This document shows positions 1 through 47,169 of a DNA stretch of 47,169 nucleotides, piece by piece (positions within the stretch are counted from its first letter, which is position 1; every line of letters begins with the position of its first letter). The translations under genes and the position numbers were made by a program. The stretch comes from Thermodesulfovibrionales bacterium (GTDB lineage: Bacteria > Nitrospirota > Thermodesulfovibrionia > Thermodesulfovibrionales > Dissulfurispiraceae), in assembly GCA_030017995.1 (NCBI GenBank), contig JASEGS010000012.1, forward strand, positions 1 to 47,169, written 5' to 3'. The notes under the pieces were generated by a model. That model was given only the letters and a program-made list of their open reading frames with translations. It did no database searches and had not been told where the DNA came from.

Positions 1-39
1 TTAAGATTATGCAATCGGAGTCCTTCTTACTTCAACTAA

Positions 40-885
40 AGAAAGGGACAATATCTTGGCCTTTGGTATAACTATTACCGTTTCGGCTCAATCTTTGAAA
101 CAGGCTATTCATTAATGGCTCAACGCATGGCCATTGATTTCTTCTCCATCTCCCCTTTAACAGGACTAAAGGGATTTGTGATAAGCCCTGGAAAGGGATT
201 CTTTTATTATTCGCCTATCGCTATCTTTTTTTTCTTCTCTTTAAAATCTTTCATAAAAAAACATGTATCTGTTGCTCTCTGTTTTGTATGGATTATAATA
301 TCTTACCTGCTCTTTTTTTCCAGATATATATACTGGCACGGCGACTTGGCATGGGGACCAAGATATCTTCTTGTGATAACGCCCTTTTTAATTATCCCTG
401 TAGTTCAACTATTTGACCCCAATATATGGAATAGAAAAAAACTATTAAAAGCGACTATATATTTTATCTTTATTATAAGTTTTGCGATTCAGTTCATAGC
501 AGTATCTGTTCATTTCAACAAATATTTTATTCATCAGCAGTTTGAAAAGCGTGTGGAGTTCTCAATTGCCAGCTGCGAGGGTGTGCAGCCAATCGTTTCG
601 CCGCCTGCCAAAACCTATTTTGAGTGGAAGAAATCACCCATACTTGCTCAGTTCGGGTTCATTCTTGAGATAGCCGGGAAGATAAAAGATTACAAATATT
701 TGAAGCCTCCAGATGATGTGCCGGTTGTTGAAAAGATTAAAGCGCAGCCGTATTACAATGTCTTTGATTTCTGGTGGATGTATAAATATTTTTTAGGTGG
801 TAGCTATTCTGGCTTTACAGCAGCCTTTGGCCTTTTTCTGATATCCATATATAGTGCCGTAAGACTATGGAAGGTTGCAAAGTGA
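40..885 (+). CDS. C-terminal part of a polytopic membrane glycosyltransferase-like protein (5' end missing)
   Basis: The first ATG is at 115, but the frame is open from 40 and encodes a stretch (NYYRFGSIFETGYSL) that belongs to the family, so the annotated ATG is internal. Several hydrophobic segments follow (about residues 30-50, 55-75, 85-100 and 110-135 from the ATG), and the C-terminus ends in a further TM segment. The motifs SPGKGFFYYSP and WHGDLAWGPRYLL are typical of ArnT/RgtA-like GT-C membrane glycosyltransferase proteins. A TAA lies in frame at 37-39, so the N-terminal half is either in another frame upstream (frameshift) or lost. Next to the rml genes it probably serves surface glycan assembly. 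The family assignment is from memory; catalytic residues would lie in the missing part. Confidence 0.65.
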   Translation, partial: RKGQYLGLWYNYYRFGSIFETGYSLMAQRMAIDFFSISPLTGLKGFVISPGKGFFYYSPIAIFFFFSLKSFIKKHVSVALCFVWIIISYLLFFSRYIYWHGDLAWGPRYLLVITPFLIIPVVQLFDPNIWNRKKLLKATIYFIFIISFAIQFIAVSVHFNKYFIHQQFEKRVEFSIASCEGVQPIVSPPAKTYFEWKKSPILAQFGFILEIAGKIKDYKYLKPPDDVPVVEKIKAQPYYNVFDFWWMYKYFLGGSYSGFTAAFGLFLISIYSAVRLWKVAK

Positions 886-924
886 GAAGGAGGATTGAAC
901 AAATACTCATTATTCTGCAATTAT

Positions 925-1904
925 TCATTCTTTATAAACCTCGCTCCAATATCTCCTCAAATAACCAAGTTTTGTGTTTACCCACTCCATATTATCCGCA
1001 AACCATTTAACAGTCTTCTCAATGCCCGCATTAAACGATGTCTTGGGACCCCAGCCAATATGTTGTCTTATCTTATCTGAATTTAAAGAATATCTGAAAT
1101 CATGCCCCAATCTGTCTCTGACAAATTCAATCAGGCTGTCAGGCTTCCCGAGCAGGTCTAATATAGTTTTAACGACTTCAATGTTTCTTCTCTCTTCGCC
1201 GCTGCCAACATTATATATTTCACCTGCCCTGCCCTTTTCCAGAATTGCAAACACTGCGTCAGCACAGTCAGAGACATAGAGCCATTCCCTGACATTCTGT
1301 CCTGTCCCATAAACAGGGACTTTTTCATTATTTAGCGCCTTCAGTATTATCACTGGAATGAGCTTTTCAGGATATTGCCAAAAACCGTAATTATTTGAAG
1401 GCCTCACAGTTATTACAGGTAAATCAAATGTCTTGTGATATGCCCTTCCGAGCATGTCAGCAGATGCCTTGCTTACTGAATAAGGGGAGTTGTTTCAAAA
1501 AACTGCCCGTCCTCTCCGAGTTCGCCATATACCTCGTCAGTTGATATATTGATGAACTTTTCTATATCAGAGCCTTTCGCCACATCGAGTAAAATCTGTG
1601 TTCCCCTGACATTTGTGTCCACGAAAGGAGAGGCATCCATTATGCTCCTGTCCACATGACTTTCTGCTGCCCAATGGACAATTGCATCCGGCTTTTCTTT
1701 TTTAAAGATTCCTTCAATTAAATTCTTATCGGTTATATCTGCCTTATAAAAGGCTATATTATCTTCAACTTCTTTTATCCTATCCATATCCCCGGCATAT
1801 GAGAGTTTATCTATAACAATCAACTCAAATCCCCTCTTTACACCCTGTCTTACAAATTCGCTCCCGATAAAGCCTGCGCCGCCTGTGATCAGCAGTCTTT
1901 TCAT
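925..1904 (-). pseudogene. rmlB: dTDP-glucose 4,6-dehydratase RmlB, frameshifted
   Basis: RmlB converts dTDP-glucose to dTDP-4-keto-6-deoxyglucose, step 2 of dTDP-L-rhamnose synthesis. The N-terminal part (1904-1473) has the Rossmann GGAGFIG motif, AAESHVDRSI and STDEVYGE. The C-terminal part (read from about 1485 to 925) has YSVSKASADM, containing the catalytic YxxxK, then RPSNNYG and REWLYVSDC. The two parts are in different frames: the first ends at a TAA (1475-1473) just after TPLIQ. Family members have several residues between TPL and PYS that are absent here, so the lesion looks like a small deletion plus frame change. The start overlaps rmlD by 4 nt (ATGA). It is last in an rmlA-C-D-B operon. 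Confidence 0.9.
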
Positions 1905-2758
1905 CTTCCCTCCGTATTATCAACAAACCTGTCAATTGCATCCTTCCACTGAGGGATTTCAACCCCCAGCGCTTTTGACAGTTTAGCATTGGACATTGCA
2001 GAGAAATATGGTCTTTTAGCAGCCGATGGAAAATAATCTGATGTCACCGGCAGGATAAGGTTATCACTACCAATTCTGTCAATAAAATATCTTGCTATCT
2101 CATATCTTGCTGCATATCCGCTGTTAGTTAAGTGATAGATGCCTCTTAACCCCTTATTCAGGGCAAGCATTGTGAATCTCACAATATCTGCTGTATATGT
2201 TGGCACAGAGATTTGATCGCATACAATTTTCAGGATATTGCTTCTGTCCGCCAATTCAGATAGTTTATGCAAAAAATTCTGTCTGCCCTCCCCGAATACC
2301 CAGCTAACTCTGAATATCAAGAAATTATCTGTCTCTTCCATAAGCATTCTCTCACCTGACAGTTTGCTCATGCCGTATTTGTTAATGGGATTTGGAATAT
2401 CAGCCTCTGAGTAGAAGCCCTCTTTCCTGCCGTCAAATATATAGTCAGTGCTGTAGTGCACCAGCAACGCATTGTTCTTTTTACATGCAACAGCCAGATT
2501 TTTTACTCCAATTGCATTTACACTAAACGCAGCGTCATAATTTTCTTCTGCTTTATCTACAAGGTTATATGCCGCACAATTCAGGATCACATCAGGGGCA
2601 TATTGTGAAACCGCATCCATAACAGAGACAAAAGAGGATATATCAAGCTGCTCTTTATTTAAGGCTGCTGCCTCAAAATCTGATGTCTTTAGTGTTTTTG
2701 CAAACTCGCCTGCGAGCTGCCCTTTTGCGCCTGTGATCAAAACCTTCATGTCATTCAC
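1901..2758 (-). CDS. rmlD: dTDP-4-dehydrorhamnose reductase RmlD
   Basis: The product performs the NAD(P)H-dependent last step of dTDP-L-rhamnose synthesis. Visible family marks are an N-terminal GAKGQLAGEF nucleotide-binding motif, the NCAAYNLVDKAEE stretch, STDYIFDG, and the YGMSKLSGE segment with the short-chain dehydrogenase YxxxK. The length of about 285 aa is normal. The start at 2758 is GTG directly after the rmlC stop; an ATG three codons later (2749) gives MKVLITGAKG, the usual family start, and is equally likely. The 3' end overlaps rmlB by 4 nt, so translational coupling is likely. Confidence 0.93.
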   Translation of the reverse strand: MNDMKVLITGAKGQLAGEFAKTLKTSDFEAAALNKEQLDISSFVSVMDAVSQYAPDVILNCAAYNLVDKAEENYDAAFSVNAIGVKNLAVACKKNNALLVHYSTDYIFDGRKEGFYSEADIPNPINKYGMSKLSGERMLMEETDNFLIFRVSWVFGEGRQNFLHKLSELADRSNILKIVCDQISVPTYTADIVRFTMLALNKGLRGIYHLTNSGYAARYEIARYFIDRIGSDNLILPVTSDYFPSAAKRPYFSAMSNAKLSKALGVEIPQWKDAIDRFVDNTEGR

Positions 2759-3313
2759 TCAATATGTAAAATTGTTATCTGCATCCTTTAATAAAGGAAG
2801 ACCCCTGTCCTTTTCTGAAATAACAGGTTCATTGACAGGCCAGCCAATGTTTATTTCAGGATCGTTCCATATTATTCCGCTGTCGTTTTCAGGAGAGTAT
2901 TCTTCTGTACATTTATAGACAATCTCTGCAGTGCCGCTTAAGGCCAGAAATCCATGTGCAAACCCAACAGGAATATAAAGCATGAGCTTATTCTCTTCTG
3001 ACAGTTCAACCCCTACCCATCTGCCGTAAGCAGGTGAGTCCTTCCGTATATCCACTGCAACATCAAATATCCTCCCGTGAATGCATCTCACCAATTTGCC
3101 TTGCGCCTGCGGGTTTTTCTGATAGTGGAGTCCCCTCAGGACATTTTTCACAGACATTGAGTGGTTATCCTGTATAAAATGCTCATTTATTCCAAATGAC
3201 CTGAAATCAGAGCGCTTGTAAGTTTCAACAAAGAAACCCCTTTCGTCTTTAAAGACCTTTGGCTTTATAAGTATGACATCGGGTATTTCTAATCTTGTGA
3301 ATTCAAAAGGCAC
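2759..3313 (-). CDS. rmlC: dTDP-4-dehydrorhamnose 3,5-epimerase RmlC
   Basis: A cupin-fold epimerase acting on dTDP-4-keto-6-deoxyglucose. The sequence shows the family start ([22 protein letters not shown]), the RGLHYQ motif with the catalytic histidine region, [17 protein letters not shown], and [11 protein letters not shown]. At 184 aa it is the normal size. Its start overlaps the 3' end of rmlA by 25 nt and its stop abuts rmlD, so it belongs to the same transcript. Nothing looks damaged. Confidence 0.94.
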
Positions 3314-4188
3314 TCTGACCTCAAAACCTTTAAAAGATATTGTCCATAGCTATTTTTCCTTAACGGCTCGGCAAGCCTTTGAAGCTGTTCTCTATCTATG
3401 TATCCAAGCTTATAGGCAATCTCCTCTACACATGCTATTTTCAAGCCCTGTCTCTTCTCTATTGTGGCTATAAATTCCGCTGCATCAAGGAGGCTTTCAT
3501 GGGTCCCTGTATCAAGCCATGCATAACCCCTTCCCAGAAGTTCGACCCTGAGTTTAGCTTTCTTAAGATATTCATTGTTCACATCTGTTATCTCAAGTTC
3601 GCCCCTCGCTGACGGCCTGATATTTCGGACAATCTCCACAACATTGTTATCATAAAAATAAAGTCCGGTTACAGCATACTTTGATTTTGGCGCTTTTGGT
3701 TTCTCCTCTATGGATAAGACATTGCCTTTACTGTCAAATTCAACAACTCCATACCTTTCAGGGTCATTCACATAATAACCTAATACAGTGGCGCCTCCAG
3801 TTTCCTCTACATCATGAACTGCCTTCTTAAGCATATCTGTGAGGTTATGCCCAAAGAAGATATTATCACCGCGGATAAGACAGACATTATCATCGCCTAT
3901 AAATTCCCTGCCGATTATAAACGCCTCTGCTATACCATTTGGAGCAGGCTGCTCTTTATAGGCAATTCTGAGTCCAAGAGCGGCTCCGTCTCCCAATATG
4001 TCTTTAAACCTTGGAAGATCTTGAGGTGTGGAAATTATAAGAATATCCCTTATACCTGCAAACATAACAACTGATAAGGGATAATAAATCATGGGTTTGT
4101 CGTAGACCGGCAAAAGCTGTTTACAGACAGCCATAGTTACCGGATAAAGACGGGTGCCGCTTCCGCCAGCCAATATAATAGCCTTCAT
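3289..4188 (-). CDS. rmlA: glucose-1-phosphate thymidylyltransferase RmlA
   Basis: Makes dTDP-glucose from dTTP and glucose-1-phosphate, the first step of dTDP-rhamnose synthesis. The N-terminus has the nucleotidyltransferase signature [13 protein letters not shown], followed by [36 protein letters not shown] and YAWLDTGTH are further family blocks. At 299 aa it has full length. It is the first gene of the minus-strand rml operon, with a TATAAT-like -10 sequence about 60 bp upstream of the ATG. Confidence 0.95.
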
Positions 4189-4246
4189 CTCTTTAAAAGC
4201 CCTTCTGTTTTTGGTTTATCGTAACATGAAGAATTGAGACATGTAA

Positions 4247-4252
4247 ATTATA
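4247..4252 (-). promoter_or_regulatory. -10 box of the rml operon promoter
   Basis: A perfect TATAAT lies on the minus strand 59 bp upstream of the rmlA start, in the 158-bp gap between divergent rmlA and the membrane protein gene. No good -35 is visible at the correct spacing, so this is a moderate call. The rest of the gap holds an AATCTG/CAGATT short inverted repeat and nothing else I can name. Confidence 0.5.
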
Positions 4253-4347
4253 TCATTTTGCCATGCCTTATTAATCTGCAGACTGCTGTTTACAGATTAA
4301 AGTTTGAAAAAACCATCTGCTTTCAGATACATTAAGACCTAAGTAAA

Positions 4348-5916
4348 ATGGAACAAACAAAAACAAAAGGCTCGCTCTTTATTCCTTCTATCTCGGATAT
4401 ATTCTTTATCAGCATTTTCCTTTATCTGTCATTCTCTGCTGGTCAGGGGCTCCTGTCAGATTGCGACACAGGCTATCACATACGTGCAGGAGAATGGATA
4501 ATAGACAACCTTTCCATTCCCAGACATGACATGTTCTCTTTTATAACCCCTTCCCTTCCGTGGACCGCCCATGAGTGGGGGTCAGAGGTTATCATAGCGT
4601 TGATCCACAAATCGTTCGGACTTACAGGAATAGTCATTTTCTTCTCATTCGTTATATCCATCACATATTACTTTTTTTTCAAGATCCTTAAATCATCCAG
4701 CAACAACATCCTGATATCAGCATTTGTAATGGCTCTCGTTATAGGGTCATCGCAAATACACTGGCTTGCAAGACCACATATATTTTCCCTTTTATTCATG
4801 GTCATATGGTATTACTTGCTCGATCTATATCAATACAAAGACCGTAATTATCTGTATCTCCTGCCAGTAATTATGCTGCTGTGAGTTAATCTCCATGGCG
4901 GTTTTATGGGTGGACTCATTCTCCTCGGGATATATTTGACAGGTAATGTGTTCAGGTTCATATTCCCCAGAGGAACTGACAGAGACATCTGGAAGAAAAA
5001 AATAAAAACCATTGCCTTAATAATGTTTCTATGTGTCATTGTATCACTGATAAACCCATATGGGTATCACATTTTAGTGTTCCCCTTTAAGCTGACTTCA
5101 AACAAATTCATAATGGACAATATTAATGAGTTCCTCCCGCCCAATTTTCATCAGGATATGCCCTTTAAATATCTGTTTTTTTTAATGATTGCAATTCTGG
5201 CCATTTCAATGAAGTCATTAAATATCATAGAAACACTTCTGACCATCTTGTTTACATATATGGCGCTTTACTCGGCACGGTATATACCTCTCTTTGCCAT
5301 AATAGTTGCTCCAATACTCCTGAATCAGATAGAAACAATTTTAGCTGACAAAGGAGGCAGGCTTACAGCTTTCCTTAAAAAGCGGGCAGAGAGAATAGCT
5401 TCGATGGATATGCGGGCAAGAGGCTATTTATGGCCTGTTTTATCTATTTTATTAGTTGCGGCATATACGACAAACGGCAAGATCGATTACAAATTTGATA
5501 AAAAGATAAAGCCTGTAGCTGCCGTAGAGTTTTTGAAAAGAGAAAAAATACAGGGGAATATGTTCAACAATGACGAGTTTGGAGACTACATCATTTATGC
5601 TGCATGGCCTGAATACAGGGTATTCTTTGATGGACGTTCAGACATGTATGGGGCAAAGATAATGAAGGAATATTTCAAGATTGCAAGGCTTGAGCCGGGC
5701 TGGGAAGATGTAATAAAAAAATATGATATAAACTGGATAATTTATAATGCAAATTCTCCTCTTTCCTTGTTCCTGATGGAAAGGAGGGACTGGAAGCTCA
5801 TCTATGCAGACAAAGTCGCCAATATATTTGTGAAAGACATATCCCGGAACCAATATCTGATAAACAAATATCGGGATGTAAAACTTGTCATTGAAAAGGC
5901 TGACGAATCCAGATAA
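4348..5916 (+). pseudogene. polytopic membrane protein, glycosyltransferase-like, interrupted by an in-frame TGA
   Basis: The reading frame runs 523 codons with a single TGA at codon 179 (4882-4884). On both sides the protein reads continuously: LPVIMLL, stop, VNLHGGFMGG. Relatives known to me have tryptophan at this position (LLWVNLHGGF), so TGG to TGA is the simplest explanation. The N-terminus has CDTGYHIRAGEWI..PRHDMFSF and WTAHEW, a pattern of GT-C like multi-span proteins. About ten TM segments follow, and the C-terminal soluble domain contains NMFNNDEFGDYIIY and VFFDGRSDMYG. The role is probably surface glycan or lipid-linked sugar transfer, unproven. TGA serves as a normal stop elsewhere in this window, so genome-wide recoding is unlikely. 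Confidence 0.7.
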
Positions 5917-6038
5917 AATAAAAGAATTACCAAAGGAGGTAAATTATGAGAATCCCGTTTATGAAACAAATTTCATGATAGAGTAATAATAAAATAAGGC
6001 AGACTGATCGACTTAAAGATCGGAAGGGAGGAAATACC

Positions 6039-6701
6039 ATGCGTCTAACTTTGATTCTCTTCACATTGGTTGCTATATTTATTGGCGCCATTATCCCACA
6101 GGCAGATGCTACAAACGTGAACATTGGGGTATCCATAGGAGACGAAAGCCTAAAGGGCTTCTATTTTGCGCTCGAAGACTATTACAGAGTTCCTTACCGT
6201 GAAGTTATAGTAATCAAAGAAAGGGGCATCCCCCATGAAGAAATACCCGTCGTCCTCTCTATTGCAGGGAGAGTGCGTGTTGCTCCTTCACTTATAATAG
6301 ATATGCGGTTGCGTGGCAGGACATGGATGGATATCGTCCTGCACTTTGGACTTAGCCCGGAAATATTTTATGTCCCGGTTAGAGTTATACCTGGCCCGCC
6401 GTACGGAAAGGCATACGGTTACTATAAAAAATGGCCAAAACATGAATGGAAAAAGATAGTGCTTGCAGACGATGACATTGTCAACATGGTAAATTTAAAG
6501 TTTGTATCAGAACACTATGGCTATTCTCCTGATGAAGTTATAAAGATGAGGGGAAAAGGCAAAAACTTCGTAGAAATTAATGACGAAATAAGAAAGAAAA
6601 AGAAAGAAAAACACGAAAAGATCGAGAAACAAGAAAAGATAAAAAGACATGAAAAACAAGAAAAAGAGAAAAGTAAGGGAAAAGGCAAGAAAGACTATTA
6701 A
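6039..6701 (+). CDS. secreted protein of unknown function with a K/E-rich C-terminal tail
   Basis: It begins with a clear signal peptide (hydrophobic residues about 3-20, cleavage near ADA-T) after a good ribosome binding site (GGGAGG, 6027-6032). The mature part (about residues 26-175) has a conserved-looking core: GFYFALEDYYRVP, IPHEEIPVV, LRGRTWMDIVLHFGLSP and GPPYGKAYGYY. The last about 45 residues are almost entirely K, E, R, H and Q and are expected to be helical or disordered. I do not recognise a named domain, though similar uncharacterised exported proteins exist in Nitrospirota and deltaproteobacteria as far as I recall. It is probably monocistronic: glutamate synthase starts 147 bp later with its own promoter. 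Confidence 0.75.
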   Translation: MRLTLILFTLVAIFIGAIIPQADATNVNIGVSIGDESLKGFYFALEDYYRVPYREVIVIKERGIPHEEIPVVLSIAGRVRVAPSLIIDMRLRGRTWMDIVLHFGLSPEIFYVPVRVIPGPPYGKAYGYYKKWPKHEWKKIVLADDDIVNMVNLKFVSEHYGYSPDEVIKMRGKGKNFVEINDEIRKKKKEKHEKIEKQEKIKRHEKQEKEKSKGKGKKDY

Positions 6702-6736
6702 AAAATAGATTTGAATATCAAGGCATTCCCCATCAT

Positions 6737-6795
6737 AAAGTCATACCGACAAAGTCATACGTAGTTTGACATCCAGCCGACCAAAATTTTAAAAT
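6737..6795 (+). promoter_or_regulatory. promoter of the glutamate synthase operon with tandem 10-bp repeats
   Basis: TTGACA (6766-6771), an 18-bp spacer and TAAAAT (6790-6795) form a sigma70-type promoter about 50 bp before the gltA-like start. Directly upstream the 10-mer AAAGTCATAC occurs twice (6737-6746 and 6751-6760), 14 bp apart. Direct repeats at this position look like binding sites for an activator or repressor. The regulator is unknown. Confidence 0.6.
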
Positions 6796-6848
6796 GAACA
6801 GAAGTGTTGAATTTAAATAAATTTCTTTAAGATAAAGAGGATAAGGCT

Positions 6849-7958
6849 ATGTGCAGACTGGCTGCGGTTACTTCAAAAGACTATATCTCGCCGATGGAGC
6901 CGATACTTGCTCTTGAGACAATGAAAGAAGGTCATGACGGCTCGGGGCTTGGGCTTACTCTCAAGAATTTAGGCGGAGAGTTTGAAAAGCTCAAAAAATA
7001 TCCTGTCCTTTCAGGCATATGCTCAAAAGAAGGCAAAAAGATCCTCGATGACTTCATGAAAAAGCAGGGCTTCAAACTGAAACATGAATGGGCTCCCAAA
7101 ACAAAACCTATGAAAAACATCCAGGCGCGCGACTTCTATTTTGCGAGGGCTTATGAATATCCCGCTGAATATAAGAACAAGACGATGCAGGAAAAAGAAG
7201 AACTCCTCATGAATACCCGTCTTGCCATCAGGAAAATAGGCGAACCCAACGAGTCAATATTCGCGTTTTCATTCTATCCTGATGTAATTACCATTAAGGA
7301 AGTCGGGGATCCGCTTGAAGTCGCTAATTTCTTCGGCCTCGATAAAGACGGCCTAAAGGCAAAGATAGTCCTTGCACAGGGCAGGCAGAATACTAATTAC
7401 GCTATTTATCTTTACGCTTGCCATCCTTTTTTCATTCAGGGTTACTGCTCCATGACGAACGGAGAAAACACGGCATTCGTGCCTATCAGGGAATTTCTGA
7501 TGGGCAGAGGGTTCCCCGGTTATATTGGCTATAACAGCGACAGCGAGGTATTCACGCATATCCTTCACTACACTGCAAGGCAGCTAAAATTCCCAATAAC
7601 TTACTATAAAGATGTAATCACGCCTCTCAAGGCAACAGAGATAGAGCAGAGGCCAGACAAAGATGCATTGAGGCTTATAAAACAGTCATTAAGGCCGCTC
7701 TGCATAGACGGCCCTAACATGGTTATAGGATTTATGCCGGACGGCACATGTTTTATGGTGCATGATTCAAAGAAATTAAGGCCGGGAGTCGTTGGCGGAG
7801 TAAAAGGCAAATACGCATTGATGTCTGAGGAGTGCGGCGTTGACAGCGCGATACCGAAAAGGGACAGGTCAAAGGACATATTCCCCATGAAATACGACAT
7901 GGTGATCATCTCGCCGGACGCTCAAGAGGTTAAGGTATGGAACCAGCTTCAGGGTTAA
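6849..7958 (+). CDS. glutamate synthase, class II glutamine amidotransferase subunit (archaeal-type split GOGAT)
   Basis: Releases ammonia from glutamine for the synthase subunit encoded next. The protein starts MCRLAAVTS, placing the nucleophilic Cys at position 2 after Met removal as in Ntn-type class II amidotransferases. GHDGSGLG (about residue 30) and the SMTNGENTAF block (about residue 205) are further family motifs. At 369 aa it is a stand-alone domain, unlike the about 1500-aa bacterial GltB in which it is fused. It overlaps the next gene by 22 nt and shares the promoter at 6766. The three genes make up one enzyme split as in archaea and some anaerobes. Confidence 0.88.
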   Translation: MCRLAAVTSKDYISPMEPILALETMKEGHDGSGLGLTLKNLGGEFEKLKKYPVLSGICSKEGKKILDDFMKKQGFKLKHEWAPKTKPMKNIQARDFYFARAYEYPAEYKNKTMQEKEELLMNTRLAIRKIGEPNESIFAFSFYPDVITIKEVGDPLEVANFFGLDKDGLKAKIVLAQGRQNTNYAIYLYACHPFFIQGYCSMTNGENTAFVPIREFLMGRGFPGYIGYNSDSEVFTHILHYTARQLKFPITYYKDVITPLKATEIEQRPDKDALRLIKQSLRPLCIDGPNMVIGFMPDGTCFMVHDSKKLRPGVVGGVKGKYALMSEECGVDSAIPKRDRSKDIFPMKYDMVIISPDAQEVKVWNQLQG

Positions 7959-9604
7959 GATTAGACCACAACCATAAGCTCTCTTTAAAAGAGTTCCCTT
8001 ATATAATCAGGTGGAGGGACGACAGGTGCAAGAGGTGCGGGAAATGTACAGCAGTATGCCCTGTCAAAGCCATAGAGGCTACAGTAAAAGTTCAGAGGTT
8101 CGTTAAGTCCGAAGGGCCTGTTCCAACACCTTCAGCGGTTAGAAATATCACTCATGTTGTTGAGCAGGTTACCGACATGGAGCGCTACTGCACAGGCTGC
8201 GGCACATGCACGCTCGTATGTCCTAATGAGGCGATAGAGCCAGAATTCAATCCACAGAATAAATTCCTTCATTATAAAAACAAAGGCGGAGACGGATACA
8301 AAAGAGGCGGAAGGAGAAACGACCCTTCATTATCAACTCTCGACAGACTTAAATTCACGAGAATATCAATGCTCACAGACCCGGCGCTCGATGCAGGAAG
8401 GCATGAGTTCAGGGTAAGAACACTTTTAGGAAGAATAATGAATCCAGAAGACCTGCCTTTAAAAACAAACGGTAGTATCCTTGAAATAGACAAAACCCGC
8501 AACGCATTCATCCCTCCTGTCAGAGAGATATTCCCGATAATGATAGGAAGCATGTCAATAGGCGCGCTTTCGCCTCCGATGTGGGAAGGCCTCGCAATGG
8601 GAGTCGCATATCTCAATGAGGTAGAGGGGCTTCCGGTAGTGATGTGCTCAGGCGAAGGAGGAATGTCTCCGAGGCTACTGAGGTCGCGGTATCTGAAATA
8701 TTTCATAATACAGATAGCATCAGGATATTTTGGCTGGGACGAGATAGTGCGCGCGATTCCGCACATGGTCGAAGACCCTGCTGCGATAGAGATCAAATAC
8801 GGTCAAGGGGCAAAGCCTGGAGACGGTGGCCTCCTCATGGCCCAGAAGGTATTAAAACTAATTGCAAAGATTCGCGGAGTGCCTCAATTTGTTGATTTGG
8901 CATCTCCTCCGACTCACCAGACAAAGTACTCTATCGAAGAGGCTGTCGCGAAGATGATACAGTCCATGTCTATGGCATGGGGTTTCAGGGTTCCTGTTTA
9001 TCCGAAAATTTCCGGAACAAAAACAGCAAGGGCGGTCTTGAACAACCTCGCAAGAAATCCTTATGCAGCGGCATTATGCATAGACGGAGAGGACGGAGGA
9101 ACAGGCGCGGCATACAATGTCTCTATGGATAAGATGGGACATCCTATCGCGTCTAATTTAAGGGAATGCTATTTAGACCTCGTAAAACAGGGCAAACAGA
9201 ACGAGCTTCCTCTGATAGCAGCAGGAGGTATAGGCAAAAAAGGCAATCTTGCTGCAAACGCAGCAGCCTTGATAATGCTTGGAGCATCAGGCGTAGCAAT
9301 CGGCAAATACATCATGCAGGCAGCAGCAGACTGCTTCGGAGATGAATACAACCGCTGCAATCTCTGCAATACAGGCAAGTGTCCGAGGGGAATAACAACC
9401 CAGGATCCAAAGCTTTACAGAAGGCTCGATTCTGATAAGGTTGCAGAAAGGGTTGTCGAGGTATTCAAGGCAGCGGATGTTGAATTGAGAAAAATATTCG
9501 CTCCTATGGGAAGAAGCACAGAACTGCCTATAGGAATGTCCGACGGATTGAGCATTGATGATCCGGCAATGGCAGAGAGATTGGGGATAAGTTATGCGTG
9601 CTAA
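7937..9604 (+). CDS. gltB: glutamate synthase FMN/2-oxoglutarate subunit with N-terminal ferredoxin domain
   Basis: Synthase core forming glutamate from 2-oxoglutarate and ammonia. The N-terminus carries two [4Fe-4S] motifs (CKRCGKCTAVCP about residue 33 and CTGCGTCTLVCP about residue 85), typical of archaeal-type GltB. The FMN barrel follows, with SIGALSPPMWEG, CSGEGGMSP, KYGQGAKPGDGG, DGEDGGTGAA and AAGGIGKKG. The [3Fe-4S] ligands lie in CNLCNTGKCPRG near residue 475. The length of 555 aa fits the split form. It overlaps both neighbours in the operon (22 nt and 11 nt). Confidence 0.93.
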   Translation: MEPASGLRLDHNHKLSLKEFPYIIRWRDDRCKRCGKCTAVCPVKAIEATVKVQRFVKSEGPVPTPSAVRNITHVVEQVTDMERYCTGCGTCTLVCPNEAIEPEFNPQNKFLHYKNKGGDGYKRGGRRNDPSLSTLDRLKFTRISMLTDPALDAGRHEFRVRTLLGRIMNPEDLPLKTNGSILEIDKTRNAFIPPVREIFPIMIGSMSIGALSPPMWEGLAMGVAYLNEVEGLPVVMCSGEGGMSPRLLRSRYLKYFIIQIASGYFGWDEIVRAIPHMVEDPAAIEIKYGQGAKPGDGGLLMAQKVLKLIAKIRGVPQFVDLASPPTHQTKYSIEEAVAKMIQSMSMAWGFRVPVYPKISGTKTARAVLNNLARNPYAAALCIDGEDGGTGAAYNVSMDKMGHPIASNLRECYLDLVKQGKQNELPLIAAGGIGKKGNLAANAAALIMLGASGVAIGKYIMQAAADCFGDEYNRCNLCNTGKCPRGITTQDPKLYRRLDSDKVAERVVEVFKAADVELRKIFAPMGRSTELPIGMSDGLSIDDPAMAERLGISYAC

Positions 9605-12011
9605 AAGACAGAAGAGCAGAAGAGCAGAAGAGCAGAAAACAGAAAAAAAGATAAAGAAAACTGCAGAACAGATACTTGCCATACATGGAAAGACTGCCAT
9701 CATTAAAGGCAATGTGAATGGCAGCAGGGTTCCTTCCAGAATCCTTGAAGAGTACATACAACAGGCTGTTAATGATGGGGCGCGCGAGCTTCATATAATT
9801 GCTGACGGACAGCACGGAATCGGCGGAAGAATTTGGCCGAGAGGAGAGAATGTAAAGATAACCATTGAAGGACCTCTTGGTCAGAGATGCGGAAGCATGG
9901 GCATGGAGGGGACTGAGATAGTTGTCAAAAACAGCTCTTCAGACGACATAGGCTGGATAAACTGCGGCGCAAAGATAACAGTGCTCGGCGATGTAACAAA
10001 CGGCGCATGGAATGCTGCTGCACAGGGAATACTGTATGTGCAGGGAAGCGGCGGAGCACGGTGCGATACGATGACAAAGCATAACCCGCGTTTTGAGCCT
10101 CCGCAATCATGGTATTTCAGAAATGTCGGAGATTCATTTGCCGAGTTCAAGGCCGGAGGCATCGCAGTAGTCTGCGGAGTGAATCCGAGAAATCCTAATA
10201 ACATTTTAGGCTACCGTCCATGCGTAGGCATGGTGGGCGGAACAATATATTTCAGAGGACCTATTCAGGGATACAGCGAAAAGGATGTAAAACTCCTCGA
10301 CCTCACAGAGCAGGACTGGCAGTGGCTCAAGACAAACATGAAGCCATATCTCGAAGCCATTGACAAGATGGAGCATTACAAAGAGCTTACCCGCTCGGCT
10401 GATGACTGGAAAAAGCTTATGGCGTATACGCCCCAGGAAAAGAGAGCAAGGAAGTGGTTCAAGATGTCCACTTCCGAATTTAGAAAAAATCAATGGGAGG
10501 CATCGGTCGGACAGGGCGGAATATTTGCGGAATATCTTGACCATGAGCTGACCCTATTGCCTTATATCACCACGGGCAATGATAGAAGAAACATGCCTGT
10601 ATGGGCAAACGAGAAATACGCGCCTCCATGCGCATACGCATGCCCTACCTACATACCGTCTCACAAAAGGGCAACGCTCATAAGACAGGGAAGATTGCAG
10701 GAGGCTCTGGAGCTTGTATTACAGTACAGCCCACTCCCGGCAACGGTCTGCGGAGAGATATGCCCTAACCTCTGCATGCAGAGCTGCACTCGCGGACATC
10801 TCGACAAGCCATTAAAGATAGACGAGTTCGGAAGCCTTGCTCTTGAATTGCCTGCGCCCAAAAAAGCCGCGCCTACAGGACATAAGCTAGCCGTTATCGG
10901 AGGCGGACCCGCTGGGATGTCCGCAGCATGGCAGCTTGCGTTAAAAGGCCATACAGTAGAAATTTATGAGGCATCAGGAAATCTTGGCGGAAAAGTCGAG
11001 CTCTGCATACCAAGAGAGCGCCTGCCTCATCAGATATTAGAAAAAGAGGTTTCGAGATTTAAAGAACTCGGAGTGAATATCCATCTCAATGTAAAGGTTG
11101 ATAAGGAAAAATTTAACGAGATATACAAAAACAATGAAGTCGTAATAGTAGCCTGCGGAGCACATCAGCCGAGAAAGATAGCATTCCCCGGCTCTGAGGA
11201 AATAATATCCGCATATGATTTCCTCAGAGACATAAACGAAGGAAAGCATCCCAATCTGAAAGACAAAAAGGTTGTCGTTATCGGCGCTGGAAATGTCGGA
11301 ATGGATGTATGCTCGGAGGCATTCAACTACGGGGCCGAATCCGTAACTGCGATAGACATACAAAAGCCTGCTGCATTCGGGGTAGAGATGGAGATCGCAA
11401 AGTCCAAAGGCACGCAGATAGTATGGCCTAAGCTCACAGAGCGTTACGACACAAAAAACAAGAAGCTCTATTTCAAAGACGGCTCATCTATGGATGCAGA
11501 TGTGGTTATCATATCAATCGGAGATGTGCCTGAGATCGGCTTCCTGCCGCAAAGTATCCATACGGAAAGAGGCTGGATCAAGACAAATGAAAACTTCCAG
11601 ACATCGGATGTAAAGGTATTTGCCATTGGAGATGTAACTGCTCTCGGTCTCGTAACCCACGCAATCGGCCACGGAAGGGTTGTTGCAGAAAACATACATT
11701 ATCTCGTAAGCCATGCCCCGAGATTTCCTGAGATCAAGCAGGTCATCCCTTACGAAAGGATAAAGACCGAATACTATGATATATGCAAGGGAGATTTTAC
11801 GCCCGAGAATGAGGCAGAGAGGTGCATGTCATGCGCCACATGCCGGGACTGCCACATGTGTGAGGCGACCTGTTACTGGGGAGCTATAAGCAGAGTCGAG
11901 CATGAAGACGGCTCTTATGAATATGTCGTGGATGATAATCTGTGCATCGGCTGCGGATTCTGCGCTGGCATCTGCCCCTGCGGCGTATGGGAGATGGTGG
12001 AGAATATATAA
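9594..12011 (+). CDS. fusion of glutamate synthase GXGXG domain, FAD/NADPH oxidoreductase and C-terminal ferredoxin
   Basis: Residues about 40-250 form the GltB-type GXGXG (beta-helix) domain (GGRIWPRGE, GQRCGSMGMEG, GGARCDTMTKHNP). Residues about 340-425 are the Cys-rich N-terminal part of the GltD family (CAYACPTYIPSHKRA..CGEICPNLC). FAD and NAD(P) sites follow at AVIGGGPAGMSAA and VVIGAGNVGMD. The last about 70 residues hold two iron-sulfur motifs (CRDCHMCEATC and CIGCGFCAGICPCG). It should pass electrons to the FMN subunit. Residues 4-20 are an R/Q/K/E-rich run encoded by an AG-only repeat (9605-9651) also seen elsewhere in the window; the true start could therefore lie downstream of 9594. 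Confidence 0.9.
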   Translation: MRAKRQKSRRAEEQKTEKKIKKTAEQILAIHGKTAIIKGNVNGSRVPSRILEEYIQQAVNDGARELHIIADGQHGIGGRIWPRGENVKITIEGPLGQRCGSMGMEGTEIVVKNSSSDDIGWINCGAKITVLGDVTNGAWNAAAQGILYVQGSGGARCDTMTKHNPRFEPPQSWYFRNVGDSFAEFKAGGIAVVCGVNPRNPNNILGYRPCVGMVGGTIYFRGPIQGYSEKDVKLLDLTEQDWQWLKTNMKPYLEAIDKMEHYKELTRSADDWKKLMAYTPQEKRARKWFKMSTSEFRKNQWEASVGQGGIFAEYLDHELTLLPYITTGNDRRNMPVWANEKYAPPCAYACPTYIPSHKRATLIRQGRLQEALELVLQYSPLPATVCGEICPNLCMQSCTRGHLDKPLKIDEFGSLALELPAPKKAAPTGHKLAVIGGGPAGMSAAWQLALKGHTVEIYEASGNLGGKVELCIPRERLPHQILEKEVSRFKELGVNIHLNVKVDKEKFNEIYKNNEVVIVACGAHQPRKIAFPGSEEIISAYDFLRDINEGKHPNLKDKKVVVIGAGNVGMDVCSEAFNYGAESVTAIDIQKPAAFGVEMEIAKSKGTQIVWPKLTERYDTKNKKLYFKDGSSMDADVVIISIGDVPEIGFLPQSIHTERGWIKTNENFQTSDVKVFAIGDVTALGLVTHAIGHGRVVAENIHYLVSHAPRFPEIKQVIPYERIKTEYYDICKGDFTPENEAERCMSCATCRDCHMCEATCYWGAISRVEHEDGSYEYVVDDNLCIGCGFCAGICPCGVWEMVENI
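9605..9651 (+). repeat. intragenic AG-rich minirepeat in the glutamate synthase fusion gene
   Basis: An almost pure A/G tract of AGAAGAGC and GAAAACAGAA units with GAGCAGAA repeated three times. It encodes residues 4-20 of the fusion protein. Confidence 0.8.
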
Positions 12012-12044
12012 CACCTTCAACTGAAATTCTTATTTTATTCTATA

Positions 12045-12073
12045 TTCGTTGCTTATGTCGTTCGGTTTATAAT
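12045..12073 (+). promoter_or_regulatory. possible promoter of the CsgG-like gene
   Basis: A perfect TATAAT (12068-12073) preceded at 17 bp by a weak -35 (TTCGTT, 12045-12050), and followed by a strong Shine-Dalgarno AGGAGGT at 12086-12092. It lies in the 80-bp gap after glutamate synthase. Confidence 0.45.
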
Positions 12074-12092
12074 AAACTGTTTATTAGGAGGT

Positions 12093-12924
12093 ATGGATTA
12101 TAAAAAGGTTAGTTTTTATTGTAATTTGCATGTTATTTATGGGAGGTTTAGCCTTTGCTCAACCAGAGGATGAAACCTATGGCAAAGATGTTAAAGAAAG
12201 AAAAATGAGCCTTCCTAAATGCGATGCGCCCATCGGCAAAGTCGTCGCAAAAGGGTTTAAATGTAAGGCAGCAGCCTGCTCTGGCAGCAGACTGGTCTTC
12301 TCCGGAGATAATACCATACAGCTTTCACCACAGGCGCTTGGAGATGGCATGTCAGACATGCTGCTAACCGCTCTATCTGAAACAGGATGTTTTGAGGTTT
12401 ATGAAAGAGAGGCATTAAAAGAGATTGAGGAAGAATTAAGAATGCTTGGAAAAACAGCGCAGAATACATTAAAAGGCGCTGATTTTCTTCTCACAGGTTC
12501 TATAACAGCCCTTGAAATGAATGCGTCAGGACAGGGAGGGGGAGCTGGTGGATTCGCTATACCCTTGCCTTTTATAGGCGGGATAGGAATTAAAGGAGGC
12601 AAAAGCGAGGCGCATATTGGGCTTGACCTCAGGATTATAAGGGTGAATGACGCCAAAATATTATTGAGCAAAGCAGTTGAAGGAAAATCAGGACGTTGGA
12701 ATTTTGGTGTAGGTGGATTTGGCTGGTTTGGCGGCGGCGGAGTCGGAGGATGGTTTGGCTCTTTCAAGAACACTCCTCTGGAAGAGGCAACGAGGGATGT
12801 AATCGCAGGCGCTGTCACATTGATAATTAATAACATGGCACGAAAAAATATTACCGGCACCATGCGGGTAGATGAATCAGGAAATGTAGTAACAGATAAC
12901 GGCGCAGGGTCTCCGGCAAATTAA
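12093..12924 (+). CDS. CsgG-family secreted protein with disputed start
   Basis: The body resembles the CsgG/HfaB family: SDMLLTALSETGCFEVYERE, then LRMLGKT..LKGADFLLTGSITALE, and after a Gly-rich stretch (about residues 130-160 and again 195-220) HIGLDLRIIRVNDAKIL and a final amphipathic helix. The family forms outer-membrane export pores or envelope-stress lipoproteins; its role here is unknown and no curli genes are visible. The Shine-Dalgarno AGGAGGT precedes an ATG at 12093 that is one base out of frame with the gene. Reading IIKRLVFIVICML from 12097 restores a perfect signal peptide. Either an extra G follows the ATG (indel), or translation begins at a rare ATT, or at the internal ATG 12130. 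Confidence 0.65.
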
Positions 12925-12945
12925 AAGCCTCTTTTATTTTGTTCT

Positions 12946-13022
<77 letters not shown>

Positions 13023-13107
13023 TGATATTCTTCTTGTTGCTGGATTTGGAAAGCAAGGGAATGTTATCATAATCAACTTTCTATTTTCGATTTTTGTTTT
13101 TTTACAA

Positions 13108-13181
13108 GCCCCCTTAGCTCAGTAGGATAGAGCACAGGTTTCCTAAACCTGGTGCCGCAGGTTCGACTCCTGCAGGGGGCA
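13108..13181 (+). tRNA. tRNA-Arg (CCT)
   Basis: Acceptor GCCCCCT/AGGGGGC with discriminator A, D-arm AGCTCAGTAGGATAGAGC, anticodon stem CAGGT/ACCTG with loop TTCCTAA giving anticodon CCT, T-arm GCAGG/CCTGC around TTCGACT. CCA is not encoded. It reads arginine codon AGG. Confidence 0.95.
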
Positions 13182-13276
13182 TTTAAATCATCTCATCAGA
13201 TCCTCTAAAGTTTGAAATTCATATTGCATACCCGAAATTTTAGTGATAGTATCTTTATAGGAGAGCGGTATTCATT

Positions 13277-15131
13277 ATGAAAGAGCTTGAAAATATCAGA
13301 GAAACGCTCGAATCAATCATTAATTATTCCAGGGATTTTATTTTTATCAAAGACACTGGTTTCAAATATATATTTGTTAATAAGGCATTTGAAAGATATT
13401 TTAAAACTGCATTAGAAAATATCATAGGCAAAACAGACTTTGACCTGTTTCCAACAGAGACAGCAGATATGTGCCGGGATAGCGATGAAAAAGCCCTTAA
13501 ATCTTCAGAGCCTGTTGAGGTCTACCAGCTTATAGGCGGAGAATATTTCCACACTATTAAACAAAGAATAGTTGATAAAAGCGGCAATATAACCGGACTG
13601 ATATCTGTAATCCGCAATATAACAACGCAAAAGAAAGCCGAAAATGAGAGGAACGAACTCCTCGACAATATGGAGAGGATCCTTGCCAATATACCTGTTG
13701 CCATTGCATATCTTGACATCAACTTCAATCTTCTTAAAGTAAATAATTACGCATGTGCCCTTTCAGGGCTTACCGAAAAAGATATTGTAGGAAAAACATG
13801 TTATGCCACATTTGGCGAATATGCTAATGACCCTTCAAAAACGGGGAGAGAAAAGATATGCAGTTTCTGCAAAATAGAGGAATGTTTAAAAACCAGAATG
13901 CCCATAGTTATGGAAAGACCTTTCATGGACAAGTTTATAAAGGTAACAGTTGTCCCGGAAATGGATGCAGACGGAAATATCTATCGTTTCCTTGAAATAG
14001 TTGAAGACATTACAGAAAACAAACGAAAGGAAACAGCACAGGCGCTGCTACAAAAGACAATTGACAGCGTTACTGATCCAATTATAGTCATCGGGCTTGA
14101 TCATGAGATAAAATTCATGAACCGCTTTGTCAGGGAAAATTATATTAAACATCATGACCTGTCAGAGGCATTAAAATGTCATAAGATTTTGCACCACAGC
14201 GATACCCCATGCGAAGGAACTGCGCATCCGTGTCCCTTAAAAGAGGTGTCCCAATCCATGAAGCCGGTAGCAGTCATACACGAACACTACCATGATGATG
14301 GAGAGAAGCGCATTATCGAAATAATCGCCTCACCCCTTTTTGAAAATGGCAACTTTATTGGCATCATAGAAACATCACGAGATATTACAGAGCACAAGAG
14401 GATGGAAGAAGAACTCCTAAATGCAAAGAAGCTTGAAGCTGTAAAAATTCTCGCTATGGGTATAGCCCATGATTTTAATAATTTGCTGACCAGCATAATG
14501 GGAAATATCTCCTTTGCAAAATCAAAACTCAGTCCGGATGACGCTAACTTTCATCTGCTTAACAGCGCAGAAAGGTCATCTTTACGCGCCAGTGACCTGA
14601 TAAACCAATTTACTGCATTTGCCATGGGAATGAAGACCGCTAAGAAAAAACTCTCAATCTCAAGTATCATCAATCACTTTGCCGCTGCAAGCAGCTCCAA
14701 CATTAAATGCAATCTTTTAATTCCAGCCGGCATCTGGATGATAAAGGCAGACGAGAAACAGATAAGCCATGTGCTTCATAATCTGATAACCAATGCTACG
14801 GATGTTATGTCAGATGGCGGGACAATCGAAATAATTGCTGAAAATGTTGTTATTGACAGCGGGCATGCTGCTGTCAGCAGCATGCCCGCTTACAAAAGGC
14901 AGATATATAAAGGTATCTGTAAAAGACCATGGTCCAGGAATCCCGGAGGAGTTTCTCGACAGGATATTTGACCCTTATTTTACAACAAAGGAACTCGGCA
15001 GCAGAAAAGGAACGGGTTTTGGTCTTTCAATATGTCATTCTATAATAAAGAATCATAATGGACTAATTACTGCGGAATCTAAAAACAACGCAGGCGCAAC
15101 ATTCCATATATATCTGCCCGCCTGCGAGTAA
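13277..15131 (+). pseudogene. PAS-domain sensor histidine kinase, frameshifted in the linker before the ATPase N-box region
   Basis: No TM segment is visible, so it is a cytoplasmic sensor. PAS domains occupy about residues 5-120, 125-250 and 255-375; the second and third contain Cys/His clusters (CSFCKIEECL; CHKILHHSDTPCEG). The phosphoacceptor motif MGIAHDFNNLL is near residue 395, and the N box (HNLITNATDVMSDGG) precedes residue 520. The first frame runs to 14971 but loses homology after about 14885; the frame ending at 15131 then continues KGRYIKVSVKDHGPGIPEEFLDRIFDPYFTT..GTGFGLS, the G1, F and G2 boxes. One extra C near 14885-14887 would explain the shift. It lies within a perfect inverted repeat. 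Confidence 0.85.
14858..14890. repeat. perfect 14-bp inverted repeat at the kinase frameshift
   Basis: AGCGGGCATGCTGC (14858-14871), loop TGTCA, then its exact reverse complement (14877-14890). The frame change of the histidine kinase falls inside the right arm. Removing one C from the CCC at 14885-14887 would restore the frame and make the arms imperfect. Confidence 0.9.
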
Positions 15132-15181
15132 AAATCATTCCGGCATGTTCTGCCCATTATCTGTTCATTATTTGAATATCC

Positions 15182-15409
15182 CTATACTGCTTCTACAGCC
15201 TTAACCTCAGGGATAGCCCTTTTCATCTCAGCCTCTATTCCGCCTTTTAAGGTCATTATAGACATAGGGCATGAACCGCAGGCGCCGAGGAGTTTGACCT
15301 TTACAACATCATTATCCGTTATCTCTATAAGCTCAACATTTCCGCCGTCCCTCTGAAGCATTGGCCTTATCCTGTTTATCACTTCCTCAACCTTTATCCT
15401 ATCAACCAT
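15182..15409 (-). CDS. NifU C-terminal-domain iron-sulfur scaffold protein
   Basis: A stand-alone NifU/Nfu domain of about 75 aa: VEEVINRIRPMLQRDGGNVELIEI and the CGSCP motif (GACGSCPMSIMTLKGGIE) holding the two cysteines that bind a bridging [4Fe-4S] cluster. It should store or transfer Fe-S clusters. I prefer the ATG at 15409 because the AAGGAGG Shine-Dalgarno lies at the right distance; longer starts up to 15430 overlap that site. It is transcribed convergently with the histidine kinase. No isc/suf genes are adjacent. Confidence 0.9.
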   Translation of the reverse strand: MVDRIKVEEVINRIRPMLQRDGGNVELIEITDNDVVKVKLLGACGSCPMSIMTLKGGIEAEMKRAIPEVKAVEAV

Positions 15410-15500
15410 TTTCATCCTCCTTAAGTTCAAAATCTATTGTTATTAGTATAACAGATTGTCAATAAACTGCTCTGATTTGTATCATACTATTTTTTTATCA

Positions 15501-15529
15501 TTGTTAAGAAATTTAAAATCAAATATAAT
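15501..15529 (+). promoter_or_regulatory. sigma70-type promoter for the four-TM protein and clpS
   Basis: TTGTTA (15501-15506), a 17-bp spacer and TATAAT (15524-15529), 40 bp before the next plus-strand start, which has a GGAGGAGG ribosome binding site. Confidence 0.65.
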
Positions 15530-15568
15530 GTTCTATAGTAAGCAATTAACTTTAAGGAGGAGGTCATT

Positions 15569-16033
15569 ATGCTCGTGCCTTTATTAATCGCTATCCATGT
15601 CATCGGCGTAGTCATATGGATTGGAGGTGTTGCCTTTGTTACCATGACAGTATTCCCGATGATAATAAGGATGGAAAGCTCTATGGAAAAGGTCCTATTC
15701 TTTCAGGGCGTTGAGCACAGGTTTGCAAAGATAGCAAAGCTATGTGTGCTCATCGCGGGACTCACTGGTGCATGGCTGCTTTCCATTACAGACAGATGGA
15801 GCATATTGTTTGAACGCGCCGGCGTCGGTCCCTCTGTTATGCTTGTCGTATGGGTATTTTATGTTCTCGTATTGCTATTTGAAGGCAGGTTGTTTAAGAT
15901 GATATTCCGCGGAGACGCTCAGCAGGATACAGCTAAAATATTTATCCGGCTTACAGCATTCCATTGGGTGGTTTTGGGCTTAAGCCTTATAGCCATATTT
16001 GTCGGCGTGCTATCCGCTCATGGAGGAATGTAG
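15569..16033 (+). CDS. four-TM membrane protein, CopD-like
   Basis: Four hydrophobic spans (about residues 2-27, 50-70, 88-108 and 128-150) separated by short polar loops. Histidines sit at the start of helix 1 (IAIHVIGVVIWIGG), in VEHRF before helix 2 and in FHWVV at helix 4, a layout like CopD-type or cytochrome-b-like small membrane proteins that may bind haem or copper. The function is unproven. It is followed 6 bp later by clpS, so the two are probably cotranscribed. Confidence 0.7.
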   Translation: MLVPLLIAIHVIGVVIWIGGVAFVTMTVFPMIIRMESSMEKVLFFQGVEHRFAKIAKLCVLIAGLTGAWLLSITDRWSILFERAGVGPSVMLVVWVFYVLVLLFEGRLFKMIFRGDAQQDTAKIFIRLTAFHWVVLGLSLIAIFVGVLSAHGGM

Positions 16034-16039
16034 CAGACT

Positions 16040-16333
16040 GTGAGAGCAGAGGTCATGGCTGAGAAAACATCAACGCTGACATATTCATCCGCATTCGTTA
16101 TAGAACCATGGAATGTCATATTATTAAATGATGACTGGCATACCTTTGAGGAGGTTATTGCACAGCTTATAAAGGCTATAAAATGCACGATGCAGAAGGC
16201 ATCAGAGATCGCATGGGAAGTGCATACAAAGGGCGAGGCAGTTTGTTATACAGGCCCAAAGGAGCGATGTGAGCTTGTGGCATCCATCCTTGAGGAGATA
16301 GAACTTGGAGTTAGAATTGAAAGAAGTGTTTAG
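16040..16333 (+). CDS. clpS: ATP-dependent Clp protease adaptor ClpS
   Basis: ClpS delivers N-degron substrates to ClpAP. The core NVILLNDDWHTFEEVIAQL is the family signature (LLNDDxxT), followed by A..IAWEVHTKGEAVCYTG and a C-terminal helix. It has 97 aa from a GTG start (16040); an ATG five codons later (16055) is an alternative. clpA is not adjacent. Confidence 0.92.
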   Translation: MRAEVMAEKTSTLTYSSAFVIEPWNVILLNDDWHTFEEVIAQLIKAIKCTMQKASEIAWEVHTKGEAVCYTGPKERCELVASILEEIELGVRIERSV

Positions 16334-16400
16334 TGCAACAAATCTATGAATAAAATTGGCTAAACCGGTATACTTTAAAAAATAATTTACAGGAGGTTAT

Positions 16401-16994
16401 ATGAGATTTCTTAAAGCAGGCATTGTAATTGTCTTAACCGTTTTATTCAGTTTATCCGCCTATGCAGAGATGAGACACAAAAAATTCACAAAAGAGGAGA
16501 TTAAGAAGATGACAGAGACAAAGGCTGTTATTGAGACAAAGTTTGGAAATATTGAACTTAAATTTTTCCCTGAAGTTGCGCCGAATCATGTGAACAATTT
16601 CATTGAACTATCAAAGAAAGGATTTTATGATGGCACGACATTCCACCGCATAATTCCCGGTTTCATGATACAAGGCGGGGATCCCAATTCAAAGGACATT
16701 GACAAGTCAAGGCATGGAACTGGAGGGCCGGGATACACTGTAAAGGCAGAATTCAATGACAAGCCCCACAAAAGAGGAACCCTCTCCATGGCGAGGGCTG
16801 CACATCCAGACAGCGCAGGCTCTCAGTTTTTCATATGCGTGGCAGATTCCTCTTTCCTTGACAGGCAATATAGTGTATTCGGCGAGGTGATTTCAGGCAT
16901 GGATGTAGCTGACAAAATAGTCAGCCAGCAGAGAGACAAGATGGACAATCCCATTGAAAGAATCGAGATGAAAATCAGAATAGTGGAAAAATGA
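16401..16994 (+). CDS. exported cyclophilin-type peptidyl-prolyl cis-trans isomerase
   Basis: A signal peptide (about residues 1-22, cleavage after AYA) precedes a cyclophilin domain of about 160 aa: FFPEVAPNHVNNFIELSKKGFYDGTTFHRIIPGFMIQGGDP, then GTLSMARAAHPDSAGSQFFICVADSSFLDRQYSVFGEV. The catalytic FHRIIPGFMIQGGD and QFFI blocks are intact, so an active periplasmic foldase is expected. The stop (TGA) overlaps the ATG of the next gene by 4 nt. A ribosome binding site AGGAGG precedes the ATG. Confidence 0.93.
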   Translation: MRFLKAGIVIVLTVLFSLSAYAEMRHKKFTKEEIKKMTETKAVIETKFGNIELKFFPEVAPNHVNNFIELSKKGFYDGTTFHRIIPGFMIQGGDPNSKDIDKSRHGTGGPGYTVKAEFNDKPHKRGTLSMARAAHPDSAGSQFFICVADSSFLDRQYSVFGEVISGMDVADKIVSQQRDKMDNPIERIEMKIRIVEK

Positions 16995-17941
16995 AACAAC
17001 AAGACGAATTAAAAGGGCTTAGAAAATTGTGGGGCGGCTTTTGGTCATCGAGGGTATTACTGACTGCCAATAACTTCAGGGTGTTTGATCAACTGAAATC
17101 TCAAAAAACAGCAGAGGAAATTTCAAAGGCCCTGAAAGCAAACAGAAGGGCAACAGAGATACTCTTCGATGCGCTCACAGGGCTCGGCCTTCTGAAAAAA
17201 TCAGGTGATAAATATAAAAATACTGCTATATCAAATAAATTCCTGACAAAAGACAGCCCTTATTATCAGGGTGACATTATAAGCCATGCAGATACCCTGT
17301 GGAAGAACTGGTCAGGCCTTGACGATGTAATAAAAACAGGCAAACCCAACAGACAAGCTCATAATCATGAAGCCTTCATCAAAGGCATGCACAACATCGC
17401 CTCTCTAAAAGCAAATGCAATAATAAAGGCTATAAATTTAAAAGGCGTGAAAAGGGCTCTTGATCTCGGCGGTGGACCCGGCACATACGCAATGGAAATG
17501 GCTAAAAAAGGCATCGCCGTGACGCTTTTTGATCTGCCACAGACCATAAAGATCGCAAAAGATATAATAAACAAGACAAAGTGCAAAGGCATAAATTTCA
17601 TGGAAGGCGATTTCGTAACAGATGATATAGGGAAAGGATATGACCTCATATTCATCAGTCAGGTTCTACATGCATATTCAGAAGGTGATTGCTTTAATCT
17701 CATCAAAAAATCAAAGCAAGCCCTCAATCCAGATGGCAGGATTGTAATTCAAGAATTTTATATTGACAAAAGCAGGACTATGCCGCCTCAAAGTGCCCTA
17801 TTTTCTGTAAACATGCTCGTGAATACAGAAGGCAGATGTTACTCTACTCAGGAAATAAAGCAGTGGCTTTCCAGAACAGGATTTAAACATATTAAAACAA
17901 AGATGCTCGAAGACAGTGTGCTGATATCAGGTGTGAATTAA
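16991..17941 (+). CDS. SAM-dependent O-methyltransferase-like protein (family 2 type)
   Basis: The N-terminal 90 residues look like the winged-helix dimerisation domain of the O-methyltransferase family 2 group (LTANNFRVFDQLKSQKTAEEISKAL..LLFDALTGLGLL pattern). SAM motif I is ALDLGGGPGTYAMEMA (about residue 158), with GDFVTDDIGKGYDLIFISQVLHA downstream. At 316 aa it has full length. The substrate cannot be told from sequence; relatives methylate small phenolics, tetrapyrrole precursors or other metabolites. It is translationally coupled to the isomerase gene but this need not mean a shared function. Confidence 0.8.
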   Translation: MKQQDELKGLRKLWGGFWSSRVLLTANNFRVFDQLKSQKTAEEISKALKANRRATEILFDALTGLGLLKKSGDKYKNTAISNKFLTKDSPYYQGDIISHADTLWKNWSGLDDVIKTGKPNRQAHNHEAFIKGMHNIASLKANAIIKAINLKGVKRALDLGGGPGTYAMEMAKKGIAVTLFDLPQTIKIAKDIINKTKCKGINFMEGDFVTDDIGKGYDLIFISQVLHAYSEGDCFNLIKKSKQALNPDGRIVIQEFYIDKSRTMPPQSALFSVNMLVNTEGRCYSTQEIKQWLSRTGFKHIKTKMLEDSVLISGVN

Positions 17942-17958
17942 TAAACATACAAAGGCTT

Positions 17959-18177
17959 CTAATCCACTCGTCCCTCTATTACCTTTTCCGATGTTTCCTT
18001 ATCTTCATCTCTGACTAAAATCTTTACCTCTCCAATTTTGCCGATATTCACAGGATAAGGGCTCACCTTTGAAGACCTTAAGACAACCGGAATTCCGCCG
18101 CTTTCAAGCAGGTCTTTTATCATCTCTGCCTCAAGCTGGTCATAGGTGATATATATTTCAACCCACTCCTCGCTCAC
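17959..18177 (-). CDS. DUF2007-type small protein
   Basis: 72 aa: [20 protein letters not shown], then [10 protein letters not shown] and [19 protein letters not shown]. This matches the putative signal-transducing protein family DUF2007, a ferredoxin-like alpha/beta fold that often follows metabolic genes. GTG start in a 4-nt GTGA overlap with the aldolase gene upstream, so it is the last gene of the minus-strand cluster. Confidence 0.8.
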
Positions 18178-18821
18178 TTACCCCTCACCTTTTCCCAATC
18201 CTTTAAAAACTTCTCTATACCAATATCTGTTAAAGGATGTTTGATAAGTTGTGTGATCACATTGTAAGGGATTGTGGCTACATCAGCTCCCATCTTCGCT
18301 GCTTCAACAACATGAAGTGGGTTCCTGATGCTCGCAACTATGACCTCTGTGTCAAACAGATAGTTTTCATAAATGTCCTGTATATTCCTGACAATCTCCA
18401 TGCCGGTATGGCTTATGTCATCAAGCCTTCCCACAAAAGGACTCACATATGTTGCGCCTGCTTTTGCAGCAAGCAATGCCTGACTGGGAGAAAAAATAAG
18501 GGTAACATTAGTCTTGATGCCCGCTGATGAAAGCCTTTTTACTGCCCTCAAACCATCTTCTGTCATTGGTATTTTAACGACTATATTGTTATGGATCTTT
18601 GCAAGTTCCTCTGCTTCCTTAACCATCTCGTCAGCCTTCATGCTCACAGCCTCTGCACTGATGGGTCCGTCAACAATGCTGCAAATTTCTTTCAGAAGTC
18701 CGACGGGTTCTCTATTCTCTTTTGAAATAAGGGACGGATTTGTTGTCACACCGTCAACCACTCCAAGCTCCCATGCCTTTTTAATCTCTTCAACATTTGC
18801 TGTGTCAATGAAAAATTTCAT
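18174..18821 (-). CDS. fsa: transaldolase-like fructose-6-phosphate aldolase
   Basis: Class I aldolase of the small transaldolase group (215 aa, compared with over 300 aa for classical transaldolase). The marks are [43 protein letters not shown] with the Schiff-base lysine, [31 protein letters not shown] and ATIPYNVI. The substrate could be fructose-6-phosphate or sedoheptulose-7-phosphate. It overlaps the YkgJ gene by 4 nt at its start and DUF2007 at its end. Confidence 0.92.
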
Positions 18822-19594
18822 TGCCCCTCCTTCATTTCTTTTATTGACTCTATTGGCAGCAAAATATATTCATCTCCTTCTTGTTCAACTTTGAAACCAA
18901 ACGCATTTATAGTATTCACCATCGGTCTTCCCAATATCAAATCCATTGCGTTCTCAGAGATATTGAACTTCTCCTTAAGAAATGGTCTGGCATATGTATC
19001 ATACTGAAGCATATCCATAATGTCTTCAACTGCATTTTCATCTCCCTGTGACAGTCTTTCAAGGGCATCAGAAAGCCTTTTGTATGAACACTTCTCCTCG
19101 TGCCTGTTTATTATATCCATCATCACGTCAATAGAACCAAACAGGTCTTTTCTGCTTAACCTCTCATTTTCAAGTCCTGTCAGAATATCCTGCCCGGCAG
19201 TGTCAGATTCCCAGCATTTATAAGCCCTGCATTGAACAGGCCTGTTTTCATAAATCATGCACTCGCCCTCGCCTTTGTAAAAGATACATTCTCTTCTGTC
19301 GTTTTTCTCTCTGACCTTTATAAGTTCTATAAATGATTCAAATGCTTCGCTGTTATCGGAGGAACTAAGCAACTCGCCTTCTCTTATGGTATATGTATTC
19401 TCATGGGAAAGCATGTCGGATCTGAACAGGGATAAATCCTCCTTTAATAATACAGGACTGCCGCCTGTGCAGCAGTTGCCACATCTTATGCACCCCATCC
19501 TTTTTTTAAGCCTCATCCTCTGTGGTCTGTCATTGCTCTCATAGCCCTGCGGCGTCAGGATTTCATGTTTGCCCTTTTGAGCGTTATTTTTCAT
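18818..19594 (-). CDS. YkgJ-type cysteine cluster protein
   Basis: The motif [11 protein letters not shown] near residue 35 followed by [27 protein letters not shown] (about residues 98-124) is the CxxCxxCC.. cluster of the YkgJ/zinc-or-iron-chelating family. Its role is unproven, possibly Fe-S or metal binding. The start overlaps the CCG protein gene by 11 nt and the stop overlaps fsa by 4 nt, so coupling is tight. An internal ATG giving [13 protein letters not shown] is an alternative start. Confidence 0.85.
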
Positions 19595-20861
19595 TTTCTT
19601 CTTCCTTTAATGCTTTTTCTATTATCTCTATTATATGTTTTACAGGCTTATTTTTGAGTCTGCTCCTTAACTGGATAATGCAGTTAGGACACGATGTGAC
19701 GATTGTGTCTGCATTTTTATATGCCTTTATACGATCATCGAGGATGCTCTCAGATAGTTCTTTATATAATAACCTGAATGTGCCTCCAAATCCACAGCAT
19801 CCTTTGTCAGAATCAATTATGTTCGTTCCTAAAGATTTTAATATATTCCTCGGTTCTGAGCTTACATTCAGATTGTATATGGAATGACAAGGGTCGTGGT
19901 AAATAACAGAGCCCAGATGACAGATGTCAGATGCCAGATTTTTATTATCTATCTTCTGTCTTTTGTGTTCTGCCTGCTGAATCTTATCCATGAAGAATTG
20001 TGGCACTTCCATAGCATTGTCTATACCGCTGCCTACAAGCCTTATGTATTCATTTTTTATAAAGTGAATACAAGTGGGACAAAGACCTACTACTGCCTCG
20101 ACATTGAGGTCTTTAAAAATTTTTAGGTTTTTTTCAGCCAGTTGAGCTGCGTCTCTTTCAAGGCCAAGTCCCAGTAATGGAGCGCCGCAGCATGCCTCGC
20201 CTTGCGGAAGAATGACATCATAGTTGAGGGCTGTCAAACTTTTTATCAATGATCTTCCGGCTTCAGGATAAAGAAAATTAACGGAGCACCCCGCAAACAC
20301 AGCTATCCTTCCCCTTGGTTTGGACACTCTGAATATTGACACTGAGTCGCGCAGCGGGGAATCCGGCAGGACAATATCGAGATCCTTGAATATCTTAAAT
20401 GGCAGGATATTTTGGACAGGCAACAGGTTGTTTATGCCTTCCAAAAATTTTATAAGACTAAATCCGGCATTCGTCCTTTTCAATCCAAAGCCAAGCAATG
20501 AAGTTAAAAGCCTTCTCTTTTTGTTATATTTTGCGATTTTTTTTCTGCATCCATAGATTGCATCTGTTATATTAATCCCGAGTGGACACAAACTGTTGCA
20601 CGCACCGCATAATATGCAGCTATATAACCTTTTATCCAGCGCTTCAGATGGTTCAATATCTCCGTCGTTAAACTTATTTAAAAGAACAACTCTGCCTCGA
20701 GCGCTCATTCCCTCTGTTACATCATGCATATATGTGGGACACAGCGCCTTACAACTGCCGCACCTTACGCAAGCTTCAGAAGATAGAGAACGGGGAACAG
20801 AGGACAGACTATCCTTTTTATTATCCTGGATTTTAATTTCTGACTTCTGTTCCCTATTCAT
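19584..20861 (-). CDS. CCG-domain iron-sulfur oxidoreductase subunit (GlcF/HdrD-like)
   Basis: Two N-terminal [4Fe-4S] motifs (CVRCGSCKALCP and CILCGACNSLCP) and two CCG domains (AGCSVNFLYPEAG..GEACCGAPLLG and YHDPCHSIYNL..GCCGFGGTF) make this a heterodisulfide-reductase-D or glycolate-oxidase-GlcF-like electron carrier. A FAD partner is not adjacent. I start at ATG 20861 (MNREQKSEIK), which overlaps larE by 8 nt; a longer frame begins at 20915. Two in-frame inserts of repeat origin are visible, one at the N-terminus (20776-20857) and one before the second CCG domain (19906-19980, residues KRQKIDNKNLASDICHLG). Confidence 0.87.
   Translation of the reverse strand: MNREQKSEIKIQDNKKDSLSSVPRSLSSEACVRCGSCKALCPTYMHDVTEGMSARGRVVLLNKFNDGDIEPSEALDKRLYSCILCGACNSLCPLGINITDAIYGCRKKIAKYNKKRRLLTSLLGFGLKRTNAGFSLIKFLEGINNLLPVQNILPFKIFKDLDIVLPDSPLRDSVSIFRVSKPRGRIAVFAGCSVNFLYPEAGRSLIKSLTALNYDVILPQGEACCGAPLLGLGLERDAAQLAEKNLKIFKDLNVEAVVGLCPTCIHFIKNEYIRLVGSGIDNAMEVPQFFMDKIQQAEHKRQKIDNKNLASDICHLGSVIYHDPCHSIYNLNVSSEPRNILKSLGTNIIDSDKGCCGFGGTFRLLYKELSESILDDRIKAYKNADTIVTSCPNCIIQLRSRLKNKPVKHIIEIIEKALKEEENEK
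19906..19980 (-). repeat. intragenic minirepeat in the CCG-domain gene
   Basis: CAGATGACAGATGTCAGATG followed by CTTCTGTCTTTTGTGTTCTG on the plus strand. It encodes HKRQKIDNKNLASDICHLG between two family blocks. Confidence 0.7.
20776..20857 (-). repeat. AG/CT-rich minirepeat at the start of the CCG-domain gene
   Basis: GAACGGGGAACAGAGGACAG and then TTCTGACTTCTGTTCCC on the plus strand. It encodes the N-terminal NREQKSEIKIQDNKKDS region. A related short piece (CAGAGCAGAAGAGCAGAAC) lies at 21648-21666, just beyond the larE start. Confidence 0.65.
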
Positions 20862-21642
20862 TGAGGCTACCACTTCTGAATCCTTCCAGATCAAGAATGA
20901 TATATTTAAATCCAAATTTTTTAAGCTTATCCTTCACAGCGTCTCTCAATTCTTTATTAAACAACCTGTCAATCTCGTCAGTCTTCACCTCTATCCTCGC
21001 TGTATCATTATGGCTTCTTACTCTTAATTCACTGAAACCAAGGCTTTTCAAAAACTCCTCTGATAGTTCAACCCTCTTAAGCGCCTCCTTTGTAATCTTC
21101 TCGCCATAAGGAAATCTTGAAGAAAGACACGGGGACGCTGGCTTTGACCATGTCGGCAAATCCCTGTCTTTTGATAACTCCCTTATTTCGATCTTCGAAA
21201 GCCCTGCTTCTACAAGAGGACTCCTTACACCATACTTCTCCGCCGCCTGTCTTCCCGGTCTCCAGTCTGCAAGGTCATCAGCATTGCTTCCGTCAATTAC
21301 GAAACTATAGCCTTCTGTATCAGCTATGCCACAAAGTTTTGAGAAAAGCTCATCCTTGCAATAAAAGCACCTGTTCATAGTATTTTTGACAAAATCCGGA
21401 TTATCCAATTCACAGGTTGTAATTACCCGATGCTTTATACCAATAAGTCTTGCCATATCCGTGGCAAAATGCAGTTCATTAGCTGGCATAGTTTCTGAAC
21501 AAGCAGTGACAGCAAGGCAATGTATCCCTGATTCTTTTACAGCCTTTAAAAGAAAAGTGCTGTCCACACCGCCTGAAAAGGCAAGCACAACAGATTGCAT
21601 GTCTTTAAGAATGGATAAGAGTTTTTGGAACTTTTCAGTCAT
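20854..21642 (-). CDS. larE: ATP-dependent sacrificial sulfur transferase LarE
   Basis: LarE adenylates and sulfurises the pyridinium cofactor precursor of lactate racemase. The PP-loop AFSGGVDSTFLLKAV is at residues 22-36, followed by TACSETMPANE, RCFYCKDELFS and DGSNADDLADWRPGR, and PWSKPASPCLSSRFPYG. The cysteine in the PASPC.. motif corresponds to the sulfur-donating Cys of LarE enzymes. At 262 aa it is normal. larA, larB and larC are not in the window, so the target pyridinium cofactor enzyme is unknown. Its stop overlaps the CCG protein start. Confidence 0.9.
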   Translation of the reverse strand: MTEKFQKLLSILKDMQSVVLAFSGGVDSTFLLKAVKESGIHCLAVTACSETMPANELHFATDMARLIGIKHRVITTCELDNPDFVKNTMNRCFYCKDELFSKLCGIADTEGYSFVIDGSNADDLADWRPGRQAAEKYGVRSPLVEAGLSKIEIRELSKDRDLPTWSKPASPCLSSRFPYGEKITKEALKRVELSEEFLKSLGFSELRVRSHNDTARIEVKTDEIDRLFNKELRDAVKDKLKKFGFKYIILDLEGFRSGSLNE

Positions 21643-21691
21643 AATCAGAGCAGAAGAGCAGAACTAATAAATTATTGCTGAGCTATTGCTC

Positions 21692-23194
21692 TCACAATAC
21701 CGTAATCTCATAATTTTCCTGATGTATATTGCTGTCTTCTTTGACAATGACTTTAATGCCAAAGGTATTTTCAATCTCTTCCATGCCTTGTCTTTCCTCA
21801 TCTGATAAGAGATCCGCCACTGACGGGCTGGCCTTTATTATGGCGGTTGCATTACGGGACAGGTTCATCTTTTTAACCTTCCTGAATATCTCATAAGCCA
21901 CTGTCCTCGCTGACTTAACAAATCCCTTGCCTTCGCAATATGGACATTGTTCACACAACACGCGTCCCAGACTTTCCCTGATCCGCTTTCTCGTCATCTG
22001 TATTATGCCGAGCTCAGAGAGATTATAAATGGTATTTTTTGCCCTGTCTTTTTTCATTGCTTCGACAAAGGCAGTAAAGACCTTTTCTCTATTTTCCAGC
22101 TTCTCCATATCTATAAAATCTATTATTATAATTCCCCCAAGGTTTCTGAGCCTTATTTGGTAAGCTATTTCCTTAACAGCTTCAAGATTCGTTTTTAATA
22201 TGGTATCCTCGAGGCTCTCTTTACCCACAAACTTGCCTGTATTTACATCTATAACAGTCATAGCCTCTGTTTGATCAATGACTATATATCCTCCTGATTT
22301 AAGCCATACACGCCTGCCCAAAGCCCTCGATATATCGAGTTCTATGCCGAACGCATCAAATATTGGCTCTCTGCCTTCATACAATTCAATCTTGTCAATA
22401 AGCCTCGGAAAATATGTCCTTGCAAATTCTCTTACTCTTTCAGCCTCTTCAAAAGAATCTATAACCAGCCTTTCCACATCATGGCTCATAAAATCCCTCA
22501 CGCTCCGGAAGATTAAATCAAAATCGCTGTAAAGGAGCGCTGGAGCAGACATCTTTTCTTTCTTCTTCTGAAGGTTTTCCCATAGCAGAAGAAGGAATTC
22601 CATATCGCGTCTCATTTCGTCCTGTGTGGCGTCTTCACTTGCTGTCCTCATGATAAGCCCAAAACCCTTTGGCTTTATTTCAGAGGCAATGGCTTTTAGT
22701 CTTTCCCGACTTTCTTCATTTTCAATTCTGCGTGAAATGCCAATATGTTCAACATTAGGCATAAGGACAACATACATTCCAGGCAATGTTATATATGAGG
22801 TAACCCTCGCACCCTTTGTGCCAATAGGATCTTTTGATACCTGAACGAGGAGTTCCTGCCCTTCCTGTATGAGTTCTTCAATTGACATTCTCCCTTCGTT
22901 TGTTTTGGCATACAATTCGAGTGTTTCCGATTCATTCTCTAAGAAAGCAGCATAATATTCCTCTATCTCTGTCATTATGTCAGCAACATATAGAAAGGCG
23001 GCTTTTTCAAGACCTGTATCCACAAATGCGGACTGCATACCTGGAAGAATCTTTATTATCTTACCCTTATAGATATTGCCGACAAGGCTTGCGTCTTTTT
23101 TCCTTTCGATATAGAGTTCAACAACCTGTCCGCCTTCAAGAAGGGCAACCCTGCTTTCATCCTTTGCGGCATTAACTACGATCTCTGTTGTCAT
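21692..23194 (-). CDS. rng: ribonuclease G (Rng/CafA family)
   Basis: An RNase E/G family endoribonuclease for rRNA maturation and mRNA decay. The S1 domain is at about residues 35-120 (GNIYKGKIIKILPGMQSAFVD), the catalytic core has VIDVNTGKFVGKE and IIIIDFIDM with the two acidic metal ligands, and the Zn-link is CEQCPYCEGKG (about residue 417). At 500 aa it is RNase G sized, without an RNase E degradosome tail. The start overlaps the radical SAM gene by 4 nt (ATGA), a pairing found in many anaerobes. Confidence 0.94.
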   Translation of the reverse strand: MTTEIVVNAAKDESRVALLEGGQVVELYIERKKDASLVGNIYKGKIIKILPGMQSAFVDTGLEKAAFLYVADIMTEIEEYYAAFLENESETLELYAKTNEGRMSIEELIQEGQELLVQVSKDPIGTKGARVTSYITLPGMYVVLMPNVEHIGISRRIENEESRERLKAIASEIKPKGFGLIMRTASEDATQDEMRRDMEFLLLLWENLQKKKEKMSAPALLYSDFDLIFRSVRDFMSHDVERLVIDSFEEAERVREFARTYFPRLIDKIELYEGREPIFDAFGIELDISRALGRRVWLKSGGYIVIDQTEAMTVIDVNTGKFVGKESLEDTILKTNLEAVKEIAYQIRLRNLGGIIIIDFIDMEKLENREKVFTAFVEAMKKDRAKNTIYNLSELGIIQMTRKRIRESLGRVLCEQCPYCEGKGFVKSARTVAYEIFRKVKKMNLSRNATAIIKASPSVADLLSDEERQGMEEIENTFGIKVIVKEDSNIHQENYEITVL

Positions 23195-25725
23195 AGCGGC
23201 TCCATCCAGTCATTGGTTTTATCTCTCTGGCCGAAAAGGCCTGTTCTGATAATATTTAGCTTTGTTGAATCTACCCCTGTTATAGCCTCTACAGCCTCTC
23301 TGATCCTGACCTTCAGGTGCTCATTGTCCTTGAGTGTCAACCTGATCCTGTGGGCATGGGTAGATTCCTGAACATCTATTGATTCAATGCACGGCGATAT
23401 ATCAACATCTCTGCCGTCCCTTTTGACAATGATTTCAGACCCCGGAGCACCGAGCCTGAAGCAGAGACCGTCATTATCTGTCTTCTGTGTTCTGTCTTCT
23501 GCCTTCTGCGTAATTATATATTCATATCTCTTTATAAAACTGTTCAACGACGGCTCGTTCATCGGTATTATTGCCATTTTATTTATCTTTATCCCCTCCG
23601 GCAGAGTATCGTTTAATTCCTTCATATAAAATTCTATATCAAAAGGACTAAAAACCTCCATATCAAAATATTCCTTCTCACCTGCGACGCCGACATTAAG
23701 CGAAGGGCAGAAAGATATCTTGGGCGAAGGATGAAATCCCTTTGTAAAGTCAAAAGGTATTTTTGCTCTCCTTAACCCCCTGAGTATTGCCGTTACAAGC
23801 TCAAGGTGGGAGAGATATTGAAGAGGACCCGTCTTTGAAAACTGAACACGAACCCTTACGAGTTCTGGGTTTTGAATTTTCAGTTTTGAGTTAGAGTTTT
23901 CTTCTTTTGTGATTCCAATATCTAAACTCTGAATCCCTAATTCTGGACTGCATTTTAACCCACACGCCGTGCATATCTTTTTGCAGTCCTGAGTAATTGA
24001 TGCGGAAACAGCACGTTCATATTCTTTAACAAGAAATTCCTTTTTAATGCCTGTATCTATAAAATCCCACGGCAGCTTTTCATCAAGATTATAAGCCTTG
24101 CCCGCATATAACCTACCGTCTATTCCTGCCTTATCCATAGCATAAAGCCATTTCTGAAAATCAAAAAAATCTGACCACCCGTCGAGCTTGCACCCGGCTT
24201 TCCATGCCACCTCAATAAGATCTGAAAGTCTCTCGTCTCCCCGCGAGAATATCGCCTCAAGAAAGCTCATCCTCTCATCGTGTCCTTTATACTTAATCTT
24301 TTTATTCCCAAGCACCTCCCTGAGATGCTTTTGCTTTCTTTTTATCTCCTCGAGACATATCTGTCCGCACCACTGAAATGGCGTATGAGGCTTGGGAACA
24401 AAAGGGGAGACTGTAACAGCCATATTCACAAACCTCTTGGTGTTCTTCTTGGCAACCCTTATTGCCTTTAAAGCCATATCTTCTATCGCTTCAATATCCT
24501 CGTCTCTCTCGGTGGGAAGCCCTACCATAAAATACATCTTCAGATTAAGCCAGCCTTCTGCAAAAAGGGCATTCAATGCCTTTTCATAATCTTCTTCGCT
24601 GAAATCCTTATTTATCACACTCCTCAATCTTTCTGTCGCAGCCTCTGGCGCCATAGTAAAACCTGTTTTCCTGACAGACTTTATCTCCCTAAGGACATCC
24701 TGATTTACTGCAGCTACTCTTAAAGACGGAAGAGAAAGGGCTATTTTTGATTCTCCAAACCTTTTATTAAATTCTTTGACAACAGGAAGCAGGTGTGTAT
24801 AATCGCCTGCGCTCAGGGATGTCAGAGACACCTCATCATATCCTGTATTTTTTAGGGACTCCTCAGCAATTCTTAAAACTGTTCCCGGGCTTCTTTCTCT
24901 CGCTGGTCTATAAATCATCCCTGCCTGACAGAACCTGCAGCCCATAGAGCATCCCCTCGAAACCTCTATATTTACTCTGTCATGGACAATGGAGGCATAT
25001 GGCACAAGAGGCTTTAAAGGATATGGGGCATCATCAAGGCTTTTAATAAACCTCCTTTTAATCTTTTGTGAATCAATAAGTGAGTGAAAGAGTGAACGAG
25101 GAGTATGAATACAAGGGACATAAAATCCTTCAAGCTTCGATACCTCTTTTAAAAGCGACTCTTTTCTTCCATCCCCTGAGATTTTCCAGACTCTCACCAG
25201 GTCAAGTAATTCAATGATTGCATACTCTCCGTCACCAATCAGAAAAATATCTATAAATGGGGACATCGGCAAAGGATTAACTGCACATGGACCACCTGCT
25301 ATCACAAGAGGGTATTCAGAATCAATTCTATTTTCCGAACGAACAGGGATGCCGCCGAGATCAAGTATGTTCAAAACTGTTGTATAGGAGAGTTCATACT
25401 GGAGGCTGAATCCCACAATATCAAAATCTTTAAGGGATTTTTTTGTCTCAAGAGATGAGAGGCGGATGCTGTTGCTTCTCATATATTGTTCAAAATCAAT
25501 CCATGGGGCAAAGACCCTTTCAGCAGAAGCATACGGCAAATTATTTATTATGTCATAGAGTATCTTCAATCCCAGATGCGACATGCCTACTTCATACACA
25601 TCCGGAAAAGATAAAGCGACACTAATTGTTGTCCCGGCAGGCTTTTCAGCATAAGCCTTCCGGGAAATACAATTAATCTCGCTGTTTATATAACGGCTTG
25701 GCCTTTGGAAGGAAGACAGGATCAC
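23191..25725 (-). CDS. TIGR03960-family radical SAM protein fused to a DUF2344 (TIGR03936) domain
   Basis: The N-terminal part is a B12-binding-like domain (GMSHLGLKILYDIIN.. and IVIAGGPCAVNPLP), then the radical SAM core with CSMGCRFCQAGM near residue 255. The C-terminal about 220 residues (VRVQFSKTGPLQYLSHLEL..) are DUF2344. The product is thought to act on RNA or ribosome biogenesis because it pairs with RNase G, but its reaction is unknown. At 844 aa it is the fused form. Two repeat-type inserts interrupt linkers: one near 23868-23940 before DUF2344 and one at 23476-23511 (QKAEDRTQK). A Cys cluster (CKKICTACGLKC) precedes DUF2344. Confidence 0.9.
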   Translation of the reverse strand: MILSSFQRPSRYINSEINCISRKAYAEKPAGTTISVALSFPDVYEVGMSHLGLKILYDIINNLPYASAERVFAPWIDFEQYMRSNSIRLSSLETKKSLKDFDIVGFSLQYELSYTTVLNILDLGGIPVRSENRIDSEYPLVIAGGPCAVNPLPMSPFIDIFLIGDGEYAIIELLDLVRVWKISGDGRKESLLKEVSKLEGFYVPCIHTPRSLFHSLIDSQKIKRRFIKSLDDAPYPLKPLVPYASIVHDRVNIEVSRGCSMGCRFCQAGMIYRPARERSPGTVLRIAEESLKNTGYDEVSLTSLSAGDYTHLLPVVKEFNKRFGESKIALSLPSLRVAAVNQDVLREIKSVRKTGFTMAPEAATERLRSVINKDFSEEDYEKALNALFAEGWLNLKMYFMVGLPTERDEDIEAIEDMALKAIRVAKKNTKRFVNMAVTVSPFVPKPHTPFQWCGQICLEEIKRKQKHLREVLGNKKIKYKGHDERMSFLEAIFSRGDERLSDLIEVAWKAGCKLDGWSDFFDFQKWLYAMDKAGIDGRLYAGKAYNLDEKLPWDFIDTGIKKEFLVKEYERAVSASITQDCKKICTACGLKCSPELGIQSLDIGITKEENSNSKLKIQNPELVRVRVQFSKTGPLQYLSHLELVTAILRGLRRAKIPFDFTKGFHPSPKISFCPSLNVGVAGEKEYFDMEVFSPFDIEFYMKELNDTLPEGIKINKMAIIPMNEPSLNSFIKRYEYIITQKAEDRTQKTDNDGLCFRLGAPGSEIIVKRDGRDVDISPCIESIDVQESTHAHRIRLTLKDNEHLKVRIREAVEAITGVDSTKLNIIRTGLFGQRDKTNDWMEPL
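23476..23511 (-). repeat. intragenic CT-rich minirepeat in the radical SAM gene
   Basis: Plus strand TCTGTCTTCTGTGTTCTGTC.. followed by CTTCTGCCTTCTG. In frame on the minus strand it encodes QKAEDRTQKTD between two DUF2344 segments. Confidence 0.8.
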
Positions 25726-25848
25726 TCTTTAGAATAACATATCAACAAGAGGATTGAGCAAGGAGTCGGGATAAAATACCTCGCTACCCTTTGCGTATAA
25801 TGCCTGCCAGATACAATCTATAAATTATTTATTCTTAAAATTACCTTC

Positions 25849-26079
25849 TTATTTTTTAGCAGTTGTCTTTTTAGCTACAGTCTTTGTCGCTTTCTTTGTT
25901 GTTTTCTTTGCTACAGTTTTCTTTGCAGCGGTTTTTGCTGCAGCTTTTTTAGCAGGCGCTTTCGCTGCTGCTTTTTTCGGCGCTGCTTTCTTTGCTGTTG
26001 CTTTCTTTGCTGTTGCTTTCTTTGCTGTTGCCTTTTTCGCTGCTGCTTTTTTCGGTGCTGCTTTCTTTGCTGTTGCCAT
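25849..26079 (-). CDS. histone H1-like Ala/Lys/Pro repeat protein
   Basis: 76 residues made almost only of A, K, P, T and V in AAKKA/TAKKA/APKKA repeats, like the C-terminal tails of eukaryotic H1 and bacterial Hc1/AlgP-like nucleoid proteins. It should bind DNA or RNA non-specifically. It has a good ribosome binding site (AGGAGG) and its own promoter at 26111-26139. The DNA itself is a tandem repeat of near-identical 12-15 bp units and so prone to expansion or contraction. Confidence 0.85.
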   Translation of the reverse strand: MATAKKAAPKKAAAKKATAKKATAKKATAKKAAPKKAAAKAPAKKAAAKTAAKKTVAKKTTKKATKTVAKKTTAKK

Positions 26080-26110
26080 TTTATTCCTCCTGAATTTTTT
26101 TATTATTTAA

Positions 26111-26139
26111 ATGATACACATTAAGATCAAAAAGTTCAA
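26111..26139 (-). promoter_or_regulatory. promoter of the histone-like gene
   Basis: Minus-strand TTGAAC (26139-26134), exactly 17 bp, then TATCAT (26116-26111), 32 bp before the ATG. Confidence 0.65.
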
Positions 26140-26289
26140 GAAAAAAATCAGCAACTGCGAAAAAATATTTTCCATGCTCTTTGCAAAATGTTGCCGGCTC
26201 GTGATTTGAATTAATATGCTCGTTCTGTGTGAAAAAATTTTATGCAGATATATTGCCTTATTAACTGCGAATTAAGTAAAATCACTCAT

Positions 26290-26387
26290 GGGAGTGCATA
26301 GGGTTCTGGTGTCCCTCCCGGACTTCAAATCCGGTGTTGCCGCCCAAAAGGCGGCAGGGTGGGTTCGATTCCCACACGCTCCCGCCA
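26290..26387 (+). tRNA. selC: tRNA-Sec (UCA), selC
   Basis: The 98-nt gene has the marks of a bacterial selenocysteine tRNA. The anticodon arm is CCGGA CTTCAAA TCCGG, giving anticodon UCA; an extra-long variable arm is formed by TGCCGCC/GGCGGCA around CAAAA. The T-arm is GTGGG TTCGATT CCCAC, and the long acceptor GGGAGTG pairs with CGCTCCC (one G-U), with a C-A apposition at an eighth pair. Discriminator G and an encoded CCA complete it. It reads UGA when a SECIS is present. selA, selB and selD are not in this window. It lies on the plus strand between the minus-strand mutS2 and histone-like genes. Confidence 0.96.
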
Positions 26388-26424
26388 CAAAGATACAGAG
26401 ATACTGGATTCCTGATAATATAAA

Positions 26425-28770
26425 TCATTGAATAATCGCTACAGTCACTCCGCTTCCTCCCTCGTTCTGCTTTCCACGTCTGAATTGCTTTACGAGGGGA
26501 TGACCATTGAGATAATCGCTCACTGCCTTTAACAACGCTCCTGTTCCTATTCCATGTATGATAACCACTTCCTCAAGACCTGCCATAGATGCATGATTTA
26601 AAAATCGCTCCAGTCTTGATAAAGCCTCATCAACCCTTAAACCGATAATATTAAAGACCGAGGAAATATTTTTCTCTGATTCATTAGTCATGCAATAAAC
26701 TGCTGCGGGTTCAATGCTGCCCTTTTTAGTTGACGCATCTGATACGGGTATTTCTAATTCCATATTTCCTGCCATGACCTTTAAGCGGTTATGTTTTCTG
26801 TCAACCTTCAACACCTCTGCGTCGCATCTTATTGATCCTACAAATATTACATCGCCTTCTTTAACTTCATCTACTGAGATATGGGCTTCTTTCTTTGATT
26901 CCCTCAGACTCTGTTCAATTTGCCGCTGTGCCTCTTCAAGTTTTTTCAAAGTCTCACGTCTCTTCTCACGCTTGATTTCTTCGAGAAAGTCATGCATCTG
27001 TTTCTTTGTATTCAGGATGATATCTTGCGCCTCTCTATATGCGCTTTCAAGAATTTCCTTTTTTCTGTTTGCTGCATCAATCATGCCGCTGTTTAATAAC
27101 ATCTCTTTCTTCTCCATCTCCGTCTTCTGCCTCTGGATGTCAGAGAAAGCATCTTCGTATATGTTCCTTTTCTCCCTTAATTCTGATATAAGATTGTGGA
27201 GTTCGATTTGCAAATTACCAATCAGGCTTTTTGCAAAATCAATAATATGCTCAGGAAGACCATATCTCCCTGCTATCTCCAGAGCATGAGATTGTCCGGG
27301 TTCTCCTGTTCTCAGTCTGAATAAAGGAGTTAATGTTTCAACATCAAACTCCATCGAGGCGTTTATCATCCCTTCTGTTTTATAAACAAACCCGACTATG
27401 TCTGTAAGATGCGTTGTGGCGAATACAAGTGACCCTCTATCCTGCAAGCTCTTTAAAACAGAACATGCTATGGCAGCGCCCTGCTGCGGCTCGGTTCCTG
27501 TGCCAAGTTCGTCCATTAAGACAACCGCCCTTTCATCAGCCCGTTTAAGTATTGCAGAGATATTGGATACATGCGCTGAGAATGTTGAGAGATTATTTTC
27601 TATTGATTGCTCATCGCCTATATCCACAAGGAGATCATTCACGAACGGCAAGACAGAAGAAGAATCAGCAGGAATCGGAATGCCTGACAGCGCCATAACC
27701 ATGAGAAGTCCGACTGTCTTAATAGCGATAGTTTTTCCTCCTGCATTAGGTCCTGTTATGACCATAACACTGTTTTCATTTCCAAGGGTAATATCAAGAG
27801 GAACAATATTTTTTATAGCCCCGTCTTTATGCAACAACATAAGAATGGGATGCCTTGCATTGAAAAGCTTAATTACAGATAAATTACTTATTGCCGGGAT
27901 ATTCATATTCAGCAAATCAGAAAAACGTGCAATGCTATGCAGGGCATCAAGATATACTAAGGCCTGAAACTGAGCCTCAAGATCGCTTATTACATCTCTT
28001 ATTCTTTGACACAGGTCTCTCAATATGCGTATCACTTCTGTCTTTTCTTCTGCAATAAGGTTTTCCAGTTCATTGGTGATACCAATTATCTCCAGCGGCT
28101 CCATGAATGCAGTCTCGCCAGACCTTGATACATCGTGCACCACGCCATGTATCTGCCCTTTTGAGTCCATTCTTACAGGCACTACCCATCTTTCTGCACG
28201 TTTGGTAATAAAGTCGTCCTGAAGGAACGGTGTAATGTTTTTGTCCCTGACAATCTCCTCAAGTCTTTTCCTTATCCTTGCCTCAAGCGCTCTTATACCA
28301 CTTCTCAGCCGTGCAAGTTCAGGAGATGCATTGTCAAACAAAAGTCCATCGCTGTTGATTGATTTTTTCAGTTTATGAAGGATGTCGTGGAATCCTGTCA
28401 GGCCGGTTGTAAGTTCACAAAGCAACACCAGATCTTTTCTTTCATTAAGCTGCCATGATATATCGGACATCACCTGCATCACCTGCATGAATGCCAAAAG
28501 CTCACCGGATTCAAGGACAGCGCCCTCAGGTCTTATCCTTGCAATAAGTTGGGATATGTCGGGGAAAGGAGATAATTTAAGCGGATTGCCATCCTGAAAA
28601 AGCCTTCTGATCTCCTCGATCTGTCCAAATCTCTTTTCTATCTCTTCCTTTTCATTCAATGGCAAGAGATTAAGGACAGACCTCCGGGAGGCTTCGCTGT
28701 TTGAAAATTCAGAGATTGCGCTAAGAATTTTATCAAATTCAAGCGCTTGCAGTGATTCTATTTTTAACAT
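26425..28770 (-). CDS. mutS2: endonuclease MutS2
   Basis: A MutS-family ATPase involved in suppression of recombination or rescue of collided ribosomes. The Walker A GPNAGGKT is near residue 340, Walker B is at VVLMDELGTGTEP, followed by a long coiled coil (about residues 520-635) and a C-terminal Smr domain (GLRVDEALSRLERFL..VVIIHGIGTGALLKAV). 781 aa is typical. The Smr LDLRG-type motif is IGLRV here, a mild variation. It is preceded by the release-factor-like gene with a 9-bp gap. Confidence 0.95.
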   Translation of the reverse strand: MLKIESLQALEFDKILSAISEFSNSEASRRSVLNLLPLNEKEEIEKRFGQIEEIRRLFQDGNPLKLSPFPDISQLIARIRPEGAVLESGELLAFMQVMQVMSDISWQLNERKDLVLLCELTTGLTGFHDILHKLKKSINSDGLLFDNASPELARLRSGIRALEARIRKRLEEIVRDKNITPFLQDDFITKRAERWVVPVRMDSKGQIHGVVHDVSRSGETAFMEPLEIIGITNELENLIAEEKTEVIRILRDLCQRIRDVISDLEAQFQALVYLDALHSIARFSDLLNMNIPAISNLSVIKLFNARHPILMLLHKDGAIKNIVPLDITLGNENSVMVITGPNAGGKTIAIKTVGLLMVMALSGIPIPADSSSVLPFVNDLLVDIGDEQSIENNLSTFSAHVSNISAILKRADERAVVLMDELGTGTEPQQGAAIACSVLKSLQDRGSLVFATTHLTDIVGFVYKTEGMINASMEFDVETLTPLFRLRTGEPGQSHALEIAGRYGLPEHIIDFAKSLIGNLQIELHNLISELREKRNIYEDAFSDIQRQKTEMEKKEMLLNSGMIDAANRKKEILESAYREAQDIILNTKKQMHDFLEEIKREKRRETLKKLEEAQRQIEQSLRESKKEAHISVDEVKEGDVIFVGSIRCDAEVLKVDRKHNRLKVMAGNMELEIPVSDASTKKGSIEPAAVYCMTNESEKNISSVFNIIGLRVDEALSRLERFLNHASMAGLEEVVIIHGIGTGALLKAVSDYLNGHPLVKQFRRGKQNEGGSGVTVAIIQ

Positions 28771-28779
28771 GGAAAATTT

Positions 28780-29154
28780 TTAAAAGATAGCCTCATGGTT
28801 TATTCCATGTTTCTTTTTTGCCCTTTTTATCCTCTTCGTTTTCTGCTTTCTTATTTTTTCTCTCTTTATATTGCTGTCACTTGTCCTGCCTGACAACACT
28901 TCAAGCCTCTCTATGAGTTCACGCCTCGCCAGAAATCTGTTGACAGATTGGCTCCTGTCTTTCATGCATTTTACTTCCAAGCCTGTTGGGATATGCTTCA
29001 GATAGACACATGTGGATGTCTTATTGACCTTTTGTCCGCCTTTCCCGGATGAACGAACAAACTTCTCCAACAGATCAGCCTCCAGAATGCCGAGAACTTC
29101 CATTTTCTCTCTCAACCACTTATTCTTTTCTTCGCTTACCGCAAAGACGAGCAT
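28780..29154 (-). CDS. GGQ-domain peptide chain release factor-like protein
   Basis: 124 aa consisting of the RF-1 catalytic domain: the GGQ loop is in SSGKGGQKVNKTSTCV, followed by SQSVNRFLARRELIERL and a Lys/Arg-rich tail (REKIRKQKTKRIKRAKKK). It lacks codon-recognition domains, like ArfB/C12orf65-type rescue factors that hydrolyse peptidyl-tRNA on stalled ribosomes. Located directly upstream of mutS2, whose homologues also act on stalled ribosomes; a shared rescue role is possible but is inference. Confidence 0.88.
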   Translation of the reverse strand: MLVFAVSEEKNKWLREKMEVLGILEADLLEKFVRSSGKGGQKVNKTSTCVYLKHIPTGLEVKCMKDRSQSVNRFLARRELIERLEVLSGRTSDSNIKREKIRKQKTKRIKRAKKKHGINHEAIF

Positions 29155-29156
29155 AA

Positions 29157-29885
29157 TTATTTTTTCAGATACTCCTCCAATGCCTGCTGATTGAAGCCAT
29201 CTATCCTCTTTCCGTTCTCAGTTATGAACAACGGAGTGCCGCTCACTCCAAGCTCTCCGGCCACTGCCATATGCTGCTTCAGCTTGTTCTCTCCGGAATC
29301 ACATTTTTCATTTTTAATTTCCTGTCCGCTTTTAACAATATCCAGTGATGTAGCGGGATTGTCAGAACATAATATTTTAACGCTCTTTGCATGCGCCTCA
29401 GGATGTATGGAGAGAGGGAATAAGAAGACATAGAGTGTGTAATCTGTTTTTTCCTTCAGCCATGCATGTGCCTTTTTACAGAAAGGACAATCCACATCAG
29501 TTATCATTACGAGTTTTTTGTTTCCGTTGCCCTTTTTAATCATGATTGCATCCTGCAAAGGCAGCTTTGAAAAATCTACTACATTTATTTCATCCTGTCT
29601 CGCCTTTGTTATATTGTTCCTGTCTTTGTCAAAGAGGCTTCCAAATACAAGGTATTTACCGTCCTTTGTTACATAGATGATCCCTTTTTTCTTGCCCTGT
29701 TCGACTGTCAGCTCAAAAAGGGAGCCGATATCCCTGACTTCTTTCAGTTGCGTATTAGATGTGGAAAGAAAGCTCTTGACTATTTCCAGATCCTTCACCT
29801 TTGAAACAGACTGATTCTCAGCGCACGATGTTGATACGATAGTCCCCAGCAGGATAATTGTTAGAAACAACCTTTTCATTGACAA
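29157..29885 (-). CDS. DsbC-like thiol:disulfide interchange protein, probable lipoprotein
   Basis: An N-terminal signal with a lipobox-like VSTSC (cysteine near residue 21) is followed by a DsbC/G-type dimerisation region and a thioredoxin fold with active site DCPFCKKAH near residue 135. The segment GVSGTPLFITENGKRIDGF contains the cis-proline. It should isomerise or reduce disulfides in the periplasm, for example in the cytochromes and exported proteins of this organism. At 242 aa it matches DsbC. Its start is about 40 bp from the island boundary at 29925. Confidence 0.9.
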   Translation of the reverse strand: MSMKRLFLTIILLGTIVSTSCAENQSVSKVKDLEIVKSFLSTSNTQLKEVRDIGSLFELTVEQGKKKGIIYVTKDGKYLVFGSLFDKDRNNITKARQDEINVVDFSKLPLQDAIMIKKGNGNKKLVMITDVDCPFCKKAHAWLKEKTDYTLYVFLFPLSIHPEAHAKSVKILCSDNPATSLDIVKSGQEIKNEKCDSGENKLKQHMAVAGELGVSGTPLFITENGKRIDGFNQQALEEYLKK

Positions 29886-29924
29886 CCTCCAAAATGTTTA
29901 TGAAATTTTATCAGACAAATTGTA

Positions 29925-29935
29925 AACTGGCGGAG
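29925..29935. repeat. putative attachment site, distal copy
   Basis: AACTGGCGGAG, identical to the 3' terminus of the tRNA-Ser gene at 34315-34325. The palindrome GTTCGAA-AAAA-TTCGAAC begins 3 bp further inside (29939-29956) and may be part of the recombinase site. Confidence 0.55.
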
Positions 29936-29938
29936 TGC

Positions 29939-29956
29939 GTTCGAAAAAATTCGAAC
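29939..29956. repeat. 7-bp perfect inverted repeat next to the distal attachment site
   Basis: GTTCGAA, spacer AAAA, TTCGAAC. It lies just inside the 11-bp direct repeat, where a recombinase-binding site would be expected. Confidence 0.6.
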
Positions 29957-29990
29957 AGATTTCGCCCAAAATTTGTAACAGGGCGGGCGA

Positions 29991-30045
29991 AATTCCCCCC
30001 AAACCCCCCTTCCGCCCGCCCTGCGGAAGCGACCCTTTCGGATTG
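29991..30045 (-). repeat. 55-bp repeat, copy A
   Basis: It is the reverse complement of 32711-32765 with one mismatch. Both copies contain CAATCCGAAAGGGTCGCTTC followed by a G-rich run. The two copies flank the restriction-modification genes in opposite orientation. In translation it gives SERVASAGRAEGG, a string I recall from Patescibacteria contigs (memory only). Confidence 0.85.
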
Positions 30046-30072
30046 GACGATTTCAAGTTTTTCTTTGGCGGC
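30046..30072 (-). repeat. 27-bp fragment identical to the recombinase 5' coding region
   Basis: On the minus strand it equals 32977-33003 of the recombinase gene, encoding AAKEKLEIV. It directly adjoins the 55-bp repeat copy A and overlaps the 3' end of the hypothetical gene at 30053. It looks like the remnant of a second recombinase gene. Confidence 0.8.
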
Positions 30073-30502
30073 TTTCTTGAAATTCAATTTGAATATCATG
30101 CAAGTCTAAATCTTTTTTCATTCTGGATAAATCCTGCCTCATAGTCAAAATCGTTCTCAAAAATTTTTCGTGCGTAGGATTTTCTATAAACGCCTTGACC
30201 GACAAAATAACTTCTTTCGAGGCATAAAGCATCATTTCGTGGTATTCCATTTTCAGATACTCGATGACATCTTGCGCGTTATCTATATCAGGTTGCCGAC
30301 TCGAAAGATATTTTATATTTTTCGGCTCAAAAAAAGCGTCCATATACAAAAGGCAGGATTTGTACCTTTTTTCTTTCTGCTCTAATACCTTAAACTCTCG
30401 TTCTTTCTTTTTGTCGAGCAAGTAGGTTATGTATCCGCCAACAATACCCCCAACGCCGAGCAAGGTTAGAGCAGTAAAGATTGTTTGGATAGGTTCAGTC
30501 AT
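30053..30502 (-). CDS. hypothetical single-TM protein in the restriction-modification island
   Basis: 149 aa: one TM segment at about residues 8-27, a K/E-rich amphipathic stretch (DKKKEREFKVLEQKEK) and a helical cytoplasmic domain ending at FQESRQRKT. I recognise no domain. The last codons run into the recombinase-fragment repeat at 30046-30072, so the original C-terminus may have been different. It follows the nuclease gene by 20 bp in the same direction and may be an accessory defence gene or a passenger. Confidence 0.6.
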   Translation of the reverse strand: MTEPIQTIFTALTLLGVGGIVGGYITYLLDKKKEREFKVLEQKEKRYKSCLLYMDAFFEPKNIKYLSSRQPDIDNAQDVIEYLKMEYHEMMLYASKEVILSVKAFIENPTHEKFLRTILTMRQDLSRMKKDLDLHDIQIEFQESRQRKT

Positions 30503-30522
30503 AATTTTGGCGGCAAATTCTT

Positions 30523-31185
30523 TTATTTAATTCCACCCTCGGCTAATAACGCTTCGGATTTATATATCCCTTTATTACTTGCATTAAACTCATGCTTAAC
30601 TTGTACTAACATTTTTTCAAGCGTATAAAGTTTCCAATGGATTGGTACAAAAACTGATTTTCCGTTTCTTTTTTCTCTAACTATCTCAAAACCAACCATT
30701 AAATGGCGTGCATTATTAGTAATTTTAGGACTTTCGGAAGGTTGAAAATAGAATGCCCTAAAAGACGAGCCAATACTTTTTTGATTGTAGGTTTTACATT
30801 CTAAATACGTTACCCTGCCATCAACATCTTTGATAGACACATCTGGATAGCCAGCACTTTGATGTTTGCCATTTGTAGTTAGTGGAATTTCTGCTTTCAT
30901 ACCTATACTGTTAAGCGCATCTTTTACAAAGGGTTCTATATGATTACCGACTTCGTTTGGTCTTGCTGTAGAAATTCCTGCCTTATAAGCACTTCTAACT
31001 GCGATGTCCATTGCTTTTGTAAGACGGCTTAATAATTCTTTGTCTTCTCGGTTGTTTTTGTCAAAAGCCAAAACTTCATGTCCGGAAATGGCTTTTATGG
31101 CAACAGGAAAAGGAATATCCTTTAATGGCTTTAGAAATTTTGAAATTGTTTCTTCTAATTGTTTTATGTAATTGTTTTGGTCCAT
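30523..31185 (-). CDS. PD-(D/E)XK-type restriction endonuclease candidate
   Basis: 220 aa. A nuclease-like core is visible: GYPDVSIKD about residue 112, then VTYLECKTYN about residue 127, matching the D-x(n)-ExK pattern. An N-terminal helical region precedes it (KLLEE-like residues 1-90). It ends 1 bp from the methyltransferase gene and is read from the same transcript, so it is probably the cognate restriction enzyme of a type II system. The recognition sequence cannot be predicted. Codon use is A/T-rich like its neighbours. Confidence 0.75.
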   Translation of the reverse strand: MDQNNYIKQLEETISKFLKPLKDIPFPVAIKAISGHEVLAFDKNNREDKELLSRLTKAMDIAVRSAYKAGISTARPNEVGNHIEPFVKDALNSIGMKAEIPLTTNGKHQSAGYPDVSIKDVDGRVTYLECKTYNQKSIGSSFRAFYFQPSESPKITNNARHLMVGFEIVREKRNGKSVFVPIHWKLYTLEKMLVQVKHEFNASNKGIYKSEALLAEGGIK

Positions 31186-31186
31186 A

Positions 31187-32341
31187 TTATTTTTGAAAAA
31201 TTAAAATATATTCTTTTTGCATAACGTTATATAAGCCATAAATTATTTTTTCCATTTTCTTAATGGTTCTAAAACCTATTTTTTCGCAGTAATCTATTAC
31301 ATTTTGAGTAGTGTTTATCTCTTGTCCCTGAAAAGTCACATTTCCGATAATTACGACACAATATTTATCCTTTTTTAGAACTCTATACATTTCACTATAT
31401 GCCTTTTCCATATCCTTATCATACAATTCAAACTTATTTAATCCAGTACCACGAACGCCAATAAAATCTTCTTTTATTTTATCTAAATCATATCCAAGCG
31501 CTTTTAACGAATGGGCATCGTTGGCAACATAATTTAAAGCAATAGAATATGGAGGAGACGTAATAATACCGTCAACAGATTCATCTTTTAAGGGTATTTT
31601 TCTAATATCGTCCTCTAAAATTTTTGTCTTGCCTATTTTTAAATTATGTTTTTTTATTGCATTGCTATAATCTTCAACCGAAGCGATCATTTTTAGGGCG
31701 TCATTCACAAATGAAGAGTCAAAATTTCTTCCTCTTCTTGACTGGTCGCTATGCGCCATCATTTCGGCAACCTTATAAAAATTTTTTACTCTTTCATCGC
31801 TCGGTTCTTTGCTATTCTTTTTGAAAAGATAATAATCTTTATATTTTTTTATTTCATCAATAACGTCAACTGATTCTGTTTTTACCTTTGAAATGAGGAC
31901 ACATAACGGGCTTATATCTATTCCTATTCCGGTTACTCCCAATATTTGGGCTTCTAAAACTGCTGTACCACTTCCAACAAATGGATCAAGTAGAGTTTCG
32001 CCTTCTTTAATTTTTATAACATTCATCAATGCTCTAATCATTTGAGGGTGAAATTTGCCCTTATACGGATAAATCCAATGAGTTAAAAATTGATTCACTG
32101 ATTTTGTTTGATTATATTCCTGTAAATAGTAATAATCGGAATATTCGCCATTTACGGTTTTGAAATATGCCAATCTTCTTTTTAGCTCATTGAAATTTCC
32201 ATCATCTTTTATTTCAAACTCCCTAAAATCATTCGTAACTTTTAAATCAGGATTAAAAGATTGGAGTTCTAATCTTGCCAAAGCGATTTCGTAAATAAAT
32301 TGGATATTATTTAACAATTTTAATTTTTTAATATTTGCCAT
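31187..32341 (-). CDS. type II DNA methyltransferase (N4-cytosine or N6-adenine)
   Basis: The SAM motif DPFVGSGTAVLEA (about residue 118) precedes the catalytic TSPPYSIALNY (about residue 258). TSPPY is typical of N4-cytosine methyltransferases, less often of N6-adenine ones. The C-terminus contains MYRVLKKDKYCVVIIGNV. The 384-aa enzyme should protect host DNA from the adjacent nuclease. It starts 4 bp after the XRE regulator gene, a layout typical for control (C) proteins. Confidence 0.88.
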   Translation of the reverse strand: MANIKKLKLLNNIQFIYEIALARLELQSFNPDLKVTNDFREFEIKDDGNFNELKRRLAYFKTVNGEYSDYYYLQEYNQTKSVNQFLTHWIYPYKGKFHPQMIRALMNVIKIKEGETLLDPFVGSGTAVLEAQILGVTGIGIDISPLCVLISKVKTESVDVIDEIKKYKDYYLFKKNSKEPSDERVKNFYKVAEMMAHSDQSRRGRNFDSSFVNDALKMIASVEDYSNAIKKHNLKIGKTKILEDDIRKIPLKDESVDGIITSPPYSIALNYVANDAHSLKALGYDLDKIKEDFIGVRGTGLNKFELYDKDMEKAYSEMYRVLKKDKYCVVIIGNVTFQGQEINTTQNVIDYCEKIGFRTIKKMEKIIYGLYNVMQKEYILIFQK

Positions 32342-32345
32342 ATTT

Positions 32346-32552
32346 TTATTTAATTAACTCCTCGATATTAACTCCGAGTGCTTTGGCGATTTTTGCCATA
32401 ACAAGCACGGATGGCTTTTTGATTACATTGCTTTCAATTTTTGTCAGAGTGGTATATTTAACACCGGATTTTTTGGCAAAATCCTCTTGTGATAATCCTT
32501 GCTTATTCCGATGTTTCTTTATATTTTTGCCTATGTTGATTTCTGTTGCCAT
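32346..32552 (-). CDS. XRE-family controller protein of the restriction-modification system
   Basis: 68 aa helix-turn-helix: NIGKNIKKHRNKQGLSQEDFAKKSGVKYTTLTKIESN then AKIAKALGVNIEELI. The size and position immediately upstream of the methyltransferase match C proteins that delay restriction relative to methylation. A C-box would be expected at about 32553-32620, but I do not see a clear palindrome there. Confidence 0.85.
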   Translation of the reverse strand: MATEINIGKNIKKHRNKQGLSQEDFAKKSGVKYTTLTKIESNVIKKPSVLVMAKIAKALGVNIEELIK

Positions 32553-32710
32553 ATTTTCAATAATTTGATAGTATGTAAATGATATGTTATTCTTTCAATA
32601 TAATGATACCAAATAAAATGAAAACAATCAAACAGAAAATTCTAAAAAACCTGCTTTTGGCCCAAAATGAAGTTCGAGCCGATATTTTTTCAGGTTCTTT
32701 GGCAGTTTTT

Positions 32711-32765
32711 CAATCCGAAAGGGTCGCTTCCGCAGGGCGGGCGGAAGGGGGGTCTGGGGGGAATT
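32711..32765 (+). repeat. 55-bp repeat, copy B
   Basis: Inverted partner of 29991-30045, one mismatch. Its last 12 bp overlap the left 63-bp arm that flanks the recombinase. Confidence 0.85.
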
Positions 32766-32816
32766 GGCAAGAATTCGCCAGCCGATTCTCCCTTTAAATT
32801 GGAATTTTTTATCTTT
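32754..32816 (+). repeat. 63-bp inverted repeat, left arm
   Basis: A perfect reverse complement of 34246-34308. It starts CTGGGGGGAATTGGCAAG and ends TTTTTTATCTTT. The arms enclose the recombinase gene. Confidence 0.93.
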
Positions 32817-32883
32817 GTCCCGATGCTTCGGGACAGGCCAAAAGCGGGCTTTTTAGAATTTTCTGTTTAAACTTTTTAAAGCT

Positions 32884-34332
32884 ATGAAATACTTTATCTA
32901 CACACGCAAATCAACCGACAGCGAAGAAAGACAGGTTTTAAGTATTGAGGCTCAGCTTGCTGAGCTAAAAGAATTTGCCGCCAAAGAAAAACTTGAAATC
33001 GTCGCCTCGCTCAGCGAGGCAAAAACTGCCAAAGAACCTGGCCGAACTGTGTTCGGCGAAATGTTAGGCAGAATTGAAAATGGCGAAGCTCAAGGAATTT
33101 TGGCTTGGCATCCTGATCGACTGGCAAGGAATTCAATTGATGGCGGAAAACTCATTTATATGCTGGACACAGGAAAGTTAAAAGATTTAAAATTCCCGAT
33201 ATTTTGGTTTGATTCAACGCCGCAAGGCAAATTCATGCTGAACATTGCCTTTGGTCAAAGCAAATACTATGTGGATAACCTTTCAGAAAACATCAAGCGT
33301 GGACACCGTCAGAAGCTGAGAAAAGGCATCTGGCCCGGCTGGGCTCCCTTAGGGTATCTCAATAATCATAAGACAAAGGCAATAGATATAGACCCTGAAA
33401 AAGCCCTGCTTGTAAGAAAAGCATTTGAAATTTATGCCACCGGCGAATATCCGCTAAAAGCCCTTGCCGATGTCTTGGAAAACGCAGGGCTAAGGAGCCA
33501 TCAAGGCAATGTTCTTTCTGTTTCCTGTGTCCAGCATATACTTAAAAATCTAATTTATTGCGGAGTTTTCCGTTACAACGGCGAAATCTATAACGGAACT
33601 CACGAGCCTATTATTTCCAAGAAACTTTTTGACTCTGTTCAGGAAGTGATGTCAAACAGGGGCAAGAAGAAACGAAAAAGAAAACACACTTTTGCTTTTT
33701 CTGGTTTAATGAGATGTGGTAACTGTGATTATATGATAACCACTGAAAAACAAAAAGGTCATAATTACTACCGATGTACCAAGAAAAAGCAAAGGTGTGA
33801 TGAAAAATACCTCCGAGAAGAATCACTTGTTGAACAGATGAAATTATGTATTCAAAAAGTTTCTCTGCCTGATAAATGGGTAAAAAACATGCTTGCCGAG
33901 ATAGACAAAGAAAAAACGCAGGCTGTCGAGAAAACCAATTCTCTTGTTCAAAATCTTGAAAATGAAAAGTTTATGGTTGAGCAGAAAATGGACAAGCTAT
34001 TAGACCTCTATATTGAAGGCAGGGGCATTGAGCTTGAAGAATATCAGGCTAAGAAGCAAAGACTGCTCAACGATAAACTGGACATTCAGCAGAAAATCAA
34101 AGATTTTGAACAAAATGGAAATAATTGGCTCGAACCGATGAAAGAGATGATTTTAGCCAGTAGCCAAGCCAAAATTCTATTGTCGCAGGGCGACAATTAC
34201 AAAATCCTAACATTTCTTAAAAATATCGGCTCGAACTTTATTTTAAAAGATAAAAAATTCCAATTTAAAGGGAGAATCGGCTGGCGAATTCTTGCCAATT
34301 CCCCCCAGTTTCCTAACTGGCGGAGGGGGTGA
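32884..34332 (+). CDS. large serine recombinase (integrase/resolvase family)
   Basis: Residues 1-145 are the resolvase catalytic domain: YTRKSTDSEERQ with the nucleophilic Ser near residue 10, then WHPDRLARNSIDGG. Residues about 150-270 are the recombinase domain (GWAPLGYLNN.., KALADVLENAGLRS). A zinc ribbon (MRCGNCDYMITTEKQ..YYRCTKKKQRC) precedes a coiled coil at about 350-430. The length of 482 aa is typical. The 3' end encodes the right 63-bp arm, then continues into the tRNA-Ser sequence (NWRRG, stop inside the tRNA), so the terminal residues derive from chromosomal tRNA DNA. It most likely catalysed integration of this island. Confidence 0.92.
   Translation: MKYFIYTRKSTDSEERQVLSIEAQLAELKEFAAKEKLEIVASLSEAKTAKEPGRTVFGEMLGRIENGEAQGILAWHPDRLARNSIDGGKLIYMLDTGKLKDLKFPIFWFDSTPQGKFMLNIAFGQSKYYVDNLSENIKRGHRQKLRKGIWPGWAPLGYLNNHKTKAIDIDPEKALLVRKAFEIYATGEYPLKALADVLENAGLRSHQGNVLSVSCVQHILKNLIYCGVFRYNGEIYNGTHEPIISKKLFDSVQEVMSNRGKKKRKRKHTFAFSGLMRCGNCDYMITTEKQKGHNYYRCTKKKQRCDEKYLREESLVEQMKLCIQKVSLPDKWVKNMLAEIDKEKTQAVEKTNSLVQNLENEKFMVEQKMDKLLDLYIEGRGIELEEYQAKKQRLLNDKLDIQQKIKDFEQNGNNWLEPMKEMILASSQAKILLSQGDNYKILTFLKNIGSNFILKDKKFQFKGRIGWRILANSPQFPNWRRG
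34246..34308 (-). repeat. 63-bp inverted repeat, right arm
   Basis: The perfect reverse complement of 32754-32816. It is part of the recombinase coding sequence, giving its last about 20 residues before the tRNA. Confidence 0.93.
34315..34325. repeat. putative attachment site at the tRNA-Ser 3' end
   Basis: AACTGGCGGAG: in tRNA orientation this is the end of the acceptor, the CCA and three following bases. A second copy at 29925-29935 lies at the other end of the island. Confidence 0.55.
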
Positions 34333-34407
34333 GATTCGAACTCACGGTAGAGTTGCCCCTACAACGATTTTCAAGACCGTCGCTTTCAACCGCTCAGCCA
34401 CCCCTCC
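34318..34407 (-). tRNA. tRNA-Ser (TGA)
   Basis: Minus strand, 90 nt with CCA. Acceptor GGAGGGG/CCCCTCC, D-arm GGCTGAGCGGTTGAAAGC, anticodon loop CTTGAAA giving TGA, long variable arm (GTAGGGGCAACTCTAC) as in class II tRNAs, T-arm with GAGTTCGAATCTC. CCA is encoded at 34320-34318. It is the integration target of the neighbouring island and remains intact. Confidence 0.95.
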
Positions 34408-34449
34408 AACTCGTCAGTTATGTTATCAAATCTAAAAAAGAAAATTCTA

Positions 34450-34656
34450 CCAAATTCAGCGATAAGGATGTGTCTCTCAAGTGAATAGCGATGTTTTGGC
34501 AACAGTTCTTTGCGACTGGAGCCTTTATCTAATATTTGGCAGCCGCAAGTGTCTGAACCCGAAGGGTGAGTTTTGCGGCTGTAGCGGAATGAGCCTTAGA
34601 ACTGTCAAAACAGAGCTTCTGAACGAAAGAGACATGTCCTTATCGCTGAATCTTGG
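34450..34656. repeat. about 200-bp imperfect palindrome, possible MITE or structured RNA
   Basis: Outer arms ATTCAGCGATAAGGA.. (34454-34476) and ..TCCTTATCGCTGAAT (34629-34651) match at 21 of 23 positions when inverted. Inside, ACAGTTCT pairs with AGAACTGT, and GCAGCCGCAA with TTGCGGCTGT around a CCC-GAA-GGG core, so the whole region could fold into one long hairpin or cruciform. It contains no gene. It fills the gap between tRNA-Ser and the PPC-domain gene. The outer repeat structure suggests a non-autonomous mobile repeat; I cannot see a second copy here. Confidence 0.75.
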
Positions 34657-35091
34657 CTAAATCTTAAGCAATACCATTTTGGAAACAGGGTCAAGCTCCC
34701 TTACTGCGTTTACTCCCTTTATCTCCATAATTATCGCCTCAAGCACAAGGAATGTCTCTGCATTCTCACGCATGCATCCCATCTTTACACTGTCGCGCTT
34801 TCCATATGCCCCGTGAAGATGCATCTTTGGCTCATCGCCCTGCCAGAAGATGGTGCCCAACCCAAGGATTTCGTGGCTTTCCTTTAGTTCTCTCCATACA
34901 GGAACAGGCGGAATTTCTTCTTTTTCGGGACCTACAACAAATCTGCCTGCCTTCATCCCGCCAACGAGGTAAAATACACCTGCCCTTATATCCTCTTTCT
35001 TGGCGATCTCTGTCAGCCCATGCAATATATTGTCTCCGTCTTCAAACCTGATAATAATAGTTCTGCCCACCTCTCCAACCTGATAGTTCAT
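34657..35091 (-). CDS. PPC (DUF296)-domain protein
   Basis: 144 aa with the plants-and-prokaryotes-conserved fold: TIIIRFEDGDNILHGLTEIAKKE, AGVFYLVGGMKAGRF, MHLHGAYG and AETFLVLEAIIMEI. In plants the domain partners an AT-hook; in bacteria the stand-alone form has unknown function. The His in HLHG is in the position of the family's metal-binding histidines. It is the last gene of the minus-strand run after the CAP-domain gene (32-bp gap). Confidence 0.85.
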   Translation of the reverse strand: MNYQVGEVGRTIIIRFEDGDNILHGLTEIAKKEDIRAGVFYLVGGMKAGRFVVGPEKEEIPPVPVWRELKESHEILGLGTIFWQGDEPKMHLHGAYGKRDSVKMGCMRENAETFLVLEAIIMEIKGVNAVRELDPVSKMVLLKI

Positions 35092-35123
35092 TATTTAAAC
35101 CTCCTCATAATTAACATCTCACC

Positions 35124-35552
35124 TTACTGACAGGCAAAAAAAGTTACATACAAACCCACCCTCGAAATGCCGGCAACTGTTATTTTTTCCTGCAGCATAA
35201 TAGCTCTATGATCTTTTGATTCCTTCCACGCTGCAAACTGGCTTTCAGGTGTAAGCCAATTCCAACCGACATTTTCCACGCATAAATCTCTGCCTGATAT
35301 ATTGAACCTCTTATTAAAGTTGGAATGGCTTAAAATATTATTTTTATGCATGAACAGGCTATGCCCCTCAGCTATGCCATTGAGACCTTTATCAAAAACA
35401 AGAGGGTTTCTGCCACGTTGTATCCTGTAATTATTTATATATTTCAAAAGGTCTTTTTCAAAAACAGGTTCAACCTCTGAATAAGCACTTCTTCCAAAGA
35501 TCAGCGTAGAAATTATTATAAGGAGTGTTGCAGCTAAAATAATCTGTCTCAT
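35124..35552 (-). CDS. exported CAP (SCP/PR1)-domain protein
   Basis: A signal peptide (about residues 1-25, ending SAYS) precedes a CAP-like core: LLKYINNYRIQRGRNPLVFDKGLN, AEGHSLFMHKNNILSHSNFNKR, ENVGWNW and a WKESKDHRAIML region. Histidines of the usual CAP cleft are present (GHSLFM, HSNF). Function is unknown for bacterial members. Its ATG overlaps the stop of the heptosyltransferase gene by 4 nt, so it is cotranscribed with it. Confidence 0.82.
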   Translation of the reverse strand: MRQIILAATLLIIISTLIFGRSAYSEVEPVFEKDLLKYINNYRIQRGRNPLVFDKGLNGIAEGHSLFMHKNNILSHSNFNKRFNISGRDLCVENVGWNWLTPESQFAAWKESKDHRAIMLQEKITVAGISRVGLYVTFFACQ

Positions 35553-36592
35553 CCTAAAACTGGATCTTTTAAGTTTTTGCTATGGTTGATTGTATTATAT
35601 ACCATGTCCACAGTGATGTTATCCATGCACCGTTTATCGCTGCATCTCTTTTTATAACACGGCGAGCATTTAACTCCGGCATTAACAATAATATTTTTAT
35701 CACCATAAGGCCCTGTTCTCACAGGATTTGTAGGGCCGAATAAAGCAATCACCCGGACGCCAACAGCGGCAGCTATATGCATTGGTCCTGAATCATTGCT
35801 TATTACATATCTGGCATTCCTGATTATAGATATGAGTTCTCTTATATCCGTCTTGCCAGCCATGGATATTGCATTGCCTTCTGACATGTTTTCTATAACC
35901 TTCGAAATTTCCCTGTCCGCTGCGCTTCCGACTATCACTGTCTTCATATTAAGCATGGATGCGAGTTCTCCGAATCTTTCAGGATGCCACCTTTTCGTTA
36001 GCCATCTCGCCCCTGGTACAATTACAGCATAGTTTCCAATCTCTTCCATTAACTTCTTGATCTTATCGGATTCCTTAAAAAGAGGCATTGGAAAGTTTAC
36101 TTCCTTTACATCGCAGCCAATAGCCGATGCAATCTTTAAACACCTGTCTACTGCATGTATCTCTCTTCCGCCTCTAATCTTATGGGTATAAAATAAAGCG
36201 CTGCCCTCCCTTGCTTCCTGAAAGCCAATTCTAACCGGCGCGTGTGTTGCGTAAGCAAGTAGTCCGCTCCTGAGGAGACCCTGAAGGTCTACAACCATAT
36301 CGTATGACTCTCTTCTGAGCCCTCTTGCGAGTTCTTTGATTTCAGATGATGTATCCTTTATATCTTTAAGTTTCTTCCAACGGTCTTTATTTATAATCCA
36401 TAATTTGTTCACCATAGGATGATCTTCAAACAGACCTTCAAGCCCCTTTGCAATTATCCAGTGTATCTCTGCAGCAGGAAAGGCATCTCTCAGCGCGCTA
36501 AGGAACGGCAGACTATGTATGACATCGCCGAGGGAACTCGGCTTGATGACTAATATCTTTTTGACAACCTTATTAAATATGATTTTATTCAT
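35549..36592 (-). CDS. lipopolysaccharide heptosyltransferase (WaaC/F-like, GT9)
   Basis: GT9 family signature: ILVIKPSSLGDVIHSLPFLSAL at the N-terminus, VDLQGLLRSGL, GARWLTKRWHPERF, and the nucleotide-sugar site SNDSGPMHIAAAVGVRVIALFGPTNPVRTGP. It transfers ADP-heptose to inner-core lipopolysaccharide. It resembles WaaC more than WaaF, and the next gene upstream encodes WaaF; overlap with that gene is 8 nt. 347 aa. Confidence 0.9.
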   Translation of the reverse strand: MNKIIFNKVVKKILVIKPSSLGDVIHSLPFLSALRDAFPAAEIHWIIAKGLEGLFEDHPMVNKLWIINKDRWKKLKDIKDTSSEIKELARGLRRESYDMVVDLQGLLRSGLLAYATHAPVRIGFQEAREGSALFYTHKIRGGREIHAVDRCLKIASAIGCDVKEVNFPMPLFKESDKIKKLMEEIGNYAVIVPGARWLTKRWHPERFGELASMLNMKTVIVGSAADREISKVIENMSEGNAISMAGKTDIRELISIIRNARYVISNDSGPMHIAAAVGVRVIALFGPTNPVRTGPYGDKNIIVNAGVKCSPCYKKRCSDKRCMDNITVDMVYNTINHSKNLKDPVLG

Positions 36593-38180
36593 GGGAGATT
36601 ATGAAATCCACAGCATCCTTAATATCCTCTGCTGCAAAATCTGCATATTCAGATTCCTGCTGTTTGCCTGTTTTTACCAGAATACCCTTTGCGCCTACTG
36701 CCTTTGCGAGGAGCATGTCAACATCCTTGTCCCCAACAATATATGATTCCCTTAAGTTAATTTTGTATTTTGCCCGTGCAGTAAAGAGCATCCATGGTTC
36801 AGGCTTTCTGCAAGAGCAATGTTCATCAGGATGGTGAGGGCAATAATAGAAATCATCGAATCCATATTTGTCAATAAAGACTTTGTTTGCCTCTTTTACA
36901 AAACCTTCATCAACAAATCCTCTCGCAATTCCTGACTGATTGCTTATGCCAATTAGCAAAAAACCTTTTTCTTTTAAGGCTTGCAGGCTTTCAGTATCAG
37001 CAAATACCTCAAAATCTTTCCAGTCATTAAGATAATCAGCATCTTTGCACAGTGTGCCGTCCCTGTCGAAAAACACAGCCTTTTTGCCTGAGAGCATTTT
37101 TTTGATGCCATGATATACATCTTCAGAGGTTATAGCATACATACATCTCATATCATTGTCCTTACATGTGCGTTCAAAACATGGACTGCATACAAAGTCG
37201 GCATTTATAACAACATTGCTCTCGCCAGCAGGCCCTGTCAACTTTGGATCTGTAGAACCAAAGATCGCCACAAGCGGAGTGCCGACAGCATAGGCAATAT
37301 GCATTGGACCTGAATCATTGGAAACAAAGACATCACATTCTGAAGCAAGCGAGATAAGCTCTCGAAGGGATGTTTCCCCTGCTAAATTAAGCAACGAGTA
37401 AAGAGTTACAAGTGAGGAATCTAAATCCAGAGACTGAAGGTTAAACTTGGTCTGTCTTCTGTCCTCTGATTTCTGTCTTCTGATTAGATATTCTATCTCC
37501 TGTGCAATATCTACCTCTCTGCTGCCACCAAAGATGACAACACTTCCTCCGGTATCGTTTATAAACCAGTTTGCGACTTCTGCAAATCTCTCAGGAAACC
37601 ACCTCTTTGCAGAACCATAGGTGGCGCCCGGATTTATTCCCAAAATCGGCCTTTTCACTGTTGATAATTTATCCCTTGCTGATAATCGCTCATCAATGGA
37701 AAGATAGATCCACGGATTTGAATAATCCACCCTTATGTCTGCTGCTTTAAGAAGATTTAAATAATAGTTTATATGATGAACCTTTCTGTCATCGCCGTTG
37801 AAGGGAACCGCCTTCGTCAGGAGAAACCCCCTTCCATCCCTGTTATATCCTATCCTTTCCGGAATCCTTGCAAGGAAAGCAATCAACGCAGCCTCAAATG
37901 CATTCTGAAAAAGTATAGCCTTTGAAAAACCTTTCTGTCTTAACATCCGCGCAAGCCTAAATTTACCCAGCATGCCTTTAAACCTGTCATCATATAATAT
38001 AATCTCATCAATATCCTGATTGTTCTCAAAGACAGAAGCAACAGAATGTCGGACAAGAATGCTTATCTTTGAATCTGGATGAGCCGCTTTCAATGCCTTT
38101 ATGGCAGGCATGGTCATAACGGCATCGCCAATCCAGTTAACTCCTCGAATGAGTATCTTTTCTGATGGATTGATCTTCAT
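36585..38180 (-). CDS. fusion of heptosyltransferase II (WaaF) and heptose bisphosphate phosphatase (GmhB)
   Basis: Residues 1-about 345 are a GT9 heptosyltransferase (LIRGVNWIGDAVMTMPAI, GATYGSAKRWFPERF, SNDSGPMHIAYAVGTPLVAIFGSTDP). Residues about 350-531 form a HAD phosphatase with AVFFDRDGTL, ISNQSGIARG, HHPDEHCSCRKPEP and VGDKDVDMLLA, matching GmhB. The protein joins two steps of ADP-heptose supply and use. A repeat-type insert (RRQKSEDRRQTK and following, 37380-37490) interrupts the WaaF part. It starts the minus-strand operon; perR lies in the opposite direction after 127 bp. Confidence 0.9.
   Translation of the reverse strand: MKINPSEKILIRGVNWIGDAVMTMPAIKALKAAHPDSKISILVRHSVASVFENNQDIDEIILYDDRFKGMLGKFRLARMLRQKGFSKAILFQNAFEAALIAFLARIPERIGYNRDGRGFLLTKAVPFNGDDRKVHHINYYLNLLKAADIRVDYSNPWIYLSIDERLSARDKLSTVKRPILGINPGATYGSAKRWFPERFAEVANWFINDTGGSVVIFGGSREVDIAQEIEYLIRRQKSEDRRQTKFNLQSLDLDSSLVTLYSLLNLAGETSLRELISLASECDVFVSNDSGPMHIAYAVGTPLVAIFGSTDPKLTGPAGESNVVINADFVCSPCFERTCKDNDMRCMYAITSEDVYHGIKKMLSGKKAVFFDRDGTLCKDADYLNDWKDFEVFADTESLQALKEKGFLLIGISNQSGIARGFVDEGFVKEANKVFIDKYGFDDFYYCPHHPDEHCSCRKPEPWMLFTARAKYKINLRESYIVGDKDVDMLLAKAVGAKGILVKTGKQQESEYADFAAEDIKDAVDFIISHE
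37380..37490 (-). repeat. intragenic minirepeat in the WaaF-GmhB fusion gene
   Basis: Plus strand contains CTGTCTTCTGTCCTCTGATT then TCTGTCTTCTGATTAG. It encodes RRQKSEDRRQTK plus a less repetitive tail, about 28 residues not expected in WaaF. Confidence 0.7.
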
Positions 38181-38243
38181 TTTATTTAATTTAACATTTC
38201 ATTTCGTGTTTATTCAGCAATAAGAAAAATTAATAAAAAACTC

Positions 38244-38296
38244 TTGACAAGAATAATTCTAATTTGATAATATTTATTTAATAATAATTATTCTAA
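38244..38296 (+). promoter_or_regulatory. perR promoter with two Per-box-like operators
   Basis: TTGACA (38244-38249), a 16-bp spacer and GATAAT (38266-38271). One operator-like palindrome, AGAATAATTCT (38250-38260), sits within the spacer. A second, TAATAATTATTCTAA (38282-38296), matches the Bacillus Per box TTATAATNATTATAA at 12 of the 14 fixed positions and lies just before the gene. Autoregulation and regulation of the downstream oxygen-defence genes are likely. Confidence 0.72.
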
Positions 38297-38307
38297 ATTA
38301 GATAAAA

Positions 38308-38712
38308 ATGGAAAAGTACAAAGACATAGGGCTAAAGCTAACACCTCAGAGGCTGGCCATCCTCGGTTATCTTGAGGGCAATAAAGAACATCCTTCAGCA
38401 GAAGATATTTACAAGGCTGTTTCTAAGAAGTTTCCTACTATGTCCTTTGCAACGGTCTATAACACCCTTGAGACATTGAGGGAACGAGGTGAAGTGCTGG
38501 AACTGACAATAGATCCAAATAAGAAAAGGTTTGATCCTAACACTAAGTTTCATCATCATCTCATATGCTTAAAATGCAAAAAGATCATAGACATACACTC
38601 CGATTACAATCTCGATATATCAAAGAGCGATAGAGCAGGTTTTGAGATAGTCGGCAACCATATTGAGTTTTACGGCATATGCCAGAAATGTAAAAAAGCT
38701 CATGGTTCATAG
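38308..38712 (+). CDS. perR: Fur-family peroxide regulator, PerR-like
   Basis: 134 aa. N-terminal winged helix (LKLTPQRLAILGYLEGNKEHPSAEDIY..FPTMSFATVYNTLETL), then the dimerisation domain with FHHHLICLKCKK and two structural Zn CxxC pairs (CLKC and CQKC). The His-rich FHHHL segment and the DIHSDY stretch hold the regulatory metal ligands of the family. It heads an oxygen-defence cluster and has Per-box-like operators in its own promoter, which favours PerR over Fur. Only binding data could settle this. Confidence 0.85.
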   Translation: MEKYKDIGLKLTPQRLAILGYLEGNKEHPSAEDIYKAVSKKFPTMSFATVYNTLETLRERGEVLELTIDPNKKRFDPNTKFHHHLICLKCKKIIDIHSDYNLDISKSDRAGFEIVGNHIEFYGICQKCKKAHGS

Positions 38713-38757
38713 TTTATAGCTCATAGTTCTAAAACATTTTACTATAAGCTATGAGCC
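38704..38757 (+). terminator. 16-bp hairpin overlapping the perR stop codon
   Basis: GGTTCATAGTTTATAG (38704-38719) can pair with CTATAAGCTATGAGCC (38742-38757) with two G-U pairs. It begins inside the last perR codons. No T-run follows, so it may be a repeat, an RNA-stability element or a weak attenuator between perR and the next small gene. Confidence 0.6.
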
Positions 38758-38791
38758 ATCAGCCCTGAGCCAAATAAAGGAGGTGATTTAA

Positions 38792-38896
38792 TTGGCAGTC
38801 TTTAAATGCGAAAAATGCGGGACAACAAAAGAAGGTAGATGCAAGCCGCAGAAGTGTCCCAAATGCGGTGAAAAGGGCACCATGCAGAAAAGTTAA
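38792..38896 (+). CDS. 34-aa rubredoxin-like zinc or iron microprotein (RCKP type)
   Basis: A TTG start after AGGAGGTG gives AVFKCEKCGTTKEGRCKPQKCPKCGEKGTMQK. Two CxxC pairs (CEKC and CPKC) with the RCKP motif match the NCBI RCKP-type rubredoxin-like domain as I recall it. It is too short for a usual rubredoxin and lacks the aromatic core, so a metal-binding electron carrier or zinc ribbon is possible. Conserved ribosome binding site and position inside the oxygen-defence cluster support expression. Confidence 0.75.
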   Translation: MAVFKCEKCGTTKEGRCKPQKCPKCGEKGTMQKS

Positions 38897-38911
38897 TTTT
38901 TGACAATAAAT

Positions 38912-38942
38912 GGAGTCCTTGACTCCTTAATTTTATATTTTT
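38912..38942 (+). terminator. short terminator-like hairpin after the RCKP gene
   Basis: GGAGTC-CTT-GACTCC (38912-38926) followed by the T-rich TTAATTTTATATTTTT (38927-38942). It has the form of a weak Rho-independent terminator, so read-through into the superoxide reductase gene may be partial. Confidence 0.5.
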
Positions 38943-38953
38943 GGAGGTCCAAA

Positions 38954-39411
38954 ATGGACAGAAGAGATTTTTTAAAGACAGCGGCTGTAGTAGGTGCCGC
39001 AGCAGTAGCAGGAGTTGGAATGGGGAAAGAGGCCTTTGCAGCGGAGAAGTATTTTCCCTCAAAGGTAGACCCTCAAACAAGACAGTAACAGAGAAAAAGC
39101 ACTCACCAGTTATCAAGGCGCCTGAGCAGGTAAAGGCAGGGGAATCGTTCACGGTGGAGGTCTCAGTCGGTGAGGTTCTCCATGACATGGGTCCTGCACA
39201 CTGGATACAATGGATTGAATTGAACATCGGCAACGAGCCGGCAGGAAAGGTTGACTTCCAGCCAAAGGGTTATCTCAAGGCAAAGGCAACATTTACCGTT
39301 GTCCTTGGACAGGAATTCGTTGCGGCAGGAAAGGCAACACTTGTTGCTAACGAGAGATGCAATCTCCATGGCTATTGGGAAAGCCATGTTGATGTGAAGG
39401 TCGTAGCCTAA
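38954..39411 (+). pseudogene. Tat-exported class II superoxide reductase, frameshifted
   Basis: The N-terminus (ATG 38954, RBS GGAGG) is a Tat signal: MDRRDFLKTAAVVGAAAVAG ending near AFA. The mature part is a superoxide reductase with the ligand set KKHSPV, LHDM, HWIQWIEL and CNLHGYW. The signal peptide lies in one frame (stop TAA after 39085) and the catalytic part in another; the switch falls near 39075-39080 (CCTCAAACAAG). One missing A in AAA would restore VDPQNKTVTEKKH. The product would be a periplasmic enzyme reducing superoxide to peroxide. Whether the shift is real or a consensus error is open. Confidence 0.8.
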
Positions 39412-39425
39412 AATTCTATATTATA

Positions 39426-39455
39426 GGATGGGGAGGACATGAACTCTCCCCATCC
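39426..39455 (+). terminator. 10-bp intercistronic hairpin before the peroxiredoxin gene
   Basis: GGATGGGGAG (39426-39435), 10-nt loop, CTCCCCATCC (39446-39455), perfect pairing. An A-run, not a T-run, follows, so mRNA processing or stability is a better guess than termination. Confidence 0.6.
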
Positions 39456-39478
39456 ATCAAAAAAGGGAGGTATCAATT

Positions 39479-40096
39479 ATGACAGAAGTTTGTGAATGCT
39501 TAGGATGTAATGTGGGGGCAATAGTTCCAGATTTTAAGCTGGAGACTTATGCCCCCGCAAAAGGAGACTTTGGAGAGGTAAGCCTCGAGACGCTCAAGGC
39601 GAACAAGAAATGGACAATACTTTTCTTCTATCCTGCTGACTTCACATTCGTCTGAGCAACAGAGTTTGCTGCTCTGGCAGAGCAGTACGAAAGGTTTAAA
39701 AAGATGGGTGCTGAGGTTATTACTGTCAGCACGGATACAAAGTTTGTACACCTCGCATGGCAAAGGGATGAAAAGATGCTAAAGGATGTTAAGTATCCAA
39801 TGGGCTCAGATCCCACAGGAAATCTCTCGAGGATGTTTGGCGTCTATGACGAGGAAACAGGCCTTGCTCTCAGGGGAACATTTATAATCAGCCCCGAAGG
39901 AAAGCTTTTAAACTCCGAGGTCAATTACTACAATATGGGCAGAAATATTGACGAACTGATGAGGAAGTTCAAGGCAAACATTCACCTCTCCAAGCACACA
40001 GATGAAGGCTGCCCTTCCAAGTGGAAGGAAGAAGGGGATAAGACCCTTAAGCCTTCAGCAAAAATGGTGGGCAGGGTTTCAGAGGCATATGAATAG
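39479..40096 (+). CDS. selenocysteine-containing peroxiredoxin (AhpC/TSA, 2-Cys type)
   Basis: A 205-residue peroxiredoxin with one in-frame TGA at codon 59 (39653-39655). The family motif P-x3-T-x2-C reads PADFTFV, TGA, ATEF, so the UGA occupies the peroxidatic Cys. A hairpin of SECIS form follows and selC is in this window, so I read it as Sec. The next residue is Ala where Pro is usual. The resolving Cys is C178 in DEGCPSKW, so a Sec-Cys selenenylsulfide should form. The N-terminus has an extra CxCxxC (C5, C7, C10). It reduces peroxides. An intact downstream frame (TEFAALAEQYERF..WQRDEKMLKDVKYPMGSDP) argues against decay. Confidence 0.93.
39653..39687 (+). promoter_or_regulatory. Sec UGA codon and bacterial SECIS hairpin
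   Basis: After the UGA (39653-39655), 11 nt lead to a stem 39667-39675/39679-39687 of 9 bp (CUGCUCU pairs with AGAGCAG, extended by G-U and U-A) with a GGC apical loop at 39676-39678, about 20 nt after the UGA. Bacterial SECIS elements lie immediately 3' of the codon with a G in the first loop positions, as here. The stem is entirely coding. Confidence 0.88.
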
Positions 40097-40107
40097 AAAT
40101 ATTTATG

Positions 40108-40135
40108 TATTGGCAGGGATTCTTCCCTGCCAATA
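40108..40135 (+). terminator. 12-bp intercistronic hairpin after the peroxiredoxin gene
   Basis: ATTGGCAGGGA (40109-40119), loop TTCT, TCCCTGCCAAT (40124-40134), plus a T-A pair outside. Very stable, GC-rich core. It is followed by ATTAAAATT, without a clear T-run. It separates the peroxiredoxin from the desulfoferrodoxin gene. Confidence 0.65.
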
Positions 40136-40156
40136 TTAAAATTAGAGGTGAACAAA

Positions 40157-40531
40157 ATGACGAAGATATTACAGATTTATAAGTGTGAGATATGCGGGAA
40201 TATAGTTGAAATGGTACATGCAGGCGTCGGGCAGCTTGTATGCTGCGGTCAGCCTATGAAGCTGTATGAAGAAAACACAGTGGACGCATCCAAAGAAAAA
40301 CATGTTCCTGTGGTCGAAAAGATTGAAGGCGGCTTTAAAATAAAGGTCGGAAGCGTTCCCCATCCCATGGAAGAAAAACATTACATTGAATGGATAGAGG
40401 CCATAGCGGACGGAAAAACATATCGTCAATTTTTAAAACCAGGCGAAGCACCAGAGGCAACCTTCATGATTGAAGCATCGCAGATTACTGCGCGTGAATA
40501 CTGTAATCTACACGGACTCTGGAAGAGCTGA
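40157..40531 (+). CDS. dfx: desulfoferrodoxin (class I superoxide reductase)
   Basis: Domain I (residues about 1-40) is a desulforedoxin-type Fe(SCys)4 site: [17 protein letters not shown]. Domain II has the Fe(His)4Cys site: [20 protein letters not shown] and YCNLHGLW. It reduces superoxide to peroxide in the cytoplasm, feeding the peroxiredoxin and rubrerythrin. I choose ATG 40157 with GAGGTG at the right distance; a GTG at 40148 is possible. About 124 aa. Confidence 0.94.
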
Positions 40532-40545
40532 GAGGAGAAAAAACT

Positions 40546-40995
40546 ATGTGTATGGATCATAAATTAAACTGCAGTTGCGGGGAAAAAGTAGCGAGTTTAA
40601 ATTTTAAGGACGAAGTAATGCCTACAGAGGTAATAACAGGGCTCTATTGTCCTGCATGTTCGGATAATATCTCTTTTGACCCTGAAAACATGATTCTTGA
40701 TAACGGCTGGATTATCTCATATGACATGGAAATTGCTCAGTTCATGGGATACAAGCTCCCTTCAAAGGAAATTACTCCCGAATTCCTCTTTGACGAGGGA
40801 TACTGCACATGGCGTGGAGTGACGCCAACGGACTATATCGATTCGATTGCGGAAAGGGAGGAGATGATAAAGCTTTCCAAAACAGATCCAAAGAGATACA
40901 TTGCCGAGATAAAAGACTGGGTAATTAGACGAATGGAAAGACTAAGGGCATCAGGCTGGAGAAAAGCAAATGGCAGAGAAACAATCGGGGTTTAA
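40546..40995 (+). CDS. conserved-looking Cys-rich protein of unknown function
   Basis: 149 aa with N-terminal cysteines at CMDHKLNCSCGEK and YCPACSDN, which may form a zinc or Fe-S site, followed by a mixed alpha/beta region (DNGWIISYDMEIAQFMGY, FDEGYCTWRGVTPTDYI) and a positively charged C-terminal helix. I do not recognise the family. Start ATG 40546 has AGAGGAG upstream. The end overlaps the next tiny gene. Position between desulfoferrodoxin and a cytochrome suggests a redox or metal-handling role. Confidence 0.7.
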   Translation: MCMDHKLNCSCGEKVASLNFKDEVMPTEVITGLYCPACSDNISFDPENMILDNGWIISYDMEIAQFMGYKLPSKEITPEFLFDEGYCTWRGVTPTDYIDSIAEREEMIKLSKTDPKRYIAEIKDWVIRRMERLRASGWRKANGRETIGV

Positions 40996-41134
40996 AAAAA
41001 GCGCTTGCAGTGTCAAAAGCTTGCCTGCCCCGGTCACGATAGTCTGTCCATCCTGCAGATATGAGCTTGAGATGTGGACAGACGAAACAGAGATTGTTTG
41101 CGCTTGTTGTGGTAAAATAGTCTCTAAAGACTAA
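40970..41134 (+). CDS. 54-aa zinc-ribbon-like microprotein
   Basis: Frame from ATG 40970, overlapping the 3' end of the preceding gene by 26 nt: MAEKQSGFKKSACSVKSL, then CPSCRYELEMWTDETEI and CACCGKIVSKD. Two CxxC pairs 18 residues apart form a zinc-ribbon pattern. No good Shine-Dalgarno is visible; translational coupling to the upstream gene is likely. Identity unknown. Confidence 0.6.
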   Translation: MAEKQSGFKKSACSVKSLPAPVTIVCPSCRYELEMWTDETEIVCACCGKIVSKD

Positions 41135-41212
41135 AGATTTACTCGTCAATCTTAAATTAGAGTCCTCGCTTATCCTGATGGATAATTTAAGGCAACGAGG
41201 AGGCATATCCAC

Positions 41213-41485
41213 ATGTCAGTCATAACTATTAAAATTATAGGATTCGGCATTATGATGTCTTTTTTGTTTTTTTATTCCGGCGAGGCATCTGCAAATGAAA
41301 CGCAGAAACTCTTTGAGGTTAAATGCAGCCAATGCCATACCATCGAATATCCTAAGTCTGAAAGACATGACCTACAGGGCTGGACTGACAAAGTAAACCT
41401 AATGAGGTCTTACGGATGCAAGCTGACAGATGAAGAGGCGAATAAGATAATCGATTATTTAACAAAAACCTATCCTAAGAAATAA
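41213..41485 (+). CDS. small monohaem cytochrome c
   Basis: 90 aa: a signal peptide (about residues 1-26, hydrophobic MSFLFFY core, end SASA) and one haem motif CSQCH (about residue 40), followed by a GWTDKVNLMRSYGCKLTDEEANKIIDYL segment with a distal Met or other ligand candidate (KVNLM). It probably delivers electrons in the periplasm, for example to an exported oxygen-scavenging enzyme. GAGGAGG ribosome binding site at about 41197. Confidence 0.85.
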   Translation: MSVITIKIIGFGIMMSFLFFYSGEASANETQKLFEVKCSQCHTIEYPKSERHDLQGWTDKVNLMRSYGCKLTDEEANKIIDYLTKTYPKK

Positions 41486-41498
41486 GGAGGAATTTATC

Positions 41499-41915
41499 AT
41501 GGCAAGCAAAAAATTGTTGGATATGCTTAACGATGCGATTTCAAGGGAGATGCAGGTAAGCATTCAGTATATGTGGCAGCACATAATGATTAAAGGCATC
41601 AATGCACAGGCGATAGGCCCTGTTTTCAGGCAGATAGCTATTGCTGAAATGCTTCATGCCGAACTTATTGCTGAAAGGCTCGATTATCTTGGCAGCAGGC
41701 CTACCACACAGCCCGCTCCCATAAATATAGGTTCAAACGCAAGGGAGATGTTGCAGATAGACACGAAAGAAGAAGAAAAAGCAATCGCATTTTATAAAGA
41801 GATAATACAGACAGCAGAAAAAGAAAATGATTACACAACAAAGAAACTCTTTGAACAAATACTCTCTGAAGAAGAGAATCATCACAATACATTTTCCACG
41901 CTTCTTGAAGACTAA
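41499..41915 (+). CDS. ferritin-like (bacterioferritin-type) protein
   Basis: 138 aa four-helix protein. LNDAISREMQVSIQYMWQHIM gives the first Glu ligand, IAEMLHAELIAERL the ExxH motif, AENDYTTKKLFEQILSEEENHHNTF the second half with EExxH. It may store iron or act as a peroxide-consuming diiron protein. It follows the cytochrome by 13 bp and precedes the flavodiiron gene, so it belongs to the locus. Confidence 0.88.
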   Translation: MASKKLLDMLNDAISREMQVSIQYMWQHIMIKGINAQAIGPVFRQIAIAEMLHAELIAERLDYLGSRPTTQPAPINIGSNAREMLQIDTKEEEKAIAFYKEIIQTAEKENDYTTKKLFEQILSEEENHHNTFSTLLED

Positions 41916-41959
41916 AAATAAGGATATACAGGTTTCATAAACAATCCTGAGGAGGCAGC

Positions 41960-43174
41960 ATGAAGGCCATCGAATTAAAAAACGGAGTATACTGGGTAGG
42001 CGCTGTTGACTGGGCAGTCAGGGACTTTCACGGCTATGTAACGCCAAAAGGCACAACCTACAACAATTACCTTATTGTTGACGATGAGATAACGCTGCTT
42101 GACACCGTAAAATACAACTTCGCCGATGTCACCATTAAGAATATAAAGAACATAGTTGAACCGTCAAAGATTCGGCATCTCGTCATAAACCATATCGAAA
42201 ACGACCATGCGTCAAGTCTTGACAAGATTATGCAGTTGACCCCTAATGCAACGCTTTACATGACAGAGAAAGGAAAGAAGGGACTTGAAAGGTTCTTTGA
42301 TATATCAAAATGGAACATCAAGACTGTCAAAACAGGAGACACCCTGAATATCGGAAAGAGGACGCTGCTTTTCATTGAAACGCCAATGCTCCACTGGCCT
42401 GACTCGATGATGACTTATATCAAAGAAGAAAAGATACTCATAAGTCAGGACGCCTTTGGTCAACATATCGCCTCTGCAGCAAGGTTTGATGATGAGTACT
42501 GCACATGCGAGTCTATGGCAGAACTGGAAGATGGAGTGGTGGACTATTATGCAAATATACTTATGCCTTTCGGACAATTGATCAAAAACAAGATAGCCGA
42601 TATGCAGAAAATGGGTCTTGATATAGAAATGATCGCTCCTGATCACGGCATCATATGGAGGGCAAATCCGCAAAGGGTGCTTCAGACATATATAGACATG
42701 GCAAGCGGCGCAGCAAGGCCGAGGGCTGTAATCATATATGACACAATGTGGCATAGCACGGAAGAGATGACTCTGCCGATAACAAAAGGCATACGGGATG
42801 TGGGGTTGGAGAGCAAGGTCATCAAGCTAAGGGCTACTCCTATGAGCATTGCGATAAAGGAGTTCTGGGAGGCAAGGGGTTGCCTCATTGGCACTCCAAC
42901 GCTCAACAACATTATGTATCCATCAGTTGCCGAGTTCCTCACCCACCTGAGGGGATTGAGACCAAAGAACAGGATTATGGGCGCCTTTGGAAGCTATGGC
43001 TGGGGCGGCGGCGCAGTAAAAGAGGCTTATGAGAACTTTAAGAAAATGGGGCTTGAAATATTCGAACCGGGTCTTCAGATACTTTACAAACCCTCAGCAG
43101 AAGATGAGGCTAAATGCTACGACTTCGGCAAGGAGTTTGCAAAAAAGTTAAAAGAATACCACCAAAAATTTTAG
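41960..43174 (+). CDS. fprA: FprA/ROO-type flavodiiron protein (A-type flavoprotein)
   Basis: 404 aa. The N-terminal metallo-beta-lactamase diiron domain has NHIENDHASSL (HxExDH ligands), LHWPDSMMTY, the SQDAFGQH stretch and APDHGIIW. The C-terminal flavodoxin domain (from about residue 250) has IIYDTMWHSTEEM and the GAFGSYGWGGGA FMN-binding loop. It reduces O2 to water or NO to N2O, using rubredoxin electrons. The ligand set is complete. It follows the ferritin-like gene by 44 bp and has its own GAGGAGG-like site. Confidence 0.95.
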   Translation: MKAIELKNGVYWVGAVDWAVRDFHGYVTPKGTTYNNYLIVDDEITLLDTVKYNFADVTIKNIKNIVEPSKIRHLVINHIENDHASSLDKIMQLTPNATLYMTEKGKKGLERFFDISKWNIKTVKTGDTLNIGKRTLLFIETPMLHWPDSMMTYIKEEKILISQDAFGQHIASAARFDDEYCTCESMAELEDGVVDYYANILMPFGQLIKNKIADMQKMGLDIEMIAPDHGIIWRANPQRVLQTYIDMASGAARPRAVIIYDTMWHSTEEMTLPITKGIRDVGLESKVIKLRATPMSIAIKEFWEARGCLIGTPTLNNIMYPSVAEFLTHLRGLRPKNRIMGAFGSYGWGGGAVKEAYENFKKMGLEIFEPGLQILYKPSAEDEAKCYDFGKEFAKKLKEYHQKF

Positions 43175-43186
43175 AGGAGGAGTTTT

Positions 43187-43681
43187 ATGAGCAAATCAGA
43201 AAAGAACCTTCAGGATGCATTCGCAGGCGAATCACAGGCAAACAGAAAATACCTTGCCTTTGCAAAAAAGGCAGAAGAAGAAGGCTACAAACAAATTGCG
43301 AAATTATTCAGGGCTGCTGCTGAGGCAGAGACTGTCCATGCGCATAACCACCTAAAGGAACTTGGCGGAATAAAAGACACAAAAGAAAATCTTGAGGCTG
43401 CAATAAGCGGCGAATCTTACGAATTTCAAAAGATGTATCCCCAGATGATTGAAGATGCAAAGGCAGAAAACAACGAATCAGCATTAAGAAGTTTCAGCCT
43501 TGCAAATGAGGTAGAAAAAATTCATGCAGGACTCTACACAAAGGCGCTCGAAAATCTTGGCAAAAACCCTGACGTTGATTATTATGTATGTCAGGTCTGC
43601 GGCAATACAGTAGAAAATGAGGCTCCTGATGAATGTCCGATATGCGGAGCAAAAAAACAGGCATTTAAAAAGATAGACTGA
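43187..43681 (+). CDS. rbr: rubrerythrin
   Basis: 164 aa. The N-terminal ferritin-like domain (LQDAFAGESQANRKYLAFAKKAEEEG..AEAETVHAHNHL) carries the diiron ligands; the C-terminal rubredoxin domain is YVCQVCGNTVENEAPDECPICGA. It reduces hydrogen peroxide to water. The start follows fprA by 12 bp with AGAGGAGG; its TGA overlaps the next ATG by one base (TGATG). Confidence 0.96.
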   Translation: MSKSEKNLQDAFAGESQANRKYLAFAKKAEEEGYKQIAKLFRAAAEAETVHAHNHLKELGGIKDTKENLEAAISGESYEFQKMYPQMIEDAKAENNESALRSFSLANEVEKIHAGLYTKALENLGKNPDVDYYVCQVCGNTVENEAPDECPICGAKKQAFKKID

Positions 43682-44277
43682 TGCCAGGAAATAGGATGAA
43701 GGTGCTGGCATTCAATAGCAGCCCGAGGATAGAGGGAAATACAGAAATCCTTCTAAGAGAGACATTAAAGCCCATATATGAGTCAGGCCATAATGTCAGA
43801 CTGTTCAAACTCAACTTAATGAACATCAAACCCTGCCAGGATTGTGGTGGATGCGATGATTCCGGCAAGTGCATAATAAATGACGACATGAATGAGATAT
43901 ACGATGCCATAAATGAGGCGGACAGGATAATCCTGGCATCCCCCATTTTCTTCTTCGGCCTCAGTGCTCAGGCAAAGATAATGATAGATAGGTGTCAGTC
44001 CTTCTGGTGCGAAAAATATCTTTTAAAGAAACCAATTCCAGAAGGGCGCTACGGAAGAAAGGGGCTTTTGCTGCTGGTTGGCGGGATGAAAAAAGAGATA
44101 GGCATTCATTGCGCAGATGCTACAGCAAAGGCATTTTTCAGGACAATAAGCGTTCAGGCACACAAAGTCATGAGCTTTTTGGGTGTAGATGCAAAGGGGG
44201 CGATCCTCGAACATCCTACGGCATTGAAAGAGGCGTATGAAGCAGGAAAGAGATTGGTGGCTATACAGCCGGGTTAG
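43681..44277 (+). CDS. flavodoxin-fold NAD(P)H-dependent FMN reductase-like protein
   Basis: 198 aa. FMN site SSPRIEGNTE near residues 13-22, FKLNLMNIKPCQDCGGCDDSGKC (three Cys, as in iron-sulfur flavoproteins) and SPIFFFGLSAQAKIMIDR. It may pass electrons to the rubrerythrin or flavodiiron protein. It is translationally coupled to rbr by TGATG; a second ATG at 43696 (MKVLAFNSSPR) is an alternative start. Confidence 0.88.
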   Translation: MPGNRMKVLAFNSSPRIEGNTEILLRETLKPIYESGHNVRLFKLNLMNIKPCQDCGGCDDSGKCIINDDMNEIYDAINEADRIILASPIFFFGLSAQAKIMIDRCQSFWCEKYLLKKPIPEGRYGRKGLLLLVGGMKKEIGIHCADATAKAFFRTISVQAHKVMSFLGVDAKGAILEHPTALKEAYEAGKRLVAIQPG

Positions 44278-44360
44278 ACTGACTTTTGCAAAATTAATTA
44301 GTCCTTAGTGATTTATGAAAAGTAAAATAGAATACAAAAGTTTTTCCAGGCGCAAGAGCA

Positions 44361-44434
44361 AGGGGCAGTCGTTACTTTGCCCCTCAGAGAACCCAGAAAT
44401 TTTGCTGCAAGTCAGCCCAATCCGGCTGCTTGCA
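44361..44434 (+). promoter_or_regulatory. structured leader with two hairpins upstream of the AhpD-like gene
   Basis: Hairpin 1: AGGGGCA/TGCCCCT (44361-44367 and 44378-44384). Hairpin 2: TGCAAG-t-CAGCC with GGCTG-CTTGCA (44406-44434), a 6-nt loop and one bulged T. The second ends 12 nt before the AAAAAGGAGGAGG ribosome binding site. This could be an mRNA leader that controls translation. No known riboswitch is recognised. Confidence 0.5.
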
Positions 44435-44459
44435 ACAATCCAAAAAGGAGGAGGGCGAC

Positions 44460-44774
44460 ATGTCAAAATTACCGGAACAGTATCTAAAGCTTAAAAAGAA
44501 CTTTAAGGGGTATATGAGGGCTGTTGATAATTTAGGAAAAGCTGTAAAAACTGCGGGACCACTCAATGAAAAAACATCACATCTAATACAATTGGCTGCT
44601 GCTGCAACAGTAAAATCCGAGGGAGCAGTACACTCCCATACGAGGAGGGCAATGGAAGCTGGCGCAAAGCAAGAGGAAATTTATCACACTCTTATTCTCA
44701 TCACAAGCATCATCGGATTTCCCAATGTGTCTGCTGCATTGAGCTGGGTGGACGATGTGATAAAGGGGAAGTAA
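44460..44774 (+). CDS. carboxymuconolactone decarboxylase/AhpD-family protein lacking the CxxC pair
   Basis: 104 aa: LNEKTSHLIQLAAAATVKSEGAVHSHTRRAMEAGAKQEEIYHTLILITSIIGFPN. The fold and motif order are those of the CMD family, but the usual catalytic CxxxCxxxH pair is replaced by SEGAVHSHTRRA, so no AhpD-like disulfide reductase activity is expected. Start at 44460 with strong AGGAGGAGG; the longer frame from 44430 is unlikely because it covers this site. Confidence 0.85.
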   Translation: MSKLPEQYLKLKKNFKGYMRAVDNLGKAVKTAGPLNEKTSHLIQLAAAATVKSEGAVHSHTRRAMEAGAKQEEIYHTLILITSIIGFPNVSAALSWVDDVIKGK

Positions 44775-44827
44775 GTGTTAGCCGTTGCGGGTAATTCCTT
44801 TTAAATTGTCCCATTTCATGGTATTCT

Positions 44828-46546
44828 TTAGCATCTTAAAGCAGTCCATAACAGGACGAACAGTTTCCATAATGATGGAGAAGCCTCGTAGTAAGCCATT
44901 TTCTTACCAAACTTGTCCATTCGCTTTGAAGTTATTACAAACGGGTTAGGTGACTTTGTAAATGGCCCACGAACTACCGTTTTTTGTGGCCGTTCAAACA
45001 TGAGGACATTATGCGTTAAGCCAATGCCTGATTGTACGTTATAAATATCGTGACCGGGAAAACCGCCCCAAGTGCCCTGCATACGATCAAACCCGAGTTC
45101 GGCTCTCAGATTGACACAAATCATACCGTATCGCAGGTTGGCAATTGCATGTTCTAAAGCTGCAGCGACCTGCGAATCATCGAGAGATTTCGGGTGAACA
45201 ATAATTGTTGCACAGAGGGTTCCCCACAGTGTCTTATTGGCAAACTCAACAGCCCGATCGATAAAATCAGAAACGCTTTGCGCCTCGATAGCTGTCTCGG
45301 CAAAGAGGCTGCAGAATGCTTCGGTCTTAAAACAGATATCATCCGTGTTATTTGGGTCAACACCTGTAATTAACGTCCATGGAAGCTGATCACCGCTTGC
45401 ATCTCCAAATGTTAAGGCATCAGGATGCGCTACTAAAAATGAAGCATGTATTTCCTTTGCACCAGGATAATAGGCTTTGCGTGTCTTCACATCTGACAAC
45501 ACATCCCCGATAGCCTTGACAAAAGCATCCCGTTGTGCTCAATTTTTATGCTGAATGATTACACGGGGTGTATGGCACTGAAAGCCTGCATTAAACACAA
45601 ACCATGAGGCGAGTTGTACCGCTTGTTCCCTGATATCACTATCATTCCAAGGGCCAGGCACGATGATCACAGGGGTAATATTCCCCAGTTCAGCAGTGAA
45701 GCGCTTGGTGACCAGTGGGTTGCGCTCTGCCTTGCGTCCTGTACCTTCAGTTCCACGACCAAAAACAATAGCTTCAAAGGTCTTGTCTGAACCGATTAGA
45801 TGAATTTCATCGACTGCCGGGTGATAGCAGAGATAAGATCCTTCCGCTACTCCGCCATAGACAACGCGCAAAAAGCCCCGTTGAACCAAGGCACGGAAGC
45901 CTTCTTCCATCAAATGGCCAAGATAAGCATTGACAGGGTTGGTTTTGAGTGCAACCACTTGATCCTCGATGAAGAATTTATATAGTAAATCTACTGGGGT
46001 AAGCACTAAATTATTCCCTGCACCAAGCAAGGCTACAACTTTGCCTTTGTGGTTTTTATCCCGATAGATACGGGCCTGTGCACTGATCACTTCTTCGGAA
46101 GTGACACATGGTTCCATCCAGACTTCACCTGTAAAACCCCTGAACAGGATGCTATCAAATTTGGTTTGTGGAAACACCTGTGCCACAACCTGACCATCTG
46201 AACGCGTTGTGACCGTTCCGGAAATCTGTGGACGTCCATGTTTCTGGATGTCTATCAGAGACTGGCGTAACAGTCGCACATAACGGAACACACCTGAAAG
46301 GGTCAACCATTCTTCGCCTTCGCCATTTGAATTCTCTGGAACGCCTTTTGCACTAATACTTGCTGCGATCCAGCGATCAGCCACTTTCAGCATGTCGTGT
46401 TTGATCTCATCAAGAATGGCAATACGCTCATCGATGCCGAATCTTACCCATGCATCCTTATTTGCCTGAAGCACTTTCAGTGCCTCGTCAATGTCTTTAT
46501 GAGAAGTGGGTGGTATTGTCGAAGATGGGCCGGTTATATTACTCAT
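44828..46546 (-). pseudogene. aldehyde dehydrogenase-family protein interrupted by an in-frame TGA
   Basis: The frame runs 572 codons, with a single TGA at 45541-45539. It starts MSNITGPSSTIPPTSHKDI after GAGGAAAA. NAD-site-like GKVVALLGAGNN, IHLIGSDKTFE, and the catalytic-type FQCHTPRVIIQ are visible. After the TGA (HKN, stop, AQRDAFVKAIGDVL) the protein continues to LITGVDPN, GLTHNVLMFERPQK and a hydrophobic end. TGG to TGA at a Trp would explain the stop (from memory of related proteins). The region is richer in G+C codons than its neighbours and may be transferred. It directly follows the toxin gene (12-bp gap). Confidence 0.8.
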
Positions 46547-46558
46547 AAAATTTTCCTC

Positions 46559-46873
46559 TTACTTTAATTCCCATTCCTCATAAAAAGCCTTTTTAAAATT
46601 TCGTGCAGCATGTAACACGGCTAATATTTCTATATCTTCATCGCCCCTAACTCTATAGACAATCCTGTAATTGTAATAGATGACCTCTCTGAAACCATAA
46701 TTTTCAAGTTCTGGAACAATACGACCAATACGAGGCATCGTTTCAAGTTTTGTGGTAGCTTTGATAAGGGATCTTACGAATCGTGTGGCATAAGTTTTAG
46801 AATCTCTGGCAATATATTCATGGATTGTTTGCAAATGAATGCTCGCCTTTTCAGTCCATTTTATTTTGCCCAT
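46559..46873 (-). CDS. RelE/ParE-family toxin
   Basis: 104 aa: IKWTEKASIHLQTIHEYIARDS, KLETMPRIGRIVPELENYGFREVIYYNYRIVYRV, ILAVLHAARNF. The arrangement (helices followed by a beta sheet with R-V-P/Y-R residues) is that of ParE/RelE toxins, which block gyrase or the ribosome; the ELxxxGFRE and YRIVYRV blocks fit ParE. It overlaps the antitoxin by 13 nt. Confidence 0.9.
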   Translation of the reverse strand: MGKIKWTEKASIHLQTIHEYIARDSKTYATRFVRSLIKATTKLETMPRIGRIVPELENYGFREVIYYNYRIVYRVRGDEDIEILAVLHAARNFKKAFYEEWELK

Positions 46874-47046
46874 TGTTCAACTCTGTTAAGGAGTTCTTCT
46901 GTAGTTATCAGTCTCCCCTCCTCGGCGTCCTTCAGCCCCTCTAAAACCTGAGCGACAAAGTCTACCTCATACATTATGTCTTCTACTGAACACTCATCAG
47001 GCAACCGTTTTATGGTTTCAATCGCGACATCTTTCAGTAATGCCAT
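46861..47046 (-). CDS. antitoxin of the ParE/RelE pair
   Basis: 61 aa, acidic: LPDECSVEDIMYEVDFVAQVLEGLKDAEEGRLITTEELLNRVEQW. It has the size and acidic C-terminal helix of type II antitoxins and lies upstream of, and overlaps, the toxin. A TATAAT with extended TGn is present 20 bp upstream. Confidence 0.85.
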   Translation of the reverse strand: MALLKDVAIETIKRLPDECSVEDIMYEVDFVAQVLEGLKDAEEGRLITTEELLNRVEQWAK

Positions 47047-47068
47047 ACATACACCCCCTTTCTGTTAC

Positions 47069-47077
47069 ATTATATCA
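47069..47077 (-). promoter_or_regulatory. extended -10 promoter of the toxin-antitoxin operon
   Basis: On the minus strand TGATATAAT: a perfect TATAAT (47074-47069) with the TGn extension. The -35 is poor, as typical of extended -10 promoters. Further upstream, GGTTA and TAACC around CAATA near 47153-47167 form a small inverted repeat at the window edge. Confidence 0.6.
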
Positions 47078-47169
47078 AATAAAATATATTGCGTGTTCTT
47101 TCAGATAACGTTTCTGAACTTCCCCCGGTATAACGGACACACCGAAAGGTTAGGTTACAATATAACCTT

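What the first reader, a model, noticed from the sequence alone, without database searches (positions are those of the whole stretch)
29925..34325. tRNA-Ser island with restriction-modification module and serine recombinase
The direct repeat AACTGGCGGAG at both ends, with one copy being the tRNA-Ser 3' end, gives a clear integration picture, although large serine recombinases are less often tRNA-specific than tyrosine ones. The recombinase C-terminus reads into the tRNA. The translated repeat strings (SERVASAGRAEGG and PKGSLPQGGRKGG) recall Patescibacteria contigs, hinting at a cross-phylum source.
Basis: partly seen in the sequence, partly recalled or inferred. Interest (0 to 1): 0.68.

Follow-up and report, generated by a model that had tools for sequence, protein, structure and literature searches.

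The report
Self-folding tRNA-targeting serine recombinase element
A small jumping element that inserts at the ends of tRNA genes in many unrelated bacteria is built so that one DNA strand, its recombinase gene included, can fold back on itself, which suggests it moves as a folded single strand; this pattern of DNA pairing running through a gene was not found described in the open literature searched.

Summary
An 11-nt direct repeat (29925-29935 / 34315-34325) overlaps the tRNA-Ser(tga) 3' end and encloses a type II restriction-modification module and a large serine recombinase. Same-family relatives keep the tRNA-Ser neighbourhood without the element. Relatives of the recombinase (49-91% identical) lie at antisense tRNA 3' ends of 14 amino-acid types in at least 8 phyla. 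Near-identical copies (98.4-99.6% of 1.7 kb) occur in Nitrospirota, Patescibacteria and a Bacteroidota isolate.

Short stretches of the recombinase gene recur as antisense copies in the flanks, each matching that element's own diverged gene. The recombinase gene itself is full of long-range inverted repeats (7.1 per gene versus 0.6 in synonymous shuffles). Cargo, host genes and unrelated serine integrases lack this. The paired segments abut to form near-perfect four-way junctions and supply a second, inverted copy of the attachment site. Pairs change mostly by double Watson-Crick substitutions without RNA-like G-U preference, so the paired molecule is probably DNA.

Best explanation: a mobile cassette carrier with a folded single-stranded DNA stage that forms its own double-stranded attP, as CTXphi does. 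The folding architecture is shown; the single-stranded stage is inferred. The window's copy has lost its inverted attP core.

The parts
29925..29935 (+). attL copy of the direct repeat AACTGGCGGAG (core)
   Evidence: its continuation outward (CTCCGCCAGTTTAC on the minus strand) matches the tRNA-Ser trailer of an empty site in relative G012
29936..30045 (+). X, left terminal segment; 29991-30045 pairs with 32711-32765 (54/55)
   Evidence: X located in 38 related elements
30046..30072 (+). A' part 2: antisense copy of recombinase nt 94-120 (27/27 paired)
30053..30502 (-). Small predicted membrane protein of unknown function; splits A', with TTTGGCGGC duplicated on both sides
   Evidence: no Pfam match
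30506..30525 (+). A' part 1: antisense copy of recombinase nt 83-102 (20/20 paired)
30523..31185 (-). Type II restriction endonuclease
   Evidence: PDLC03511 E=9e-41 over the full length
31187..32341 (-). Type II DNA methyltransferase (N6/N4 type)
32346..32552 (-). HTH regulator, Cro/C1 type, controller-like
32621..32662 (+). Z', pairs with Z 32836-32877 (36/42)
32664..32689 (+). C', antisense copy of recombinase nt 1336-1361 (25/26)
   Evidence: conserved in relatives
32691..32710 (+). B', antisense copy of recombinase nt 138-157 (20/20)
   Evidence: conserved in relatives
32711..32765 (+). Remnant of X' (inverted copy of the left end); here fused to D' at a shared CTGGGGGGAATT, so the inverted attP core is lost
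   Evidence: intact X'-core'-D' seen in L007, L010, L014, L016
32754..32816 (+). D', exact inverted copy of the recombinase 3' end 34246-34308 (63/63)
32816..32835 (+). Hairpin TGTCCCGATGCTTCGGGACA between D' and Z
   Evidence: sequence; different hairpins at the same place in relatives
32836..32877 (+). Z
32884..34332 (+). Large serine recombinase, 482 aa (Resolvase, Recombinase, zinc ribbon); coding sequence folds with z about -11 to -13 against synonymous shuffles
32966..33003 (+). A, recombinase nt 83-120, partner of A'
33004..33020 (+). hp1, 17-nt hairpin inside the coding sequence (stem 8/8)
33021..33040 (+). B, partner of B'
33041..33057 (+). hp2, 17-nt hairpin inside the coding sequence (stem 7/7)
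33058..33068 (+). K, pairs with 34206-34216 (11/11); closes the recombinase body
33095..34177 (+). Internal long-range helices: 33095-33109:34163-34177, 33157-33176:33521-33540, 33240-33251:33503-33514, 33603-33619:34116-34132, 33620-33632:33852-33864, 33685-33702:33782-33799, 33944-33957:34100-34113
34218..34244 (+). C, partner of C'
34246..34308 (+). D, recombinase C-terminal codons, partner of D' and inferred half of attP
34315..34325 (+). attR copy of the direct repeat (core), overlapping the tRNA-Ser 3' end
34318..34407 (-). tRNA-Ser(tga), target gene

Best explanation
It is one member of a family of small mobile elements (end modules plus 0.6-5.5 kb of cargo, usually one to three genes) that a self-encoded large serine recombinase places at the CCA ends of tRNA genes. 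SHOWN by sequence: insertion at tRNA 3' ends; empty sites in relatives; cross-phylum spread; exchangeable cargo; a conserved set of intrastrand complementary segments (X/X', A/A', B/B', C/C', D/D', Z/Z' and many helices inside the recombinase gene) that abut to make near-perfect multi-way junctions and co-vary with each element's own gene; and an inverted full copy of the attachment site (X'-core'-D') upstream of the recombinase in relatives. INFERRED: the element has a single-stranded DNA stage that folds through these pairs. Pairing of D-core-X with X'-core'-D' gives a double-stranded attP on one strand, which the recombinase can use, as the folded attP of the CTXphi (+) strand and integron attC sites do. 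The gene-wide folding would keep that strand compact and protected, with the cargo in the large unpaired loop. How the single strand arises (DNA uptake, conjugation, rolling circle, lagging strand) is not known. The window copy carries an R-M system and has lost the inverted attP core, so it may be impaired.
For: Antisense copies matching the element's own recombinase in about 45-58 loci: A 1178 WC of 1196 positions, B 1002 of 1018, C 1369 of 1406, D 4646 of 4805. D matches its own element with median score 159 against 20 for other elements. Inverted repeats in the coding sequence: 7.09 per gene against 0.56 in synonymous shuffles, summed score above shuffles in 68 of 68 genes. Fold z -3 to -13 in 16 family genes, but -1.5 to +0.6 in three unrelated serine integrases, within about 2 sd for R-M and host genes, and -1.7/-3.0 for 30053-30502, which itself contains A'. 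Helices recur at homologous positions with many arm sequences, e.g. 1067:1224 in 44 loci with 31 distinct arms. Hairpins hp1 and hp2: 95 double changes against 33 expected, 0 of 500 shuffles; slid controls 25-46% paired. Junction gaps mostly 0-1 nt in 35 elements. Synonymous-site conservation peaks at the paired segments. Inverted attP copy upstream of the recombinase. DNA rather than RNA: GU:AC mismatches 59:63 and 64:48, against 42:0 in tRNA acceptor stems of the same loci. The left-end partners lie beyond oppositely transcribed cargo. Mobility. CTXphi precedent: PMC3089051.
Against: No direct sign of single-stranded DNA, circular forms or transfer genes. Serine recombinases cut both strands of both sites, so a folded attP would leave hairpin joints unless processed further; CTXphi and integrons use tyrosine recombinases that exchange one strand pair. 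The full set of helices closes a ring of roughly 280 bp, so they may not all form at once. In 13 of about 51 upstream-covered loci tested no left-end partner was found within the stored DNA. Symmetric mismatch counts show a slight GU excess. The window copy lacks the inverted core.
Confidence: 0.55

Rival explanations
1. RNA structure: the recombinase transcript folds through these pairs and acts as a structured or guide RNA, or as a switch for its own translation, in the manner of bridge RNAs.
For: The sense strand folds slightly better than the antisense strand. Internal helices show some GU excess (18:3:12).
Against: Mismatches in the paired segments show no RNA-like wobble preference, unlike tRNA stems in the same loci. 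Double changes lack GU intermediates. X and A' lie beyond cargo transcribed the other way, so no ordinary transcript holds all partners. No Rfam family besides the tRNA.
Confidence: 0.15
2. Ordinary double-stranded integrative island; inverted repeats persist without function because hairpin-templated replication errors (quasi-palindrome correction) keep making them perfect.
For: Near-perfect pairing and symmetric mismatch types are what such correction would give. The double-stranded route suffices for the observed attL and attR.
Against: It does not explain zero-gap junctions with a hairpin at the same places in 35 elements, recurrence of helices across 50% protein divergence, absence from cargo and from other serine integrases, or pairing between segments kilobases apart. 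It would still need a recurring folded single strand.
Confidence: 0.18
3. The inverted attP copy is a recombination site for programmed inversion of the recombinase module (phase switch), and the short antisense segments are by-products.
For: D-core-X and X'-core'-D' are inverted around the recombinase in the circular form. Many contigs break in this region.
Against: Inversion does not need A, B, C or the helices inside the gene. No inverted isomer was noticed among the loci read.
Confidence: 0.07
4. Plain known kind: a tRNA-Ser genomic island with a serine integrase and R-M cargo, nothing more.
For: att repeats, tRNA target, empty sites and cargo all fit.
Against: It leaves the gene-wide complementary architecture unexplained.
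Confidence: 0.05

Closest known systems
CTXphi-type folded attP on (+) single-stranded DNA
   Same: Two attachment-site copies in opposite orientation that can pair on one strand to make a double-stranded attP (PMC3089051).
   Different: Own serine recombinase instead of host XerCD; tRNA 3' ends instead of dif; no phage genes seen in the cargo sampled; pairing extends through the recombinase gene and both ends, not just a 150-bp hairpin.
Integron gene cassettes with attC sites
   Same: Small modules with exchangeable cargo and structure-bearing recombination DNA that can fold on one strand.
   Different: Serine, not tyrosine, recombinase; each element carries its own recombinase; no cassette arrays seen; the structure includes coding sequence.
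Large serine recombinases of phages and islands (e.g. Geobacillus virus E2 integrase)
   Same: Resolvase, recombinase and zinc-ribbon domains.
   Different: About 29% identity; the control genes show no coding-sequence folding; this family uses many tRNA 3' ends.
Integrative and mobilizable elements
   Same: Small integrated elements that need outside help to transfer.
   Different: No relaxase among the cargo proteins scanned.
IS110-type elements with bridge RNA
   Same: Recombinase linked to a non-coding region complementary to its own ends.
   Different: Serine rather than DEDD recombinase; pairing looks DNA-like; no Rfam match.

Membership tests
Large serine recombinase | N-terminal resolvase domain followed by recombinase domain and zinc ribbon | tested here: met
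   PF00239 E 5.6e-18, PF07508 E 1.3e-16, PF13408 E 8.2e-08; resolvase-type motifs RKSTDS and PDRLAR read
Large serine recombinase | attP x attB recombination activity | not testable with these tools
   needs an assay
tRNA-integrated genomic island | direct repeat, one copy being the tRNA 3' end | tested here: met
tRNA-integrated genomic island | empty site in relatives | tested here: met
   for tRNA-Ser(tga); for a relative element at tRNA-Ser(cga)
Type II restriction-modification | cognate methyltransferase and endonuclease genes side by side | tested here: met
   by profile only; activity not tested
CTXphi-like single-stranded integrating element | two inverted attP copies able to pair on one strand | tested here: met
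   met in relatives; in the window copy the inverted core is deleted
CTXphi-like single-stranded integrating element | filamentous phage genes, host Xer recombinase and dif target | tested here: not met
   own serine recombinase, tRNA target, no phage genes in cargo scanned
CTXphi-like single-stranded integrating element | single-stranded DNA is the integrating form | not testable with these tools
   inferred only
Integron cassette | tyrosine integrase IntI acting on attC | tested here: not met
IS110 / bridge RNA element | DEDD recombinase | tested here: not met
Integrative and mobilizable element | relaxase or oriT | tested here: inconclusive
   no relaxase among scanned cargo; oriT not searched

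The most novel reading that the evidence does not exclude
A new class of mobile element whose transmissible form is a self-folded single DNA strand: the recombinase coding sequence is at the same time a DNA scaffold with four-way junctions, and the strand builds its own double-stranded attP, which a serine recombinase inserts into tRNA genes across phyla.
Probability: 0.45. Interest if true: 0.93.

Novelty: categorically new. Interest (0 to 1): 0.85.

Why it matters
A protein-coding gene that is also an evolutionarily maintained DNA fold, with co-varying pairs across 50% protein divergence, would be a new relation between coding sequence and DNA structure. The elements cross phylum borders with almost identical sequence and carry restriction-modification and other genes, so they may be a route of gene flow into and out of Patescibacteria and their neighbours. 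If the single-stranded stage is real, it would extend folded-strand integration from tyrosine to serine recombinases and could yield a compact integrase that targets tRNA ends.

Tried and rejected
No close recombinase relative in phages, plasmids or IMG/VR, so a phage or plasmid origin is not supported by those collections. The dsbC-tRNA empty site is not findable, since dsbC is elsewhere in relatives. A first tRNA-stem control used a faulty stem definition and was replaced. A larger fold comparison timed out; a first junction script failed. The idea that the inverted repeats are a two-copy rearrangement scar of this genome was rejected, because the same segments are paired in dozens of elements. 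Position-fixed tests of the window's internal helices on all distant relatives are weak because helices shift; per-gene detection was used instead. The Rfam hit RF04351 is below its gathering score and lies on the antisense of the tRNA. Literature searches returned no hit, by title, abstract or the passages read, describing such elements; only open-licence papers were searched.
Full report
WHAT WAS CLAIMED AND WHAT IS THERE. The direct repeat AACTGGCGGAG is present exactly twice in the window, at 29925 and 34315. The right copy overlaps the CCA end of tRNA-Ser(tga) at 34318-34407, minus strand. Between the copies lie, from the left, a small predicted membrane protein (30053-30502), a type II endonuclease (30523-31185), a type II methyltransferase (31187-32341) and an HTH gene (32346-32552), all on the minus strand, then a large serine recombinase (32884-34332) on the plus strand. 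The recombinase frame runs into the tRNA.

EMPTY SITES. The gene next to the tRNA on the far side (PCC domain, 34657-35091) is followed by tRNA-Ser(tga) in at least nine relatives of the same family, and in the eight whose downstream sequence was read none carries the element after the tRNA 3' end. In relative G012 the sequence after the tRNA reads CTCCGCCAGTTTAC, the same as the window reads outward from its left repeat. A near-identical element in a Thermodesulfovibrio MAG sits at tRNA-Ser(cga); two congeners keep that tRNA and about 3 kb beyond it at 77-78% identity and have no recombinase there.

FAMILY AND SPREAD. One scan of GTDB contigs gave 80 loci encoding relatives at 49-91% identity, in Patescibacteria, Nitrospirota, Bacteroidota, Chloroflexota, Desulfobacterota-type, Omnitrophota, Margulisbacteria-type and Latescibacterota genomes as named in the records. 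In 54 of 71 loci with enough downstream DNA, an antisense tRNA gene begins at the recombinase 3' end: Ser 23, Leu 8, Ala 4, Glu 4, Gln 3, Arg 3, Val 2, and one each of Trp, Asn, Gly, Tyr, Ile, Lys and Phe. The recombinase module of L008 (Nitrospirota MAG), L009 (Patescibacteria MAG) and L010 (Schleiferia thermophila DSM 21410, an isolate) is 98.4-99.6% identical over about 1.7 kb. L007 and L010 share both ends at 94-96% but not the cargo. In the host phylum 5 of 295 genomes have it at E below 1e-100. Cargo is variable: several R-M systems, an ABC/SMC-type ATPase, HNH, P-type ATPase, sodium/calcium exchanger, dihydroorotate dehydrogenase, polyprenyl synthase and unknowns, nearly always on the strand opposite to the recombinase.

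THE UNEXPECTED PART. Four stretches of the recombinase gene (A nt 83-120, B 138-157, C 1335-1361, D 1363 to the end) occur as antisense copies outside it: C', B' and D' just upstream of the gene, A' at the far left end. In relatives the upstream region holds a complete inverted copy of the circular attachment site, X'-core'-D'. The copies match the element's own gene even when the gene has diverged: D scores 159 against 20 for other elements, C 50 against 34, B 40 against 30. Over about 45-58 loci the paired positions are 97-98% Watson-Crick.

Inside the gene there are also long-range pairs. Inverted repeats with at least 12 Watson-Crick pairs number 7.09 per gene against 0.56 in synonymous shuffles, and summed repeat scores exceed shuffles in 68 of 68 genes. 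Many recur at homologous positions with different sequences, e.g. 742:976 in 61 genes, 1067:1224 in 44 with 31 distinct arms, 181:1327 in 42 with 29 distinct arms. Folding energy is far below synonymous shuffles in all 16 family genes tested (z -3 to -13). It is within about 2 sd for the R-M and host genes, -1.7 and -3.0 on the two strands of 30053-30502, which includes A', and -1.5 to +0.6 for three unrelated serine integrases. Synonymous sites are most conserved where these pairs lie.

The arms abut. X is followed directly by A', B' directly by X', C' directly by B', and C by D, with gaps of 0-1 nt in most of 35 elements; between A and B the gene carries a 17-nt hairpin. That makes junctions of four helices: X, A, hp1, B; then B, hp2, K, C; then C, D, a hairpin, Z. 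The two hairpins in the coding sequence co-vary strongly: 95 double changes against 33 expected, 0 of 500 shuffles, 92.6% paired against 25-46% when slid.

DNA OR RNA. In tRNA acceptor stems of the same loci non-Watson-Crick pairs are 42 GU, 0 AC and 4 other. In the element's paired segments they are 59 GU, 63 AC and 108 other; among isolated mismatches flanked by pairs, 64 GU, 48 AC and 71 other. Internal repeats detected strictly gave 18 GU and 3 AC. Overall this is not RNA-like, though a small sense-strand GU excess exists. Also, A' and X lie beyond oppositely transcribed cargo. DNA pairing is therefore the better reading; this is inference.

HOW IT PROBABLY WORKS. The known parallel is CTXphi, whose two inverted attP copies pair on the (+) single strand to unmask a double-stranded site (PMC3089051). 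Here D-core-X pairs with X'-core'-D' in the same way, and the other pairs fold the rest of the strand apart from the cargo loop. After integration the expected product is host-core-X ... X'-core'-D' ... D-core-tRNA, which is what is seen; but a double-stranded circle would give the same product, so this does not prove the route. The difficulty is that serine recombinases cut both strands. How the single strand would arise is open.

THE WINDOW COPY. Its X' and D' are fused at a shared CTGGGGGGAATT (32754-32765), which removes the inverted core, and a gene is inserted in A' between two copies of TTTGGCGGC. It may therefore be impaired. All other arms are present.

LIMITS. Everything is from sequence. 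Most relatives are metagenome-assembled. Copy counts are not independent because the elements are related; synonymous shuffles, swap tests and slid controls were used to offset this. The literature search covered open-licence papers only.

Noticed in passing
L144 (G000 contig C4), 1-1350: A second, more distant recombinase of the same family (41-44% identical, C-terminal half) at tRNA-Ser(cga) in the same genome; its front is replaced by an IS3-type transposase sequence at the contig edge.
   Followed up: partly
window 30053-30502: The small membrane-protein gene splits the A' segment with a 9-nt duplication TTTGGCGGC; other elements have paired hairpins at the same place.
   Followed up: partly
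window 32621-32662 and 32836-32877: The Z arms look like the two halves of a bidirectional terminator (A-tract, GC stem, T-tract) around the whole inverted attP region; clearer in L007 and L010.
   Followed up: no
L004, L005, L008, L009, L015, L021 and other loci, upstream of the recombinase: Many metagenome contigs break within a few hundred bases upstream of the recombinase, as if the inverted repeats or variable cargo defeat assembly.
   Followed up: no
L010 1651-2502: An integrase-core (rve) transposase gene lies within the R-M cargo of the Schleiferia element.
   Followed up: no
window 26290-26387: A tRNA-SeC gene lies near the island; in relative G005 tRNA-SeC is only about 640 bases from the empty tRNA-Ser.
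   Followed up: no
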